From positions 26,064 through 90,063 of the forward strand of contig JAFPVR010000116.1 of the NCBI GenBank assembly GCA_017395245.1: a DNA stretch of 64,000 nt, given 5' to 3'. Source of the stretch: Bacteroidales bacterium. Lineage in GTDB: Bacteria > Bacteroidota > Bacteroidia > Bacteroidales > WCHB1-69. The position numbers and the translations under genes are program-made. A model generated the notes under the pieces. It was given only the letters and a program-made list of their open reading frames with translations. It was not told where the DNA came from and made no database searches. This document shows positions 1-64,000 of this stretch, piece after piece; within the stretch, counting starts at the first letter, position 1, and each line of letters opens with the position of its first letter.

Positions 1-1
1 G

Positions 2-259
2 GACGGCGCATACGTCATCTCCGGCGGTAAGACCCAGGGTATCGAGCCGGGTACCACCTTCACGCTCTACAAGAGAGGCAAGATGGTCACCAACCCGCAG
101 AACGGTGTCCAGATCGAGCTGCCCGGCACCAGCCTCGGCAAACTCACCGTGACCCTCTGTCTGGGCGACACGCCCGAGACCGAAATCTCGTTCTGCACCT
201 ACGACGGCGAGGGCATCGATGCCAACGACCTCGGCAATTATTACATCATGGAAAAATAA
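2..259 (+). CDS. C-terminal fragment of a probable CsgG-family envelope protein
   Basis: An open frame enters from the left edge and ends at TAA 257-259, giving 85 residues that end in NYYIMEK. The start lies outside the window, so no signal peptide can be judged. The visible part is compatible with a small beta-rich periplasmic domain (GTTFTLYKRG, TVTLCLGDTPE). It is followed after 6 bases by a small lipoprotein gene and then by DUF4810 and DUF799 lipoprotein genes. Those two families usually sit behind a CsgG-like outer-membrane lipoprotein gene, and that context is my only reason for the CsgG suggestion. The fragment itself shows no motif I recognise. Confidence 0.5.
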   Translation, partial: DGAYVISGGKTQGIEPGTTFTLYKRGKMVTNPQNGVQIELPGTSLGKLTVTLCLGDTPETEISFCTYDGEGIDANDLGNYYIMEK

Positions 260-265
260 GGCATT

Positions 266-610
266 ATGAAAAAGATCATCGTCATATTCGCATGTTTTGC
301 CGCCCTCCTGTTTGCAGGCTGCGGCGTGGGATCCTATTCTGTGAGCAGCGGCCAGGCAGACGAGGGCTATGTGACCTTCGTCGCATCCTCCGCCTACGAC
401 ATCACCGTCGATATAGATGGACAGACCTACAAGTGCAAGACTGTCAAGGAGATACCGCACAAAACGCGTCGCGACATCAAGAAGACCGCTCAGAATACCA
501 TCACGGTGAAGCCGGGTACGCACAATCTCAAGGTCTCCGCCGGCGGTCAGGAAAAACTCTCCCAGAAGGTGTTCATCTCGGCTCAGGAAACCAAAATCAT
601 CAAGTTATGA
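266..610 (+). CDS. Small lipoprotein in the DUF4810/DUF799 cluster
   Basis: 114 residues starting at ATG 266, 6 bases after the previous stop. The N-terminus (MKKIIVIFACFAALLFAGCG) is a lipoprotein signal peptide with a lipobox at LFAGC, so lipidation at Cys19 is expected. The rest is a small lysine-rich beta domain (VDIDGQTYKCK, ITVKPGTHNLKV) resembling a PEGA-like fold that presents a short repeat at the membrane surface. Its TGA overlaps the ATG of the next gene (ATGA), so the two are translationally coupled. The best-known versions of this cluster have only three members (CsgG-like, DUF4810, DUF799), so this is an extra component. Function unknown. Confidence 0.8.
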   Translation: MKKIIVIFACFAALLFAGCGVGSYSVSSGQADEGYVTFVASSAYDITVDIDGQTYKCKTVKEIPHKTRRDIKKTAQNTITVKPGTHNLKVSAGGQEKLSQKVFISAQETKIIKL

Positions 611-1044
611 GAAAGTTGTTGTTTATCATAGTCGCCGGATGTCTGCTCTGTTCCTGCAGCACCACCCAGCTCTACAATTGGGGCGGAACCTACAACGGCA
701 CGACCAGCTACGAGCAGCGTCTCTATGCGTTTTACGATCGGCAGTCGCCGGAGAGCGTGTGCGCGTTGGTGTGCCAGTATGCGGATATGGTCGCCAACCC
801 TGGCGGTGTGCGCAATGTGGTGCCGCCGGGTATCTATGCCGAGTACGGATACTTGCTGATCCAGCCCGAGACCGCCGAGGCCTTTGAGAAACACGCCACC
901 GACAAGCAAAAACGCGTGTTCAGCTTTACTACCTACAGCACCTCTTTCTATGAGCTCGGTCTTGCCATGATGCAGAAAGAGATCGAACTCTACCCCGAAT
1001 CCAGAAAGTTCATCGGTCCTTTGGTCGAAAGGCTTAAACGATGA
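607..1044 (+). CDS. DUF4810 family lipoprotein
   Basis: 145 residues. The ATG at 607 overlaps the upstream TGA, and the frame is open further upstream, but only this start gives a lipoprotein signal (MRKLLFIIVAGCLLCSCSTT, lipobox LCSC). The mature part has DUF4810 features: LYNWGGTY near the N-terminus, PPGIYAEYGYLLIQ in the middle and ELYPESRKFI near the end. DUF4810 proteins are outer-membrane lipoproteins that co-occur with CsgG-like and DUF799 (GNA1162-type) lipoproteins and may form an envelope assembly; the biochemical role is not established. The end of the gene runs directly into a heptamer repeat at 1047. Confidence 0.87.
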   Translation: MRKLLFIIVAGCLLCSCSTTQLYNWGGTYNGTTSYEQRLYAFYDRQSPESVCALVCQYADMVANPGGVRNVVPPGIYAEYGYLLIQPETAEAFEKHATDKQKRVFSFTTYSTSFYELGLAMMQKEIELYPESRKFIGPLVERLKR

Positions 1045-1046
1045 AT

Positions 1047-1074
1047 GGTTATAGGTTATGGGTTATGGGTTATA
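1047..1074. repeat. Tandem heptamer repeat, 4 units of GGTTATR
   Basis: Four head-to-tail 7-bp units (ggttata, ggttatg, ggttatg, ggttata) directly behind the DUF4810 gene. The same unit recurs at 16238, 20097 and, reversed, at 46595. Confidence 0.85.
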
Positions 1075-1091
1075 GTTTGTTGAAGTTGTTC

Positions 1092-1153
1092 CAAAAGGGC
1101 TGTGAGCCCGAAGTTTGTCAACCCAGGGCGTAGCGTAGCGAGTTCTGGGACCT
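1092..1153. repeat. Composite hairpin repeat
   Basis: Two short inverted repeats in a row: GGGCTgtgAGCCC, then an element around CCCAGGGCGTAGCGTAGCGA that ends TCTGGGA. It is a divergent copy of a repeat also seen at about 5550, 12061, 46455, 48121, 49601 and 52190. It lies between the DUF4810 and DUF799 genes, where it could form RNA hairpins in a shared transcript. Confidence 0.6.
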
Positions 1154-1166
1154 AAAATCAGTCAAA

Positions 1167-1847
1167 ATGAAAAAAGCAATATACACCATTCTTGCGGCCG
1201 TCGCCCTGTTTCTCTCCTCCTGCTCGCCTCAGTTCACGCGGCTGGAGCAGTATCCGGGGATGTACGAGGCCAAGCCTGTCACTCTCGTGGTGATGCCGCC
1301 CATCAACAACACGTCTAATGTAGACGCTAAAGAATTGCTCTACACCTCCATCAGCTACCCGCTGGTCGAGGCCGGCTACTACGTCATCTCCCCGCATCTG
1401 ACGATGGAGATGCTCAAAGCCGAGAGCGGATACGATGCCGAGATGCTGATTGAACGTGATGCGGCCATCTTCGCGCAGGTTTTCGGTGCCGACGCAGTGG
1501 TCTTCTCCGTCATCGACGAGTGGGCAAAGAAAGGCTTCGGCATCCAGACAAAGTTGCACTACATCATCAAGTCGACCAAGGACAACTCGGTCTTGTTCGA
1601 GCGCACCTGCGACCTCTATCTGGATCTCTCCAGCAGAAGCAGCAACAGTAGCGGGGGATTGTTTGGCGCGCTTGTCGACTTGACCGCCTCGGCGGTGAAC
1701 ACGGCGGTAACAAAGCCCATCGAGGCGGCTCGCAAGTGTAACCGCTATATTTTCAGCGACATCCCGCGCGGCAAGTACCACCCTGACTTCATGAACGACG
1801 GGGAGGTGGGGGCCAGCAAGAAGGACATCTCCGTGACGGTGAGATAA
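1167..1847 (+). CDS. DUF799 (GNA1162-like) lipoprotein
   Basis: 226 residues from ATG 1167. The signal peptide MKKAIYTILAAVALFLSSCS ends in lipobox LSSC. The mature protein matches DUF799: VVMPPINNTSNVDAKELLYT, PLVEAGYYVISP, then FGADAVVFSVIDEW. Known members are outer-membrane-associated lipoproteins with a fold resembling trans-envelope transport components, found with DUF4810 and CsgG-like partners. Position and order here fit that set, although 122 bases of repeats separate it from DUF4810. A bidirectional terminator follows. Family call is firm; cellular role is inferred only from the cluster. Confidence 0.88.
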   Translation: MKKAIYTILAAVALFLSSCSPQFTRLEQYPGMYEAKPVTLVVMPPINNTSNVDAKELLYTSISYPLVEAGYYVISPHLTMEMLKAESGYDAEMLIERDAAIFAQVFGADAVVFSVIDEWAKKGFGIQTKLHYIIKSTKDNSVLFERTCDLYLDLSSRSSNSSGGLFGALVDLTASAVNTAVTKPIEAARKCNRYIFSDIPRGKYHPDFMNDGEVGASKKDISVTVR

Positions 1848-1865
1848 TCGGGATGTGAGAAAATA

Positions 1866-1898
1866 AAAACGGGAGCCGCGGTTGCGACTCCCGTTTTT
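1866..1898. terminator. Bidirectional rho-independent terminator
   Basis: Inverted repeat AAAACGGGAG ... CTCCCGTTTTT with an interrupted loop. It has an A-run on the left and a T-run on the right, between convergent genes (DUF799 on +, PLP enzyme on -). Confidence 0.85.
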
Positions 1899-1918
1899 GT
1901 TTTCGCCCATTCTTCGTC

Positions 1919-3115
1919 CTATTTCGTGGCGTCGATGGCCTGTTTGATCAGCTGGAAGGTGGCTTCCGGATCGTTGTCGAGACCCATGGAGAAGCGGATG
2001 AGGCCTTCGCTCATGCCCATTTCCTTCTGGATGTCTTCGGGAACCTCGGAAGAGGTCGATTTGCCGGAGTTGCTGAACAGGGTCTTGAAGTAGCCGAGGC
2101 TGACGGCGAGGTAGCCCACGCCGAGCTCCTGCATCTTCTCCATGATGGCGCTGGCTCTTTCGGCCGTGCCCATGTCGATGGAGATCATGCCGCCGAAGCC
2201 GTAGCCGTCGTTCATCATCGATTTGAACAGCTCGTGGTCGGGATGCTCGGGAAGACCCGGATAGTTGTACTTGATGCCGGTCTCTTTGAAGCGTTTGGCG
2301 AGATACATGGCGTTCTCGCTGTGTTTCTTCATGCGGATATGCAGGGTGTGCAGGTTCTTCTGGATGCTCGTGGAGCGGAAGGTGTCGAGCACGGGACCCA
2401 GCAACATGGCGGTGCCGGTGTTCACGTCAATCAGGGAGTTGATGTAGTCGGCGGAACCGCAGATGGCGCCGGCCACGCAGTCGTTCATGCCGTTCACATA
2501 TTTGGTCATACTGTAGATGACGACATCCGCGCCCAAACGGTAGGGAGAGAAGATCATCGGGGTGAAGGTGTTGTCAACCAGCAGCTTGGCACCGGCGGCG
2601 TGCGCAATCTTCGACAGCTCGGGAAGGTTGGCGATACGCAGCAACGGGTTGTTCATCGTTTCGGTGTAGAGCACCTTGGTGTTCGGGCGGATGGCCTTCT
2701 TCACGGCGTCGAGGTCCTGCATGTTCACGAAGGTGACATCGACGTTGAACTTCTTGAGGTAGTTGTTCAGGAAGGCGAACGTGCCGCCGTAGGTGGTCAT
2801 GCTGGAGACGATGTGGTCGCCGCTCTTCACTTCGTGCAACAAGGCAACGGTAATGGCGGCCATGCCGGAACCGGTCGTCCAGGCCAGCTCGGTGCCCTCG
2901 ATGGCGGCCAATGACTGTGCCAAAGAGAGGGTGCTGGGGTTCCAGTGGCGGGAGTAGAGGAAGTAGCCCTCGGTCTCACCGTGGAAGGTGTCAGTCATGG
3001 TCTTGGCATGTTCGAACATGAACGTTGCGCTATCGCAGATAGCCGGGTTGACGCCACGGTAGGCATCTTTCTTGTCCAATCTTTCCAGGTTGGTTGCGGG
3101 ATCGAATTTTTCCAT
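1919..3115 (-). CDS. Cys/Met-metabolism PLP-dependent enzyme (gamma-lyase or O-acetylhomoserine lyase type)
   Basis: 398 residues, the usual length for the trans-sulfuration family. Visible landmarks are SRHWNPS (residues 55-61), the phosphate-binding loop TTGSGMAAI (80-88), the stacking tyrosine in TTYGGTF, the PLP-binding aspartate in LLVDNTF, and the Schiff-base lysine K205 in YSMTKYVNG. The reaction is beta/gamma elimination or replacement on a homoserine- or cysteine-derived amino acid. The cysteine that marks classical methionine gamma-lyase (YGCT) is glycine here (YGGT), so methioninase activity should not be assumed. Single gene with its own TACTTTTG box upstream on the minus strand. 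The subfamily is uncertain. Confidence 0.88.
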   Translation of the reverse strand: MEKFDPATNLERLDKKDAYRGVNPAICDSATFMFEHAKTMTDTFHGETEGYFLYSRHWNPSTLSLAQSLAAIEGTELAWTTGSGMAAITVALLHEVKSGDHIVSSMTTYGGTFAFLNNYLKKFNVDVTFVNMQDLDAVKKAIRPNTKVLYTETMNNPLLRIANLPELSKIAHAAGAKLLVDNTFTPMIFSPYRLGADVVIYSMTKYVNGMNDCVAGAICGSADYINSLIDVNTGTAMLLGPVLDTFRSTSIQKNLHTLHIRMKKHSENAMYLAKRFKETGIKYNYPGLPEHPDHELFKSMMNDGYGFGGMISIDMGTAERASAIMEKMQELGVGYLAVSLGYFKTLFSNSGKSTSSEVPEDIQKEMGMSEGLIRFSMGLDNDPEATFQLIKQAIDATK

Positions 3116-3151
3116 TTTTATGCTTAATTTAGGATGTTAAATTTGAGGTGG

Positions 3152-3159
3152 CAAAAGTA
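3152..3159 (-). promoter_or_regulatory. -7 promoter box TACTTTTG for the PLP enzyme gene
   Basis: Reads TACTTTTG on the minus strand, 37 bases upstream of the start codon, matching the Bacteroidota TAnnTTTG consensus. Confidence 0.7.
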
Positions 3160-3206
3160 CAATTTTTTTGGTTACTTCGCTTGTGAAATTGAATAGAATA
3201 ATTGTG

Positions 3207-3214
3207 TATTTTTG
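3207..3214 (+). promoter_or_regulatory. -7 promoter box TATTTTTG for the methyltransferase gene
   Basis: TATTTTTG followed by CC, 30 bases before ATG 3245. It is divergent from the box at 3152, so the two genes share a compact promoter region. Confidence 0.7.
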
Positions 3215-3244
3215 CCGCTGTTTTAACCTAATACGAGTTGTTAT

Positions 3245-3940
3245 ATGGAAATAGCAGGCCATACGGTCAATTTTAAAAAGATTGTCCGCTTTTTTCTGAA
3301 GTTGTTTCTGAAAAGGTCGTTGAGGCAGAAGCGGAGAATCCGGAAGTACATGCGGAGCGCCCAGGAACCCAAGTTGCAGATCGGATGCGGCGGGAACCTC
3401 CTGGAAGGCTGGCTGAACACCGGCATCTCTTATCAAGAATGCCGCGACGGGGTTTACTTGAATGCGGGGAAGCGTTTCCCTTTTCCTGACGCTACGTTCG
3501 ACTATATCTTTTCGGAACATCTGTTCGAGCATCTGACGTATCCGCAGGCCATGAACATGCTGAAAGAGAGTTACCGGGTGCTGAAGCCGGGCGGTGTCAT
3601 GCGGGTGGCCACCCCGAACCTCCGTTTCCTGTTAGGCTTGTATCAAGAGCCGGATAACCCTCTACACAAACGGTATATTGAATATTCAGCCAAGAGTGGG
3701 AACCTTCCTCCGACGGCTGTTTTTGTCATCAACCGCTTCCACACCGCTTGGGGACATCAAATCATTTACGACAAGGAGACCCTCTCCAATCTGCTGGAAC
3801 AGAACGGATTCAAGGACATTTGCGAGTGCGAAGTGAGCCAAAGCAGTCATCCTGCGCTGAATGGTGTAGAGGGCCATTTCAAGTCGTTGCCCGCTGAATT
3901 TAACAGCTTGGAAACGATGGTGTTGGAAGCAACCAAATAG
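3245..3940 (+). CDS. Class I SAM-dependent methyltransferase (Methyltransf_11 type)
   Basis: 231 residues. After a basic N-terminus (KRSLRQKRRIRKYMRS) comes motif I as LQIGCGGNLLEGWLN, then FPDATFDYIFSEHLFEHL (motif II region) and YRVLKPGGVMRVATPN (motif III). These define a Rossmann-fold methyltransferase. Similar small proteins often modify glycans or lipids at the cell surface, but no substrate can be read here. It stands alone behind its own promoter. Its TAG stop (3938-3940) is formed by the first three bases of the TAGGAG hairpin element that follows. Confidence 0.85.
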   Translation: MEIAGHTVNFKKIVRFFLKLFLKRSLRQKRRIRKYMRSAQEPKLQIGCGGNLLEGWLNTGISYQECRDGVYLNAGKRFPFPDATFDYIFSEHLFEHLTYPQAMNMLKESYRVLKPGGVMRVATPNLRFLLGLYQEPDNPLHKRYIEYSAKSGNLPPTAVFVINRFHTAWGHQIIYDKETLSNLLEQNGFKDICECEVSQSSHPALNGVEGHFKSLPAEFNSLETMVLEATK

Positions 3941-4131
3941 GAGCTGCGGCATTCGTGCCGCAAAAAAAGCCGCCAGGAATGGCGGTGCTCCTAAAACAAA
4001 GCCGCCAGGAATGGCGGTGCTCCTAAAACAAAGCCGCCAGGAATGGCGGTGCTCCTAAAACAAAGCCGCCAGGAATGGCGGTGCTCCTAAAACAAAGCCG
4101 CCAAGGATGGCAGCGCTCCTAAAACAACAAA
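3938..4131. repeat. Hairpin element with right half amplified (L1R5 array)
   Basis: One left half (TAGGAGCTGCGGCATTCGTG, then CCGC) is followed by five right halves of a 32-bp unit centred on GCCGCCAGGAATGGCGGTGC and ending CTCCTAAAAC. Each half is itself a small palindrome, and left and right halves are imperfect complements of each other. The last copy has diverged. The array fills the gap before nqrA. Single-copy and left-amplified relatives lie at 54336 and 41382. Confidence 0.9.
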
Positions 4132-4141
4132 TACCATAACA

Positions 4142-5488
4142 ATGAATATCAAGATCGCCAAAGGTTTGGATCTGAAGCTGGCCGGTGCCGCTCCCGACAT
4201 GCGGCTGGATTTCGCCTGCTCGGAAACATTCCACATTAAGCCGTCTGACTTCCGCTGGCTGAAGCCGAAACTGCTCGTGCAGGTGGGTGACCGCGTGGAG
4301 GTCGGCACCCCGCTGTTCTGCGACAAACAGGACGAACGAGTGGTCGTCGTATCCCCTGTGAAGGGAACCGTGAAGGATATTGTGCGCGGTGAGAAACGGG
4401 TCATCGAAGAGGTCAGGATAGATAGGGACCAGGACTTGATTATAGATAACAGAATCGATTTCAACACCCCTACTGATGGAGATAGTGTTCGTAAGTTAAT
4501 GTTACAGTACGGTTTATGGCCCAGTCTGCGGCAACGTCCGTTTGCCATCATTCCCAGTCCCGACAGCAAGCCGAAATCGATCTTCATTCCCTGCTTCGAC
4601 AGCAACCCGCTCGCCCCCGACTTCAACGTGTTGATGTGCGGACCGGATATCTTCCTTCAGTCCGGAATCCAAATGCTGCAACTGGCCGCTGGCGACGTGC
4701 CCATACACTTGTGTATGCGCGAAGGTGCCGACAACCAATTCTTTGAAACCGTCGAGAACGTACAAAAGCACTACATCAGCGGTCCGCATCCAGCAGGAAA
4801 CGTCGGTACGCACATCCACCACATTGACCCCATAAATAGAGGCGATATCGTCTGGTATATTGACCCGCAGGAGGTTGCCCGCATCGGACAATTCTTTGCC
4901 GAACATACCCTGCAATTCGGAAAAACCGCTGCGTTGACAGGTCCTGTCGTCAAAAATCCCGGCTATTTCCACACGGTATATGGTGCCGACCTTACGGCAC
5001 TGCTCACAGACAACCTCACGCAGGAGAACGTCCGCCTAATCAGCGGCAGTGTGCTGAGTGGCAGCAAATTGGGTAAATGTCCGACGTTAGGATTCTACGA
5101 CCGTCAGGTTACCGTCATCGCAGAGGGTGGACAGCGGGAGATTCTCGGATGGCTTCTGCCGGGTCTCAAGAAATGGAGCCTTTCGCACACCTTCCTTTCC
5201 TGGCTCACCCCCAAGCGTACCTACGACGTGAGCACCTCCCTCCACGGCGGCCGCCGCGCCGTCATGATGACCGACGTTTACGACAAAGTCTTCCCTCTTG
5301 ACCTCATGCCCCTGCAACTGCTCAAAGCCTGCGAAATCAAGGACATCGAACAGATGGAAGCCCTCGGCATCTACGAGGTCGATAGCGAGGACTTCGCCCT
5401 CTGCGAGCTCGTCTGTCCCTCGAAGAAAGAGTGGCAGCGGATTGTGGAAGATGCGATTTTTGAATGTAGAATGCAGAATGTAGAATGA
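4142..5488 (+). CDS. nqrA: Na+-translocating NADH:quinone reductase subunit A
   Basis: 448 residues, full length. NqrA is the hydrophilic membrane-associated subunit of the six-subunit Na+-NQR, which couples NADH oxidation by quinone to Na+ export. Family landmarks: MNIKIAKGLDLKLAG at the N-terminus, KPKLLVQVGDRVEVGTPLF (biotinyl-like barrel), RVVVVSPVKGTVKDI, GPHPAGNVGTHIHHIDPI, and the C-terminal VSTSLHGGRRAV and CELVCPSKKEW. It heads the nqr set, but the next gene is a fucosidase instead of nqrB. The final nine or so residues (FECRMQNVE) are encoded by a heptamer repeat (5461-5516). No -7 box is visible between the upstream repeat array and the start. Confidence 0.95.
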   Translation: MNIKIAKGLDLKLAGAAPDMRLDFACSETFHIKPSDFRWLKPKLLVQVGDRVEVGTPLFCDKQDERVVVVSPVKGTVKDIVRGEKRVIEEVRIDRDQDLIIDNRIDFNTPTDGDSVRKLMLQYGLWPSLRQRPFAIIPSPDSKPKSIFIPCFDSNPLAPDFNVLMCGPDIFLQSGIQMLQLAAGDVPIHLCMREGADNQFFETVENVQKHYISGPHPAGNVGTHIHHIDPINRGDIVWYIDPQEVARIGQFFAEHTLQFGKTAALTGPVVKNPGYFHTVYGADLTALLTDNLTQENVRLISGSVLSGSKLGKCPTLGFYDRQVTVIAEGGQREILGWLLPGLKKWSLSHTFLSWLTPKRTYDVSTSLHGGRRAVMMTDVYDKVFPLDLMPLQLLKACEIKDIEQMEALGIYEVDSEDFALCELVCPSKKEWQRIVEDAIFECRMQNVE

Positions 5489-5516
5489 TGAATGCTGAAT
5501 GCTGAATGCTGAATAG
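5461..5516. repeat. Tandem heptamer repeat, 8 units of TGAATGY type
   Basis: Eight 7-bp units (tgaatgt, agaatgc, agaatgt, agaatga, then tgaatgc three times and tgaatag). The first half encodes the NqrA C-terminus and includes its stop codon. The same unit recurs at 29147 and 36561. Confidence 0.9.
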
Positions 5517-5544
5517 GAGACGTAAAACCTCAATATATTAAAAC

Positions 5545-5640
5545 ATCATTCCTTGAAAGCCCTGTAAGGGCGTCGTATGTCAGCCCAGGGTGAACGAAGT
5601 GAGCCCTGGGAACGATAAACGGTAAACGATAAATGATGAA
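5545..5640. repeat. Composite hairpin repeat followed by heptamers of CGATAAA
   Basis: AGCCCTGTAAGGGC, then CCCAGGGTGAACGAAGTGAG leading into CCCTGGG, form two hairpins. They are followed at 5613-5640 by cgataaa, cggtaaa, cgataaa, tgatgaa. The last unit runs into ATG codons just before the fucosidase start. Confidence 0.75.
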
Positions 5641-5644
5641 TAGT

Positions 5645-7471
5645 ATGCGAAAAACAATAACGATAATCATATTCATTTTAGCTGCGATTGCGGCGCAAGC
5701 ACAGCAAAAAACGGTCCAGCCCACCTGGTCCTCCCTCAACGATCGTGGTTACCCGCAGTGGTTCCGATACGAGAAGTTAGGCATTTTCATCCATTGGGGA
5801 CTATACTCCGTTCCCGCGTACGCCTCGAAAGAGGGCTACGGCGAGTGGTTCTACCGAGGGCTGATGCAGCATGTGCCCGAGCGGACGCGCATTATGAGCC
5901 TCTATGCCGACACCACCAAGCCGACCTTCGAACAATATGCCGAACTGACAAAGTATTGGCACGCAGAGCTTTGGAACCCCGACGACTGGGCGCAGATGTT
6001 CAAGGATGCCGGGGCGCAATATGTCGTCCTCGTCACCAAGCACCACGACGGCTACTGCCTGTGGGACAGTCCGCAGCAGCCGCAATGGAACAGCGTGGTG
6101 AGCGGTCCGAAGCGCAACATTGTGGAGGAACTGACGAACGCGGTGCGGGCGAAGGGGCTGCGCATGGGCCTCTACTACTCGCTGCCCGAATGGACCAACC
6201 CGCGCCACATCTGGATGCAGGACCCCGACGACTCCATTGCCGATTATGTCGATAACTACATGGTGCCGCAGTTCAAGGATTTGGTGACGCGCTACAAGCC
6301 GGACCTCATCTTCTCCGACGGTGACTGGAACAATTCCGCAGAGCAGTTTCATTCTCCAGAGTTGATCAGCTGGTATTACAATACCGTAGGTCCCGATGCT
6401 ATCGTCAACAACCGTTGGGGCAACGGCACGAAGCACGGCTTCCTGACCCCCGAGTACAGCGCGGGTATCGCCAACACGGAGGTTCCGTGGGCCGAGTGTC
6501 GTGGATTCGGGCGTAGCTTCGGTCTCAACCGCAACGAAGACCTAGACAACTACATGACCGACAAGGAGTTGATACAGCATTTCGTGGAACTGGTGGCGCA
6601 CGGCGGCGGCATGACCCTCAACGTGGGTCCAAACGCCGACGGCACCATTCCGCTCATCCAGCAGGAACGGCTCCGCAGTCTCGGCAAATGGTTGGAAATC
6701 AACGGTGCGGCCATTTACGGGGCACTGCCGAATGATGTACCATGCCAGCGGGAGAAAACTTCAGCCCAACTGACACCCTCGAAGACCATCAATTTCGACT
6801 GGGTGCGCAACGCGCCGATGCGGGAGGTGACGCCAGACCATTTCGACATCCATTGGAGTGGGACAATCACCGTACCCGCCGACGGCAAGTTCACTTTCAA
6901 GGTTTCCGCTGACGATGTTATGACCGTGACACGCCGTATCACCTACACCGAAGACACGCTTCTGCATGTCAGCAAAGGCGGTGCCGGGACGCAAATCCCG
7001 CAAACGACCCTCTATTTGCAAAAAGACGAGACACTGAACTTGGAGGTTTATTACCATGAGGAGGATATGGAGGCTACGGCTTCGCTGACGTGGAGTTGCG
7101 ACGGAGGTGCAGAGGAACCGGTACCGGCAAATTGGCAGGGCGAAGTCACATGGGAGCGCACCACCCGATGCTTCACTTTTGACGATGGCAACTTCTACAT
7201 TATAGAGTTTGAAAGACCCAGCCAACTTGAGCCGTTGGTCATCAAGAATATGCCCAAACTAAATCCGAAAGATGGGATGATCCTGTTAGGCACGGAGTAT
7301 GAGGTGAGCTGCCACGGCGAAAAAGGGGAAGCCTACACCATGCTGAAGTGGAAACAGGACAAGAAGGGAACCCTTACCATCGACTTTTCCGACATCGACA
7401 CCAAGAAGTTGAATGAGTTGGAGAATGCGTGGGTAATCCGGGTCATTTCTTTTGAGACACTTAAGCGATAA
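5645..7471 (+). CDS. Secreted GH29 alpha-L-fucosidase
   Basis: Start chosen at ATG 5645, which gives the signal peptide MRKTITIIIFILAAIAAQAQ; ATGs at 5633 and 5636 lie in a heptamer repeat. About 608 residues. The GH29 catalytic domain is clear: WFRYEKLGIFIHWGLYSVPA, VLVTKHHDGYCLWDS, GLYYSLPEW, DLIFSDGDWN (its aspartate is the expected nucleophile) and GGGMTLNVGPNADG. After about residue 370 comes a beta-sandwich resembling PA14/chitobiase-type domains (ITVPADGKFTFKVSADD). It would release fucose from host or plant glycans in the periplasm or outside the cell. Its position inside the nqr set is unusual, since nothing links it to Na+ transport. Confidence 0.93.
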   Translation: MRKTITIIIFILAAIAAQAQQKTVQPTWSSLNDRGYPQWFRYEKLGIFIHWGLYSVPAYASKEGYGEWFYRGLMQHVPERTRIMSLYADTTKPTFEQYAELTKYWHAELWNPDDWAQMFKDAGAQYVVLVTKHHDGYCLWDSPQQPQWNSVVSGPKRNIVEELTNAVRAKGLRMGLYYSLPEWTNPRHIWMQDPDDSIADYVDNYMVPQFKDLVTRYKPDLIFSDGDWNNSAEQFHSPELISWYYNTVGPDAIVNNRWGNGTKHGFLTPEYSAGIANTEVPWAECRGFGRSFGLNRNEDLDNYMTDKELIQHFVELVAHGGGMTLNVGPNADGTIPLIQQERLRSLGKWLEINGAAIYGALPNDVPCQREKTSAQLTPSKTINFDWVRNAPMREVTPDHFDIHWSGTITVPADGKFTFKVSADDVMTVTRRITYTEDTLLHVSKGGAGTQIPQTTLYLQKDETLNLEVYYHEEDMEATASLTWSCDGGAEEPVPANWQGEVTWERTTRCFTFDDGNFYIIEFERPSQLEPLVIKNMPKLNPKDGMILLGTEYEVSCHGEKGEAYTMLKWKQDKKGTLTIDFSDIDTKKLNELENAWVIRVISFETLKR

Positions 7472-7476
7472 TTTAT

Positions 7477-7484
7477 TACTTTTG
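7477..7484 (+). promoter_or_regulatory. -7 promoter box TACTTTTG for nqrB
   Basis: TACTTTTG 6 bases after the fucosidase stop, with TTTG 22 bases further upstream inside the fucosidase gene. It would start transcription just before ATG 7501, so nqrBCD need not depend on read-through from nqrA. Confidence 0.7.
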
Positions 7485-7500
7485 CCAACTTTTTAGAGAA

Positions 7501-8583
7501 ATGTCAAAGAAACCACATAGATTTAACGCCCTGATCGACGCCATGGACACGTTCCTGCGCACGCCCGCGACGGTCACGGACGGTCGTTGCCACGTGCGCG
7601 ATGCGGTGGATATGAAGCGCATCATGATCACGGTGATGATTGCGCTGACCCCCGCGTTGGTTTTCGGCTGGTGGAACGTTGGTTTTCAACACTTCGATAT
7701 GATTAATAATGGTGGTAGCATTGCAACTCGTTGGCAATGTCTCTGGTACGGCTTCCTGAAGTGGCTGCCGTTGGTCATTGTGACCTACGTGAGCGGACTC
7801 GGGGTGGAGGTGCTTTTTGCGCAGATCCGCAAGGAGGAAGTCGCGGAAGGTTTCTTTGTCACGGGCTTTCTCATCCCCATGATTATGCCGCCCGATGTGC
7901 CATTGTGGATTGTTGCGGTGGCCACCATCTTCGCCGTGATTTTCGGCAAGGAGGTCTTCGGCGGTACGGGCTACAACTTCTTGAACCCTGCACTGTTAGC
8001 CCGTGCTTTCGTCTTCTTCGCCTACCCGTCGGTGATTTCCGGCGACCAAGTCTGGGTCTCCGGTGTTGATGCCGTTACGTGCGCGACCCCGTTATCCTTC
8101 GTCATGAACGGTCACCCCGAGGCGGTGCCTTCCACGGCGATGCTGTTCTTTGGTACTATCCCCGGCTGCATCGGGGAGACCTGCAAATTGGCCATTCTGC
8201 TCGGTGCGGCCATCCTCCTCGTTACGCAGGTGGCCGACTGGCGCATTATGCTCTCCGTCTTCACCGGCGGCTATCTGACGGCGGCCATCTTCCATGTCAC
8301 AGGACTTTGTCCCGTCGAAGCCCATGACCAACTGCTGATGGGTGGCTTCATGTTTGGCGCGGTCTTCATGGCCACCGACCCCGTCACCGCTGCGCACACC
8401 CGCGACGGCAAGTACATTTATGGACTGCTCATCGGCATCCTCGCCATCCTCATCCGCACCCTCAACAAGGGCTACCCCGAAGGCATGATGCTCGCCATCC
8501 TGCTGATGAACATCTTCGCCCCGCTCATCGACTACTGCGTGGTCCAAAGGCACATTAAACGACGGGTGAGACGTAAGACTTGA
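7501..8583 (+). CDS. nqrB: Na+-translocating NADH:quinone reductase subunit B
   Basis: 360 residues with about eight to ten hydrophobic membrane segments (for example MITVMIALTPALVFGWW, VPLWIVAVATIFAVIFG). NqrB is the main membrane subunit carrying covalent FMN and the Na+ path. The FMN-attachment threonine is T196 in VTCATPLSF, equivalent to the SGAT-like site of the family, and GGTGYNFLNPALLARAF is the conserved loop before it. FMATDPVTAAHTRDGKYIYG is the conserved late motif. The last codons and the TGA stop lie within the long heptamer array at 8568-8658. Confidence 0.95.
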   Translation: MSKKPHRFNALIDAMDTFLRTPATVTDGRCHVRDAVDMKRIMITVMIALTPALVFGWWNVGFQHFDMINNGGSIATRWQCLWYGFLKWLPLVIVTYVSGLGVEVLFAQIRKEEVAEGFFVTGFLIPMIMPPDVPLWIVAVATIFAVIFGKEVFGGTGYNFLNPALLARAFVFFAYPSVISGDQVWVSGVDAVTCATPLSFVMNGHPEAVPSTAMLFFGTIPGCIGETCKLAILLGAAILLVTQVADWRIMLSVFTGGYLTAAIFHVTGLCPVEAHDQLLMGGFMFGAVFMATDPVTAAHTRDGKYIYGLLIGILAILIRTLNKGYPEGMMLAILLMNIFAPLIDYCVVQRHIKRRVRRKT

Positions 8584-8658
8584 GACTTGAGACTTAAGAC
8601 TTGAGACTTGAGACTTAAGACTTAAGACTTGAAACTTGAAACCTGAAACTTGAAACCC
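8568..8658. repeat. Tandem heptamer repeat, 13 units of RAGACTT/GAAACYT
   Basis: Thirteen contiguous 7-bp units beginning gagacgt, aagactt, gagactt and ending gaaacct, gaaactt, gaaaccc. It fills the nqrB-nqrC junction and contains the nqrB stop. The reverse complement of the same unit (AAGTCTC) forms the array at 16761-16830. Confidence 0.95.
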
Positions 8659-8661
8659 AGA

Positions 8662-9276
8662 ATGAAGAACTTCACCAACACCTACATCTTCCTATACATC
8701 ACCGCGTTAGTCGTCGTCATCGCCGTGGTGCTCACCCTCGTTTACACAGGATTGGCGCCGCGTCGTGACCGCAACAAGCAAGCCGAAAAGTGCCAGCAGA
8801 TCCTGCGGGCGGCGGGTCATGATATCGACCGTTCGAAAGCCGTGGAGGCGTTCTCGAATCTTGCCGAGCCGCTGACCGAAGATGGCCAGCAGTATCGGGT
8901 TGTCTGTTCCGACGGCACCTCCGGCATTGCCGTGCGCCTCGACGGCAAAGGACTTTGGGGGCCGATTTGGGGCTATGCGGTGGTTTCGGCGGACGGACAG
9001 ATGCTCAAAGGTGTCAGTTTCGACCACAAGTCCGAAACGCCTGGTTTGGGTGCGAAGATTACCGAAGGGGCGTTTATGAAAGCTTTCGAAGGGAAGAAAC
9101 TCTACGACAAGGATGGCAATTTCGTGTCTGTCAGGGTGTTGAAGCCGGGCACCTCCCCCGAAATCGATGACGAGAACCGTGTGGACGCCATCTCCGGCGC
9201 GACGATCACTTCCCGCGGAGTGGATGATATGATGCGGTCCTCAATTCACAATTCACAATTCACGATTCACAATTAA
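8662..9276 (+). CDS. nqrC: Na+-translocating NADH:quinone reductase subunit C
   Basis: 204 residues. I place the start at ATG 8662 (MKNFTNTYIFLYITALVVVI), since the frame upstream is repeat DNA. One N-terminal membrane helix is followed by an FMN-binding domain. The covalent FMN site is the second threonine-type residue in ISGATITSRGV near residue 190. DHKSETPGLGAKI is the conserved flavin-domain loop. The C-terminal tail SSIHNSQFTIHN is encoded by four heptamers of AATTCAC and is not a normal part of NqrC. Four bases separate its stop from nqrD. Confidence 0.93.
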   Translation: MKNFTNTYIFLYITALVVVIAVVLTLVYTGLAPRRDRNKQAEKCQQILRAAGHDIDRSKAVEAFSNLAEPLTEDGQQYRVVCSDGTSGIAVRLDGKGLWGPIWGYAVVSADGQMLKGVSFDHKSETPGLGAKITEGAFMKAFEGKKLYDKDGNFVSVRVLKPGTSPEIDDENRVDAISGATITSRGVDDMMRSSIHNSQFTIHN

Positions 9277-9277
9277 T
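9243..9277. repeat. Tandem heptamer repeat, 5 units of AATTCAC inside the nqrC 3' end
   Basis: aattcac three times, gattcac, aattaat. It encodes the last 11 residues and the TAA of nqrC and ends 3 bases before the nqrD ATG. Confidence 0.9.
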
Positions 9278-9280
9278 GCC

Positions 9281-9880
9281 ATGAAAAAATACCTCGGACC
9301 TCTCAGCAAAGACAACCCGATTTTGGTGCAGACCCTTGGTGTCTGTTCGGCGTTGGCGGTGACCGCGCAGCTCAAGCCTGCCGTGGTCATGGCCCTCTCC
9401 GTGACCGTGGTGTGCGCCTGTTCCAACTTTTTCATCTCGCTGATGCGCAATACGATACCGCCGCGCATCCGCATTATCGTGCAGTTGCTCGTGGTCTCCT
9501 TCTTCGTCATCTTGGTGGATTTGCTGTTGCAGTCGTACCTCTACGATGTGAGCAAGATGCTATCGGTGTTCGTCGGGTTGATCATCACCAACTGTATCAT
9601 AATGGGCCGGTTGGAGGCTTTCGCCTTGTCACACAAGCCGTTGTCCTCGCTCATGGACGGCATGATGAACGGCCTCGGCTATGGCTTGGTGCTCGTCGTG
9701 GTGGCCTTCTTCCGTGAACTTCTCGGTTCGGGCACACTGTGGAACCACCAAGTCGTCCCGGATAGCTGGTACGCCGCCGGCTATCTCAACAACGGATTGA
9801 TGATTCTGCCGCCGATGGCGTTGATATTGGTCGGGGTGATTATTTGGGCGAAGGGGCCAAGAACCAAGGTGGGTGCCTGA
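9281..9880 (+). CDS. nqrD: Na+-translocating NADH:quinone reductase subunit D
   Basis: 199 residues, integral membrane, with about six helices. Features of NqrD/RnfE are GPLSKDNPILVQTLGVCSAL at the start, the cysteine in VVCACSNFF that contributes to the intramembrane Fe site shared with NqrE, IITNCIIMGRLEAFA in the middle, and GVIIWAKGPRTK at the end. The gene starts 4 bases after nqrC. In most Bacteroidales nqrE would follow directly, but here a toxin-antitoxin pair intervenes. Confidence 0.95.
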   Translation: MKKYLGPLSKDNPILVQTLGVCSALAVTAQLKPAVVMALSVTVVCACSNFFISLMRNTIPPRIRIIVQLLVVSFFVILVDLLLQSYLYDVSKMLSVFVGLIITNCIIMGRLEAFALSHKPLSSLMDGMMNGLGYGLVLVVVAFFRELLGSGTLWNHQVVPDSWYAAGYLNNGLMILPPMALILVGVIIWAKGPRTKVGA

Positions 9881-9954
9881 TTCCTATAGCCTTGATGCTA
9901 TCCGCACTTGCAGTGTTACGACAAATCCCATTGTTGAATAAAAAGAGCGAAAAA

Positions 9955-10006
9955 TCAACTTTATCGTTGAATTATATGGTTTGTGTTAGAAAAAAATGTA
10001 TCTTTG
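9955..10006 (+). promoter_or_regulatory. Promoter of the toxin-antitoxin pair with candidate operator
   Basis: TCAAC-TTTATC-GTTGA inverted repeat at 9955-9970 (a further GTTGAATA lies at 9933), then a -7 box TATCTTTG at 9999-10006, 21 bases before the toxin ATG. The inverted repeat is placed where an autorepressing antitoxin could bind. The operator role is inference. Confidence 0.5.
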
Positions 10007-10027
10007 CAGCCATAAAGTGAAAGCAAT

Positions 10028-10375
10028 ATGATAACAGTTGAAGATGTTAAAGCGTTTCTGAATCAGTTCAATATAAAGGCGCAGGTGTTCGGGATAGTTT
10101 TTAGAGACGATAGACCCAAAAACAGAAAGGCTTTGGTACAGTTGGAACTTACGCAGTTACAGCGCGAAAAAATTGTGAAAAGCCTTCTTCCTAAGGACTA
10201 TGTGGAAGGTCCCATGGTTGATATGCTGAACCAGAAGGAGGAGATGTGGGTCTTTGGCAAGAGCGTGAATGGACAAGAAGTGTATATCAAAATCACGCTG
10301 GGTCATAAAAATGACCAAACTGTCTGTATATCGTTTCATATTGCTGAACATCCGTTGACATACCCATTTAAATAA
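10028..10375 (+). CDS. Toxin of a type II TA pair (MqsR/RelE-like small protein)
   Basis: 115 residues. The pattern FGIVFRDDRPKNRKAL near residue 22, YVEGPMVDMLN near residue 61, WVFGKSVNGQEVYIKI near residue 77 and the end ISFHIAEHPLTYPFK are typical of a Bacteroidota toxin family that I recall being annotated as MqsR-like, an mRNA interferase of the RelE fold. It stands 7 bases ahead of a gene encoding an HTH plus Panacea-type antitoxin, the expected order for such pairs. It lies between nqrD and nqrE with its own promoter. Base composition is more AT-rich than nqr. Toxin activity is inferred from family and context. Confidence 0.72.
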   Translation: MITVEDVKAFLNQFNIKAQVFGIVFRDDRPKNRKALVQLELTQLQREKIVKSLLPKDYVEGPMVDMLNQKEEMWVFGKSVNGQEVYIKITLGHKNDQTVCISFHIAEHPLTYPFK

Positions 10376-10382
10376 TAATGCT

Positions 10383-11381
10383 ATGAAGATACCAAACAGC
10401 CCATTAACAGGCAAGCCCATGCGGGTGGTTTACGAGCCAGACACAGAGACGTATCGCGGAGAAGAGTATAGCTTTACATATATAACGTTCCGCGATGAAG
10501 AGAAAGGCGAGAGCTATACTACTACGGAAAGCGACGGTATATGGCTTAGTCAGTTGACTAACCAGTATCGCGAAAAGTATGGCATTCCCTACACGGATGA
10601 GATTGTCGCTTTGCGTGAATTGTATGGTGTGAGTGCGGCCAAAATGTCCTTGATTTTGGGCTTTGGCGCAAACCAATACCGTCTGTATGAAGATGGCGAG
10701 GTGCCCAGCGAAAGTAATGGGAAGATGATACGAGGGGCGATGAATCCACGAGTGTTCCTCGACCTAGTGAAAAGCTCAAGGCATCAACTAACCGAAAAGG
10801 AGTATGCAAAGATTTCGGCCCGTGTGCAAGAGGTGATAGGCCAGTCGGAGCAATGGGTTGAAGAACAGCGCGCGTCTGAAAGGTTGTTCCGCAGCGGCAG
10901 AGGAATTGCCAACGGTTTCGCGCCGGTGTCCACAAAGAGGTTGAAAAACCTGTTGTTGTATGTGTTAGGAAAGATAGGCGAAACCTATCAGACGAAGATG
11001 AATAAAGTGCTGTTTTACATCGACTTTCTTTCCTACCGTGAGCGCGGAATGGCCATCTCGGGTCTCGCCTACAATGCAATTGAGTTCGGTCCTGTGCCAC
11101 AACGGTGGGACAGGGTCTACAGTGCGTTTGATGAGGTGGAGGAACGGTTGAGGCTGGTGCAGAATCAGGAATGTGTGTCGTTGGAAGCCGCGTGTGAAGC
11201 TGACATGAATGGCTTTGCCGAGCGGGAGGTTGCGATAATCGATGAGGTGTGTGCGAAAGTTAAAAACATGACTTCCCGTGCCATATCGAAAATGAGCCAT
11301 GAGGAACCCGCATGGAAAAAACATGTCGGCAATCCCGAGACCATCCCCTTCAGTGAGGCTTTTACGCTTGTAGGAATGTAG
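10383..11381 (+). CDS. Antitoxin: MqsA-like HTH fused to Panacea (DUF4065) domain
   Basis: 332 residues. The N-terminus SPLTGKPMRVVYEP occupies the place of the zinc knuckle of MqsA/YgiT antitoxins but has no cysteines. An XRE-type HTH follows (ALRELYGVSAAKMSLILGFG, then NQYRLYEDGEVPS). Residues about 190-330 match DUF4065/SocA-like Panacea (KLLYVLGKIGET-type start, NKVLFYIDFLSY, GLAYNAIEFGPVPQRWD). Panacea domains are known as promiscuous antitoxin domains that neutralise unrelated toxins by direct binding. The HTH could repress the pair from the inverted repeat at 9955. Only 58 bases separate it from nqrE. Confidence 0.82.
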   Translation: MKIPNSPLTGKPMRVVYEPDTETYRGEEYSFTYITFRDEEKGESYTTTESDGIWLSQLTNQYREKYGIPYTDEIVALRELYGVSAAKMSLILGFGANQYRLYEDGEVPSESNGKMIRGAMNPRVFLDLVKSSRHQLTEKEYAKISARVQEVIGQSEQWVEEQRASERLFRSGRGIANGFAPVSTKRLKNLLLYVLGKIGETYQTKMNKVLFYIDFLSYRERGMAISGLAYNAIEFGPVPQRWDRVYSAFDEVEERLRLVQNQECVSLEAACEADMNGFAEREVAIIDEVCAKVKNMTSRAISKMSHEEPAWKKHVGNPETIPFSEAFTLVGM

Positions 11382-11439
11382 AATTGTCACCTTTTAGAAT
11401 AAGTGTACCTAACCCATAACCCCACAATCTGTAACTATT

Positions 11440-12042
11440 ATGTTAAACATTTTCCTCCGTTCCGTCTTCATTGACAATATGGTCTTCGCCTACTTCTTAG
11501 GGATGTGTTCCTACTTGGCCGTCTCCAAGAACGTGAAGACCGCCTTCGGGCTTGGCCTGGCCGTCTGCTTTGTGCTGACCGTCACCGTGCCTGTCAACTA
11601 TCTGATAGACAAATACCTGCTTCGCGAGGGGGCACTCACGTGGGTGAGTGCGCGGTTCGCGGGCACGGATCTCTCGTTCCTGTCGCTGATTATCTTCATC
11701 GCGGTGATTGCGGGCATCGTGCAGCTGTTGGAGATGGTTTTCGAGCGGTATCTGCCCGCGCTGTATATGACCTTGGGCATCTTCCTGCCACTCATCGCCG
11801 TGAATTGCGCCATTCTCGGTGGCTCTCTCTTCATGCAGGAACGCAACTTCCCGACGGTGGCGCACAGCCTGGCCTACGCGCTCGGTTCCGGCATCGGCTG
11901 GCTGCTGGCCATCACCGCCTTCGCAGCCATCCGCGAGCGCCTCAAATACGCGAAAATCCCGCCCAAACTGCAAGGCAACGGCATCGCGTACATCATCACG
12001 GGACTGTTGGGAATGGGGTTTATGGCGTTCCTCGGAATGTGA
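11440..12042 (+). CDS. nqrE: Na+-translocating NADH:quinone reductase subunit E
   Basis: 200 residues with six predicted helices. NqrE pairs with NqrD as an inverted-topology homologue around the intramembrane iron centre. Hallmarks are FIDNMVFAYFLGMCSYLAVSK at the start (its cysteine is an expected Fe ligand), FLPLIAVNCAILGGSLFMQE in the middle and ITGLLGMGFMAFLGM at the end. No -7 box is visible in the 58-base gap behind the antitoxin gene, so expression may depend on the TA promoter or on longer transcripts. Degenerate 7-bp steps (cctaacc, cataacc) precede the ATG. Confidence 0.95.
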   Translation: MLNIFLRSVFIDNMVFAYFLGMCSYLAVSKNVKTAFGLGLAVCFVLTVTVPVNYLIDKYLLREGALTWVSARFAGTDLSFLSLIIFIAVIAGIVQLLEMVFERYLPALYMTLGIFLPLIAVNCAILGGSLFMQERNFPTVAHSLAYALGSGIGWLLAITAFAAIRERLKYAKIPPKLQGNGIAYIITGLLGMGFMAFLGM

Positions 12043-12060
12043 AATAATAATAAAAAGCTT

Positions 12061-12168
12061 CTTTAAGCAGCCTCGGAGAGGCAAAACGCACGGAGTGCAA
12101 ATAACCCCACACAAGCGACGAGGGAGCGCAGTGTGGGGCCTGAAACAAGAAACAAGAAACTTGAATTA
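12061..12168. repeat. Composite hairpin repeat plus heptamers before nqrF
   Basis: GCAGCCTCGGAGAGGC, CGCACGGAGTGC and a CCCCACAC ... GTGTGGGG pair (12102-12138) form three successive hairpins. Then gaaacaa, gaaacaa, gaaactt, gaattaa run straight into the nqrF ATG. Close copies of the hairpin block occur at 46455 and 48121. Confidence 0.85.
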
Positions 12169-13410
12169 ATGAGTGTAATAACGATCATAGCTGCAATCGT
12201 AATCTTCTTGGTAATCATCTGGTTATTAGTCGCTGTGCTGTTGTTTGCCCGCAAGAAGATGATTCCGGAGGGGAATGTGAAAATCACCATTAACGGGAAG
12301 CGGGAGATTGAACACGAGCGAGGGTGTACGCTGCTGCAGGCGTTGGCCGACGGGAAGGTGTTTGTGCCGTCGGCGTGCGGCGGGGGCGGCTCTTGCGGCA
12401 CCTGTCGCGGCAAGGTGCTCTCCGGCGGCGGTGAGATTCTGCCCACCGAGCTGGCGCATATTTCCCGCAAGGAGGCCGCCGAGCACTACCGCCTCTTCTG
12501 CCAGGTGAAGGTGCGCGAGGATATGGAAATCGAGATTCCCGAGAGTTTCTTCGGCATCAAGAAGTGGGAATGCACGGTCGTTTCCAACCGCAACGTGGCC
12601 ACCTTCATCAAGGAATTGGTGCTGCAACTGCCTGATGGCGAGGTGATGAACTTCCGTTCGGGAGGTTACATCCAGATAGACATCCCTGCTTGTGCCGTTA
12701 GTTTCGCGGACATGGATATCGAGGAGCCTTATCGCGCCGACTGGCAGAAGATGGGGCTTTTCGACCTGCGGATGAAGAACGGGACACCCACCGTCCGCGC
12801 CTATTCCATGGCCAACTACCCGGCGGAAAACGGCATTGTGATGCTCAACGTGCGCATCGCCACGCCGCCCTTCAACCCCAAGAAAGGGCGGATGGAGAAG
12901 GTGAGTCCCGGTGTCGCTTCGTCGTACATCTACAGTCTGAAACCCGGCGACAAGGTCTTTGTGTCAGGACCTTACGGCGACTTCTTCGTGGAGGACACCG
13001 ACCGTGAGATGATGTTCATCGGCGGCGGCGCGGGCATGGCGCCCATGCGCTCGCACATCTTCGACCAGTTCAAGGTGAAGAATACGCAGCGGAAGACCAC
13101 TTTTTGGTACGGCGGCCGCTCGCGCAAGGAACTCTTCTACATGGACGAGTTCGAACAACTGGCGGCGGAACACGACAATTTCGACTTCCATATCGCCCTC
13201 TCCGACGCGCTGCCCGAGGACAACTGGACGGGCTTCACGGGCTTTATCCACGAGGTGATTTACACGCAATACCTGAAAGATCATCCTGCCCCCGAGGACA
13301 TCGAGTACTACATCTGCGGTCCCCCGATGATGTTGCAGGCGGTGCTGAAGATGTTGGACAGTCTTGGCGTCACCAAGGAGATGATTCACTACGATGATTT
13401 CGGAGGGTAA
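12169..13410 (+). CDS. nqrF: Na+-translocating NADH:quinone reductase subunit F
   Basis: 413 residues from ATG 12169; the frame upstream is repeat DNA. Order: one N-terminal membrane helix ([20 protein letters not shown]), a plant-type 2Fe-2S ferredoxin domain with cysteines in [12 protein letters not shown] and a fourth in LFCQVKV, an FAD-binding domain with RAYSMANYP, and an NADH-binding domain with [13 protein letters not shown] and the C-terminal YYICGPPMM and DDFGG. NqrF takes electrons from NADH through FAD to the iron-sulphur centre. It closes the nqr set and is followed after about 20 bases by the ffh promoter. Confidence 0.97.
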
Positions 13411-13429
13411 AGTCAATGTTAAAAAATCG

Positions 13430-13457
13430 TATCTTTGCCGCCGTTTTCCGAAAACGG
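13430..13457 (+). promoter_or_regulatory. ffh promoter with a palindrome at the start site
   Basis: -7 box TATCTTTG at 13430-13437. It is immediately followed by CCGTTTTC-C-GAAAACGG (13441-13457), an almost perfect palindrome that would cover the transcription start. It may be an operator or a 5' RNA hairpin. Confidence 0.6.
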
Positions 13458-13495
13458 GAAAAATAATAAATGTTGAACAATAAAGACGCAAGATA

Positions 13496-14836
13496 ATGTT
13501 TGAAAGTTTGTCAGAAAGACTGGAACGCTCGTTCAAAGTGCTGCGCGGGCAGGGAAGAATTACCGAGATTAACGTGGCTGAGACCACCAAGGAGATCCGC
13601 AAGGCGCTCATCGATGCCGACGTGAGCTATGCCATCGCCAAGGAATTCACCAACAGCGTGAAGGAGAAGGCCATCGGCATGAACGTCATCAATGCTGTGT
13701 CGCCCAACCAGTTGATGGTCAAGATTACCTACGACGAGCTCATCGCCTTGATGGGCAGCGAGGCCGTGGACATCAACCTCAAGGGCTCGCCCGCCATCAT
13801 CCTGATGGCCGGTCTGCAAGGTTCCGGTAAAACCACCCACAGCGCGAAGCTTGCCAATCTGTTGAAAACCAAGCGCGGCAAGAAACCGTTGTTGGTCGCC
13901 TGCGACGTCTACCGTCCGGCCGCCATCGACCAGCTGCAGGTGCTCGGCCAGCAGATCGGCGTGGAGGTCTATACCGAACCCGACAACAAGAAGCCCGTGG
14001 AGATTGCCAAGAACGCCGTGAAGTACGCCAAGGACTACGGCTACGACGTCGTGATCATCGATACGGCCGGCCGTCTCGCGGTCGACGAGGAGATGATGGA
14101 CGAGATTGGCAATATCAAGGACGCCGTGAACCCGCAGGAAATCCTCTTCGTGGTGGATGCCATGACGGGTCAGGACGCCGTGAACACCGCCAAGGCGTTC
14201 AACGACAAGCTCAACTTCGACGGCGTGATCCTCACCAAACTCGACGGCGACACCCGTGGCGGTGCCGCGTTGACTGTCCGCAAGGTCACCGGCAAGCCCA
14301 TCAAGTTCATCGGTACCGGCGAGAAGATGGAGGCGTTGGACGTCTTCCATCCCGAGCGCATGGCCGAACGCATCCTCGGCATGGGCGACATCCGTTCCTT
14401 CGTGGAGCGCGCCCAGGAGCAGTTCGACGACGAGGAGGCCGCCAAGCTCTCCAAGAAGCTGGCCAAGAACCAGTTCGACTTCAACGACTTCAACCAGCAG
14501 ATCCAGCAGATCAAGAAGATGGGCAATGTGAAGGATCTGATGGGCATGATTCCCGGCATGGGCAAGATCATCCGCAATATGGACATTGACGACGACGTTT
14601 TCAAGAGCGTGGAGGTGATGATCCAGTCGATGACGCCCGAGGAGCGCGCCAACCCCGACATTATCAACGGTTCGCGCCGCAAGCGCATCGCGCGGGGCTC
14701 CGGCCGCGACATCCAGGACGTGAACCGCCTCATCAAGCAGTTCGACGAAATCCGCAAGGTGATGAAGGCCGTGAACAACGGCTCCGGCAAGACCCGCGGG
14801 ATGATGCGTGCGATGAAGGCGCGGGGAAGACGATAA
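13496..14836 (+). CDS. ffh: Signal recognition particle protein Ffh
   Basis: 446 residues, full length. N domain (MFESLSERLERSFKVLRGQG), then the SRP GTPase with G1 GLQGSGKTT, DVYRPAAIDQL, G3 as DTAGRL and the TKLDGDTRGG motif, then a methionine-rich M domain (GMIPGMGKII, MIQSMTPEERANP, RIARGSGRDIQDVN). With SRP RNA it delivers nascent membrane and secretory proteins to FtsY. Its own promoter separates it from nqrF. No SRP RNA gene was recognised nearby. Confidence 0.97.
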   Translation: MFESLSERLERSFKVLRGQGRITEINVAETTKEIRKALIDADVSYAIAKEFTNSVKEKAIGMNVINAVSPNQLMVKITYDELIALMGSEAVDINLKGSPAIILMAGLQGSGKTTHSAKLANLLKTKRGKKPLLVACDVYRPAAIDQLQVLGQQIGVEVYTEPDNKKPVEIAKNAVKYAKDYGYDVVIIDTAGRLAVDEEMMDEIGNIKDAVNPQEILFVVDAMTGQDAVNTAKAFNDKLNFDGVILTKLDGDTRGGAALTVRKVTGKPIKFIGTGEKMEALDVFHPERMAERILGMGDIRSFVERAQEQFDDEEAAKLSKKLAKNQFDFNDFNQQIQQIKKMGNVKDLMGMIPGMGKIIRNMDIDDDVFKSVEVMIQSMTPEERANPDIINGSRRKRIARGSGRDIQDVNRLIKQFDEIRKVMKAVNNGSGKTRGMMRAMKARGRR

Positions 14837-14871
14837 TCGAATCTTTCCAAGGAATACCGAATATTCGGCCG

Positions 14872-14903
14872 TGTAGAGACGCAAGGTTTTGCGTCTCTAC
14901 GTG
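14872..14903. repeat. GTAG...CTAC palindrome
   Basis: GTAGAGACGCAAGG paired with TTTTGCGTCTCTAC, then GTGTCTTTTTT. It is one of several copies of a palindrome family (22346, 36699, 41807, 47279). Behind ffh it could also act as a terminator. Confidence 0.85.
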
Positions 14904-14958
14904 TCTTTTTTGACACATATCCAAGACATTGAACAGTAAACAATAAACATCCAAGATT

Positions 14959-15351
14959 ATGTATAACAGAGATTACACCCCCGAAAGAATAACAGAACTG
15001 AAGCCGAACGAGATCTTTGTGTTCGGCAGCAACCTTGCCGGCTCGCATGGCGGCGGCGCGGCACGCCTTGCCTATGATCGCTTTGGCGCGATATGGGGCC
15101 AAGGCGTGGGATTGCAAGGGCAGAGCTATGCCATTCCCACCATGCAGGGTGGGGTGGAAACTATCAAACCTTACGTGGATGAGTTTATGGAGTTCGCCAA
15201 ACAACATTCAGCGTATAAGTTCCTTGTTACACGTATCGGCTGTGGTATCGCCGGATTCACGGACGAGGAGATTGCGCCTCTGTTCAAGCAGGCTATAGAC
15301 TTGGAGAATGTAATCTTGCCAAAAGACTTCGTGGAAGTGTTATTTGGCTAA
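14959..15351 (+). CDS. A1S_2505-like phage-associated protein
   Basis: 130 residues. Strong landmarks are ELKPNEIFVFGSNLAGSHGG and AARLAYDRFGAIWGQGVGLQ near the N-terminus, then SYAIPTM and FLVTRIGCGIAGFTDEEIAP. This matches a widespread family first noted in phages and bacterial genomes (A1S_2505 type), resembling macro-like nucleotide-binding folds. Molecular function is not established. It stands alone between ffh and gpmA with terminator-like hairpins on both sides, and no other phage genes are near. The family call is fairly safe; any role is open. Confidence 0.75.
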   Translation: MYNRDYTPERITELKPNEIFVFGSNLAGSHGGGAARLAYDRFGAIWGQGVGLQGQSYAIPTMQGGVETIKPYVDEFMEFAKQHSAYKFLVTRIGCGIAGFTDEEIAPLFKQAIDLENVILPKDFVEVLFG

Positions 15352-15392
15352 CAAGAGCCTGCGCATCCCTTTTATCGCAAGGAACGCCAAAA

Positions 15393-15423
15393 CAAAGCCC
15401 CGAAGATCCACCTCGGGGCTTTG
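15393..15423. terminator. Bidirectional terminator between convergent genes
   Basis: CAAAGCCCCGA ... TCGGGGCTTTG, an 11-bp perfect stem with a 9-base loop, between the phage-type gene (+) and gpmA (-). Confidence 0.88.
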
Positions 15424-15475
15424 TGATAAATTTCCGCAAAGTTTCCGCGATTTCCGCAGATTTCCGCAATAAAAT

Positions 15476-16228
15476 CTACGCTTTCGTCTGGTTCGCAACA
15501 CCCTCCTGCTTGGCCTTCAGCTCCTCTTCGGAGAGGCCGAGGTAGCGGTCGCTGATGACCTGCATCTCGCTGTCGAGTTCCAGCAGGTACGGCACGCCGG
15601 TGGGGATGTTGAGCTTCACAATCTCCTCGTTCGACATGTTCTTCATGAACTTGATGATGCCGCGGATACTGTTGCCGTGGGCCACGACGAGCACCTGCTT
15701 GTACTCGCGCAGCGACTCCACGATGTTGACGTTCCACAGCGGGATGATGCGCTTGGTGGCGTCCATCAGCGATTCGGTGGCGGGGCGGGCGGCCTTGAAC
15801 TTGATGTCTTGGTAGCGGATGTCGAACTTCGGGTGGCGCGGGTCGTCGTCGGCCAGCGGCTGGGGTTGCACGTCGTAGCTGCGGCGCCACTTGGTGACCT
15901 GCTCCTCGCCGTAGACCTCCACGGCCTGCTTCTTGTTCTGTCCTTGCAGGGCGCCGTAGTGCTTCTCGTTCAGCCGCCAGGTCTTGTAGACCGGCAGCCA
16001 TAGACGGTCCATCTCCTCCAAAACATAGTTCAGCGTCTTGATGGCGCGTTTCAGGAAAGAGGTGTAGGTGTAGCGGATGTCGATGCCGGGCTCGTCGCGC
16101 AGCACGCGGCCCGCCTGCTTGGCCTCTTCGATGCCCTGCGGCGTGAGGTCCACGTCCGTCCAGCCCGTGAACTGGTTCGACAGGTTCCATTCGCTTTGTC
16201 CGTGTCGTATGAGGATGAGTTTGTACAT
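15476..16228 (-). CDS. gpmA: 2,3-bisphosphoglycerate-dependent phosphoglycerate mutase
   Basis: 250 residues, full length. It interconverts 3- and 2-phosphoglycerate in glycolysis through a phosphohistidine. The catalytic loop is LILIRHGQSEWN with His9. FTGWTDVDLTP, YGALQGQNKKQ and VLVVAHGNSIRGIIK carry the other family signatures, including the second active-site histidine (VAHGN). It is a single gene facing the terminator at 15393. A heptamer array lies upstream of its start (16238), and no clear -7 box was seen. Confidence 0.96.
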   Translation of the reverse strand: MYKLILIRHGQSEWNLSNQFTGWTDVDLTPQGIEEAKQAGRVLRDEPGIDIRYTYTSFLKRAIKTLNYVLEEMDRLWLPVYKTWRLNEKHYGALQGQNKKQAVEVYGEEQVTKWRRSYDVQPQPLADDDPRHPKFDIRYQDIKFKAARPATESLMDATKRIIPLWNVNIVESLREYKQVLVVAHGNSIRGIIKFMKNMSNEEIVKLNIPTGVPYLLELDSEMQVISDRYLGLSEEELKAKQEGVANQTKA

Positions 16229-16237
16229 TCTTGGAAT

Positions 16238-16297
16238 GGTTATTGGTTATAGGTTATTGGTTATTGGTTATAGAAGTTTAGAGTTTAGAGTTTAGAG
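16238..16297. repeat. Two adjacent heptamer arrays (GGTTATW x5, TTTAGAG x3)
   Basis: ggttatt, ggttata, ggttatt, ggttatt, ggttata, then 4 bases, then three tttagag units. They fill the gap between gpmA and panD. Confidence 0.9.
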
Positions 16298-16314
16298 TGG
16301 TCGTATGTCAGAGG

Positions 16315-16659
16315 TCAGAGTTTGTTCTCCGCATCGGGGAAGACGATGGCGGGTTTGAAGGTTTTGGCCTCCTCGAAGTCCATGGAGGCGTAGGAGAGGA
16401 TGATGACGATGTCGCCGACGGCGGCTTTGCGGGCGGCGGCGCCGTTGAGGCAGATCACTCCCGAACCTTTCGCGCCCTTGATGACGTAGGTCTCCAGACG
16501 CTCGCCGTTGTTTACATTCAGCACCTGTACCTTCTCGTTTTCGATCAGGTTGGCGGCCTCCATCAGCGCCTCGTCGACGGTGATGCTGCCCACATAGTGG
16601 AGGTTGGCCTCCGTGACGGTGGCGCGGTGAATTTTCGATTTCAGGATTTCGATGTTCAT
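16315..16659 (-). CDS. panD: Aspartate 1-decarboxylase (proenzyme)
   Basis: 114 residues, the usual PanD size. It decarboxylates aspartate to beta-alanine for pantothenate. The self-cleavage site is G24-S25 in [10 protein letters not shown], generating the pyruvoyl group. The fold's conserved [14 protein letters not shown] and [18 protein letters not shown] are present. It lies downstream of panC on the same strand, so beta-alanine production and its condensation with pantoate are encoded together. The 169 bases between the two genes are mostly heptamer repeat. Confidence 0.96.
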
Positions 16660-16723
16660 CGGTATAAATCGTTGTTTGTTATCTTCTGTATATTGTAACT
16701 GTGTGGTTTTCTTCGTTTCAAGA

Positions 16724-16831
16724 TTTTAGACTTTAGACGTAAGACTTTGGGGCTCTTTCGCAAGTCTTAAGTCTCAAGTCTCAAGTCTCAAGTCTCAAGT
16801 CTTAAGTCTCAAGTCTCAAGTCTCAAGTCTA
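16724..16831. repeat. Tandem heptamer repeat, 10 units of CAAGTCT plus degenerate flank
   Basis: 16761-16830 is ten contiguous 7-bp units (caagtct, taagtct, caagtct and so on). 16724-16760 has looser steps (ttttaga, ctttaga, cgtaaga). The panC TAG stop (16829-16831 on the minus strand) falls in the last unit. The unit is the reverse complement of the nqrB-nqrC array. Confidence 0.93.
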
Positions 16832-17656
16832 ATACCTCACATTGTCAATGAGTCGTACGGGGCCGACATAGACCGTGATGAACCCCATCACGCCGTGCGG
16901 GTTGTCGAGGGTGTCGGCGGTCTGGAGGGTCGCGGCGTCGGCGAGCTCGAAGTAGTCGAGCTGGAATTCCGGAATCTTGTCAATCTCGCTCTCCACGAAC
17001 TGCTTGATTTCCTGGAGGGTGGCGCAAGCCTTGGACGCTTCGAGGATGCGGTGGATGTTCGCGGCAACTTCGAATTCGTGGACCGAGAGGCGGCGGTTGC
17101 GGGAGCTCATGGCCAGACCGTTGGGCTCGCGCACGATGGGGCAGGGGACAATCTCGGAGAGGATGCGGCATTGGCGGCACATCTCCTTCACGACGGCGAT
17201 CTGCTGGTAGTCCTTCTCGCCGAAGTAAGACTTGTGCGGGCGCACCCATTCGAGCAGGCGGCGCACGATGACGCCCACGCCGTTAAAGTGTCCCGGACGG
17301 GCGGCACCTTCCATCACGTTGGCCACGGAGCCGAAGTCATAGACCTCGGAGGGTGCCACGGGGAAGACCTCCTCCACAGAGGGGGCGAACACGTAGTCGG
17401 CCAGGTCGCCGATGAGCTGCACGTCGGCCTCCAACGTGCGGGGGTACTTTTGCAGGTCCTCGGCGTTGTTGAACTGCACGGGGTTCACGAAGATGGAGCA
17501 GAAAACGATGTCGTTCTCCTCGTGTGCGCGGCGGATGAGCGACAGGTGGCCTTCGTGGAGGGCGCCCATCGTGGGCACCATGCCGATGGTTTTGCCGGCG
17601 GCGCGTTCGCGAACGGCCACGTCCTGCAGTCTTTCAACAGTGGTTATGATTTCCAT
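16829..17656 (-). CDS. panC: Pantothenate synthetase
   Basis: 275 residues, full length. It ligates pantoate and beta-alanine using ATP. The nucleotide-binding signature is MVPTMGALHEGHLSLIRRA, with FCSIFVNPVQFN, YFGEKDYQQIAVV and the KMSKS-like stretch LAMSSRNRRLS. It precedes panD on the minus strand, probably as an operon from the TACCTTTG box at 17712. The final codons merge with a heptamer array. Confidence 0.96.
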   Translation of the reverse strand: MEIITTVERLQDVAVRERAAGKTIGMVPTMGALHEGHLSLIRRAHEENDIVFCSIFVNPVQFNNAEDLQKYPRTLEADVQLIGDLADYVFAPSVEEVFPVAPSEVYDFGSVANVMEGAARPGHFNGVGVIVRRLLEWVRPHKSYFGEKDYQQIAVVKEMCRQCRILSEIVPCPIVREPNGLAMSSRNRRLSVHEFEVAANIHRILEASKACATLQEIKQFVESEIDKIPEFQLDYFELADAATLQTADTLDNPHGVMGFITVYVGPVRLIDNVRY

Positions 17657-17711
17657 ATCAGTTTATCTTTCAATTATTTATACTCAAATTCTCTTTTGAG
17701 AAAAACGGTCG

Positions 17712-17719
17712 CAAAGGTA
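17712..17719 (-). promoter_or_regulatory. -7 promoter box TACCTTTG for panC-panD
   Basis: TACCTTTG on the minus strand, 56 bases upstream of panC. Confidence 0.7.
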
Positions 17720-17792
17720 TGAATTTTTTTGATATTTTCACGGTGTAAAGGCGTTTTTACAAAAATAAATAAGCGCGAAACCATATTTTTTT

Positions 17793-17800
17793 TATTTTTG
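17793..17800 (+). promoter_or_regulatory. -7 promoter box TATTTTTG for the response regulator
   Basis: TATTTTTG followed by CC, 26 bases before ATG 17826, divergent from the panC promoter. Confidence 0.7.
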
Positions 17801-17825
17801 CCTTTTCATTTGAAAATTCGCGATT

Positions 17826-18509
17826 ATGGAGAACAAACGCATACTTTTGGCCGAAGACGACATGAATTTAGGCAAGGTGCTCACCACCGTGCTCACCGGC
17901 AAGGGCTTCGACGTGAAGCACGCCAACAACGGCGAAGCTGCCTACGAACTCTTCTGCACCAACGAGTTCGACCTTTGCCTCATCGATGTGATGATGCCCA
18001 TCAAGGACGGGTTCACGCTGGCGCAGGAAATCCGCAAGATGGACAAGCGAATCCCGATTATCTTCTTGACAGCCAAGACGATGCAGGAAGATATGATCAA
18101 GGGGCTCTCCATCGGCGGCGACGACTACATCACCAAGCCGTTCACTATGGAGATTCTGCTGGCGCGGATACAGGCGCTGCTGCGGCGCACGGAAGCGCAG
18201 GAGGATGAGGGCGACCAGATTGTCAATATCGGCAATATCCAGTTCGACCGCAAACGGCACGTGCTCATCATCAACGGCGAGGAGCAGAAGATGACCTCCC
18301 GCGAGGGTGCTCTCCTTGACATGCTCTACGAACAGCGCAACGACGTGCTCTATCGCAGCTACGCGCTCAAGAAAATCTGGGGCGAGGACAGTTTCTACAA
18401 CAGCCGCAACATGGATGTCTACATCACGCGGCTGCGCAAGCTGCTGAAAAGCGAGCCCAATGTGCAGATTGTCAATGTGCACAGCACGGGCTTCAAGCTG
18501 ATTTGGTAG
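17826..18509 (+). CDS. OmpR-family response regulator, RprY-like
   Basis: 227 residues. The receiver domain (1-120) has the acidic pair in LLAEDDMN, the phospho-acceptor D54 in LCLIDVMMPIKDG, and the switch threonine and lysine in IFLTAKT. The DNA-binding winged helix (about 130-227) ends in MDVYITRLRKLLK and VNVHSTGFKLIW. The sequence resembles RprY of Bacteroides and Porphyromonas. No histidine kinase gene adjoins it, so its partner is elsewhere. It converges on lpxB with only two bases between the stop codons. In Porphyromonas gingivalis RprY has, as I recall, been linked to nqr control, and nqr lies 4 kb away here; a similar link in this organism is inference. Confidence 0.87.
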   Translation: MENKRILLAEDDMNLGKVLTTVLTGKGFDVKHANNGEAAYELFCTNEFDLCLIDVMMPIKDGFTLAQEIRKMDKRIPIIFLTAKTMQEDMIKGLSIGGDDYITKPFTMEILLARIQALLRRTEAQEDEGDQIVNIGNIQFDRKRHVLIINGEEQKMTSREGALLDMLYEQRNDVLYRSYALKKIWGEDSFYNSRNMDVYITRLRKLLKSEPNVQIVNVHSTGFKLIW

Positions 18510-18511
18510 TT

Positions 18512-19636
18512 CTATTTCCGGGCGGCATCTACTACCACCTCGGCGGCGTTCATCGAGGCTGACCCGTTGCCGAGTTTCGTGTACAATTCCTTATACTGCG
18601 CCTTCATGGCGGCGACGTGTTCCGCGTCTTCCGTGATGAGGCGCAGTTCTTTTTCTAACCTTTCCGTATTGTAGTCGTGCTGGATGAGTTCGGTTACAAC
18701 CGGCGCGTCCATAATGAGGTTCGGCAGGGAAATGTAGTTGATTCCCGAGATCAAGTGCTTGGCTATCAGGTAGGAAATCTCGCTGCCGGCATAGCAGACC
18801 ACCTGCGGGGTGCCGATCATGGCGGTCTCCAAGGTGGCCGTTCCGGAGGCCACGATGGCGGCCTTCGCGTTGGCCAGCAGCGCGTAGGTGTTGCCGCAGA
18901 CGGTGCGGACGTTGTGGCCGTGCAAATGTTTGTCATACAATTCTTTCGGCAACCACGAAACCGTCGATACCACGAATTGGTATTGCGGAAACAGCTCCGC
19001 CACTGTCAGCATCTGCGGCAGCAGCGCGTTGACCTCCTGTCGGCGGCTGCCGGGCAGCAGGGCGATAATCTCGCGGTCATCCAACCCGTTGTCTTTCCGG
19101 AAATTGCGGACTTCCGGCCGTTCGGGCAGGTCGCGGCTTACGGCATCCAACAGCGGATGGCCCACGTAGTGCACGTTCATGCCGTTTTTGGAGTAAAATT
19201 CCTTCTCGAATGGCAAAATCACCATCATTTCATCCACATCGCGCTTGATCTGCTTGATGCGGCCCTTCTTCCAGGCCCAGATCTGTGGCGAGATGTAATA
19301 GACGGTCTTAAGGCCGCGCTGTTTGGCAAACTCAGCGATGCGCAGGTTGAAGCCGGGGTAGTCAACGAGCACGAGCACGTCGGGATTCCATGCAATAATG
19401 TCTGTCTTACAGCGTTTTATGTTGCCCAACACGGTCCTGAGGTTGACAAAGACCTCCCAGAACCCCATGAAGGCCATCTCCTTGTAGTGGAGCAGCAGTT
19501 CCGCGCCGGCGTCGCGCATGAGGTCGCCGCCGCAGCCGCGAAACTGCGCCTCGGAGTCTTTCTGCCGGATGGCCTTGATGAGGTTGGATGCGTGCAGGTC
19601 GCCGGAGGCCTCGCCCGCCACGATGTAGTACCGCAT
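18512..19636 (-). CDS. lpxB: Lipid-A-disaccharide synthase
   Basis: 374 residues, the normal LpxB length. This GT19 enzyme joins UDP-2,3-diacylglucosamine and lipid X to form the lipid A disaccharide. Landmarks are YYIVAGEASGDLHASNLI at the start, FRGCGGDLM, VLVDYPGFNLRIAEFAK, YYISPQIWAWKKGRIKQIKR and LLPGSRRQEV. It is last in a minus-strand run after yqeY (3 bases between them) and tcdA. Its presence confirms a Gram-negative outer membrane. Confidence 0.96.
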   Translation of the reverse strand: MRYYIVAGEASGDLHASNLIKAIRQKDSEAQFRGCGGDLMRDAGAELLLHYKEMAFMGFWEVFVNLRTVLGNIKRCKTDIIAWNPDVLVLVDYPGFNLRIAEFAKQRGLKTVYYISPQIWAWKKGRIKQIKRDVDEMMVILPFEKEFYSKNGMNVHYVGHPLLDAVSRDLPERPEVRNFRKDNGLDDREIIALLPGSRRQEVNALLPQMLTVAELFPQYQFVVSTVSWLPKELYDKHLHGHNVRTVCGNTYALLANAKAAIVASGTATLETAMIGTPQVVCYAGSEISYLIAKHLISGINYISLPNLIMDAPVVTELIQHDYNTERLEKELRLITEDAEHVAAMKAQYKELYTKLGNGSASMNAAEVVVDAARK

Positions 19637-19639
19637 CGC

Positions 19640-20089
19640 CTATTGCGCTAACTGCTGTTTCACGATGTCGGAGACCGTCTTGTTGTCGGCCTTGCCGGCG
19701 AAGGCTTTGGTGGCCTGGCCCATCACCTTGCCCATGTCCTTCATCCCGCTGAAGCCGCCCTCGGCGATGATATTCTTGACGATGGCCTCCACCTCTTCGA
19801 GGGAAAGCATTTTCGGCAGGTAGGCTTTGATGATGCCGAGTTGGAACTCCTCTTCTTCGGCGAGGTCCTCGCGGTTCTGTGCGCGGTAGGTCTCCGCCGA
19901 CTCCTGGCGCTGCTTGACCAGCTGTTTCAGGATCTTGATTTCGGACTCCTCGTCGAGGTCTCCGTTGCCGCCTTTCTGGGTCTTGGCCAGCAGGATGGCG
20001 GATTTCACTGCACGTAACGCGTTCAGTTTCTGTGACTCGCGGGCTAACATGGCCGCTTTGATGTCGTTGTTGATGGTTTGTTCTAACAT
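19640..20089 (-). CDS. GatB/YqeY domain protein
   Basis: 149 residues. YqeY family pattern: LNALRAVKSAILLAKTQKGG, ILKQLVKQRQESAETYRAQ, ELGIIKAYLPKML-like stretch, then FSGMKDMGKVMGQATKAFAG. This is the helical domain also found at the C-terminus of the GatB amidotransferase subunit, where it contacts tRNA; stand-alone versions have no proven reaction. It is immediately upstream of lpxB, probably cotranscribed. It is separated from tcdA by a heptamer array. Confidence 0.92.
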   Translation of the reverse strand: MLEQTINNDIKAAMLARESQKLNALRAVKSAILLAKTQKGGNGDLDEESEIKILKQLVKQRQESAETYRAQNREDLAEEEEFQLGIIKAYLPKMLSLEEVEAIVKNIIAEGGFSGMKDMGKVMGQATKAFAGKADNKTVSDIVKQQLAQ

Positions 20090-20096
20090 TTTAAAT

Positions 20097-20152
20097 GGTT
20101 ATGGGTTATTGGTTATTGGTTATTGGTTATGGGTTATGGGTTATTGGTTATT
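20097..20152. repeat. Tandem heptamer repeat, 8 units of GGTTATK
   Basis: ggttatg, ggttatt three times, ggttatg twice, ggttatt twice. It covers the tcdA-yqeY junction and encodes the last four residues and stop of tcdA. Confidence 0.95.
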
Positions 20153-20932
20153 GAAACATGGTTCCTGTTCGCTCGCTCGTGCCACTGTCTGTACGAGGAG
20201 GCCGGCGAGGGTGAAGCCGAAGATGACGGTGATGTGGGCGACGGTGCCGTTGGTCTGTACTTTGTGGAAGGCGTCGGGAGTGGTGTCTTCTTCGAGGTCA
20301 GTGGGTTGGTTGTCAAGAACTTCGGGGGAGTAGACGCAGAGGAACTTGCGCTCGGGGTATTGCTGCCAGTGCTTGAACTTCTTTCGCAGGCCGCGGGCGA
20401 GCGGGCAGTAGCTGACTTTCCAGAACTCATCGACGCGGATCTTGGTCGGGTCGAGCTTGAGGGCCGAACCCATGGAGGAGAACAGCGTCACGGGGAGGCT
20501 GGTGGCGTGGAGGATGAGGTGGGCCTTGGGCGATAGACTGTCGATGGCGTCGATCACGAAGTCGTACGCTTCGAGGTGGAAGCTGTCGGCAGTGTCGGCG
20601 GCATAGACTTCGGCGCGGACGGTGATGTCGGCGTCGGGATTGATGGAGAGGAGTCTGTCGCGGAGAACTTCGACCTTCAATTTTCCGACAGTCTCGGTGG
20701 TGGCCTGCACCTGCCGGTTGAGGTTGGTGACGTTCACGGTGTCGCAGTCCACGAGGGTGAGGTGGCGCACACCGCTACGCACGAGGCTTTCGGCGCACCA
20801 GCCGCCCACGCCGCCCACACCGAAGAGGATGACGCGCACATTGGCCAGTCGCGCCATCGCCTCGCCACCGAGCAACCGCTCCGTGCGGTCGAACATGCCG
20901 GCAGTGCTAAGGTTTTCTTCGTTTGCGGTCAT
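20141..20932 (-). CDS. tcdA: tRNA threonylcarbamoyladenosine dehydratase (TcdA/YgdL)
   Basis: 263 residues. ThiF/E1-like Rossmann protein: MFDRTERLLGGEAMARL, the nucleotide loop VILFGVGGVGGWCAE, LVDCDTVNVTNLNRQ and VIDAIDSLSPKAHLI. TcdA uses ATP to cyclise t6A37 in tRNA to ct6A. The C-terminal membrane-like segment (FGFTLAGLLVQTVAR) is typical. Its start overlaps the stop of the upstream gene by 4 bases. The terminal residues FNNQ come from a heptamer repeat. Confidence 0.92.
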   Translation of the reverse strand: MTANEENLSTAGMFDRTERLLGGEAMARLANVRVILFGVGGVGGWCAESLVRSGVRHLTLVDCDTVNVTNLNRQVQATTETVGKLKVEVLRDRLLSINPDADITVRAEVYAADTADSFHLEAYDFVIDAIDSLSPKAHLILHATSLPVTLFSSMGSALKLDPTKIRVDEFWKVSYCPLARGLRKKFKHWQQYPERKFLCVYSPEVLDNQPTDLEEDTTPDAFHKVQTNGTVAHITVIFGFTLAGLLVQTVARASEQEPCFNNQ

Positions 20933-21648
20933 ATATCTTCACGTCTTAATAAGTCGCTGGTAATCATGCGGTTGTCTTCCATCGGGAATTTGAGTTTCCC
21001 GTAGTTGGCCTCCGACACCGACATCTTGTGGTGCAGCTTCTGAAATAGTTTCTTCCGCCGGTATTCTTTCACGGCCGCTTCGGACTCATAATACAGATAT
21101 TGGAGGAAGTCCAGCACCTGTTTGCTCTTTTTCTGCTCTTGTGCGATGAGCTGCGGGGTGTTCTGGCAGAGGATTTTGTGGTCGGCCGCAAGGGGTAGCA
21201 TTGCGATATAGTCTTCGATGTCGGCCTGTTTGTCGGCGGAGAGCAGGAACAGATAGTCGGCTTGCGGGTAGGAGAACAGGATTTTCGTAAACCCTTGATT
21301 GTTGAAGAGATAGTAGTCGTCTTCGAACAGCAGCCCGCCGAGAAGCGGGTTTTGTTCTCCCATTGAGAGGGAAAGCGGGGCGGTGGTTTTGTTGGCTAAA
21401 ATCACCAGGTCGATTTCAAACTCCTGATTGAAAGAGGTGAAATACATTGGGAATCGCAGGTCCGGATGTATTTCGTCCAGGGTGATATCCCCGATGTAGG
21501 CGCAGGGTTGTTTGAGCCGTTTCTGCACTTGGTTGGCGAAGGCGAGGTGCGTGAGAGGTGACTTCACCCAGCAGAGCCAGTAGTTGTTGGCGCTGCCGAA
21601 CGAGTCTAACGAGATGACGCTCTCGGTGTTTTTCCTTCGCGTAGCCAT
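20929..21648 (-). CDS. Hypothetical protein, 239 residues
   Basis: I do not recognise a named family. The protein is soluble, without signal peptide or membrane segment, with a basic start (MATRRKNTES) and a lysine/arginine-rich C-terminal third (EYRRKKLFQKLHHKM). The central part alternates hydrophobic and acidic residues (LLGGLLFEDDYYLFNNQGF), suggesting an alpha/beta fold. It is translationally coupled to tcdA (4-base overlap) and lies 8 bases behind sodB, so it belongs to the sodB-tcdA-yqeY-lpxB run. Genes in such a run need not be functionally related. Confidence 0.75.
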   Translation of the reverse strand: MATRRKNTESVISLDSFGSANNYWLCWVKSPLTHLAFANQVQKRLKQPCAYIGDITLDEIHPDLRFPMYFTSFNQEFEIDLVILANKTTAPLSLSMGEQNPLLGGLLFEDDYYLFNNQGFTKILFSYPQADYLFLLSADKQADIEDYIAMLPLAADHKILCQNTPQLIAQEQKKSKQVLDFLQYLYYESEAAVKEYRRKKLFQKLHHKMSVSEANYGKLKFPMEDNRMITSDLLRREDI

Positions 21649-21656
21649 AACAGTCT

Positions 21657-22271
21657 CTATTTCAGCACTTCGGCGTAACGGTTCTCAATCACGGTCCAGT
21701 CGAGGATACGGAAGAGATCCTTGAGCTGGTCGGCGCGGCGGTTCTGGTAGTCGAGGTAGTAGGCATGCTCCCACACGTCGAAGGTGAGCAGAGGGTGGAG
21801 GCCATGCTGGAGCGGGTTGCCGGCGTTGGGCTCTTGGGTGATTTGCAGCTTGCCTTCCTCGTCGGCGGCGAGCCATACCCAACCGGAACCGAACAGGGAG
21901 ACGCCCTTCTGCACGAACTCGGTCATGAAGTTGTTGATAGAGCCGAAGTCGCGGTCGAGGGCGGCGGCGAGCAGTCCCGACGGGGCGGACTTGGCGGGCT
22001 TCGGGGCGAACTGGAGGAAGTAGAGGTTATGGTTGAGGGTTTGGCCGGCATTGTTGCGCATGCCGCCCTCGGCCTTCACGACGACCTCCTCAAGGGGCAG
22101 GTTCTCCAACGGGCTGCCGGGCAGTGCGGCGTTGAGGTTGTTGACGTAGGCCTGCAGGTGCTTGCCGTGGTGAAACTGGATGGTCTGTGCCGAGATCACC
22201 GGCGCGAGCGCGTCCTCCGCGTAGGGTAGGGGAAGCAGTTCGAATTTTCCGTCTATAGGGTTGGTAATCAT
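21657..22271 (-). CDS. sodB: Superoxide dismutase, Fe/Mn family
   Basis: 204 residues from ATG 22271. The frame extends upstream to 22319, but the -7 box at 22300-22307 would then lie inside the coding region, and the shorter start (MITNPIDGKFELLPLPY) matches the family. Metal ligands are the histidine in IQFHHGKHLQAYVNNLN, the second in AGQTLNHNLYF, and the aspartate and histidine in TFDVWEHAYYLDYQNRR. GSGWVWLAADEEGKL is the conserved core. It converts superoxide to hydrogen peroxide in the cytoplasm. First gene of the minus-strand run that ends with lpxB. Confidence 0.95.
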   Translation of the reverse strand: MITNPIDGKFELLPLPYAEDALAPVISAQTIQFHHGKHLQAYVNNLNAALPGSPLENLPLEEVVVKAEGGMRNNAGQTLNHNLYFLQFAPKPAKSAPSGLLAAALDRDFGSINNFMTEFVQKGVSLFGSGWVWLAADEEGKLQITQEPNAGNPLQHGLHPLLTFDVWEHAYYLDYQNRRADQLKDLFRILDWTVIENRYAEVLK

Positions 22272-22299
22272 TGTTTTAAGTTTTTGATGAACGAAAGCG

Positions 22300-22307
22300 C
22301 AAATGTA
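22300..22307 (-). promoter_or_regulatory. -7 promoter box TACATTTG for sodB
   Basis: TACATTTG on the minus strand, 28 bases upstream of ATG 22271. It decides the sodB start. Confidence 0.7.
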
Positions 22308-22345
22308 CATAAATTTCAAATATACACAGGCGTGATGAGATTGTC

Positions 22346-22462
22346 GTATGTAGAGCCGTCATAATATGGCGGCTCTACCCTCGGAGTTACACCGGAGTTA
22401 CACCGGTGTAGAGACGCAAAATTTTGCGTCTCTGCAGAGCCGTCATAATATGGCGTCTCTAC
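22346..22462. repeat. Three GTAG...CTAC palindromes in a row
   Basis: GTAGAGCCGTCAT/ATGGCGGCTCTAC (22346-22374), GTAGAGACGCAAAA/TTTTGCGTCTCTGC (about 22409-22436) and GAGCCGTCATAATATGGCGTC then TCTAC (22437-22462). Between the first two is a duplicated CGGAGTTACAC. The sialidase-fusion gene ends at a TAG (22459-22461 on the minus strand) supplied by the third palindrome. Confidence 0.88.
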
Positions 22463-24084
22463 ATTTCCACCCATTTCAGGTTGAACCGGTAGTGGACGCG
22501 GCTGGAGAGGAGGTGGATGATGCCGTCGGGGGTCTGCGTGCAGGCCAGGTAGCCGGCGGGCTCGGCGTGATCGGCATCGAGGGTGAACGTGCCGGTCCAG
22601 GCACCGCCGTCGAGGGTGCGCGTCTTGCCGTCGGTGAGTAGCTTACGCACCGGCCATGTCTCGCCCTCGTCGTAGGAGAGCGCCACGAAGAGCCCCTGCT
22701 CGCCGAAGGAGCAGAGCATCAGCGGACCCTCCTGCAGACGGCGGAACACCAATCGCTGTCCGCTGCCGATAGGCGGGAAGGGGGAGGCACTGTAAGTCCA
22801 CTCTTTCCCCATGCCGAGACCACGGCTGCAGGGCATCCGGCCGTCGATGGAGTTGCCGCGCCCGAGGGCCATTAGGGAGCCGTCGCGCAGCTCCACGATA
22901 CCGGCGTGTATGCCCGCGATGGTGCCGCGTAAGTCTTCGAAGTAGGTGTCTGAGAAACCGACGAGCAATGCGGTACCGTCCTCGCCGCCGGGCCCCGCGT
23001 CACAGCAAAGCAGGATGTCGCCATTGTTGGTCACGATGGGACCGGCGATAACCTGGTGATGCACATCGTGAGAGGGCTTTGCCAGATAGGGATGGCTCCA
23101 AGAAAGTCCGCCGTCGAGGCTTTTGCGCACGCAGAGCGCGAGGTCGCGCCACTCGCCCGCGTCGCCCACACCGTTGAAGTGCAGCATCGAGCCATCGGGC
23201 ATCGTCAGCAAGGCGCTGCCGGTCATATTGCGCTCGGGAACTTTGAAGAAGAGGCTCGCCGGAGACCACGCGCCGTCATGGTAGAGCGACTGTAGCACCA
23301 CCATCTCGCGCCCCGCCTCGGATTCGGTGGAGAACCAGATGGCCAGCAGGTCGCCGTTGGTCGTATAGGTGACGGCCGGCTGGTGGTTGTGGGAATAGAA
23401 TGGGGTCTGCGTGTCGACGGGCGGGATGATGTAGGGCTGTGGTTCGGCGAAAAAGGGCTCTTGCGTCATATCCGGTACAACCTCCTCTACCACACGGAAT
23501 CCCCGCAGTACGGAACGATCCGTAGGAATGGCCGCGCTGCGGACGTCGCTGCGCAGGTATCGCACCTCCGTGTTGTGGCTGCCCCCGCGCGTGACGCGGA
23601 AGTCGGCCGATGCGTCCCAGGGATCGAGACACCACTCCTCCACGTTGCCGTGCATGTCGTAGAGTCCCCAGACGTTGGGCGCGAACTGTGCCACTAGAAG
23701 CGAGACGGTGTCTTTGACGCGATTATTGCGCTGGGCCTTCCACTGATTTTCGGGGAAAGTGTCGCCGGTGTTGTAGGCGGTGGTCGTGCTGGCGCGGCAG
23801 GCCAGTTCCCACTCATCCTCCAAGGGAAGCCGGAAACGACGGCCCGAGACCTGCGACAGCCAGTGGCAGTACTCCATCGCGTCGTACCATGACACCATGG
23901 TCACCGCATCGTTGTCGCCGGTGGAGAATGTGCGTTTGCTAAAGGGGTCGAAGACTTCGTATTGCGCGTTGGTGATTTCCGTGGCACTCATACGGATGCG
24001 GGTGCCCGGGATGTCCACCATCGTCGGGATGGTGTCGGCCGGCGTTAGCGCCAGCAGCAGGGAGATGATGGTAAGTGACATCAT
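22459..24084 (-). CDS. Secreted fusion: SUMF1/FGE-like domain plus sialidase-like beta-propeller
   Basis: 541 residues from ATG 24084 (MMSLTIISLLLALTPADT, a signal peptide). Residues about 20-180 match the formylglycine-generating enzyme/SUMF1 fold: MSATEITNAQYEVF, WYDAMEYCHWLS, RFRLPLEDEWELACRA, GLYDMHGNVEEWCLD, VTRGGSH and LRGFRVV. Residues about 200-541 resemble a BNR sialidase/exo-glycosidase propeller, with Asp-box-like SLDGGLSWSHP and SYDEGETWPV. The SUMF1 part may be a binding or oxidase module and not a sulfatase activator. It probably acts on surface or host glycans, like the fucosidase. It is a single gene with its own -7 box; the stop is inside a palindrome. Confidence 0.85.
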   Translation of the reverse strand: MMSLTIISLLLALTPADTIPTMVDIPGTRIRMSATEITNAQYEVFDPFSKRTFSTGDNDAVTMVSWYDAMEYCHWLSQVSGRRFRLPLEDEWELACRASTTTAYNTGDTFPENQWKAQRNNRVKDTVSLLVAQFAPNVWGLYDMHGNVEEWCLDPWDASADFRVTRGGSHNTEVRYLRSDVRSAAIPTDRSVLRGFRVVEEVVPDMTQEPFFAEPQPYIIPPVDTQTPFYSHNHQPAVTYTTNGDLLAIWFSTESEAGREMVVLQSLYHDGAWSPASLFFKVPERNMTGSALLTMPDGSMLHFNGVGDAGEWRDLALCVRKSLDGGLSWSHPYLAKPSHDVHHQVIAGPIVTNNGDILLCCDAGPGGEDGTALLVGFSDTYFEDLRGTIAGIHAGIVELRDGSLMALGRGNSIDGRMPCSRGLGMGKEWTYSASPFPPIGSGQRLVFRRLQEGPLMLCSFGEQGLFVALSYDEGETWPVRKLLTDGKTRTLDGGAWTGTFTLDADHAEPAGYLACTQTPDGIIHLLSSRVHYRFNLKWVEM

Positions 24085-24105
24085 AAGAACGGTTTTAAAA
24101 GCCCG

Positions 24106-24113
24106 CAAAAATA
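24106..24113 (-). promoter_or_regulatory. -7 promoter box TATTTTTG for the SUMF1-sialidase gene
   Basis: TATTTTTG followed by CG on the minus strand, 21 bases upstream of ATG 24084. It rules out a start further upstream. Confidence 0.7.
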
Positions 24114-24158
24114 TAATTTTCCCCCAACAGTTAAAGTCAACGTTCCACGTAAAAATTG

Positions 24159-24166
24159 TATCTTTG
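24159..24166 (+). promoter_or_regulatory. -7 promoter box TATCTTTG for the GNAT gene
   Basis: TATCTTTG followed by CC, 25 bases before ATG 24192, divergent from the box at 24106. Confidence 0.7.
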
Positions 24167-24191
24167 CCGTTTCAATAAAAAAAACGAGACT

Positions 24192-24626
24192 ATGCAAGAA
24201 TATCAAATCCGATTGATGACGATTGACGATTACGACCAGGTGTATGCGCTTTGGTCAATTACCGAGGGCATGGCACTGCGCGGGTATGACGACTCCGCGG
24301 AGGGCATCGCCAAGTTCTTGAAGAAGAACCCCACCTCCAATTTCGTGGCGGTGATGGACGGCGAGATTGTGGGGGTGATTATGTGCGGCATGGACGGTCG
24401 CCGCGCCTACATCTACCACACCGTCGTGCGCAAGGACCTAAGGCAGCGCGGCATCGGCAAGGCGCTGCTCGGTATGGTCTATCACGCCATCGAGGCCGAG
24501 GGCATCAAGAAGAACGGGTTGCTGGTGATGCGCGACAACGAAATCGGCAACACCTTCTGGCGGATGCAGGGCTGGACCGAGCGCACCGACCTCAATTATT
24601 ACAGCAAGAACAACGTGGAACAGTAG
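24192..24626 (+). CDS. GNAT family N-acetyltransferase
   Basis: 144 residues; start at ATG 24192 because the promoter lies within the longer frame. The GNAT core is YIYHTVVRKDLRQRGIGKAL, then LGMVYHAIEAEGI, with the acetyl-CoA pyrophosphate loop RQRGIGKA. The N-terminus IRLMTIDDYDQVYALW and the C-terminal FWRMQGWTERTDLNYYSK also fit. It transfers an acetyl group from acetyl-CoA to an unidentified amine. The TAG stop at 24624-24626 is the TAG of the GTAGGGGC palindrome that follows. Confidence 0.9.
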   Translation: MQEYQIRLMTIDDYDQVYALWSITEGMALRGYDDSAEGIAKFLKKNPTSNFVAVMDGEIVGVIMCGMDGRRAYIYHTVVRKDLRQRGIGKALLGMVYHAIEAEGIKKNGLLVMRDNEIGNTFWRMQGWTERTDLNYYSKNNVEQ

Positions 24627-24650
24627 GGGCGAATGATTATTCGCCCCTAC
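24623..24650. repeat. GTAGGGGCGAAT...ATTCGCCCCTAC palindrome
   Basis: 28-base palindrome overlapping the GNAT stop codon. Near-identical copies lie inside two coding regions, at 29021 and 48979. Confidence 0.92.
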
Positions 24651-24682
24651 GGGCACCTCGGTGTCTAAAAAATGAGCAAGTG

Positions 24683-24690
24683 TATCTTCG
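24683..24690 (+). promoter_or_regulatory. Weak -7 box TATCTTCG before the T9SS protein gene
   Basis: TATCTTCG followed by CA, one mismatch to TAnnTTTG, 59 bases before ATG 24750. Confidence 0.4.
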
Positions 24691-27600
24691 CATGCTCAGT
24701 CAATTGTTGACCATATAATCCAATTAATCAATAACATAATCCAACAAAAATGAAGAAACTGTTACTTTTGACAGCCTTGGTCGCGGCGTTTCTCGCGGTC
24801 GGGGCGCAGAACCAGGTCCCCGTGCTCTCCGAAGGCTTTGACGGCGGTTCCATCCCGGCAGGATGGACGGTGATTGACGCGGATAACGACAACGACACCT
24901 GGACGCATTCGTCGGCGTTCCCGAGCTCCTTTATCGCTGTTCCGACACACAACGGCAGCAGCGGAAGCGTCTATTCCGGCTCCATAAACGTGCAGACGTA
25001 CAACCCGTTGACACCCGACAATTGGTTGGTGACACCGGAGGTGACGCTCACCGGCAACAGCACGCTGACCTATTGGATGAGCATATCCGACGGGTACTAT
25101 CCCGGCGACTATTACGGCGTGTTCATCACGACTGTCAGCAACCCTACAACAGCGGATTTCACGCAGCTGTTTGCGGAAACAATGACATCGGCCGACGATG
25201 TATGGGGAATGCGCACGGTGAACCTGGACAGTTACGCCGGACAAACGGTCCGGATTGCTTTCCGGCATTTCAACTGCACAGATGACGACATTCTCATTCT
25301 GGATGATGTCACGGTGTTGACATCCGCTTCGGCCCCTGTCCTGACGGTGTCGCCGCCGGAATTGAGTTTCAGTAATATCTCGGTAGGCTCCGTCTCCTCC
25401 TCCCAGACGGTGGAAGTGGGGGGCTTCAACGTGACGGGCACGGTGGATGTCGCGGTGATTTCTCCCTTCGAGATTTCGGATGACAACCTGAACTTCAGCA
25501 CTACGGTGTCGCTGCCGGACACGGGTGGGACGCTGTATGTCCGCTACGCTCCTACGACCGTTGCCACCGACACGGTGGTCATGACGGTTACGGCTGGAGG
25601 GGTCTCGCAAACGGTCACGCTCGTGGGCAACGGCATAGACTGCAGTTTCGTCACCCTGCCGTTCTTCGACGGGTTCGAGGGTCCGGAGTTGAACCCTTGC
25701 TGGACAGTCGTTTTCAACGGCACGACCAATCTGCTGGTGTATGGTGTGCAAAACGAGGCCGCTTCCGAAGGGACGCAGTCGTTTGCCATGATTCCTTTCT
25801 ACGCCAGCACCTACGACTTGTATCTTATCACTCCCGAACTGCCCTTGTCCGGCACGAAGATGGTCTCCTTCGACCATCGGGGTTACTTCTACACGGAGAC
25901 TTTCGTGGTGGGCTATTCCACGACCACGAATGATCCGGATGCCTTCACGTGGGGCGAGACAGTGCTTTCGCCTGCTGCGGATAATCCGTGGAACCAATAC
26001 CAGAACGTCAATATTCCGGGCAATGCGAAGTACATCGCCATCCACCATACCACATCCAACGGCATGATGCTCTTTATTGACAACTTCACAGTTTCGGAAG
26101 TCTCCTCCTGCATGGCCCCCATGAATCTCTCTGCCGGCAATATCACCACCACCTCGGCGGATCTTTCCTGGTACCAGACTTCCGGAAACTTGGACATCAC
26201 GCTCTACTACGTGTCGTCCGCCGACACAAACGTGGCCGCAATCCCGTCCGTCTCCCTGACCGATGATGTCTATACGTTCGGGAACCTTACCCCGGGTGTT
26301 ACTTACTATTGGATGCTGGGTGTCATTTGCGACGGTGACACGCTCTTTTCCGAAGCTAATTCGTTCACCACGCCGTGCGAGGCGATTGCCTTGCTGCCCT
26401 ACACGGAGAATTTTGACGGCACTGCTGTCGGCCAGGTTCCCGCCTGTTGGATGCAACTTGATCCGTACGACGGCTATCCCAGCGTGGTCAGCTCTCATGC
26501 GCACAGCGGCAATGCGTTGGAGTTCGATGGCGACACCTACACCGGGGCCCCCGTATTTGCCGTGCTGCCGGCGTTCACCCAAGACCTTTCCACACTTCAG
26601 GTCTCGTTCTGGACCCGTCGCGAAGGAACATCTTCCGGTACGTTCAGCGTGGGCTATGTTACCGATTTCACCGACGCTTCCACCTTTGTGGAGATGGCTT
26701 CTTATACCGCCGCGCAAATGGGCGACAACAATTACCACTTCTTTAACGTCCTTTTCAATGGCGTGACCACCGTTCCGGGCACAAATTATTACATCGCTTT
26801 CAAGTATGAGACCACCAACTACTGGTTCTGGTATTTGGATGATGTCACCGTGGACGTGATTCCCGCCTGCATGGCACCGCAAGACCTTTCCGTGACGGCG
26901 GTGACGAATTCGACGGCGACGCTGAACTGGACTGGCAATTCGAACAGCTACACCATATATTATAGAGTGTCCGGGGAAACCTCTTGGGACAGCGTTAGTC
27001 ACGTTACACCCGGCGCGAACGGCTACACGGTAGGGGGACTTTCCGCCAGTACCCTGTATCAATGGTACGTGGCCGCGGAATGTGGCGACAGTTTGGTTGC
27101 GAGTCTCGCCACCGGCACGTTCGCGACGGACTGCGGTGTCTTTGCGGCACCGTTTACCGAGACTTTTGCCGCCGCTTCGCTGCCCATCTGCTGGTCCCTT
27201 TATACGGGTTTGGCTGACAGCGTGTTTGCCGGAGCTCCATTGACAGGTACCACCGACGGTTGGGAGTTCGACAATGTCAATACCTTTGGCAGCTATCATG
27301 CCGCGCTGAACATCAACGGCACCTCGTGCAGCCACTGGATTGTGTCGCCGGCCATCGACTTGAACGGACTTTCCGCCCCGATGTTGACCTTCGACCTTGC
27401 CCTGACGGACAACGACAATGCGAATCCCGTTGAGAACCCCAACGACCAGATAGACGACCGTTTCATGGTGCTGTTCTCCATTGACGACGGTGCGACGTGG
27501 AGTGCGAGTAACGCCATTGTGTGGAGCAACAATGGTCTTGGCAACCACGCCTTCAACCAGATTGCTGCTACTGGGCAGACGGTGAACCTCCCGTTGGCCA

Positions 27601-28938
27601 ACTACGCGGACGAAACCGTGCGTATCGCTTTCTACGGCGAATCGACGGTGTCGAACGGCGACAACGACCTGCACATCGACAATGTGAGGGTAGGGGAGAC
27701 CCCGCAGTGCATGCCCCGTCCTTGCTGACCGTGACGGCTATAACCACGAACACGGCAGTCCTCACCTGGTCGGAGAACGGTACGGCCACCACCTGGCGTG
27801 TGGAGTACGGCTCGGCCGGTTTCACCCCTGGCTCGGGGAACATTCTGACAGTCAACGATACCGTGCCGACGGTCACGATTACCGGTTTGCAGGACAACAC
27901 CGCATACGACGTGTATGTGAGCGCCTTATGCGACAATAGCTCCAGTTCGGATGCGGTGATGGTTTCCTTCACTACGAAGCTGGCACCCGTGGCCATCCCT
28001 TACAGCACCGACTTCAGCCCGACCGGCGATCGAAACTGGCAGCTGAACAACGGAGATTGCTCCAACTACTGGACAATGGGCGCTGTGGGAACGAATCTGG
28101 GGGCACTTTTCGTCACGAACAACGGAACCACGCCGGGCTATACCATTTCCAATGCCTCTTCCGTGGTCTCCGCTGTGAAGAAGTTGACCGTAGGTACCGC
28201 CGAGGAGATACTTGTCAGTTTCGACATCGTATGTGGCGGCGAGGGACAGTATGACTTCATCAAGCTCTTCCTCTCGCCTGATTCGGTGGAGTACCCAGCC
28301 GCGAACACCACATTCGAGTACGTCGCTGCCAGTGCCAGCTATTCCACCCACGCCTTCGATTTCAGCGAGTACCTTCCGCTCTCCACCTACCAGCAGCTCC
28401 CCTTCAAGTTTAACCTGACCGACGGTAACACGGTACATGTCAACGCGGTGATGTCCAACCCGTATTTCTCGCCCGATGCCGCCAGTGTCGTGAACTTGGT
28501 CTTCCTGTGGCGCAACGATTTCATGGGTGGTGTGCAGACCGGTGCAGTCATCACCAACGTGTCGGTGACGACGGTGAGCTGCCATGCTCCTGAGGATCTG
28601 TCAATCGGGACGGTTACGGATACCACCGCCCTCGTCAGCTGGCAGCCCGGCAGCGATGAGGCGGCTTGGAATTTGGAGTACAAGTCCGCAAGTGCCGATA
28701 GTTGGACGGTGCTGCCGGTGACCACGACGAGCCATCTGCTTACCGGATTGACCCCCGAGACGGACTATACCGTGCGAGTGCAGGCCAACTGCGGTGCTGG
28801 CGATTTTTCGACGTATGTCTACGAAACCTTCACGACCGACATTGCTGACACCTCCGATCATCCTGGCGACACCACTGGCATCGCGGACCGTCTCGCCGCC
28901 AGCGTGACGCTGTACCCGAATCCTGCGAAGGAGGTTGT

Positions 28939-28966
28939 CAATGTACAATGTACAATGAACAATGTA
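28939..28966. repeat. Heptamer repeat inside coding sequence, 4 units of CAATGTA
   Basis: caatgta, caatgta, caatgaa, caatgta. It encodes part of NVQCTMNNVQ in the sorting domain of the T9SS protein. Confidence 0.85.
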
Positions 28967-29020
28967 CAAATCGATGCTGTTGAAGTGTTCGATATTTATG
29001 GCAAAATTGTCCGCACCGTT

Positions 29021-29048
29021 GTAGGGGCGAATAATCATTCGCCCCTAC
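29021..29048. repeat. GTAG...CTAC palindrome inserted in frame in the T9SS sorting domain
   Basis: Exact 28-base palindrome GTAGGGGCGAATAA ... ATTCGCCCCTAC, translated VGANNHSPL, in a loop between IYGKIVRTV and INVSGLADG. Confidence 0.93.
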
Positions 29049-29146
29049 AGACCCGCATCAATGTCAGCGGTCTGGCCGACGGCATATATTTCGTGCGCGT
29101 GGTCACGGAAGAGGGAATGGTGACGAAGACGTTTGTGAAGAAATGA

Positions 29147-29174
29147 TGAATGTTGAATGCTGAATGCTGAATAA
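29147..29174. repeat. Heptamer repeat, 4 units of TGAATGY
   Basis: tgaatgt, tgaatgc, tgaatgc, tgaataa directly after the T9SS protein stop. A GGGGGGCTCGAAAGGGTCTC hairpin with a T-run follows (29175-29202, possible terminator). Confidence 0.85.
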
Positions 29175-29244
29175 GGGGGGCTCGAAAGGGTCTCCTTTTT
29201 TTGTTTCATCTTTTTTTGTTGTTACAACAACAGAGGAAAATATA

Positions 29245-29252
29245 TATATTTG
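29245..29252 (+). promoter_or_regulatory. -7 promoter box TATATTTG for the large surface-protein gene
   Basis: TATATTTG followed by CC in an AT-rich stretch. It implies a 5' leader of about 175 bases before ATG 29435, in which a 14-bp unit (ttgaccattgactt) is duplicated at about 29376. Confidence 0.6.
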
Positions 29253-29936
29253 CCTGTCGAAGTTTACGAACTGTAATGTGTTTATAAAGTGTCATAATCT
29301 ATTGATTAATAATTGTTTATTGTTGTTAGATATATAGGTGTCCTGTCCAGTTCTTGCGGCTGTAATGGTGTTTTTTGACCATTGACTTTGACCATTGACT
29401 TTCGAAGAAAATCGATTCACAAAATAAAACCAGTATGAAAAAGATTTACCTAATCATCACGATGCTGGTGTTCTGCGTGGCGAGCGTTTTCGCCTAGGCA
29501 CCAGAGAAGTTCAGCTACCAGGCTGTGGTTCGCAACGCGAGCAACCAGCTGGTGACGAACGCGAGCGTGGGTGTGCGCGTGAGCGTGCTGCAAGGCTCGA
29601 CTTACGGCGCGGCCGTGTATGTGGAGACACATACCGTGACCACCAACGCCAACGGCCTGTTGACCCTCGAGATCGGTGACGGCACCGTGCAAAACGGCAG
29701 CGTCGCCAACATCGACTGGGGTAACGGCCCCTATTTCCTCAAAACGGAGATCGACCCCAACGGCGGCACGAACTACTCCGTGACCTCGACGCAGCAGATG
29801 CTGAGCGTGCCCTACGCTCTCTACGCTGCCGAGGCCGGCAATGTGCCCGCCTTCGCGGTGGTCCCCACGGACACCGGCTATGTGCTGGTGCTGACTTCCG
29901 CCGACGGCACCACGGCCTCCTACGTGATCCGCAACG

Positions 29937-31138
29937 GCGTTGACGGACAAGACGGCGCCCAAGGCCCTGCCGGTCCGCAAGGTCCGCAAGGTCCTCAAGG
30001 TGCCCAAGGTATCCAAGGTGAACAAGGTCCTGCCGGCCAACAAGGTCTGCAAGGTGAACAAGGCCCTGCCGGAGCCCAAGGCCCGCAAGGTGAACAAGGT
30101 CCTGCCGGTGCTGCCGGCCAGGATGGCTTCTCCCCGATTGTGAACACTGTCCACGCTGGCGACAGCACGGTTGTGACGATTACGGATGCTACCGGCCCCC
30201 ACACGTTTGTGATTCATGACGGTGCCCAAGGCCCGCAAGGTATCCAAGGTGAGCAAGGTGCCCAGGGTATCCAAGGTATTCAAGGTATCCAAGGTGAGAC
30301 AGGTCCCGCTGGTTTGCAAGGCGAGCAGGGCCCGCAAGGTCCTCAAGGTGAGCAAGGCCCGCAAGGTTCTGCCGGTGCGCAAGGTGCTGCCGGTGTCGGC
30401 ATTGCTGGCATCACGGGTCCGACAACGAGTGCCACCAACCCCCTCGAAAAAACTTACACGATTAACTATACGGACGGTACTTCCACCACTTTCGTCGTGA
30501 CAGATGGCGCAGTCGGAGCCCAAGGTCCTCAAGGTGAGCAAGGTCCCGCCGGTGACCAAGGCCCTCAAGGTGAGCAGGGCCCTGCCGGAGCCCAAGGCCC
30601 TCAAGGTGAACAAGGTCCCGCTGGTGCTCAAGGTCCGCAGGGTGAGCAAGGTCCTGCCGGTGCCACCGGTGCCCCTGGTACTCCCGGTCAGGATGGTCGC
30701 GGCATTGTGAACATCACCGGTCCGCTGAGCAGCAACAATATCGACACCTACACCATTCAATACAGCGACAACACCACGAGCACCTTCACGGTGACCAACG
30801 GTGTGGATGGTACCAATGGCGTGGGCATTTCCGGTATTGAGCTGATAAATACCGAAGGTGCGCAGAAGACTTACAAGATTACCTTTACCGATGGCAGTGC
30901 CTACACCTACGACGTGCTTGATGGTGTGGCAGGCCCCGCCGGTCCGCAAGGCCCTCAAGGTGATCAGGGCCCTCAAGGTCTGCAAGGCTTGCAGGGTGAA
31001 CAGGGTCCGCAAGGTCTTCAGGGCGAGCAAGGTCCCCAAGGTCTGCAAGGTTTGCAGGGTGAACAGGGTCCGCAAGGTCTTCAGGGCGAGCAAGGCCCGC
31101 AAGGTTTGCAGGGCGAGCAAGGTCCGCAGGGCGTCGGC
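29937..31138 (+). repeat. Four collagen-like Gly-X-Y blocks
   Basis: Coding repeats at about 29937-30126, 30217-30400, 30505-30700 and 30925-31138, built from GPQGEQGPAG, GIQGEQGAQG and GLQGEQGPQG units (bases like CAAGGTCCGCAAGGT). They would form triple helices in a trimer. The length of such arrays is expected to vary by recombination. Confidence 0.92.
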
Positions 31139-32859
31139 ATCGCCTCTATTGCTAAGACTGGAACCTCTGGCAATGTGGACACTTACACGATTACCTACAC
31201 TGACGCCACTGTTGCGCCGACCATTTTCACGGTGACCAATGGCCAGGACGGTCAGGACGGTGTCTCTCCTATGGTTTCTGCCGCCGCTTCCGGCGACAAT
31301 GTTGTCGTTACCGTGGTTGACGGCACGGGCACCCACGAGTACACTATCCCGACCAACACGGGGGCGTTTACCCAGCTGCCCGCCAACTGGGCCGAGACCA
31401 ACCCCTCCAATCCGCAATACATCCAGAACAAACCGAACCTCGCTACAGTGGCCACAAGCGGCAACTACAGTGACCTGACGGGCACACCGACCATCCCGAC
31501 GCAGACGAGCCAGCTGACCAACAATAGCGGCTTCATCACCGCTTCGGACGTTCCCGCGCAGCAGAACGCCGATTGGAACGCCACCACGGGTGCTGCTGAG
31601 ATCTTGAACAAGCCGACTCTCGCCACGGTTGCCACGAGTGGCAATTACAACGACCTGACTAATAAGCCGACCATCCCGACGGTGAACGATGGCAATATCA
31701 TTGTACAGCAGGATGGCACCGTGGTGGGCAGCTTCACCACCAACCAGTCTGGCACCACCACCATCAACCTCACCTCTCCGAATGTGGCCGACGGCGTGTT
31801 GACCCTCAAGCGCAACGGCGTCCCGGTCGGCACCTTTACTGCCAACCAGGCTATGCCCGCCAATATTGACATTGTGGTTCCGACCACCGTGGCCGAGATG
31901 ACCGACGCTGCCCAGTACGCGAAAACGACGGATATTCCGACGCAGACGAGCCAGCTGACCAACAACAGCGGCTTCATCACCGCTTCGGATATTCCCGCGC
32001 AGCAGAATGCAGACTGGAACGCCACTACGGGTGCGGCCCAGATCTTGAACAAACCGACCCTTGCCACGGTTGCCACAAGCGGCAATTACAACGACCTGAC
32101 AAACAAGCCGACCATCCCGGCCGCCCAGGTGAATGCCGACTGGAACGCCACTTCCGGCGCAGCGGAGATTCTGAACAAACCCTCTATTTCCGAAATCCAG
32201 ATCCAGAGTGTCAGCCACGACACGATGTATTTCACCAACGGCACATACGCCGTGATGACGGCCGACTGGACCAACGTGACCAACAAGCCCGCCTTCGCGA
32301 CCGTGGCCACCACTGGCAACTACAACGATCTCGATAACAGGCCTACCATTCCTCAAAGGACAAGTGATTTGGACAACAACTCCGGGTTCATCACCCTTGC
32401 CGATGTCCCCGCTCAGGTGCAGTCCGACTGGAATGAGGGCGACAACACCGACCCCGCCTTCATCCACAACAAGCCCGATATGAGCAACTATGCCACCCAT
32501 GCCGAGATTGCCGCAGCCGGCTACCTTACCGACGCCGACATGAGCAACTTTGTGACCAAGACCGATGATGAGACGATTGGCGGCGACAAGACCTTCTTGG
32601 ACAATGTCTCCGTTGCGGTCACCGGCTCCATGGAAGTGCCCTCTGTGTTGAACAATATTGCCAACGACGGCAGCCTCAACCTGAAGACTAATGTTGGTTC
32701 GGGCAACTGCGAGCAGGCCATGAACTTCTGCGACATGGAGACCATCTACCAGAACATTTTGGACAAGTTCAACGACCTTAGCGATGAGATTGACAAGCTG
32801 AACGACAGCATCAAGAAACTCAACAAGGAGAAAAACACCCCGAAGGACGGCGAGGTCTG

Positions 32860-35800
32860 TCCCAACACCCCGTCTGTGATCGATGTGGACGGCAACACCT
32901 ATTCCACCGTGCGCATTGGCAACCAGTGCTGGATGCGTGAGAATCTGCGTGTGATGCACTGGCCGGACAGCACCCCGTCTGTGCCTCACCGGGTCACATC
33001 GCCCATTGTCGGATATCATGGAACTGCACTTTCCGGTTTGAGATACGCTTTCACGGATGTGATGGCGAATGCCTCTGCAACTCCTACATCTGCCCCGACG
33101 CAAGGTATCTGTCCTCAAGGATGGCGCGTGCCGTCTGATGAGGATTTCACCATTCTGGTGAATTACGCCATTTCCAAAACCGGTAACGCCGGTCCGTCTT
33201 TGATGGCATCGTACGGTTGGGGTAACAATACTCCTGTTGAAGGACAAAACCGTTTGGGTATGTCCTTTGTGCAGAACTGGGGTTCTGACTGTGATTTGGT
33301 CTCCACCAATCAAAAGAATTGGCGAAAGTCATCCAATACTACCGTGTCTTCGAATCCAACCAGTTCCTATAATTTCCATAGTCTCAGCGGTACATCCGAC
33401 AGTAAGTTGGGTGTCCGTTGTATTCGAGCTAACAGCAATGGTGAACCCAACACCGTCCAGCTGCCAACGGTGGTCACAAATGCCCCCAATGCGCAAAATA
33501 TCTACGATGTGAACGTCTCGGGTACGGACGTGTCGCTTAAAATCAAGCCGGGCGTGATTACCGAAAACGACAACAGCCTTCCTCCGATTACGAACCTGAC
33601 CGAATACGGCTTTGTCTACAGTTCCACGGCCAATACCACCTCCATGCTGATGTTAGGTAAGTCGGGAGTGTCGGCAATGACCACCACGGTTTCCACACAA
33701 CCCGCCTCCTATCCTGTGAATGTCGGCCAAAGTGAGAGTACTGACTATTTCGAGGTTTCCGGCCTGACCTCCGGCACTACTTACTACTACCGTGCCTATG
33801 CTACGAATGGCACTGGCACAGCCTACGGAACGGTGAGGTATTTCGTCGCGCAGTCGGATCCCAAGTCTTGCAAGGCGGCGCTCGGCAGTTCCTATCCGGA
33901 CCATGCCACGGATGTGGAGGGTAACATCTACCCTACGGTGGCTTTAGGCTCGCAGTGCTGGATGGCGCAGAACCTGCGCACCAGCCAGTATGCGGACGGC
34001 AGCACGATTTCCGGCACGGTTATTCCCGGCGATGGCACGCTGAACGCCGACTACGGTCGCCTCTACAATTTCGCCCAAACCCTCCGCGGTACGGCTTCCA
34101 CCGATCTCCCAGTGCAGGGTGTCTGCCCCAATGGCTGGCATGTGCCCACCTCCGATGAATGGGATGCACTCTGGAACCACATGAAAGGCATTTCCGCATA
34201 CCAGTGTGGTGGCAACTCCTTGAATGTCGCCAAGGCAATGGCCTCCCAAAGCGGCTGGACTGCGATCGGAATCACATGCAGCCCGGGCAACGATCAGACA
34301 ACAAACAATGCTTCCGGCTTCAATGCCTATCCGGCAGGTTACTGCTCTTCAAGCGCTAACAAATACTCCTATGGTACAAATGCCGGATTTATGTCCACTA
34401 CGTATGGCGTCAACGTGTGTGTGCTCGTTGGTACCAGCACGCTAAGTAAAACTTCTTCCGCTTTGTCTGACTATGGTCGTTCCGTGCGATGCGTCTACAA
34501 CGGGGCTTCCAGCAGTGTGGCCCCGACAGTGGAGACGGGCACGGCAACGTGTACGGACATAACGGCTGTGTATAATAACCGTTCGGTCTTTTTCAAATAC
34601 AGGCTTACCGGCACGGTGCATTCCGGTTCGGGTATCGCGGAAAGGGGTATATGCTACTCGAACTCCGTGACCACGCCCACCTACGAGAGCTGTCCCTCCC
34701 TCACCTCCACGTCGAACAACATTTCGGTGATTCGTGACGAATTTGAGCCGGGTGAAACGTACTATTACCGCGCGTATGCCAAGACTTCCAGCGGGGATAT
34801 TACTTATGGAGCGGTGAAGAGTTTCACCATGCCGGTCCTGCCGACGGTTACCACTGTGGGTGTCAATAGTTATACCGCCACGACTGCCAGCCTCAGTGGC
34901 AAAGTAAACAGCTTGGGTACCACCTCCGAGGTCGCCATCACGAGCCGGGGTGTGGATGTCCGCACGGCCCAATATCCGAGTGGCACCACGCTCACCTCCG
35001 GAACCGTTACCGGCAGTTCAACGGGAACCTACAACGTGTCTGTCTCCGGCCTTACTGCAGGTACCACCTACTATGCAATTGCCAGTTACAATGTTACCAT
35101 AACCATGGATGGGTTCTCAAAAACTTTCAAGCTCTATTCTGACGATTCCAGTGTTCCATTCATGGTGGGTACGAAGCCTTCAGTCTCCATGACAGGTGTG
35201 ACATACGCGGGTGACAATCAAACCCAAATAAGGTACACATGGAAAGGCAACCTTGATAATGCCGGAACTCCCGTCATCACGGAAAAAGGTTTTGTTTACA
35301 GTCAAACGAATATCACCCCTACGTTAAGAGCAGGAGGAAGTTATGGTAAACAGGTCGTTGCCGGAACATCTACAGGGTCGTTTGCTTATAATGCCTTGTT
35401 CTCATCCCCAAATACAACGTGGTATGTCCGTGCCTACGCCATCAGCGCCTTGGACACGGTATACGCAACAACAATCTATTCGTTCACGACCCACGACTAC
35501 CCCGGTGTGACTTTGTCCAATAACTATGCAAGTGACTACTATTACAGTGCGGAAGTGACCACGACCTCAATCAGGTTGCACAGCAGTTTTAACTCCAAAT
35601 CCTCCTCCAGCACGTCCGGCGGATGCGAGGCGGCGCACTCGCAAGGCTATGTCTATTCCACCAGCCCGATGACGATTTCTGACGTTGACGCCACTTCTAC
35701 GGGAATCAACTCCAATTCCGGACCTTCAACATTTGGAACGAGCGTCACGACTGATGGCGCTGTCGATACGCTCAAAAATCTTTCCGCGAACACGAAGTAC

Positions 35801-36484
35801 TACATCCGCGCATGGGTCCGCAGTGCAGCGGGTTACACCTACAGTAACGAGCGTGTGATCAGGACCAAGCTTTCTTGCGGAGGCATTCTCTACGATCAGA
35901 ATGGAAACTCCTACTTCACAGTGACCGTCGGTTCCGGTTCCTCTACCCAGTGCTGGATGAAGTACAATCTCAAGGCCAATAACTACGACAATACCTTGAA
36001 CCAGACTGAGAATGGTTCCGGTACGGCTGTTACTTATGGTAGCTCTTCGTATTCTGAAACCAACAAGTATAGGTATTATCCGGGAGGTAACTCATCCAAT
36101 GTGGCCTCATACGGTAATCTGTACAACTGGCCGGCGGCTGTGGGGTCGGGCGTGTCTTACGCGACCCATTCCAGCTCCACGATGACGAACTCGGCAAGCA
36201 AGGCTCAAGGAATCTGTCCTCGTGGCTGGCACGTTCCCACCCAGGCGGAATGGAACTATTTAGACAGCAAAATCAGCAGCTATTATACTTCATTCGCACC
36301 TCAATTTGCCGGATATTTTGCGAACGGTTACACGAACATGTTAACAGAAAGAGGCGAATATTGGTCCAGCACGTTGAAGTCAGGAAACGAATACTACTAT
36401 TGGTGGTACCAAAGTTCTGGTACTCATGGTGTAACATACGATCCGACGGACATCGGCAAGTCTGTGCGCTGCATCCAGGACTAA
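32860..36484 (+). other. Three FISUMP (Fibrobacter succinogenes major paralogous) domains
   Basis: Domains at about 32860-33435, 33868-34503 and 35876-36481. Each runs from a DGN.Y-type strand and QCWM..NL through GICP.GW.VP.. to a terminal VRC[IV]. Their function is unknown. They are common at the tips of surface proteins in Bacteroidota and Fibrobacter. Confidence 0.85.
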
Positions 36485-36523
36485 CCTCTTGAGCTGAGAC
36501 TCTACAAGAATATGTGAACAAGG

Positions 36524-36558
36524 GCGGCTTCTCCGGAAACGGAGGAGCCGTTCTTTTA
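36524..36558 (+). terminator. Terminator after the large surface-protein gene
   Basis: GGCTTCTCC-GGAAAC-GGAGGAGCC followed by GTTCTTTTATT. Confidence 0.8.
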
Positions 36559-36560
36559 TT

Positions 36561-36614
36561 AATGCTGAATGCTGAATGCTGAATGTTGAATGTTGAATGC
36601 TGAATGTTGAATAG
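36561..36614. repeat. Heptamer repeat, about 7 units of TGAATGY
   Basis: tgaatgc twice, tgaatgt twice, tgaatgc, tgaatgt, tgaatag after a partial unit, between two terminator hairpins. Confidence 0.9.
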
Positions 36615-36635
36615 GTTTGTTGGTGAACGATAGAT

Positions 36636-36673
36636 AAAACGGCGGCTCGAGATGATGTCCGAACCGCCGTTTT
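36636..36673. terminator. Bidirectional terminator
   Basis: AAAACGGCGG ... CCGCCGTTTT with an 18-base loop, between convergent genes. Confidence 0.85.
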
Positions 36674-36698
36674 ACGTTTAAATCGCCGTGGTTTGCCT

Positions 36699-36726
36699 GT
36701 AGAGACGCACTGCCGTGCGTCTCTAC
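36699..36726. repeat. GTAG...CTAC palindrome
   Basis: GTAGAGACGCACTG and CCGTGCGTCTCTAC, 15 bases from the stop of the carboxylase subunit gene. Confidence 0.9.
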
Positions 36727-36741
36727 AAACGATACGCTATT

Positions 36742-38532
36742 TTATTTCAGGAATGCGATGATGTCGCCGCGGTTGACCTTCTGGCCGTGGCTGACGACCA
36801 CCTCCACCAACTGTCCGTCGAAGAAGCTGGGCACCGGCTCCATGCCGTAGTAGGTGCTGATGTGGCACATCACCTCGTCTTTCTTGAACGGGGTGCCGAT
36901 GGGCTTGGCCTTGGAGGTTTCGCCATCGACGGCCACCTCCCAAATCAACTGGCCGCTGGCGGGGGCGGTCACAGGACGGAGACTCGGGTCGTTCTTCATG
37001 CGGATGGAGGCATCCTGTTGCGGGTCGTAGGCGGGCTTGATGGGGGCGGTGACTTTTCCGCCATTCTCAGCTTTGTCCTTCGCGGCTGCGAGCTCGCGGT
37101 TGAAGTTCTGCTTCGCGCGGCCCTCCTTGTATTCGACATACTGCTGCTCGTGCATGGCCAACTCGAAGAGTTCCTCTTCGTCCTGGCCGACATCCCAGCC
37201 TTTCTCCTCCATCATCTTGCGGTATTTCGGCAGTTCGTCGGGGTAGTTGTCTTGCGGAACGCCGTCGAAGAAGGTGAACCCTTTCTCTTTGGCCATCTCA
37301 ACGATTTCGGGCGCAAGCGGTCCGGGCAGCTGTCCGCACTTGCCGAGGATCATGTCCCACTGCTTCTGCTCCATGTAGGTGAAGCGCGGCTTGCCCTCCA
37401 CTTCGGCGCGGACGTTCATCAGCGCGATGTTCTTGACGTACTGGCTGAACGGGGTCACCAAACCGGGGGTGCCGACCATCGGCCAGACGGTCTCCACTTC
37501 CTTGAACAGCTTGACCAGTAGCTCGTCTTCGGTGAGCGTCGGTTTGCCGTCTTTCTCCAAAGTGCGGTTTAGGTAGCTGTGGATGCCCTTCATGTCGGCC
37601 ATCATGGAGCCCATCATGCCGCCGGGCAGACCGCAACCGAGCAGCAGCGACGTGGAAATCTTGTTCTTCGGCTCGATGAAGTAGCCGAGGAAGTCGTCGA
37701 TGAACTTCTGGGTAAGCGAGCGGGCCTCCATGTAGGCGTTCATGTCGATGTCGGCGACCTCGAAGCCGTCGTCGCGAAGCATGGCCTGCACGGCGATGAC
37801 GTCGGGGTGGACCATACCCCAGGAGAGGGGCTCCATGGCCACGTCAACGATGTCGGCGCCGTTGCGGCACACTTCGAGAACGGAGGCCATCGAGAGGCCG
37901 GGGCCGGTGTGGCCGTGGTATTGAATCACCAAATGCGGGTATTTCTCCTTGATGGCCTTCACTAATTTGCCGAGGGTCGCGGGGCGCCCGATGCCGGCCA
38001 TGTCCTTGAGGCCGATCTCCTTAGCGCCGTATTCCACGTATTTATCGACTACGGAGAGGTAGTGTTCAAGCGTGTGCACGGGCGAGTGCGAGATGCTGAG
38101 GGCGGCCTGCGAGATGAGGCCGAACTCGTTGGCATATTTGATGGAGAGTTCCAGATTGCGGTGGTCGTTGAGGCCGCAGAAGGAGCGCACCACATCGACG
38201 CCTTGGGCCTTCTTGACCTTGCACATGAGCCGGCGCACGTCGGCGGGCACGGGGTACATGCGCAGGCCGTTGAGGGCGCGTTCCAGCATCTGGCACTGGA
38301 TGCCGGCCTCGCGCAGCGGCTTCGTCCACTCGCGCACGGCGTGGTTGGGGTTCTCGCCGTACAGCAGGTTCACCTGCTCGAAGGCACCGCCGTTGGTCTC
38401 CACACGGTCGAAGCAACCCATTTTCACAATCACGGGGGCAATCTCCGTCAGTTGGTCGACGCGGGGCTGGTATTTGCCCGACGACTGCCACATGTCACGA
38501 TACACCAAACAGAATTTGATACGCTTTTTCAT
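36742..38532 (-). CDS. Carboxylase/decarboxylase alpha subunit (OadA/PycB-like) with atypical biotinyl domain
   Basis: 596 residues. The N-terminal carboxyltransferase TIM barrel has RDMWQSSGKYQPRVDQL, GAFEQVNLLYGENP, the metal-site motif YHGHTGPG and LKDMAGIGRP; the PYC_OADA domain follows (FIDDFLGYF to about residue 470). This family moves a carboxyl group between biotin and oxaloacetate or pyruvate. The C-terminal domain (about 520-596) has the biotinyl fold pattern (VTAPASGQLIWEV, FFDGQLVEVVVSHG), but the lysine motif AMKM reads YYGM; glycine 563 sits where the biotinylated lysine belongs. So the acceptor biotin may be on a separate carrier protein, or the domain may be structural. It is a single gene; no partner beta/gamma subunits are nearby. 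Confidence 0.85.
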   Translation of the reverse strand: MKKRIKFCLVYRDMWQSSGKYQPRVDQLTEIAPVIVKMGCFDRVETNGGAFEQVNLLYGENPNHAVREWTKPLREAGIQCQMLERALNGLRMYPVPADVRRLMCKVKKAQGVDVVRSFCGLNDHRNLELSIKYANEFGLISQAALSISHSPVHTLEHYLSVVDKYVEYGAKEIGLKDMAGIGRPATLGKLVKAIKEKYPHLVIQYHGHTGPGLSMASVLEVCRNGADIVDVAMEPLSWGMVHPDVIAVQAMLRDDGFEVADIDMNAYMEARSLTQKFIDDFLGYFIEPKNKISTSLLLGCGLPGGMMGSMMADMKGIHSYLNRTLEKDGKPTLTEDELLVKLFKEVETVWPMVGTPGLVTPFSQYVKNIALMNVRAEVEGKPRFTYMEQKQWDMILGKCGQLPGPLAPEIVEMAKEKGFTFFDGVPQDNYPDELPKYRKMMEEKGWDVGQDEEELFELAMHEQQYVEYKEGRAKQNFNRELAAAKDKAENGGKVTAPIKPAYDPQQDASIRMKNDPSLRPVTAPASGQLIWEVAVDGETSKAKPIGTPFKKDEVMCHISTYYGMEPVPSFFDGQLVEVVVSHGQKVNRGDIIAFLK

Positions 38533-38602
38533 ACTTTATACCTCTTTTATCTTTCTGTAAATCAATAAAATGTAATAATTATTGCTGCATTGCAGACGGT
38601 GG

Positions 38603-38610
38603 CAAAGATA
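38603..38610 (-). promoter_or_regulatory. -7 promoter box TATCTTTG for the carboxylase subunit gene
   Basis: TATCTTTG followed by CC on the minus strand, 71 bases upstream of the start. Confidence 0.65.
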
Positions 38611-38671
38611 CATTTTTTTGGTGAACTCTGATGCATGATCTGTGAACGGTCATTAGAAAATCACCTGCCAT

Positions 38672-38704
38672 TTTGTCAGTGTTTGACTTTTGGCAATATG
38701 TTTG
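38672..38704 (+). promoter_or_regulatory. clpB promoter, TTTG-N21-TATGTTTG
   Basis: The best two-part match in the window to the Bacteroidota vegetative promoter: TTTG at 38672-38675 and TATGTTTG at 38697-38704. ATG 38777 is 72 bases downstream. A degenerate 7-bp repeat (taataac, ctataat, ccataac) lies between. Confidence 0.7.
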
Positions 38705-38776
38705 CTTTAGGATGTGGCGCTAATGGTAGACTTAACGCTTAATAACCTATAATCCATAACCCTTAAACCGAATAAT

Positions 38777-41377
38777 ATGAATCCGAATAATTTAACAATC
38801 AAAACCCAAGAAGTCATCGGGAACGCCCAGATGCTGGCGGCCCGGAATCAAAACCAGCAGGTCGACACGCTGCACATCCTCAAGTCGATGCTCGACACCG
38901 ACGACAATGTGATCCCCTTCCTGCTGAAGAAACAGTCGTGCAACCCGCAGACGCTCAAGGCGGCGGTGGAGCGCGAAATCAACCGTCTGCCCAAGAGCAG
39001 CGGCACTGAAATCTACCTCGGCGGCACCACCCAGACCGCCATGCAGAAGGCCGCGATGTTCTGTGATGCATCCGGCGACGAGTACATGGCGCTCGAGCAC
39101 CTGTTCTACGGCATCTTCATGGCCGGCGGACAGGCGGCGCAGATGCTCAAGGACGCCGGTATCACCGAGAAGAGCCTCAAGGCGGCCATCGCGGAGCTGC
39201 ACAACGGCAAGAAGGTGAACGGAGAAAACTCCGAAGAGACCTTCAACGCCTTGAACAAGTATGCCAAGAACCTCAACGAGATGGCCCGCAAGGGCAAACT
39301 CGACCCGGTTATCGGCCGTGATGAGGAAATTCGCCGTGTGCTGCAGATTCTGTCGCGCCGTACCAAGAACAACCCGATTCTCATCGGTGAGGCGGGTGTC
39401 GGCAAGACCGCCATTGCGGAGGGCTTGGCCCAGCGTTTGGTGAGCGGCGATATTCCCGAGAACTTGAAAACCAAGAAGTTGTTTTCCCTTGACATGGGCG
39501 CCCTCATTGCCGGTGCCAAGTACAAGGGCGAGTTCGAGGAGCGGTTGAAGAGCGTTGTGAACGAGGTCATTGAGTCCAACGGCGAAATCATCCTCTTCAT
39601 CGACGAAATCCACACCCTCGTGGGCGCGGGTGCGTCGGGCGAAGGTGCAATGGATGCCGCCAACATCCTCAAACCTGCGCTGGCCCGTGGCGAACTGCGC
39701 TCCATCGGCGCGACCACCTTGGACGAGTACCAGAAGTACTTCGAAAAGGATAAAGCCCTTGAGCGTCGTTTCCAACCCGTAAAAATCGAGGAACCCGACA
39801 AATACAGCGCCATCTCCATCCTTCGTGGCTTGAAGGAGCGCTACGAGAACCACCACCAGGTGAAAATCATGGACGAGGCCATCATCGCGGCCGTGGAGCT
39901 GTCGCAGCGTTACATCGGCGACCGTTTCCTCCCCGACAAGGCCATCGACCTCATCGACGAGGCTGCTGCCAAGCTAAAGTTAGAGATTAACTCCGTGCCT
40001 GAAGAACTCGACGATGTGCAACACCGTATCTCCCAGCTCGAAATTGAGCGCGAGGCGTTGAAAATCGAGAAGGACGAGAAAAAGGTCGAGCAGTTGAGCA
40101 AAACGCTCGCCGAATTGCAGGAGCAACGCAACGCCCTTTCCACGAAATGGCGCAGCGAGAAGGAAATTATGGACAAGATCCAGCACTGCAAGGACGAAAT
40201 CGAGAATTACAAGCTTGAGGCCGCGGACCAGGAGCGCCAGGGCAATTATGGCCGTGTCGCGGAGTTGCGCTACGGACTCATCAAAAACGATGAGGACCAG
40301 ATCGTGAAACTCCAGGAGGAACTTGAAAAGCTGCAGGGCGGTCATGCCATGATTGACGAGAAGGTCACCGCCGACGATATCGCCGAGGTGGTGGCGCGCT
40401 GGACCGGCATCCCCGTCACCAAGATGATGCAGAGTGAGAAGTCGAAACTGTTGCACTTGGAGGAGGAATTGCACAAGCGGGTTATCGGTCAGGACGAGGC
40501 CATCACGGCCGTCTCCGACGCCATCCGCCGCAGCCGTGCGGGCTTGCAGGATCCTCGCCGTCCGTTGGGCTCCTTCATCTTCATGGGCACCACGGGCGTC
40601 GGCAAGACCGAGTTAGCGAAAGCGCTGGCCGAGTACCTCTTCAACACCGAGGAGGCTATGACGCGGTTCGACATGAGCGAGTTCCAGGAATCCTACTCCG
40701 TCTCCCGACTCATCGGTTCGCCTCCCGGCTATGTGGGTTACGACGAGGGTGGTCAGCTCACCGAGAAAGTGCGCCGGAAACCCTACTCCGTGATCCTCTT
40801 CGACGAGATCGAAAAAGCGCATCCGGATGTCTTCAACGTGCTATTGCAAGTGCTTGACGACGGGCGACTTACGGACAACAAGGGTAGGGTGGCCGACTTC
40901 AAGAACACCATCATCATCATGACGTCCAATCTCGGTTCCAACATTATCCAAGAGAACTACTCCAACCCGAATGGACAGTCCGAGGAGGAAATCTTCCGGA
41001 AGACGAAGGCCGAGCTCAATGAGATGCTGAAGAAGACCTTGAAGCCCGAGTTCCTGAACCGTATCGATGAGATTGTGATGTTCCAGCCGTTGTCGAAGCG
41101 CGAGATCAAGGACATCATCAACCTGCAGCTCAACAACTTGAGCAAGATGTTGGAGCAGAAGAACCTGAAGATCGAGTTCAGCGACTACGCGTTGAAGCTC
41201 CTGGCCGACTTGGGCTACGACCCGATGTACGGCGCCCGTCCGCTGAAGAGGGTCATCCAGAAGCAGATCATGAACGAGCTGTCGAAGCTGATCCTCTCCG
41301 AAGACATGGCCCCCGGCGACACCATCATGGTGGACTCGATGGAGGACGGGAAGTTCGTCTTCTACAAGAAAGACTGA
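38777..41377 (+). CDS. clpB: ATP-dependent disaggregase ClpB
   Basis: 866 residues, full length. N-terminal substrate domain ([20 protein letters not shown]), first AAA+ module with Walker A GEAGVGKT and Walker [14 protein letters not shown], a long coiled-coil middle domain (about 400-530, [18 protein letters not shown]), second AAA+ module with [19 protein letters not shown] and [16 protein letters not shown], and the C-terminal [15 protein letters not shown]. With DnaK it dissolves protein aggregates after heat stress. Single gene with its own promoter, followed by the largest hairpin-repeat array in the window. Confidence 0.97.
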
Positions 41378-41381
41378 GCCG

Positions 41382-41674
41382 TAGGAGCTGCGGCATCCCT
41401 GCCGCAGAAAGCCATCAGGAGCTGCGGCATCCCTGCCGCAGAAAGCCATCAGGAGCTGCGGCATCCTTGCCGCAGAAAGCCATCAGGAGCTGCGGCATCC
41501 CTGCCGCAGAAAGCCATCAGGAGCTACGGCATCCTTGCCGCAGAAAGCCATCAGGAGCTGCGGCATCCCTGCCGCAGAAAGCCATCAGGAGCTGCGGCAT
41601 CCTTGCCGCAGAAAGCCATCAGGAGCTGCGGTATCCTTGCCGCAGAAAAGGTCGCCAGGAATGGCGACACTCAT
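41382..41674. repeat. Hairpin element with left half amplified (L8R1 array)
   Basis: Eight tandem 34-bp units of the form AGGAGCTGCGGCATCCCTGC then CGCAGAAAGCCATC (each containing GCGGCA-tccc-TGCCGC) are followed by one right half (GTCGCCAGGAATGGCGACAC). Unit-to-unit differences are single bases (cct/ctt, gctg/gcta). It is the mirror arrangement of 3938-4131. Confidence 0.95.
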
Positions 41675-41717
41675 ACAAACGACAGAATAACAGTTGTTAT
41701 AGAGAAGTTTGCAGTTG

Positions 41718-41742
41718 AGGGGAACTCGAAAGGGTTCCCCTT
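41718..41742. terminator. Hairpin GGGGAAC...GGTTCCCC
   Basis: GGGGAACTCGAAAGGGTTCC then CCTTG, similar in layout to the CTCGAAAGGG hairpin after the T9SS gene. Between the clpB array and the MNT/HEPN pair; a terminator role is uncertain. Confidence 0.5.
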
Positions 41743-41806
41743 GACTGTTTTAAACAGGGCGCGACACATTTGCCATTTGAGGGAAACGCAACGGCCTCCC
41801 CATGGT

Positions 41807-41834
41807 GTAGAGACGCAAAATTTTGCGTCTCTAC
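41807..41834. repeat. GTAG...CTAC palindrome
   Basis: Perfect palindrome GTAGAGACGCAAAA/TTTTGCGTCTCTAC, 22 bases before the promoter of the MNT gene. Confidence 0.92.
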
Positions 41835-41855
41835 GTGTTGTATAAAGAAAAAATG

Positions 41856-41863
41856 TATTTTTG
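41856..41863 (+). promoter_or_regulatory. -7 promoter box TATTTTTG for the MNT/HEPN pair
   Basis: TATTTTTG followed by CC, 27 bases before ATG 41890. Confidence 0.7.
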
Positions 41864-41889
41864 CCACATTAATCAAGTAAAATAGAACG

Positions 41890-42204
41890 ATGACTGTAGA
41901 GACAATGAAAGACAAAATTAAATCCAATGTTTTGGAAATGAATCCAAAGGCAGAGGTTTGGCTTTACGGCTCCCGCGCAAGGGGAACAGCGCGAGCGGAT
42001 TCAGATTGGGATGTCCTTGTACTTACCCCCGACGACAGATTGTCGGTACAGGAAGAGGGACGTTTCATTGATCACATCTGCGAACTGATGGTGTCAACAG
42101 GCCAAGTCATCCAACTTTTCGCATACGGCAAGTCGGATTGGCACGAACGTCACAGCGTTACACCATTTTACCACAGTGTCCAACGAGAAGCTATAAGACT
42201 ATGA
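41890..42204 (+). CDS. Minimal nucleotidyltransferase (MNT), antitoxin-type
   Basis: 104 residues. The pol-beta nucleotidyltransferase core is LYGSRARGTARADSDWDVLV, with the GS motif and the paired aspartates of the metal site. Such minimal enzymes occur with HEPN proteins; in studied pairs the MNT neutralises the HEPN RNase by adding AMP to it. Its TGA overlaps the ATG of the HEPN gene (ATGA). The pair is AT-richer than its surroundings and sits between repeat arrays, consistent with acquisition. A substrate other than the HEPN partner cannot be excluded. Confidence 0.85.
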   Translation: MTVETMKDKIKSNVLEMNPKAEVWLYGSRARGTARADSDWDVLVLTPDDRLSVQEEGRFIDHICELMVSTGQVIQLFAYGKSDWHERHSVTPFYHSVQREAIRL

Positions 42205-42602
42205 ACGATTACGAAGAAGACTGGACTGCTTTTGTCCGGTATCGTCTGGAAAAAGCGGAAGAGACATACCAAGCTGCGCAAGTTTTGTATGAGGCGGGGC
42301 AATGGAATTCTGTTGTCAACAGGCTTTACTACGCATGCTTTTACGCTGCCTCCGCCATTCTGTTGCACAGACATATAAGCGCAAAATCACACGCAGGAAT
42401 CATCGGACAGTTTTCCGAAAATATTGTCAGAACAGGAGAAGTGAGCATAGACGATTTCCGTGTCTATTCGAAGCTCCTCAACTGGCGTACAAAAGGCGAT
42501 TACAGCGACCTTTACGATTTCAGCAAAGAGGACATTGATATGGTTATGCTTCCGGCACGGCATTTCATAGACCAAGTAAAAGGATTGATTGATTTGCCAT
42601 AG
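42201..42602 (+). CDS. HEPN domain protein, putative toxin partner of MNT
   Basis: 133 residues from ATG 42201, coupled to the MNT gene. The HEPN helical core is visible as FVRYRLEKAEETYQAAQVL, RLYYACFYAASAILL, KSHAGIIGQF and LLNWRTKGDYSDL. The RX4HXY motif that marks HepT toxins is not present; the only R-x6-H (RHISAKSH) is in a different helix. It may therefore be of the COG1895-like class, whose RNase activity is less certain. A short AGCG-TTTT-CGCT hairpin with T-rich tail lies about 110 bases after its stop. Confidence 0.8.
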   Translation: MNDYEEDWTAFVRYRLEKAEETYQAAQVLYEAGQWNSVVNRLYYACFYAASAILLHRHISAKSHAGIIGQFSENIVRTGEVSIDDFRVYSKLLNWRTKGDYSDLYDFSKEDIDMVMLPARHFIDQVKGLIDLP

Positions 42603-42728
42603 AGATAAATTGACAAACTCATTTGTAAAGAATACTATAACCCCATTTTTTTACCAAACCCCAAAGAACACCAAAAAGTAGAACTGAAATTATAACATAT
42701 TGACATAAAGCGTTTTCGCTTTTCTTTG

Positions 42729-42843
42729 TTAAGTCGAAATCTGGTAAATTTCAACAACTTAGTACACAAGAAAAGAGAAACGTTCACGGTATCCGTGGAC
42801 TTTTCTTGTTTGTACTAAGGGTTTTACCAGAACCTCGACTTAA
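42729..42843. other. 115-base multi-stem hairpin
   Basis: Five nested complementary blocks: TTAAGTCGA/TCGACTTAA, CTGGTAAA/TTTACCAG, CTTAGTACA/TGTACTAAG, CAAGAAAAG/CTTTTCTTG, and GTTCACGG/CCGTGGAC around loop TATC, separated by small unpaired bulges mostly on the left arm. It lies in the gap between the HEPN gene and the damaged surface-protein gene, just upstream of a TATGTTTG box (42867-42874). It could be a structured RNA, a recombination site or an element remnant. Confidence 0.8.
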
Positions 42844-42931
42844 AACAAAAAGTTTCACGGATTTTTTATGTTTGGAACAGAAAGGCGGAAACGGTTTCAA
42901 CTAACTGAATACAAACATAAAAATACCGAAT

Positions 42932-44358
42932 ATGAAAAGATTTCCTCTTTGATTGCAATCCTCCTGCTTTGCGCGGTCAGTCTCTTCGCGCAAGCACCCG
43001 AGAAGTTCACCTACCAGGCGGTGGTGCGCAACGCTAACAACAGCCTGGTCACCAACGTGCAGGTGGGCGTGCGCGTGAGCATCCTGCAAGGAAGTGCATC
43101 GGGCACCGCCGACTATGTGGAAGTGCATACCGCCACCACAAACGCCAACGGACTTGTCACTGTCATCATCGGCGACGGAACGGTGCAGCAGGGCACCTTC
43201 GCCGACATCGACTGGGCAAACGGTCCTTCCATTCCTGCGGTGCCTACTAACGTGAGCGCTTTCACCAATGATGCAGGTTATCTTACCAGTTATACTGAAA
43301 CAGACCCGCTGTTCACCGCCTGGGACAAGAACTACAACGACCTCACCAACAAGCCGACTATCCCTACTGTCCCTACCGTCGTTAGTGCCTTCAACAACGA
43401 CGCGGGTTATATCACGGCAACGCAGGTGCCCGCTCAGGTCAACGCAGACTGGAATGCCACGTCGGGCGCGACACAGGTTCTGAACAAACCGACCTTATTC
43501 AGCGGCAACTATAACGACCTCACCGACAAGCCCGAAAATATCTCGGTGCCGGATAGTGTGAGCGCCTTCGTAAATGATGCGGGTTACATTACACAAGACC
43601 AGCTAAACACCTTGCTCGGCGGCTTTAACTCCCTGATAGACAGTCTCAGCAACGAGATTTACACCCTCCGTATGATGATGGACACCACCCTTTACACCGT
43701 GACCGTGATGGCCAACAACGACTCGATAGGCAGTGTCTTTGGCAGCGGCAGTTTCCGTTGGGGCGCCACCGACACGCTCATCGCCGTTCCCGATCCCGGA
43801 TATCAACTCAAATACTGGGTTTCCAACCTCGGCGACACGCTTACGAACAGCACAATAGTAATCACTGTGAAACAAAATGTAGTTTGGATCGCTTATTTTG
43901 ATCTACAAGAGTTACCTCAATGGATGAATTATTCAAATGATACTTGGCATGATATGTACACCACTATAAGTGAATTGAAATCTAGTGCTGTTCTTAATAC
44001 ATCTAAAGTAACTAATAAAACAGGTGTTTGGAATGATTTATCTTATACAGATTATATAATGGATAGTAATATAGACTATTATTTCCCATTTATTGAATCT
44101 CCAGTTGCTTTAACTGATGCTAATATAATAATTAAAATCCCTGAGGGAAAATCATTAAAAGTGTTTACATATACTACTATATCTGGTTGGGTAGAGGATA
44201 ATTCATTATTTACAAATACCGGTAACAATATTTATTCTTGGGCATCGTCTATAAATGGAAAAGCAATATACGGAATAATTTGTATTTTTTTTATTTTTGC
44301 GACTTGTTTCTTCTGCGCACGAATGATGGTTGTCGCAGAGCATGTGTTTTCAAAGTGA
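42932..44358 (+). pseudogene. Damaged paralogue of the large surface protein, with AT-rich foreign 3' end
   Basis: The natural start is ATG 42932: one A added to its 4-A run would give MKKISSLIAILLLCAVSLFA, then QAPEKFTYQ, matching the paralogue at 29435. As read, translation from 42932 stops after six codons. A frame open from 42868 includes the domain, but that ATG lies in the TATGTTTG -7 box. After the N-terminal domain (whose second half is missing, NGPSIPAVP) come tail-fibre repeats (YNDLTNKPTIP, VNADWNATSG) and an InlB-like beta module (TVMANNDSIGSVFGSGSF). From about 43880 the sequence becomes AT-rich with no recognised domain, and it ends in a hydrophobic stretch (GIICIFFIFATCFF) that overlaps the next gene's promoter. 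Confidence 0.8.
44292..44299 (+). promoter_or_regulatory. -7 promoter box TATTTTTG for the OPT transporter
   Basis: TATTTTTG followed by CG, inside the 3' end of the preceding open frame, 90 bases before ATG 44389. Confidence 0.6.
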
Positions 44359-44388
44359 ATAATTAATAACTGTTTGAAATATAAGAAT

Positions 44389-46404
44389 ATGGAAGAAGAA
44401 AAAACTACGATTGAAGAACCCGAAAACGAAATCAAGCTTCCCGAAAATGCGTATCGGGAACTCAAGGAGGGCGAGGAGTACAAGCCCATCCTGCTGAGCG
44501 ACAAGCAGTATCCCGAACTGAACGGCTGGACCATCTTCTGGGGCCTCCTGATGGCGGTCATCTTCTCGGCGGCCACCGCGTATGCGGGTCTGCGCTTCGG
44601 GCAGGTCTTCGAGGCGGCCATCCCCATCGCTATCATCGCCGTGGGTATCTCCACGCTGGCGAAACGGAAGAGTCCGCTGTCGGAAAACGTGCTCATCCAG
44701 TCGATTGGCGCGAGCTCCGGCGTGATTGTGGCGGGTGCCATCTTCACGCTGCCGGCCATCTACATTATTAAGGAGACCAACCCTGCGGCGGGCGCGGAAA
44801 TCCAGGTCAACTTTTTCCAGATTTTCATGGCGTCGCTGCTCGGCGGCTTCCTCGGCATCCTCTTCCTGATACCGTTCCGCAAGTACTTCGTCTCCGACAT
44901 GCACGGCAAGTACCCGTTCCCCGAAGCCACCGCCACCACCGAGATCATTGTCTCGGGTGCTAAGGGCGGCAACCAGGCCAAACTGTTGTTGATCAGCGGT
45001 TTGGTTGGCGGTCTCTACGACTTTCTGATGACGACCTTCCACTTCTGGGCCGACACCATCTCCACCCGCATGACGGGCTGGGGCGAGAAGTTGGCCATGA
45101 ACCACAAGTTCGTCTTCAAGATGAGCGCGGAGTCCATCCTGTTGGGCACGGGCTACCTGATCGGCCTCAAATACGCGGCCATCATCTGCGCCGGCTCCGC
45201 TTTGTCGTGGTGGGTGCTGACCCCGCTGCTCGGCCAGTACGGCATGGTTGACGTGGACGGTGTGCAGACCGCCATGAGCACCCTCGACCCTGACATAATC
45301 TTTTCTCACTATGTGCGTTACATCGGCATCGGCGGTATCGCGATGGCCGGTATCCTCGGCGTGATCAAGTCGGCGGGTGTCATCAAGAAATCACTCGGCG
45401 TGGCCATGAAGGCGGGCAAGAACGCCGGTACCACCGGTGAGGTGCCCCGCACGCAGCGCGACCTCCCGATGAAGGTCATCCTCTTCGGCTTCCTCGCCGT
45501 CATCGTGATGATGGTGCTGTTCTTCTTCTTCGGTGGTATGCAGATGAACCTCACGCAAGTCCTTGTCGGACTGTTAGTCGTCTTCCTCTTCGCGTTCCTG
45601 TTCACCACGGTCGCGGCCACAGCCATTGCCACGGTGGGCACCAACCCCGTCTCCGGCATGACCATGATGACGCTGATTCTCAGCTCCTTCATCCTCGCTT
45701 CTGTCGGTTTGAAGGGCGGCACGGGCATCATCACCGCGTTGGTGGTGGGCGGCATCGTCTGCTCCGCGCTTTCCATGGCCGGCGGCTTCATCACTGACCT
45801 GAAAGTCGGTTACTGGATCGGCTCCTCGCCTTACAAACAGCAGGCTTTCAAGTTCGTGGGCACGTTCGTCTCCGCGCTGACGGTCGGTGCAGTCATCATG
45901 TTGCTTTCCAAGACTTACGGATATACAGGCGAGAACGCCCTTGTCGCCCCGCAGGCCAATGCCATGGCGGCCATCATCGAGCCTATGATGTACGGCGGCT
46001 CCACCCCGTGGATTCTCTACATTGTGGGCGCCATCTTGGCCATCCTGTTGGATGTGGTCGGTGTTCCCGCATTGGCATTCTCCCTCGGTATGTTCATCCC
46101 GTTGCAGCTCAATATCCCGCTGTTGGTCGGCGGTTTCCTCGCTTGGTTGGTGAAGACCCGCAGCAAAGACGAGGCCATCAACAAGGCCCGCAGCGAGAAG
46201 GGTACACTCTTAGCCTCCGGTCTGCTTGCCGGCGGCGCCATCATGGGCGTCCTCAGCGCCATCCTCAAATACGCCGGCGTCGAACCCACCTTCATGGCCG
46301 ACTACATCGGTTCGCCCATGTACAACATCCTCGCCGTCGTGATGTTCGCCGGATTGTGTGTCTATCTCGTCCTGCACGCGATGCACACTGAGAAAAGTAA
46401 TTAG
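44389..46404 (+). CDS. OPT family oligopeptide transporter
   Basis: 671 residues from ATG 44389. Many hydrophobic helices, about 14-16, characterise this secondary transporter family for small peptides or metal chelates. Landmarks are ENAYRELKEGEEYKPIL at the start, LNGWTIFWGLLMAVIFSAAT, SLLGGFLGILFLIPFRKYFV, KYPFPEATATTEI and GNQAKLLLISGL, with LALSLGMFIPLQLNIPLLVG-like sequence near the end. It is the inner-membrane importer type found across Bacteroidota. Single gene; hairpin repeats follow. The substrate cannot be predicted. Confidence 0.93.
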   Translation: MEEEKTTIEEPENEIKLPENAYRELKEGEEYKPILLSDKQYPELNGWTIFWGLLMAVIFSAATAYAGLRFGQVFEAAIPIAIIAVGISTLAKRKSPLSENVLIQSIGASSGVIVAGAIFTLPAIYIIKETNPAAGAEIQVNFFQIFMASLLGGFLGILFLIPFRKYFVSDMHGKYPFPEATATTEIIVSGAKGGNQAKLLLISGLVGGLYDFLMTTFHFWADTISTRMTGWGEKLAMNHKFVFKMSAESILLGTGYLIGLKYAAIICAGSALSWWVLTPLLGQYGMVDVDGVQTAMSTLDPDIIFSHYVRYIGIGGIAMAGILGVIKSAGVIKKSLGVAMKAGKNAGTTGEVPRTQRDLPMKVILFGFLAVIVMMVLFFFFGGMQMNLTQVLVGLLVVFLFAFLFTTVAATAIATVGTNPVSGMTMMTLILSSFILASVGLKGGTGIITALVVGGIVCSALSMAGGFITDLKVGYWIGSSPYKQQAFKFVGTFVSALTVGAVIMLLSKTYGYTGENALVAPQANAMAAIIEPMMYGGSTPWILYIVGAILAILLDVVGVPALAFSLGMFIPLQLNIPLLVGGFLAWLVKTRSKDEAINKARSEKGTLLASGLLAGGAIMGVLSAILKYAGVEPTFMADYIGSPMYNILAVVMFAGLCVYLVLHAMHTEKSN

Positions 46405-46635
46405 CAGTTAGTATTCAGTAGTTAGAGAAACACCATAGTATAAAAGAAAATTTTTTCCTTAAGCAGTCCCGAAGGGACAAAACGCACGAAGTGCAATTAA
46501 CCCCACACAAGGCGAAGCCGCAGTGTGGGGCGGTAAACGAGGAAACAACGAAGTGCAATTAACCCCACACAAGGCGAAGCCGCAGTGTGGGGCCTAACCA
46601 ATAACCCATAACCAATAACCCATAACCATTAAGAA
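46405..46635. repeat. Composite hairpin repeats and heptamers between OPT and kinase genes
   Basis: Heptamer-like cagttag, tattcag, tagttag at about 46407; a composite hairpin block AGCAGTCCCGAAGGGAC, CGCACGAAGTGC, CCCCACAC...GTGTGGGG at about 46455-46530; a partial second copy of its last part (46552-46593); then aaccaat/aacccat units to 46630. No gene seen in these 231 bases. Confidence 0.85.
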
Positions 46636-47253
46636 ATGCACATTGCCGTCGCCGGAAATATAGGATCCGGAAAAACAACGTTAACAGGGATGCTGGCCAA
46701 GCATTACGGTTGGGACCCGCTCTACGAGAGCGTGGAGGACAACCCCTACCTCGCCAGCTTTTACCAGGATATGCAACGCTGGTCGTTCAATATCCAGATT
46801 TATTTTCTGAACAGCCGCTTCCGTCAGGTGCTGGACATCCGCCAGCGCAAGAAGGACGTCATCCAGGACAGGACCATCTACGAGGATGCCTACATCTTCG
46901 CGCCGAACCTGCACCGGATGGAGCTGATGGCCTCGCGCGACTTTGAGAACTACGCCTCGCTGTTCGAGTTGATGAAGAAGTTCCTGCAACCGCCGGATCT
47001 GCTCATCTACCTCAAGGCCGACGTGGAGACGCTGATTTCGCAGATCCTCAAGCGCGGGCGCGCCTACGAGGGCGACATCAGCCTGTCCTATTTGGAGAAT
47101 CTCAACAAACTGTATAACAATTGGATAGACAGCTACACTGACGGAAAACTCCTCGTGGTGGATGTCAACAAGTTGAAATTCGCCGAACGGCCCGAGGATT
47201 TCGGGGTCATTATCGAGAAGATTGACACGGAATTGTACGGCCTGTTCAAATGA
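46636..47253 (+). CDS. Deoxynucleoside kinase
   Basis: 205 residues. The P-loop is AVAGNIGSGKTTL at residues 4-16; the family motifs YESVEDNPYL, QIYFLNSRFRQ, and DRTIYEDAYIFA (the DRS/ERS-like substrate motif) follow, with the lid RGRAYEGDISLSYLENLN. It phosphorylates deoxynucleosides for salvage; the preferred base (deoxyadenosine/deoxyguanosine or other) cannot be told by eye. Followed by kdsB after a palindrome. Confidence 0.94.
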   Translation: MHIAVAGNIGSGKTTLTGMLAKHYGWDPLYESVEDNPYLASFYQDMQRWSFNIQIYFLNSRFRQVLDIRQRKKDVIQDRTIYEDAYIFAPNLHRMELMASRDFENYASLFELMKKFLQPPDLLIYLKADVETLISQILKRGRAYEGDISLSYLENLNKLYNNWIDSYTDGKLLVVDVNKLKFAERPEDFGVIIEKIDTELYGLFK

Positions 47254-47278
47254 GGTTTTTAACACGTTACCCCGGCAT

Positions 47279-47306
47279 GTAGAGACGTTGCGCGCAACGT
47301 CTCTAC
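47279..47306. repeat. GTAG...CTAC palindrome
   Basis: Perfect palindrome GTAGAGACGTTGCG/CGCAACGTCTCTAC between the kinase gene and kdsB. Confidence 0.93.
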
Positions 47307-47334
47307 AACGGAAAACAATTGTCAACGAACAAAC

Positions 47335-48072
47335 ATGATGCGAGATTTCAACGTTTTCGGCATTATCCCCGCCCGCTACGCCTCGTCGCGATTTCCCGGC
47401 AAACCGTTGGCCTTGATCAACGGCAAGCCGATGGTGCAGTGGGTGTATGAGCGGGTGCAGTCGTCGGAGGTGCGCGACCTGGTGGTGGCCACCGATGACG
47501 AGCGCATTGCGCGGTGCGTGCGGGATTTCGGGGGTAGGGTGGTGATGACCTCGCCCGACCACGCCTCCGGCACCGACCGCTGCGGCGAGGCGGCCTTGTC
47601 GCTGGAACCTAATGATAACGATGTAGTTATCAACATCCAGGGTGACGAGCCGCTGATCTCCACGAAGGAAATCCATCTTTTGGCCAGTGCCTTCAAGGAC
47701 CGTTCCGTGCAGATTGCCACGTTGGTGAACCCCTTCACCGATGCGGCTGTCCTACAGAACCCGAATGTCGTGAAGGTGGTGATGGCAAAGAATGGTAACG
47801 TCCTCTATTTCAGCCGTCTGCCGATTCCCTACATGCGCGAGGGCGGCACCCCGCCAGCGCAATACTACCGTCACATCGGGGTCTACGCCTATCGCTACGG
47901 CGTGCTTAAGCAGATTGTGCAGCTCCCGACCTCCGGATTGGAGAACAGCGAGAAACTCGAACAGCTCCGCTGGCTCGAAAACGGCTACACCATCCGCGCC
48001 CTCGCATGCGACTACCAGGGAATCGGGGTGGACACGCCGGAAGACCTTGCGAAGTTAGCAGTTAGTAGTTAG
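47335..48072 (+). CDS. kdsB: 3-deoxy-manno-octulosonate cytidylyltransferase
   Basis: 245 residues. It activates Kdo as CMP-Kdo for lipopolysaccharide core assembly. Landmarks are FGIIPARYASSRFPGKPLA (nucleotide loop), MVQWVYERV, VATDDERI, DFGGRVVMTSPDHASGTDR and VVINIQGDEPLI. The function complements lpxB elsewhere in the window. The last three residues (VSS) and the TAG stop are made by a heptamer array. Confidence 0.95.
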   Translation: MMRDFNVFGIIPARYASSRFPGKPLALINGKPMVQWVYERVQSSEVRDLVVATDDERIARCVRDFGGRVVMTSPDHASGTDRCGEAALSLEPNDNDVVINIQGDEPLISTKEIHLLASAFKDRSVQIATLVNPFTDAAVLQNPNVVKVVMAKNGNVLYFSRLPIPYMREGGTPPAQYYRHIGVYAYRYGVLKQIVQLPTSGLENSEKLEQLRWLENGYTIRALACDYQGIGVDTPEDLAKLAVSS

Positions 48073-48090
48073 TAGTTAGCAGTTAGCAGT
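48053..48090. repeat. Heptamer repeat, 5 units of AGTTAGY at the kdsB end
   Basis: agttagc, agttagt, agttagt, agttagc, agttagc and a partial unit. The kdsB stop lies inside. Confidence 0.92.
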
Positions 48091-48120
48091 GGAAGATGCC
48101 GCACCCCATATAAGAAAGAC

Positions 48121-48198
48121 CTTTTCCTTGAGCAGCCTCGGAGAGGCAAAACGCGCGATAGCGCAATTAACCCCATACAAGCGAAGCGCAGTGTGGGA
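48121..48198. repeat. Composite hairpin repeat
   Basis: GAGCAGCCTCGGAGAGGC, CGCGCGATAGCGC, then CCCCATAC...GTGTGGGA. Same order of hairpins as at 12061 and 46455. Confidence 0.85.
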
Positions 48199-48213
48199 CA
48201 TAAACGTAAAGAT

Positions 48214-49593
48214 ATGATAGACCACATCCTCAAAACCCTCCAACAAAACGACTACGTCTACATCGACCGTCTGGGCGTGTTTCGTGTCCGGATGCGGCAC
48301 GCGGAGATCGCCGACGGGGTCATCCGGCCGCCGCACAACGAGGTTGTGTTCACCCCGGGCGACGACACGGAAAACAACTACGCGCTCGCCGACCAGGTGA
48401 GCCGCGAAAAACAGTGTCTCTTTACCGAGGCCAACGAGCAGATCACGGCCTGGGTCGATGAGCTGCTCGCCGCCCTGCAGCACAACAAGTCCGTCACCTA
48501 CGAGGACTTCGGTACGTTCATGTTCGACAAGAAGGGAAACCTCACCTTCGAGAGCGCGGCCATCCCGCAACTCAATGGCCTCTTCGAAGGCATGGAACCG
48601 ATAGACTTGAAAGTGCCCGTCGTGGCCGTGGAAGCCGAACCTGTCGAGGAACCTGAACCTGTCGAGGAGCCCGAACCCGTTATGGAACCTGAACCCGTTG
48701 TGGAACCTGAACCCGTTGTGGAACCCGAACCTGTCGAGGAACCTGAACCTGTCGCGGAACCTGAACCCGTCGTGGAGCCCGAACCCGTTGTGGAAACCGA
48801 ATCGGTTGTGGAACCCGAACCTGTCGAGGAACCTGAACCTGTCGCGGAACCTGAACCCGTCGTGGAACCCGAACCCGTTGTGGAAACCGAATCGGTTGTA
48901 GAACCCGAACCTGTAGTGGAACCCGAACCCGTTGACGAACCTGAACCTGTCAAGGAACCTGAACCGATTCCCGAACCTGTTGGGGCGAATAATGATTCGC
49001 CCATTGACGAAGACAAGGATGATGAGGAAGAGGATGACGAAGACGACGAGGAAGAGGAAAAGGAAAAGGAGAAGAAGCGTCACCGTCTGGCATGGCTGTG
49101 GATTCTTCTGCTTCTGCTCGCGGTGTTAGGTGCGCTCGGCTACATTTTTAAGGATAAGCTGACCGACTACTACCATCAGTGGCGAGAGAGCAAACAATCT
49201 GTAGAGCAAGTGGTTACGACGGACCAACAATCCGATGAGACTACGGGGACTGTAACGGCGGATGAAACGGAACCGGCCGTAGACGAGTCCGAACCCGTTG
49301 AAGAGCCGGTTGCGGAGGTCTACACGCCCGAGGTGCTCAAACAGACCGCCGACGGCAAATACGATTACATCCGCTTCGAACCCGGCCACTATTACGCGAT
49401 TGCGGGCAGCTTCCCTGGCGAAGCCGACGTGCTGCGCCACATCCGCCAGAAAAACCTCGACCAGTACTCCCCGAAGATTGTCCTTCAGGGCGGTGTGAAG
49501 AACCTGCGCGTCTGCATCGGCATCTTCGACACGGAAGAGGAGGCGGAGCAGTTCGCCAAGTCCATCAATTCCCAATACTGGGTGTTAAAATAA
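48214..49593 (+). CDS. Membrane protein with HU-like N-terminus, EP-repeat linker and C-terminal SPOR domain
   Basis: 459 residues from ATG 48214. Residues 1-130 resemble the HU-CCDC81 type of IHF/HU fold ([20 protein letters not shown], then [19 protein letters not shown]). Residues about 140-265 are a tandem [16 protein letters not shown] linker; an acidic run follows ([18 protein letters not shown]), a basic KKRHR, one membrane helix ([20 protein letters not shown]), and a periplasmic SPOR domain ([18 protein letters not shown] to the end), which binds denuded peptidoglycan. Positive-inside topology puts the HU part in the cytoplasm. A role linking septal wall and nucleoid or protein complexes is plausible inference. 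A palindrome remnant is embedded at 48979. Confidence 0.87.
48979..49002. repeat. GTAG-family palindrome remnant inside the HU-SPOR gene
   Basis: GTTGGGGCGAATAATGATTC then GCCC, the same element as 24623 and 29021 with a changed left end and a lost right end, translated VGANNDSP between the EP repeats and the acidic run. Confidence 0.85.
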
Positions 49594-49600
49594 AAATTCT

Positions 49601-49710
49601 TCCTTGAGCAGCCCTGTAGGGGCAAGAGCTTGGTAGCCTAGGGTGAGCGAAGTGAGCCCAAGGAATAGGGAGTAACGGATGAGAAGATAATAAGATGATA
49701 AGATAACAAG
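49601..49710. repeat. Composite hairpin repeat and degenerate heptamers
   Basis: GAGCAGCCCTGTAGGGGC, then CCTAGGGTGAGCGAAGTGAG and CCC; from about 49682 loose 7-bp steps (agataat, aagatga, taagata) lead to the pssA start. Confidence 0.75.
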
Positions 49711-50439
49711 ATGAAAATTAACATCAAACAGCATATCCCGAACACCATCACCTGCCTGAACCTGGTGTGTGGATGCTTCTCCATCATGTCGTCGCTGAAT
49801 GGCAACCTCACCTTCGCGGGCATTTGGATCGTGACGGCCGCCATCTTCGACTTCTGCGACGGCCTCAGTGCGAGGTTGCTGCATGTAGCCTCGGCCATCG
49901 GCAAGGAACTCGACTCGCTCGCCGATGTGGTCTCCTTCGGGGTCGCCCCGACGATGATCGCCTACAAGTGGCTGACTATCTGTTATTCGCAAATGCCGCC
50001 CGCCGCGCAGATTCCCTTCACCTCGTACATGACCTACCTGGTCTTCCTCGTCCCTGCGCTGTCGGCGGTGCGCTTGGCGAAGTTCAACCTCGACACCAAG
50101 CAGACGGAGAACTTCATCGGCATGCCGACGCCGGCCAACGCGCTGTTCCTCGGCTTCATCCCCGCCGCCGCTGAGCATATCGCCATCCTTGACAACTTCT
50201 GGGTGGTGCTCGTCTTTGCCGTTTTCTTCGCCATCCTGTTAGTCAGTCCGATCAATATGATCTCCCTGAAATTCAAGAACTTCAAGTTTACAGGCATGAA
50301 CATTGCCCGCTATCTCCTGTTGCTGGTCGGCATTGTCTTGTTTCTGATTTTCAAGTTGGGCGCGTTCCCGCTGATTATCTTCGGCTATCTGCTCATCTCC
50401 ATATTTTATCACACTTTAACGAATTTGGACGTATTATGA
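49711..50439 (+). CDS. pssA: CDP-diacylglycerol-serine O-phosphatidyltransferase
   Basis: 242 residues, integral membrane. The CDP-alcohol phosphatidyltransferase signature runs DGLSARLLHVASAIGKELDS followed by LADVVSFG, with all four aspartates of the metal site. It makes phosphatidylserine, the precursor of phosphatidylethanolamine. The C-terminus has several further helices. Its TGA overlaps the ATG of the next gene. Confidence 0.95.
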   Translation: MKINIKQHIPNTITCLNLVCGCFSIMSSLNGNLTFAGIWIVTAAIFDFCDGLSARLLHVASAIGKELDSLADVVSFGVAPTMIAYKWLTICYSQMPPAAQIPFTSYMTYLVFLVPALSAVRLAKFNLDTKQTENFIGMPTPANALFLGFIPAAAEHIAILDNFWVVLVFAVFFAILLVSPINMISLKFKNFKFTGMNIARYLLLLVGIVLFLIFKLGAFPLIIFGYLLISIFYHTLTNLDVL

Positions 50440-51023
50440 AATATACATCATTGGCATTGTATTGCGGTTCTTCCGCAGGAAATAATCCCGCCTACGCGCA
50501 GGAAGCGGCGCGTTTCGGCAAACTGTGCGCTCTGAAGCAGTTGACGCTCTATTACGGGGGCGGCTCCATCGGACTGATGGGGGCGGCGGCCGAGGCTTCC
50601 CTTAATCACGGGGGGAAGGTCATCGGGGTGGCCCCGGACTTTTTCGCCAAAGGCGAGGTGCTGGCCACCAACCTCACCGAGATGATTATGGTGAAGACCA
50701 TGAGCGAGCGCAAGCAGCTGTTGGAAGAGCGGGCCGATGCGTTTGTGGTTTTCCCCGGCGGCTACGGCACCATGGACGAGCTCTTCGAGATGGTCACCGA
50801 CGCGCAGTTGGGCCTTCATTTCAAACCTATCGCCATCTATAACTACATGGGATTCTACGACTTGCTGATTCAGCAGCTCGACAAGTTCATGGAAGAGGGC
50901 TTCTTGCGGCCTTTCCACCGCAATTTGCTGATTCATGCGGAGAATCTGGATGAGTTGTTCTATAAGTTGAATACATACGAGAATACCAACGACCATACGT
51001 GGTTGGACAAAATTAAACACTAA
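50436..51023 (+). CDS. LOG family protein (TIGR00730), nucleoside-5'-monophosphate phosphoribohydrolase type
   Basis: 195 residues. LALYCGSSAGNNPAY at the start, YYGGGSIGLMGAAAEASLNHG in the middle and the catalytic FPGGYGTMDELFE define the family. Characterised members release a base from nucleoside 5'-monophosphates (cytokinin-type precursors or AMP). The bacterial role outside plant symbionts is not settled. Coupled to pssA by an ATGA overlap; holB starts 12 bases on. Confidence 0.92.
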   Translation: MKYTSLALYCGSSAGNNPAYAQEAARFGKLCALKQLTLYYGGGSIGLMGAAAEASLNHGGKVIGVAPDFFAKGEVLATNLTEMIMVKTMSERKQLLEERADAFVVFPGGYGTMDELFEMVTDAQLGLHFKPIAIYNYMGFYDLLIQQLDKFMEEGFLRPFHRNLLIHAENLDELFYKLNTYENTNDHTWLDKIKH

Positions 51024-51035
51024 AACCCTGGAAAT

Positions 51036-52202
51036 ATGCAATTTAAAGATGTGTTGGTGGATGCTGCCTTCAAGCAGAAACTCGTGGATTTGGCTCGCGA
51101 GGGCCGTTCGGCGCATGCGCAGTTTTTCCTTGCGCAGCCCGGCAGCCATGCGTTAGCGTTGGCGGTCGCGCTCGGACAGTACCTCTGCTGCGAGAATCCC
51201 GGCGAGCACGACTCCTGCGGCGAGTGCCCGTCGTGCAAGCAGTTCGCCAAATTGTCACACCCTGACCTGCATCTCTATTTCCCCAACTGCACCACGAAAT
51301 CGGTGAAGAAGGATCCCGAATCGAGTCTCTTTATCAAGGAGTTCCGGGATTATGTCCTGCAAAACGACTTCCATGTGGACATAAACGGCTGGCTGAATAT
51401 TTTGGAAGGGGAGAATAAGCAGGCCTCCATCAATTCCCGCGACTGTTCCGACATTCTTCACCACAACAACACGCAGTCGCACCAGGACGGCTGCAAGGTC
51501 TATATCCTCTGGTGCGTGGACCGTCTGTATCATTCGGCCGCGCCCAAATTGCTGAAAACCCTCGAAGAGCCTGAGTCCAATTCGGTGTTCATCCTCATTT
51601 CGGAGGAGCCCGACAAGATTTTGAACACCATCCTGTCGCGCACGCAGCTCGTGAAAATCCCCCGTCTGACTGACGCGGATCTCTCCGAGAAGTTGCAACA
51701 AACGTATCCGGATCTCTCCCCCGACGAGGCGTCCGACATCGCTATATTGGCCGACGGCAACTATAACAAGGCCATGCACATTGTCACCGACAACGAGGAC
51801 CAACGCGTGCTTTTGCAGCAATTCGAGGTCGTTTTCGACAGTGTTACCGCCATGGCACAGCGAAAACCGCTGGTTTCGGTGCAATACGAGCAGGCACAGA
51901 CGGCCTTGGCCGAGGTGGTCGCGGCCGGCCGCGAATACCAGAAACAGTATCTCCAGCTGATGCTGCGTATGTTGCGCAACATTCTGATGATGAATTCCAA
52001 CAATTCGGGATTGCTGAAAGTGACCCATCAGGAGCAATCCGTCTTGGACAAATACCGCGGCTTCATCCACCTGAAGCAGATTTCCGTCATGACCGACCTC
52101 TGCAACGAAGCCCTGTACCACATCACCCGCAACGGCAACTCCTCGCTCATCTTCACCGATCTCTATTTCAAACTGGTGAACAGCCTTGAGCAGCCCCGAT
52201 AG
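51036..52202 (+). CDS. holB: DNA polymerase III delta-prime subunit
   Basis: 388 residues. An AAA+ clamp-loader subunit: HAQFFLAQPGSHALALAVAL replaces the canonical P-loop, as is usual for delta-prime. A zinc module follows with cysteines in QYLCCENPGEHDSCGECPSC. The SRC-region and sensor sequences KLLKTLEEPESNSVFILISE and LNTILSRTQLVKIP are conserved. It helps load the beta clamp. Third gene of the pssA-LOG-holB run. Confidence 0.93.
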   Translation: MQFKDVLVDAAFKQKLVDLAREGRSAHAQFFLAQPGSHALALAVALGQYLCCENPGEHDSCGECPSCKQFAKLSHPDLHLYFPNCTTKSVKKDPESSLFIKEFRDYVLQNDFHVDINGWLNILEGENKQASINSRDCSDILHHNNTQSHQDGCKVYILWCVDRLYHSAAPKLLKTLEEPESNSVFILISEEPDKILNTILSRTQLVKIPRLTDADLSEKLQQTYPDLSPDEASDIAILADGNYNKAMHIVTDNEDQRVLLQQFEVVFDSVTAMAQRKPLVSVQYEQAQTALAEVVAAGREYQKQYLQLMLRMLRNILMMNSNNSGLLKVTHQEQSVLDKYRGFIHLKQISVMTDLCNEALYHITRNGNSSLIFTDLYFKLVNSLEQPR

Positions 52203-52325
52203 GGGCAAGAGCTTGTTTAAATTGGCCAACTGCTTTGAACAGCCCCGATAGGGGCAAGAGCTCGGTAGCCCGGGGTAAGGCCGTAGGCCGCAGCCCCGGG
52301 GAAAACGGTCAACGGTCAACGGTCA
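52190..52325. repeat. Composite hairpin repeats and CGGTCAA heptamers
   Basis: Two copies of CAGCCCCGATAGGGGCAAGA (52190s and 52240s), the first overlapping the holB end (its stop TAG is inside), then CCCGGGG...CCCCGGGG and aacggtcaacggtcaacggt at about 52305. Confidence 0.85.
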
Positions 52326-52374
52326 CACAATAAAGGCACGGTTTTTGCGTTATGACGTCCGAAAAATTTTGATT

Positions 52375-53775
52375 ATGAGACGTAATATTGTATTATTTGT
52401 CGCGCTGTTTCTGATGAGCGCATTCCATATCGCCAACGCCCAGGTCGAGGCATTCTGTACGGCCAAGGCACCGTCGGAAGTTGGTGTGAACCAGCAGTTT
52501 CAATACACGGTGACGACCTCGGAGAAGGGGACCGTTTTGGATACGGATTTCGGGAAGTTCGAATTCGTGGGCGGTCCGAGCATGGGGTCGAGCACCTCTA
52601 TTTCCATCTCCGGCGGGCACACCGAGCAGAGCACGCAATACACGTACACCTATGTACTTTCGTGCCCGCGCGAAGGAACGTTCACCATCCCCGGGGTCTC
52701 CATTTCCGTGGACGGCAGGGTGCTGAAGAGCAACGCCGTGGAGGTCAAGGTGGTGAAGGCCGGCAAGCAGCAACAGCGTCAGCAGCAGGACGACCAGTCG
52801 GGATTTTTCCAATTCGAGTTTCCCGATTTCGGAGACTTCTTCGGCAACGACAGACGGCAGCAGCAGCCCAAGTCGAAATCGGAAAGTGTTGAGTACAAGG
52901 ATGATATCAAGAAAGAAGATATGTTCGTGAAGGCGGAGATCTCGCAGGCGGAGGCTTGGCAGGGTGAGGCCGTGGTGGTGACGCACAAGCTCTACATCAA
53001 GCAGGACATACGTGGCTACGACATTGCCCGCGCTACGTATGCTGCCACTGACGCGCTCTGGCTCGACCGCCTCGACAACAGCTACAGCGAGGAATCCACG
53101 GAGACCATCAAGGGCGTGAGCTACCATGTTTACACGATTATGCAGACGGCGGCCTACCCGAGGAAAACGGGCAAGGTGACCATCCCGAAACTCGACCTGA
53201 TTGTGCGCATCGGCGTGCCCGCGACCGTGCATAATCCGTTCTGGGGCACGATGACTACCACCCGTGCCAAGGACTTCCGGCTCACCGCCAACGAGCTGAC
53301 CCTCAAGGTGAAGCCGCTTCCCAACACCGATAACAACGGCAAAACGGAACTCGTCGGCCATTTCGATATCTCCGCCTCCATCAACAAGACGGAAGTGGCC
53401 GTCAACCAGCCGGTTACGCTCACGGTGACGGTCTCCGGCAACGGCAACCTCCACCACATCACGGCCGACGACCTGGACATCGACTTCCCCTCCGACTGCG
53501 ATGTCACGTATCCGCGTGTCAGTCAGCGCATCAGCGCGAAGGGCAACCTCGTGAGCGGCACCAAGACTTTCCAGTTTACGCTGATCCCGCGTTCCGAGGG
53601 CGAGTATTTCATCCCGAACGCCATGTTCATTTACTATGACGACGAGATGCAGGGCATCAAGGGCATTACCACGCAGGATTTCCGCTTCGAGGCCAAGCCC
53701 GGCCGCACCACCACCCCGAAAGACGACGACGACAGCTCTTCGTCGAAACCGAAAGGGAAGGTGTACAAGATATAG
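52375..53775 (+). CDS. BatD-family protein
   Basis: 466 residues from ATG 52375 (signal peptide MRRNIVLFVALFLMSAFHIA, then NAQ). BatD features: VEAFCTAKAPSEVGVNQQFQ, FEFVGGPSMGSSTSISISGG, YTYVLSCPREGTFTIPGVSI, FVKAEISQAEAWQGEAVVVT and a repeat of Ig-like modules. In Bacteroidota BatD is normally encoded with batA-E (aerotolerance operon) and anchored by a C-terminal membrane helix. Here the operon is absent nearby, and the protein ends in a low-complexity tail (DDDDSSSSKPKGK) without a clear helix. It is thus a shorter, stand-alone version. Export to the periplasm is expected; function unproven. Confidence 0.85.
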   Translation: MRRNIVLFVALFLMSAFHIANAQVEAFCTAKAPSEVGVNQQFQYTVTTSEKGTVLDTDFGKFEFVGGPSMGSSTSISISGGHTEQSTQYTYTYVLSCPREGTFTIPGVSISVDGRVLKSNAVEVKVVKAGKQQQRQQQDDQSGFFQFEFPDFGDFFGNDRRQQQPKSKSESVEYKDDIKKEDMFVKAEISQAEAWQGEAVVVTHKLYIKQDIRGYDIARATYAATDALWLDRLDNSYSEESTETIKGVSYHVYTIMQTAAYPRKTGKVTIPKLDLIVRIGVPATVHNPFWGTMTTTRAKDFRLTANELTLKVKPLPNTDNNGKTELVGHFDISASINKTEVAVNQPVTLTVTVSGNGNLHHITADDLDIDFPSDCDVTYPRVSQRISAKGNLVSGTKTFQFTLIPRSEGEYFIPNAMFIYYDDEMQGIKGITTQDFRFEAKPGRTTTPKDDDDSSSSKPKGKVYKI

Positions 53776-53780
53776 GGATA

Positions 53781-53820
53781 AAGCATGCGCCGTGTCAATA
53801 GAACACGGCGCATGCTTTTT
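53781..53820 (+). terminator. Strong terminator after batD
   Basis: AAGCATGCGCCGTGT ... ACACGGCGCATGCTTTTT, a 15-bp perfect stem with a 7-base loop and a T-run. Confidence 0.93.
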
Positions 53821-53930
53821 AGGAGGGTCGGCATTCCTGCCGACCGTGCAGGAGTCCCGGCATCCCTGCCATAGGAGGGTCGGCATTCCTGCCGACCGTA
53901 CAGAAGTCTCAGCATCCTTGCCGACCTGCC
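53820..53930. repeat. Tandem left-half hairpin units
   Basis: Four units related to the TAGGAG element: TAGGAGGGTCGGCATTCCTG then CCGACC, twice well conserved and twice degenerate (GGAGTCCCGGCATCC, GAAGTCTCAGCATCC). No matching right half. Confidence 0.8.
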
Positions 53931-53977
53931 GAACAAGCGACAACCTAAAACAGTCGCAGCACGCGCTTAAGGGTTTC

Positions 53978-54082
53978 GCAAGGGGTTGGCAAGGCTTTCG
54001 CAAGGGGTTGGCAAGGGGTAGGCAAGCAAAAATGCTTGCTTGGGCTTGCGAAATACTTGCGATATGCTTGCTATATGCTTGC
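53978..54082. other. Mirror array of helically phased GCAAG/CTTGC boxes
   Basis: GCAAG begins at 53978, 53989, 54000, 54011 and 54022 (exact 11-bp steps); CTTGC begins at 54035, 54045, 54056, 54067 and 54078 (10 or 11-bp steps). The centre GCAAGCA-AAAA-TGCTTGC is a perfect hairpin. 11 is not a multiple of 3, so this is not a coding repeat. It lies in a 665-base gene-free stretch (53776-54440) that otherwise holds the terminator, hairpin units and the cas3 promoter region; 54107-54290 shows nothing I recognise. Confidence 0.85.
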
Positions 54083-54319
54083 GAATGCGGGTGCTGGGGG
54101 TGTTGAGTGCCATTCTCTCCGATATGCGGTGAGCTAAGCAGGACGGCGATGACAGTAGGGAACGGATGCCGCGCGGGTTCAAAAGCTCCGGAGGGGATGC
54201 AAAGCTGAAGGGAACTCACCGAACGGCAGCAACTTATCAAACGTATACTAACACGCCTCTGTTAATAAAATTTTCGAGAATTTATTCCGACTGGTCCGGT
54301 TTTTGAATCACCGATGTTG

Positions 54320-54327
54320 TATTTTTG
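54320..54327 (+). promoter_or_regulatory. -7 promoter box TATTTTTG of the cas operon
   Basis: TATTTTTG followed by CA; predicted start about 54334, leaving a leader of about 105 bases before cas3. Confidence 0.65.
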
Positions 54328-54335
54328 CAGCGTCT

Positions 54336-54390
54336 TAGGAGCTACGGCATTTCTGCCGCAAAAAGGTCGTCAGGAATGGCGTATCTCCTA
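54336..54390. repeat. Single-copy TAGGAG...CTCCTA hairpin in the cas3 leader
   Basis: Left arm TAGGAGCTACGGCATTTCTG then CCG, loop CAAAAAGGT, right arm CGTCAGGAATGGCGTATCTC then CTA: a 23-bp imperfect stem. It is the one-left, one-right form of the arrays at 3938 and 41382, placed in the cas transcript's 5' leader. Confidence 0.88.
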
Positions 54391-54440
54391 TGAATCGGCA
54401 AAATAATATGTTATATAGAATTCTGAAAAATGATTGGTAA

Positions 54441-56654
54441 ATGAGCAAAATGTGTGAAAGAAGGCTTATGACGGAACAACAGTGTTCGGAAACAATATCT
54501 CACGTTAGACAACCTGGCTTGGAAACACAATCCAACGAAGATCATCAGCAAGGTGTGGCAGAACTGGCCTCGAAATTTGCCAGAGAATTTGGCATGGCCG
54601 AATGGGGACGTGTCATGGGATTGTTGCATGATAAAGGAAAAGAGAAAAAATCCTTCCAACAACATATCATTAAAGAGAGCGGATTGAACCCCGAAACAAG
54701 GGTTGATGGCGATTACCGACACGCATACGTAGGGGCCTTGATAGCTAAGGAATTATTTCCCAATTCACATTTGTTGATGGATAACGCCTTGATGGGACAT
54801 CATAGGGGGCTTTATGATGATGGAGACATGAAAGAATTGATGAAGTTGGAAATCCCCAAAGATGTGATTGTTGAGAAAATTGATGCAGAATTTGAAATTC
54901 CACAATTAGAGAAACCTGTTAAGGGCTACCAAAAAGACATCCATCATCTGGAACGTATGCTCTATAGCTGCCTGGTGGATGCTGATTTTTTGGACACGGA
55001 AGCTTTTATGCAACCCGAACAAAGCCGTTTGAGAGGGAATTACGATTCTTTGGCGACATTGGAAGAAAGATTGGAGACGTTTTTGGCAGAATTGAAGAAA
55101 AACGCTCCAGATACGGAAGTCAATAGGATTAGGAACGAGGTTCAAAATTGGTGCGTCAAAGAGAGTGTTAATCCGCCTGACTTTTACAGTTTGACAGTTC
55201 CTACGGGTGGAGGTAAGACATTGGCCTCCATTTTGTGGGCCATCAAACATGCCATCAAGAATGACCTGAAGAGGATCATTATAGCGATCCCTTATACGAG
55301 CATCATCACGCAAACAGCAAGTGTGTTGAGAAATATATTCGGCGAGGAGAATGTGCTCGAGCACCACTCGAATGTTGACAGGTCTGCATTCGACGATAGG
55401 GAATTGACTCAAAAAATGAAATTGGCGACAGAAAATTGGGATTACCCTATCATTGTGACGACGAATGTTCAATTATTCGAATCGCTGTTTAGCAATAAGC
55501 CATCCAATTGTCGCAAATTGCACAACATTGCCAAAAGCGTTCTGATAATGGATGAAGTGCAAACCTTGCCAACCGACTTCCTGCAGCCTATTGTTGACAC
55601 TTTTGACACTCTGAAGAGAGTGTTTGGCGTATCCGTTTTGTTTACAACTGCCAGCCAGCCTGTGCTATCCGGCTTGATACGGGGAACTAATTCGTTTGTT
55701 TCTTTTGAAGGTTTGCCGAATATTCACGAAATCATCCCTGATGGAACCAATCTTCACGATCGGTTGCGCCGTGTGGAACTGAAATTTGAGAAAACCCCAG
55801 AGAATTATGACGAAATAGCACAAAAAATATCCCATCATTCACGTGTGCTTTGCATTGTGAACACAAGAAATGATGCCAAAGAGATTTACTCACGGCTACA
55901 CAAAGAAGGAATTTGTCTGCATCTGTCAAGAATGATGTGCCCTGACCATGTGACGGAAACCATTGACAAGGTGAAATTGGCGCTTAAAGAAACGTCAAAT
56001 ACAACAATCAGGGTGGTGGCGACCCAACTTATTGAAGCGGGCGTAGATATTGACTTCCCCGTAGTGTTTCGACAAGAAGCCGGACTTGACTCTGTACTTC
56101 AAGCGGCAGGCAGATGCAATAGAGAAGGAAAATTGGAAATGGGAAGCACCTTTGTTTTTGGTTTGCAGAAGCCATTGCCTCCCGGATTTATGACACAAAC
56201 TAATAACGCCCGACTTGCCATGACGGATCGTGAATATGATTGGTTCTCGCCAGAAGCGATGGAGGCCTACTTCAAGCAACTTTATTCACGTGTTAATAGT
56301 TTTGACAAGAAGAACATCAAAGATTTGTTATACAAGGCTGAAATACAATTCGAAACAGCTGCATTTGCATTCCATTTGATTGATGATAATACAATTTCTG
56401 TTATCGTGAATTGGAAGAATAGCATGGAGTTAGTAGAAAGATTAGTCAGAGAAGGTCCATCCTATTCGTTAATGAAAGCATTGTCTCAATTCAGCGTCAA
56501 CGTGCGGTATGGAGATATGAAGAAGCTGGTAGAGGCTGGTGCAATCGAAGAGGTGCTTGAAGGAATCTATGTAATTCGAGACCAGTCCTTTTACAGCAAT
56601 GAAGTTGGTCTTGTTACAGATAATCATTGGTTAGAAGAATCATTAATAGTATAA
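54441..56654 (+). CDS. cas3: CRISPR-associated nuclease-helicase Cas3 (type I-C)
   Basis: 737 residues. The N-terminal HD nuclease has EDHQQGVAELAS (first histidine) and LLHDKGKEK with the HD pair at residues 63-64. The helicase has Walker A VPTGGGKT (about residue 253), DEAD-box variant DEVQ (about 371) with SAT-like TTASQP, and motif VI QAAGRCNREG. Cas3 is recruited to Cascade-bound DNA and degrades it. It leads an operon with cas5 only two bases from its stop. ATGs at 54450 and 54468 are alternative starts. The operon is clearly more AT-rich than the genes to its left. Confidence 0.96.
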   Translation: MSKMCERRLMTEQQCSETISHVRQPGLETQSNEDHQQGVAELASKFAREFGMAEWGRVMGLLHDKGKEKKSFQQHIIKESGLNPETRVDGDYRHAYVGALIAKELFPNSHLLMDNALMGHHRGLYDDGDMKELMKLEIPKDVIVEKIDAEFEIPQLEKPVKGYQKDIHHLERMLYSCLVDADFLDTEAFMQPEQSRLRGNYDSLATLEERLETFLAELKKNAPDTEVNRIRNEVQNWCVKESVNPPDFYSLTVPTGGGKTLASILWAIKHAIKNDLKRIIIAIPYTSIITQTASVLRNIFGEENVLEHHSNVDRSAFDDRELTQKMKLATENWDYPIIVTTNVQLFESLFSNKPSNCRKLHNIAKSVLIMDEVQTLPTDFLQPIVDTFDTLKRVFGVSVLFTTASQPVLSGLIRGTNSFVSFEGLPNIHEIIPDGTNLHDRLRRVELKFEKTPENYDEIAQKISHHSRVLCIVNTRNDAKEIYSRLHKEGICLHLSRMMCPDHVTETIDKVKLALKETSNTTIRVVATQLIEAGVDIDFPVVFRQEAGLDSVLQAAGRCNREGKLEMGSTFVFGLQKPLPPGFMTQTNNARLAMTDREYDWFSPEAMEAYFKQLYSRVNSFDKKNIKDLLYKAEIQFETAAFAFHLIDDNTISVIVNWKNSMELVERLVREGPSYSLMKALSQFSVNVRYGDMKKLVEAGAIEEVLEGIYVIRDQSFYSNEVGLVTDNHWLEESLIV

Positions 56655-56656
56655 AT

Positions 56657-57361
56657 ATGGAATATTACGACAAAGAATTTTGTTTGGAGGTGTGGGGGCC
56701 GATGGCCTGCTTCACCCGACCAGAGCTAAAAGTGGAAAGAGTGAGCTATGATATCATCACCCCATCGGCCGCGCGAGCTGTGTTTGAAGCTATCTTTTGG
56801 AAACCTGCCATCCATTGGCAGATAACAAAAATTGAAGTGTTAAATCCTATTAAATGGACAACTATCAGACGTAATGAAGTAGGTGCCGTCGCATCGAACA
56901 AGAAGAAGCAAATTTTCATAGAGGAAGAGAGACAGCAAAAGAACTCGTTGTTGCTTCAAGATGTCCATTATCGGATTTGGGCCAAGCTAGTTTTCATCCC
57001 CCAATGGAAGAGAAAAGAGACCAAGAACGCCCAAATTGACATAGAAGAAGCCGATCTGCTTAAGAGAGATGAGAATCCTGGCAAGTATAACGCCATGTTT
57101 GAACGCAGGGCGAGCAAAGGCCAGTGCTTCAACCAACCTTATTTGGGCACACGAGAGTTTTCAGCCTCTTTCTGTTTAGTAAAGCCAGAACAAGAAGATT
57201 TGAAAGACCCTATTGACGAGAGTCGCGACCTTGGCATTATGCTTTACGATATGGATTTTGAAGGCAATCCCGATAAACCCGAAGCAATGTTTTATCGTGC
57301 TCGTATGGAGCACGGCGTTATTATTGTTCCACCAATTGACAGTAAGGAGGTTTTGAGATGA
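56657..57361 (+). CDS. cas5c: Cas5c (Cas5d), crRNA-processing Cascade subunit
   Basis: 234 residues from ATG 56657 (MEYYDKEFCLEVWGPMACF). Type I-C lacks Cas6, and Cas5 cuts the pre-crRNA at the repeat hairpin. Family features: FTRPELKVERVSYDIITPSA, ARAVFEAIFWKPAIHWQI, NEVGAVASNKK and CFNQPYLGTREFSA, with LGIMLYDMDF near the end. The TGA overlaps the next ATG (ATGA). Confidence 0.95.
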   Translation: MEYYDKEFCLEVWGPMACFTRPELKVERVSYDIITPSAARAVFEAIFWKPAIHWQITKIEVLNPIKWTTIRRNEVGAVASNKKKQIFIEEERQQKNSLLLQDVHYRIWAKLVFIPQWKRKETKNAQIDIEEADLLKRDENPGKYNAMFERRASKGQCFNQPYLGTREFSASFCLVKPEQEDLKDPIDESRDLGIMLYDMDFEGNPDKPEAMFYRARMEHGVIIVPPIDSKEVLR

Positions 57362-59064
57362 TACTGCAAGCGTTATATGAATATTACAAAAGATGCGACA
57401 ATTTGCCACGAAAAGGAATGGAACTCAAAGAGATTGGCTTCTTAATTGTCATAGATAAAGAAGGTCATTTTCTGAAATTTGAAGACAGAAGAATTGACAA
57501 GAAGCAAGCTCAGCAATTTCTTGTTAAAAAGCATGTGGGGCGTACAAGTGCTCTTGCAGCAAACCACCTGTATGATAATAGTGGTTATGTTTTGGGATAT
57601 TCTGAAAAGGGAGATGCGCGGGCTCAATACCAAACTTTCAAAGATAAAGTGAATGCCATTTTTGAATTACATCCGGATAATCCTGATATAACAGCTGTTC
57701 ACAAGTTCTATCAAGAAGAGCAAAGTGCGGTTTTCGAATTAATGCAAAAAGACTCACTTTGGCCGGAAATTTTGAAGAATTTAAATAAGAAGTTCTCTAC
57801 ATTCTCTTTTCTTATTGAAGGAGATACGGAAATCGTAGCTGCAAAGAAGGAACTATTAGATTTACTTGAAAACGACGTTAACGATTGCGATCAGATATGT
57901 TTGGTGTCAGGAGAGAGAGGACATTCTGTCGAGACAACTACGGCAACCATGATTCCTGGCAGTCAAGCAACAGCTAAGCTTGTCTCATTTCAACTGAATT
58001 CAGGATATGATTCATACGGGAAAGAAAAAGGAGGCAATGCGCCAATTAGCGAGGAAGCGGAATTTGCATATACAACAGCTCTAAATTACATGCTCCGTTC
58101 CGATTCGAGAAACAAATTCCTTATTGGCAATCGCACTTTTTTGTTTTGGGCATCCAAAGATAACGAAGCAGGTAACCAGGCAGAAGAAAGCATCTTTAGT
58201 ATGTTTGGCAACAACGAACAAGAAGATGACCCCAACCGAAATATTGAACAGGTAAGAAAAACGTTCAACTCCATATATTCAGGATCTTTGAGAACGAATT
58301 TGGATGACAAGTTCTATATCCTTGGTCTTGCGCCAAACTCAGCACGTATCGCGGTCACATATTGGTCTGAATTGCCACTAAAAGAGTTTGCGTCGTTGAT
58401 ATTGCGTCACTTTGAAGATATGGACATTGTTGACACGCGAAAAGAGAAAAAGCCCTATATGGGACTGCGTTCTATCTTGGCTGCAGTCACATTAGGCGGA
58501 AAATCGTCGGATGCTACGCCAAACTTGCCCGAAGCTGTCGTGAAAAGCATTTTCCAGGGTATTTCATACCCTTATACGCTGTTTGCAGGATGCATCCGTC
58601 GTATTCGTGCCGAACAAAGTCTCAATATTACCCGAGCCGCCATCATCAAGGCTTATTTGAACAGAAAAACAAATGATAATCAAAAAAAAATAGGAAAAAT
58701 GTTAGACATCCAAAACACCAACCAAGGCTACCTTTGTGGCCGATTGTTTGCCGTGCTTGACAAGATTCAAGACGAGGCAAACCACCAGCATTCTATCCGC
58801 GAACGGTATATGAACTCAGCAAGTGCCACACCTGCCGCCGTATTCGCTACCATTCTCAACCTGTCATACCATCATTCGGAGAAGTTAACCGAGGGACGGA
58901 AAGTTTGGTTTGAGAAAATCAAACAGGAAATCGTTGATAAGATAAGTTCCGACGGTTTCCCGGCTCACCTTGACCTACAAGATCAAGGAAGATTCTTTGT
59001 GGGCTATTATCAGCAAACACAATGGTTTTACACCAAGAAAGAAGAACAAACAACTGAAGAATAA
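57358..59064 (+). CDS. cas8c: Cas8c (Csd1), Cascade large subunit
   Basis: 568 residues. [20 protein letters not shown] at the start, [50 protein letters not shown] and [13 protein letters not shown] near the end are Csd1 features. It recognises the protospacer-adjacent motif and may also give a short small-subunit product by internal initiation, as known in other I-C systems; a candidate internal start was not identified. Coupled to cas5 upstream; 20 bases to cas7. Confidence 0.95.
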
Positions 59065-59084
59065 CGATTAAAATTTATAGTATT

Positions 59085-60170
59085 ATGTCAGAATTAAAAA
59101 ACAGAATTGATTTTGTGTACATTTTCGATGTACAAGATGGTAACCCCAATGGCGATCCCGACGCAGGCAATCTGCCTCGTGTGGACGCGGAAACAGGTAT
59201 GGGACTCGTGACCGATGTGTGCCTGAAGCGCAAAGTACGTAATTACGTGCAGATTGTGAAAGATTGTTCGCAGGGATTTGATATTTATGTGAAAGAAAAA
59301 GCTGTACTTGGAAGAAGTCATGTTGCGGCATTCAAGGCACTGGGGTATAAATTAGGTGAAGACTCAAAAAAACAAATACCTAACGAATTAAAAGGCGAAC
59401 TTGAAGAATCCTCCTTGTTTGAAGGACTCTCAATCACCGAAGAAGATGAAGCTGAATATTTGGTAGTTGAAGGAGATGCTGATAAAAAGGCAATCCAAGA
59501 ATGGTTAAAAGAATCTGGATTAAGCAAAGATGCTATCGCTTTTGTTAAAACAGCACTGAAAGATGCTAAAGCAAGGAAGCAAACTTCTGAAGAGACCGAA
59601 GGAGGTCGTCAATGGATGTGTTCTAACTTTTATGACATCAGGAGTTTCGGTGCTGTATTATCGTTAAAATCAGCTCCTAACTGTGGTCAAGTCCGCGGTC
59701 CTATTCAATTTACTTTTGCCCGGTCAGTGGATGCTATTGCAACCGCTGAACATTCCATCACGCGCATGGCTGTGGCAACAGAAAAAGAGGCCGAGAAACA
59801 AGGTGGGGACAATCGTACGATGGGTCGCAAAGCTATAGTTCCCTACGGACTCTATGTCTGCCATGGTTTCGTCTCAGCCAATCTCGCCAAACAAACTGGT
59901 TTTACCGAAGAAGATTTGGAACTGTTCTGGGAAGCCTTGAAAAACATGTTCGACATTGACCGATCTGCAGCTCGTGGGTTAATGAGTGCCCAAAAACTGA
60001 TTGTATTCAAACACGATTCAGTATTAGGGAACGCTCCCGCCAACAAACTTTTTGATCTGGTCAAGGTTGAAAAGAACACCACAGATGCACCACGATCATT
60101 CAAAGATTACAATGTTACTGTAAATGAAACTGCTATACCTGCAGGTGTGCATGTAGAATATCTTATCTAA
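59085..60170 (+). CDS. cas7c: Cas7c (Csd2), Cascade backbone subunit, with internal insertion
   Basis: 361 residues, longer than the roughly 290 usual for Csd2. The core is clear: [86 protein letters not shown] and [14 protein letters not shown]. Between about residues 85 and 170 there is an acidic, helix-forming segment ([20 protein letters not shown], then [18 protein letters not shown]) before the conserved WMC. Multiple copies of Cas7 coat the crRNA spacer. Confidence 0.95.
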
Positions 60171-60173
60171 GCA

Positions 60174-60845
60174 ATGTACACCGAAGACGAAATGCTCATG
60201 TTGTCGGGGATTCAGCACTTCGTGTTCTGTCCCCGGCAGTGGGCATTGATTCACATCGAACAGGTTTGGTCGGACAATCGGCTGACGGTCGAGGGACGAT
60301 TGCTTCACCAACAGGCGGATGACCCATTCTATCGGCAGAAAAACGGAGATTGCGTTTCTTTACGTTCCGTATCCATCGCCTCAAAGGAATTGGGTCTGTA
60401 CGGCTTTTCTGATGTCGTGGAGCTGAGGCCTTCGGATTACGCTACGGATTGCATCCGACATCCCTCATATCCGGGCTATTGGAAACCGTTCCCCGTTGAA
60501 TACAAGCGAGGACATTCGAAGCCGGATGAACGGGACGAAGTTCAATTGGTTGCGCAAGTCATCTGCCTTGAAGAGATGCATGGCATAAAAATTGACCATG
60601 CATACCTTTTTTATTGGGAGGTCCGCCGAAGAGAGGAAATCGCCATAAACGAGAATCTCCGGCGGTTGACTAAACAATACGCAGATGAAATGCACCGGAT
60701 ATTCAAAACGGGAGTCGTCCCCAAAGCGGAGAAAAGTCGCAAATGCTACCATTGTTCGTTGTTCGATATTTGTCTCCCCGACACCAAAGTCAAACTGTTA
60801 GCCAAAAACTACTTGAAAAAGAATCTTTATGAGGAAACTCCTTAA
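60174..60845 (+). CDS. cas4: Cas4, adaptation nuclease
   Basis: 223 residues. One N-terminal cysteine (HFVFCPRQWALIH) and a C-terminal cluster (KCYHCSLFDICLP) supply the iron-sulphur ligands; GFSDVVEL and VEYKRG are the RecB-type nuclease motifs. Cas4 trims prespacers and sets their PAM orientation together with Cas1-Cas2. Its end overlaps cas1 by 17 bases. Confidence 0.95.
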   Translation: MYTEDEMLMLSGIQHFVFCPRQWALIHIEQVWSDNRLTVEGRLLHQQADDPFYRQKNGDCVSLRSVSIASKELGLYGFSDVVELRPSDYATDCIRHPSYPGYWKPFPVEYKRGHSKPDERDEVQLVAQVICLEEMHGIKIDHAYLFYWEVRRREEIAINENLRRLTKQYADEMHRIFKTGVVPKAEKSRKCYHCSLFDICLPDTKVKLLAKNYLKKNLYEETP

Positions 60846-61851
60846 TGTGTTATATGTCACCACTCCAGAGTCTTATTTGAGCAAAGACGGGCTGAATGTG
60901 GTGGTTTCCGTCAATCAAGAAGAGCGATTCCGAATCCCCATTGTCAACATTGAAGGAATTGTGACCTTCGGTTATATGGGCGCAAGTCCGGGACTGATGA
61001 GGCTCTGTGCCGACAATGGGGTTTCCTTGTCGTTTTTGTCGCCCAACGGTCGTTTCATCGGTCGTTTTCAAGGACCGGTTCATGGAAACGTTTTGCTTAG
61101 GAAAACCCAGTATCAAACTGCTGACAATGAGGATTGTGCCTTGCATTTTGCGCGTCTGTTTGTTGCGGGCAAAATCCAAAATTACAAGGCCATACTTCAG
61201 AGATTCATTCGTGACAATGGCGCCAACAGCGAAGTTGAAGCGGCGATACCATTGTTAGATTCGAGCAAACATCGGGCATTGAACACGAATAATGTTTCAA
61301 GTCTGATTGGGGTTGAAGGCGATGCGGCTAATACCTATTTTGGCGTGTTTCCGAATCTGATTCTCCATCAGAAAGAAGGGTTTCCGTTCCAAGGGAGGAA
61401 CAAACGCCCTCCCAAAGATGCGGTAAATGCCTTGCTCTCGTTCGTTTATACCTTGTTGGCCAACGAAACGGCTGCTGCCTTGGAAACGGTTGGACTTGAT
61501 CCATACGTCGGTTTTCTGCATTCACTAAGACCCGGACGGACCTCGTTGGCTTTGGATTTGATGGAAGAGATGAGGGCTTATTTAGGTGATCGGTTGGTGC
61601 TTTCCCTCATCAATCGCAAGCAAGTGGCACCCAATGATTTTGTGCGGCAGGGCGAAAGTGGTGTAGTGATGACAGAAAACTGTCGCAAGACAGTCCTGAC
61701 CGCGTGGCAAAATAGGAAAAAGGAGACTTTTGTGCATCCGTATTTGGAAGAGAAAATTCCCATCGGACTGCTCCCATACGCCCAAGCATTGCTGCTGGCA
61801 AGGACCATTCGGGGAGATATTGATGATTATCCTGTTTTTTTGATTCGTTAA
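60829..61851 (+). CDS. cas1: Cas1, CRISPR integrase
   Basis: 340 residues. MRKLLNVLYVTTPESYLSKD at the start; the metal-site glutamate in GVEGDAANTYF, the histidine in GFLHSLRPGRTSLALDLME and the acidic residue following it are the active-site motifs. It is the type I-C Cas1. It starts within the end of cas4 and is followed by cas2 after 4 bases. Confidence 0.97.
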   Translation: MRKLLNVLYVTTPESYLSKDGLNVVVSVNQEERFRIPIVNIEGIVTFGYMGASPGLMRLCADNGVSLSFLSPNGRFIGRFQGPVHGNVLLRKTQYQTADNEDCALHFARLFVAGKIQNYKAILQRFIRDNGANSEVEAAIPLLDSSKHRALNTNNVSSLIGVEGDAANTYFGVFPNLILHQKEGFPFQGRNKRPPKDAVNALLSFVYTLLANETAAALETVGLDPYVGFLHSLRPGRTSLALDLMEEMRAYLGDRLVLSLINRKQVAPNDFVRQGESGVVMTENCRKTVLTAWQNRKKETFVHPYLEEKIPIGLLPYAQALLLARTIRGDIDDYPVFLIR

Positions 61852-61855
61852 GACT

Positions 61856-62146
61856 ATGATGGTGCTTATTACATACGATGTGGAGACAGCGACCCTTGCG
61901 GGGGCAAGGCGATTGCGGCGAGTGGCCAAGGAGTGTCAGAATTACGGGCAACGCGTGCAAAATTCTGTGTTTGAATGCGTGTTGACAGAAGCGCAGTACG
62001 CCATGTTGAGAAATAAGATCACCTCGCTTATTGACGAGGAGAAAGACAGTGTCCGTTTCTACTTTCTTGGGAACAACTGGAATAACCGAGTGGAGTTTGT
62101 TGGAAGAAAGACTTCGTTCGATGTTACTTCGGAATTGATAATTTGA
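61856..62146 (+). CDS. cas2: Cas2
   Basis: 96 residues. MMVLITYDVETATLAGARRL with Asp8 of the ferredoxin-like fold, YGQRVQNSVFECVLTEAQY and VEFVGRKTSFD at the end. With Cas1 it forms the spacer-integration complex. Last gene of the operon; the leader and array begin behind it. Confidence 0.97.
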   Translation: MMVLITYDVETATLAGARRLRRVAKECQNYGQRVQNSVFECVLTEAQYAMLRNKITSLIDEEKDSVRFYFLGNNWNNRVEFVGRKTSFDVTSELII

Positions 62147-62314
62147 CGATGCGAACGCCCAGCATTGCAAAAAATATTGTATTTTCGCGCCGCCTGATAA
62201 TGAATGCGTTATCGGATGTCCCGTCGTTGATGATGTTTGTTTTGACGGCAAGCATTTCGGTTCGCGGAGCAGGTGCTCTAAAGCACTGACACACAAATAC
62301 AAAAGAAGCATACA
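62147..62314 (+). promoter_or_regulatory. CRISPR leader
   Basis: 168 bases between the cas2 stop and the first repeat, more AT-rich than the array. A TATTTTCG box at about 62173 may start array transcription. GGTGCTCTAAAGCACTGACA at about 62270 is a short hairpin close to the first repeat. Confidence 0.65.
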
Positions 62315-63999
<1,685 letters not shown>

Positions 64000-64000
64000 C

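Follow-up and report, generated by a model that had tools for sequence, protein, structure and literature searches.

Arrays of 11-bp direct repeats lie on either side of the promoter in the ParR/parC centromere of plasmid R1. Porphyromonas gingivalis belongs to the Bacteroidales, the order which its BrickBuilt elements share with the array described here. According to Klein et al. (2015, PMC4596501), BrickBuilt elements are dispersed and always intergenic, and they combine a tandem minisatellite of variable copy number (23-nt unit) with conserved flanking modules, a leader and a tail with small inverted-repeat ends; of the 19 copies, five have one flank only and three have neither, and terminators are predicted around 10 of the 19. 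REP/BIME repeats, found with RAYT, are described (PMC2817692, PMC3733652, PMC6006769) as multi-copy intergenic repeats that are small and palindromic, and heptamer direct repeats (TAACTGA type) occur in Beggiatoaceae, Cyanobacteria and some Bacteroidetes, mostly in intergenic positions and by a mechanism which PMC4679880 gives as not known.

We analysed a stretch of 64,000 nucleotides (the window) from a Bacteroidales bacterium. It contains an array of ten short boxes that is probably a copy of a MITE-like minisatellite, non-coding, intergenic and dispersed in one clade of Bacteroidales, an element which would have spread as such and would have no role in cas. G000 denotes the window's own assembly (own genome), other G numbers denote relatives, C a contig and L a locus label.

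The ten-box array and its neighbours

All ten boxes of the array (five GCAAG, then five CTTGC; Table 1) were recovered to the base where the sequence-only reading had placed them, together with the perfect symmetry GCAAGCA-AAAA-TGCTTGC at the centre. The array is a real, non-chance feature: a four-box pattern with at most three mismatches had four matches in the window, all of them at the array (53967-54082), and none in 100 dinucleotide-preserving shuffles of the window. Both arms were detected as 11-bp arrays by TRF. The proposal that all boxes face one side of the DNA holds within an arm but fails across the centre, where the innermost boxes start 13 bp apart and the next step is 10 bp. Since the arms are mirror images, one strand is able to form a long hairpin in which the boxes pair and the spacers are internal loops; positions 53960-54100 fold as single-stranded RNA with -65.6 kcal/mol (z = -6.7), and the array stretch folded as DNA has z = -6.5. 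The similarity to the copy at G000:C82 amounts to 90% identity over 53969-54105 (L001 1530-1666 vs L002 1501-1639).

Table 1. Coordinates of the array and of neighbouring features in the window
Feature	Positions	Strand	Remarks
Terminator-like stem	53780..53818	+	16 bp perfect, 7-nt loop, T run; 3' of BatD-like gene
Two copies of 51-bp repeat with GGAG-tagged REP-like palindromes (GGTCGGCATTCCTGCCGACC)	53820..53922	+	
Truncated anchor	53932..53958	-	last third of conserved ~90-bp module
Left arm	53967..54026	+	five GCAAG boxes (starts 53978, 53989, 54000, 54011, 54022; steps 11, 11, 11, 11) and degenerate TTAAG at 53967
A-rich 8-nt centre, CAAAAATG	54027..54034	+	
Right arm	54035..54082	+	five CTTGC boxes (starts 54035, 54045, 54056, 54067, 54078; steps 10, 11, 11, 11); array ends at 54082
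Right edge of window copy	54083..54105	+	still common to copy at G000:C82
cas operon and long CRISPR array	54441..64000		begins with cas3 at 54441

As first described, the array sits between the terminator-like stem and the cas genes, a gap which also holds, unmentioned in that description, the REP-like repeats and the truncated anchor directly to the left of the array. The stem is a neighbour of the element and not part of it, and the 51-bp REP-like repeats are a separate repeat family adjoining it. The truncated anchor agrees in 27 of 27 bases with the anchors found in two places of the relative G003. By a codon-based gene caller, cas3 begins 358 bp past the array end; the cas genes 3' of the array are type I-C by NCBIfam, and the 56-60 kb block, part of the cas operon, has a GC content of 0.42 (vs 0.50-0.59 in the window's other 4-kb blocks).

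GGAG-tagged REP-like palindromes (GGCATTCCTGCCG type) are present in the window not only at 53820-53922 but also at 54330-54390, 41383-41648 and 3962-4127, and similar repeats of GGAG plus hairpin surround two Y1_Tnp genes on own-genome contigs C8 and C95, which we take to be RAYT-like. A short 11-bp array, CGGAGTTACAC, at 22382-22406 has the same unit as the array beside the anchor on own-genome contig C113.

Dispersed copies and the anchor module

Copies of the array were found in five places of the own genome, each on a contig of its own, at E <= 2e-10; a cut-off of E <= 10 gave 15 matches in all. The four copies outside the window adjoin steroid-reductase/TonB, Abi-like, efflux/radical-SAM and WYL/methyltransferase genes (Pfam annotation of ten proteins, comprising the eight flanking genes, the window's BatD-like protein and one RAYT-like protein, with a family match in nine); in four of five places the arrays thus lie beside non-cas genes. 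In 15 of 15 nearest relatives, neither boxes in step nor cas3 occur in the 1.46-1.5 kb that follow the gene of the BatD-like protein; this test, confined to that place, detected both in the own genome. A cas-specific role of the array is thus not supported, and a cas-specific element was rejected on these two counts. Two own-genome copies and one copy in G037 have in common the array and ~240 bp of its 3' flank. No match to the window array was found in phages.

A DNA search of the genus gave matches at E <= 0.001 in 8 of 40 genomes. A mirrored pattern (three GCAAG in step, followed 8-25 nt on by CTTGC) was present in 9 of the 40, with 43 overlapping matches vs 0 for the backwards control pattern, and in 10 of 104 genomes of the family (2 of 17 genera), with 46 matches vs 1. 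All nine genus positives fall within a set of 16 genomes, counting the own genome, that have a BatD-like identity of 72% or more, and none of the 21 with a BatD-like identity of 57% or less was positive for this pattern; a BatD match was lacking in three genus genomes, one of which, G006, was positive in the DNA search only. A collection of 84,980 species contained at least 120 stretches with four GCAAG boxes at 11-bp steps, many from unrelated bacteria. Among the 80 stretches listed, five had two or more CTTGC boxes in step nearby (L102, L117, L120, L129 and L131), four of them from Bacteroidales and one, L131, from Rhodalgimonas, and a broader scan of the collected loci for mirrored arrays added L150 (Bacteroidaceae), L161 (Bacteroidales) and L183 (Prevotella). 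The GCAAG tandems in unrelated bacteria indicate that a tandem array alone is not special; the mirrored layout nearly is.

The arrays at G000:C112 and G028:C37 occupy the same place and differ by three substitutions (hand count) and a 22-bp insertion; the left arm is 22 bp, i.e., two units, longer in G028 and G036 than in G000:C112. At G036:C44, 60 of 63 bases of the array centre are as in G000 (hand count on the alignment), the outer right units are missing (the length of the gap is no multiple of 11) and so is the anchor. The promoter-like stretch downstream is kept about equally, therefore the array at this three-way orthologous place is not exceptional in its conservation. G003:C218 has the right-hand block of G000:C112 (91% identical) together with an anchor and an AACTC-type 11-bp array, where G000 has the GCAAG mirror array. 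G038, G030, G039, G029 and G037 share the right-hand block, and no anchor or array was found there within up to 700 bp (95 bp in G030). None of the sites compared was a clean empty site; they differ in a neighbouring gene.

The anchor, a conserved module of ~90 bp (consensus GTGATTCGCTGATTTAGGTTGTCAC...TTGCGACTGNTTTAGGTTGTCGC) with three imperfect repeats ~31 bp apart and a mean column identity of 87% in 16 copies, was matched 54 times, in 12 of the 40 genomes of the genus; its first unit, with at most two mismatches, was found in 8 of 40 relatives and in 0 of 16 genomes from other families (control 0). The collected loci yielded 53 distinct anchor matches, and 36 located by anchor sequence alone were retained, leaving out three found via GCAAG arrays, five without the first-unit start, those shorter than 44 bp and two with too little flank. 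On the array side, 22 of the 36 anchors have an 11-bp array, one a 22-bp array and 13 none (24 of 43 have an array when short anchors are counted too). The background was 4 of 183 own-genome intergenic windows (two at lag 11, two at lag 22), a sample including the window itself and some contigs picked for weak matches, which if anything inflates it; in relatives it was 1 of 53 (G036) and 0 of 73 (G022). The excess of 23/36 over the own-genome background has a Fisher p of 4e-18, with the proviso that anchors of related genomes are not fully independent. The units beside the anchor vary (GCAAG, AACTC, TTCGAT, ATCTACGA and others), and many GCAAG arrays have no recognisable anchor. A conserved ~90-bp anchor abutting 11-bp arrays of differing sequence is new here. 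The genes around 41 anchors have mixed orientations. Searches with the anchor against plasmids and phages, and with the exact 27-base pattern against viral contigs, gave no match, and inverted ends were not seen by eye in the anchor alignments.

A second mirrored 11-bp family with TTCGA/TTCGAT boxes (TAGTTCTTCGA / ATCGAAGAACT) occurs at L265:3253-3333, L264:7611-7708 and L268:12598-12686, and in several loci such arrays adjoin GCAAG boxes. Promoter-like leaders ending in GACGTTCTTTGACATATTG or similar, ends which are presumably boxA-like, lie just downstream of anchor or array (L254:10380-10560, L002:1700-1862); the L254 leader recurs at four further own-genome places, and for both leaders the nearest gene ahead is on the opposite strand.

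Among intergenic repeats of the own genome, period 7 and its multiples dominate and period 11 with its multiples comes second, in a first sample enriched for contigs with GCAAG-like matches. In a larger sample, which again includes the window and some contigs picked for weak matches, 18 of 98 period-7 arrays were mirrored, and among 16 period-11-type arrays the mirrored ones were the window's two arms only. Mirroring as a trait of 11-bp arrays alone was rejected, since heptamer arrays share this layout. The window has many heptanucleotide tandem arrays, e.g., at 8567-8653, 16761-16830, 20096-20153 and 36561-36612, and the CAAGTCT array at 16761-16830 is a mirrored one.

Anatomy of the mirrored arrays and rival readings

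We gathered 30 mirrored arrays and counted 29 (L131 of Rhodalgimonas was dropped; L005 and L045 are one orthologous pair). Leaving aside the step with which each arm begins, 149 of 160 steps measure 11 bp, six 22 and five 10, with spacers that vary, and this bears out the suggestion that box and phase are kept over the bases between them. The centre has 8 nt in 20 arrays and 9 nt in nine. The innermost boxes are GCAAG/CTTGC in 25 arrays, CCAAG/CTTGG in four and mixed in none, in a search that permitted mixed pairs. Arms are often unequal and range from 1 to 12 boxes (e.g., 1+7, 10+2). The 10-bp step is in the right arm in 17 arrays vs the left in two, partly by construction since arrays were oriented so that it falls on the right; independent of that choice, A exceeds T in the loop on that strand in 16 of the 17. 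Across the 30 arrays, adjacent spacers within one arm have 0.67 identity (n=100), while opposite-arm spacers agree at 0.456 (n=30), close to non-opposite spacers (0.437, n=98) and spacers of other arrays (0.475, n=5440). Alike neighbours and unlike opposites are what local duplication predicts, and with the matching of the boxes they indicate that box symmetry is kept and full hairpin pairing is not, the units being duplicated locally. A called gene lies inside one of the 30 arrays, the other 29 being free of any.

In the reading as a MITE-like minisatellite, the body of the element is made of 11-bp units, each with the 5-bp box GCAAG and six variable bases, in two mirror arms round an 8-9-nt centre; the arms may have grown in steps of whole units, through template switching or slippage, and the copies may owe their spread to recombination or to a transposase supplied in trans. 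In the window it would simply sit 3' of the BatD-like gene, ahead of the cas block, without a role in cas expression. A cruciform or the end of a mobile element, both of which had been suggested, stand as possibilities, and transposition is what we infer. No transposase could be tied to the array or the anchor; the two Y1_Tnp loci examined, of three, have a different repeat around them. A RAYT as the array's mover was set aside, the palindromes at those two loci being other ones. Counting against a MITE-like element are the failure to find a clean empty site, with neither terminal inverted repeats nor target-site duplications coming to light, the lack of a linked transposase, the 13 of 36 anchors without an 11-bp array, the unequal arms of many of the 29 arrays, the loss on the right in G036 that is not a multiple of 11, the tandem-only GCAAG 11-bp arrays in unrelated bacteria, and the kept orthologue centre (60/63), which could also mean function.

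The array may bind protein, although this is a candidate role only. In the fullest form of this idea, which we consider unlikely, a dimeric or filament-forming protein would read one GCAAG box per helical turn in each arm and organise the DNA or control the neighbours, perhaps as at plasmid centromeres or iterons. The constancy of box and 11-bp step over varying spacers and the central part kept at the orthologous site in three species are consistent with it, and the symmetric change of the innermost boxes (four CCAAG/CTTGG, none mixed) also suits a symmetric operator. However, quite different motifs (AACTC, TTCGAT and ATCTACGA units) stand at the same 11-bp period beside the same anchor, one arm may hold a single box and another twelve, 31 of 40 genus genomes lack a match to the mirrored pattern, and the gene orientation around the 30 arrays is not uniform (11 convergent, 12 tandem, 5 divergent, 2 undetermined; codon-based gene calls), so no single regulatory position emerges from the orientation of genes around arrays and anchors.

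It is similarly doubtful that the array is a plain mutational by-product, i.e., an unselected tandem repeat slipping by 11 bp and mirrored by an accident of template switching. A genome rich in other tandem repeats of period 7 and its multiples, some of them mirrored, the likeness of adjacent units and the tandem-only GCAAG arrays in unrelated bacteria would fit such an origin, but the mirrored layout with its 8-9-nt centre recurs at 29 places (including one orthologous pair) in several species, some sharing flank, and 11-bp arrays are strongly tied to the conserved anchor. We give a low probability to the anchor being an active element which makes or recruits 11-bp repeats by inserting beside arrays or seeding them, with mirror hairpins arising later; such arrays would have a fixed unit length of about one helical turn and a unit sequence that is free and specific to the locus. 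The G003 anchor with its AACTC-type array in the place of the GCAAG mirror array of G000:C112 was noted in favour of such seeding.

A functional RNA hairpin, in which the transcribed array would act as a terminator, a 3'-end protector, an antisense or a small RNA, is very unlikely: the fold (z ~ -6.7), the apical boxes, which are complementary to each other in all 29 arrays, and the 11 of 30 arrays between convergent genes are in its favour, whereas opposite-arm spacers pair at chance level, loop-closing positions in the 29 arrays have no covariation beyond shuffles, the arms are unequal, five of 30 copies lie between divergent genes, and eight loci had no Rfam family at the gathering score (only 17 sub-threshold microRNA hairpins). 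It is extremely improbable that the array serves the type I-C system as a cas leader or a regulatory element, or that it is an origin of replication: it lies 358 bp before cas3 in the own genome and the GC skew, slightly negative over 40-52 kb and positive over 52-64 kb, turns between the 48-52 and 52-56 kb blocks, but the four other own-genome copies adjoin non-cas genes, several dispersed copies fit a single origin poorly, the window has three further sign changes of the skew, and the cas block differs in base composition.

Comparison with known systems

In the accessible literature on repeats, BrickBuilt, parC, RAYT and minisatellites, a scope outside which most subscription journals lie, 11-bp mirrored arrays with such an anchor were not found in titles or the openings of abstracts. 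With dozens of arrays and anchors, what had been a single odd array becomes a family open to comparative study; if the anchor directs the sites of the arrays, it would offer a handle on the birth of bacterial minisatellites and on the constancy of their unit length.

The window array resembles parC of plasmid R1 in its five plus five boxes at 11-bp steps and differs from it in being mirrored and in having several chromosomal-looking copies. With REP/BIME the own genome shares the GGAG-tagged palindromes round two RAYT-like genes, but the GCAAG array, ~105 bp long in the window, lacks the layout of a tag plus short hairpin. Like the heptamer repeats (PMC4679880) it is a short-unit tandem array, and heptamer arrays are common in the own genome too; unlike them, with their unit of 7 and, in the available text, no description of an anchor, it has a unit of 11, a mirror layout and an anchor. 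The closest known kind appears to be the BrickBuilt MITE of Porphyromonas gingivalis, to which we liken the array by description and not by sequence: GCAAG arrays are likewise dispersed, intergenic and multi-copy, with tandem units variable in number and a conserved module beside the array (23 of 36 anchors adjoin an 11- or 22-bp array; the window has the last third of the anchor). They depart from BrickBuilt in their 11-bp unit, in arms mirrored round a centre and in having no inverted-repeat ends that we could find, and the same anchor adjoins arrays that differ in sequence, so that the unit length, fixed at 11 bp, is separated from the unit sequence, which is free, unlike in the one-unit minisatellite of BrickBuilt.
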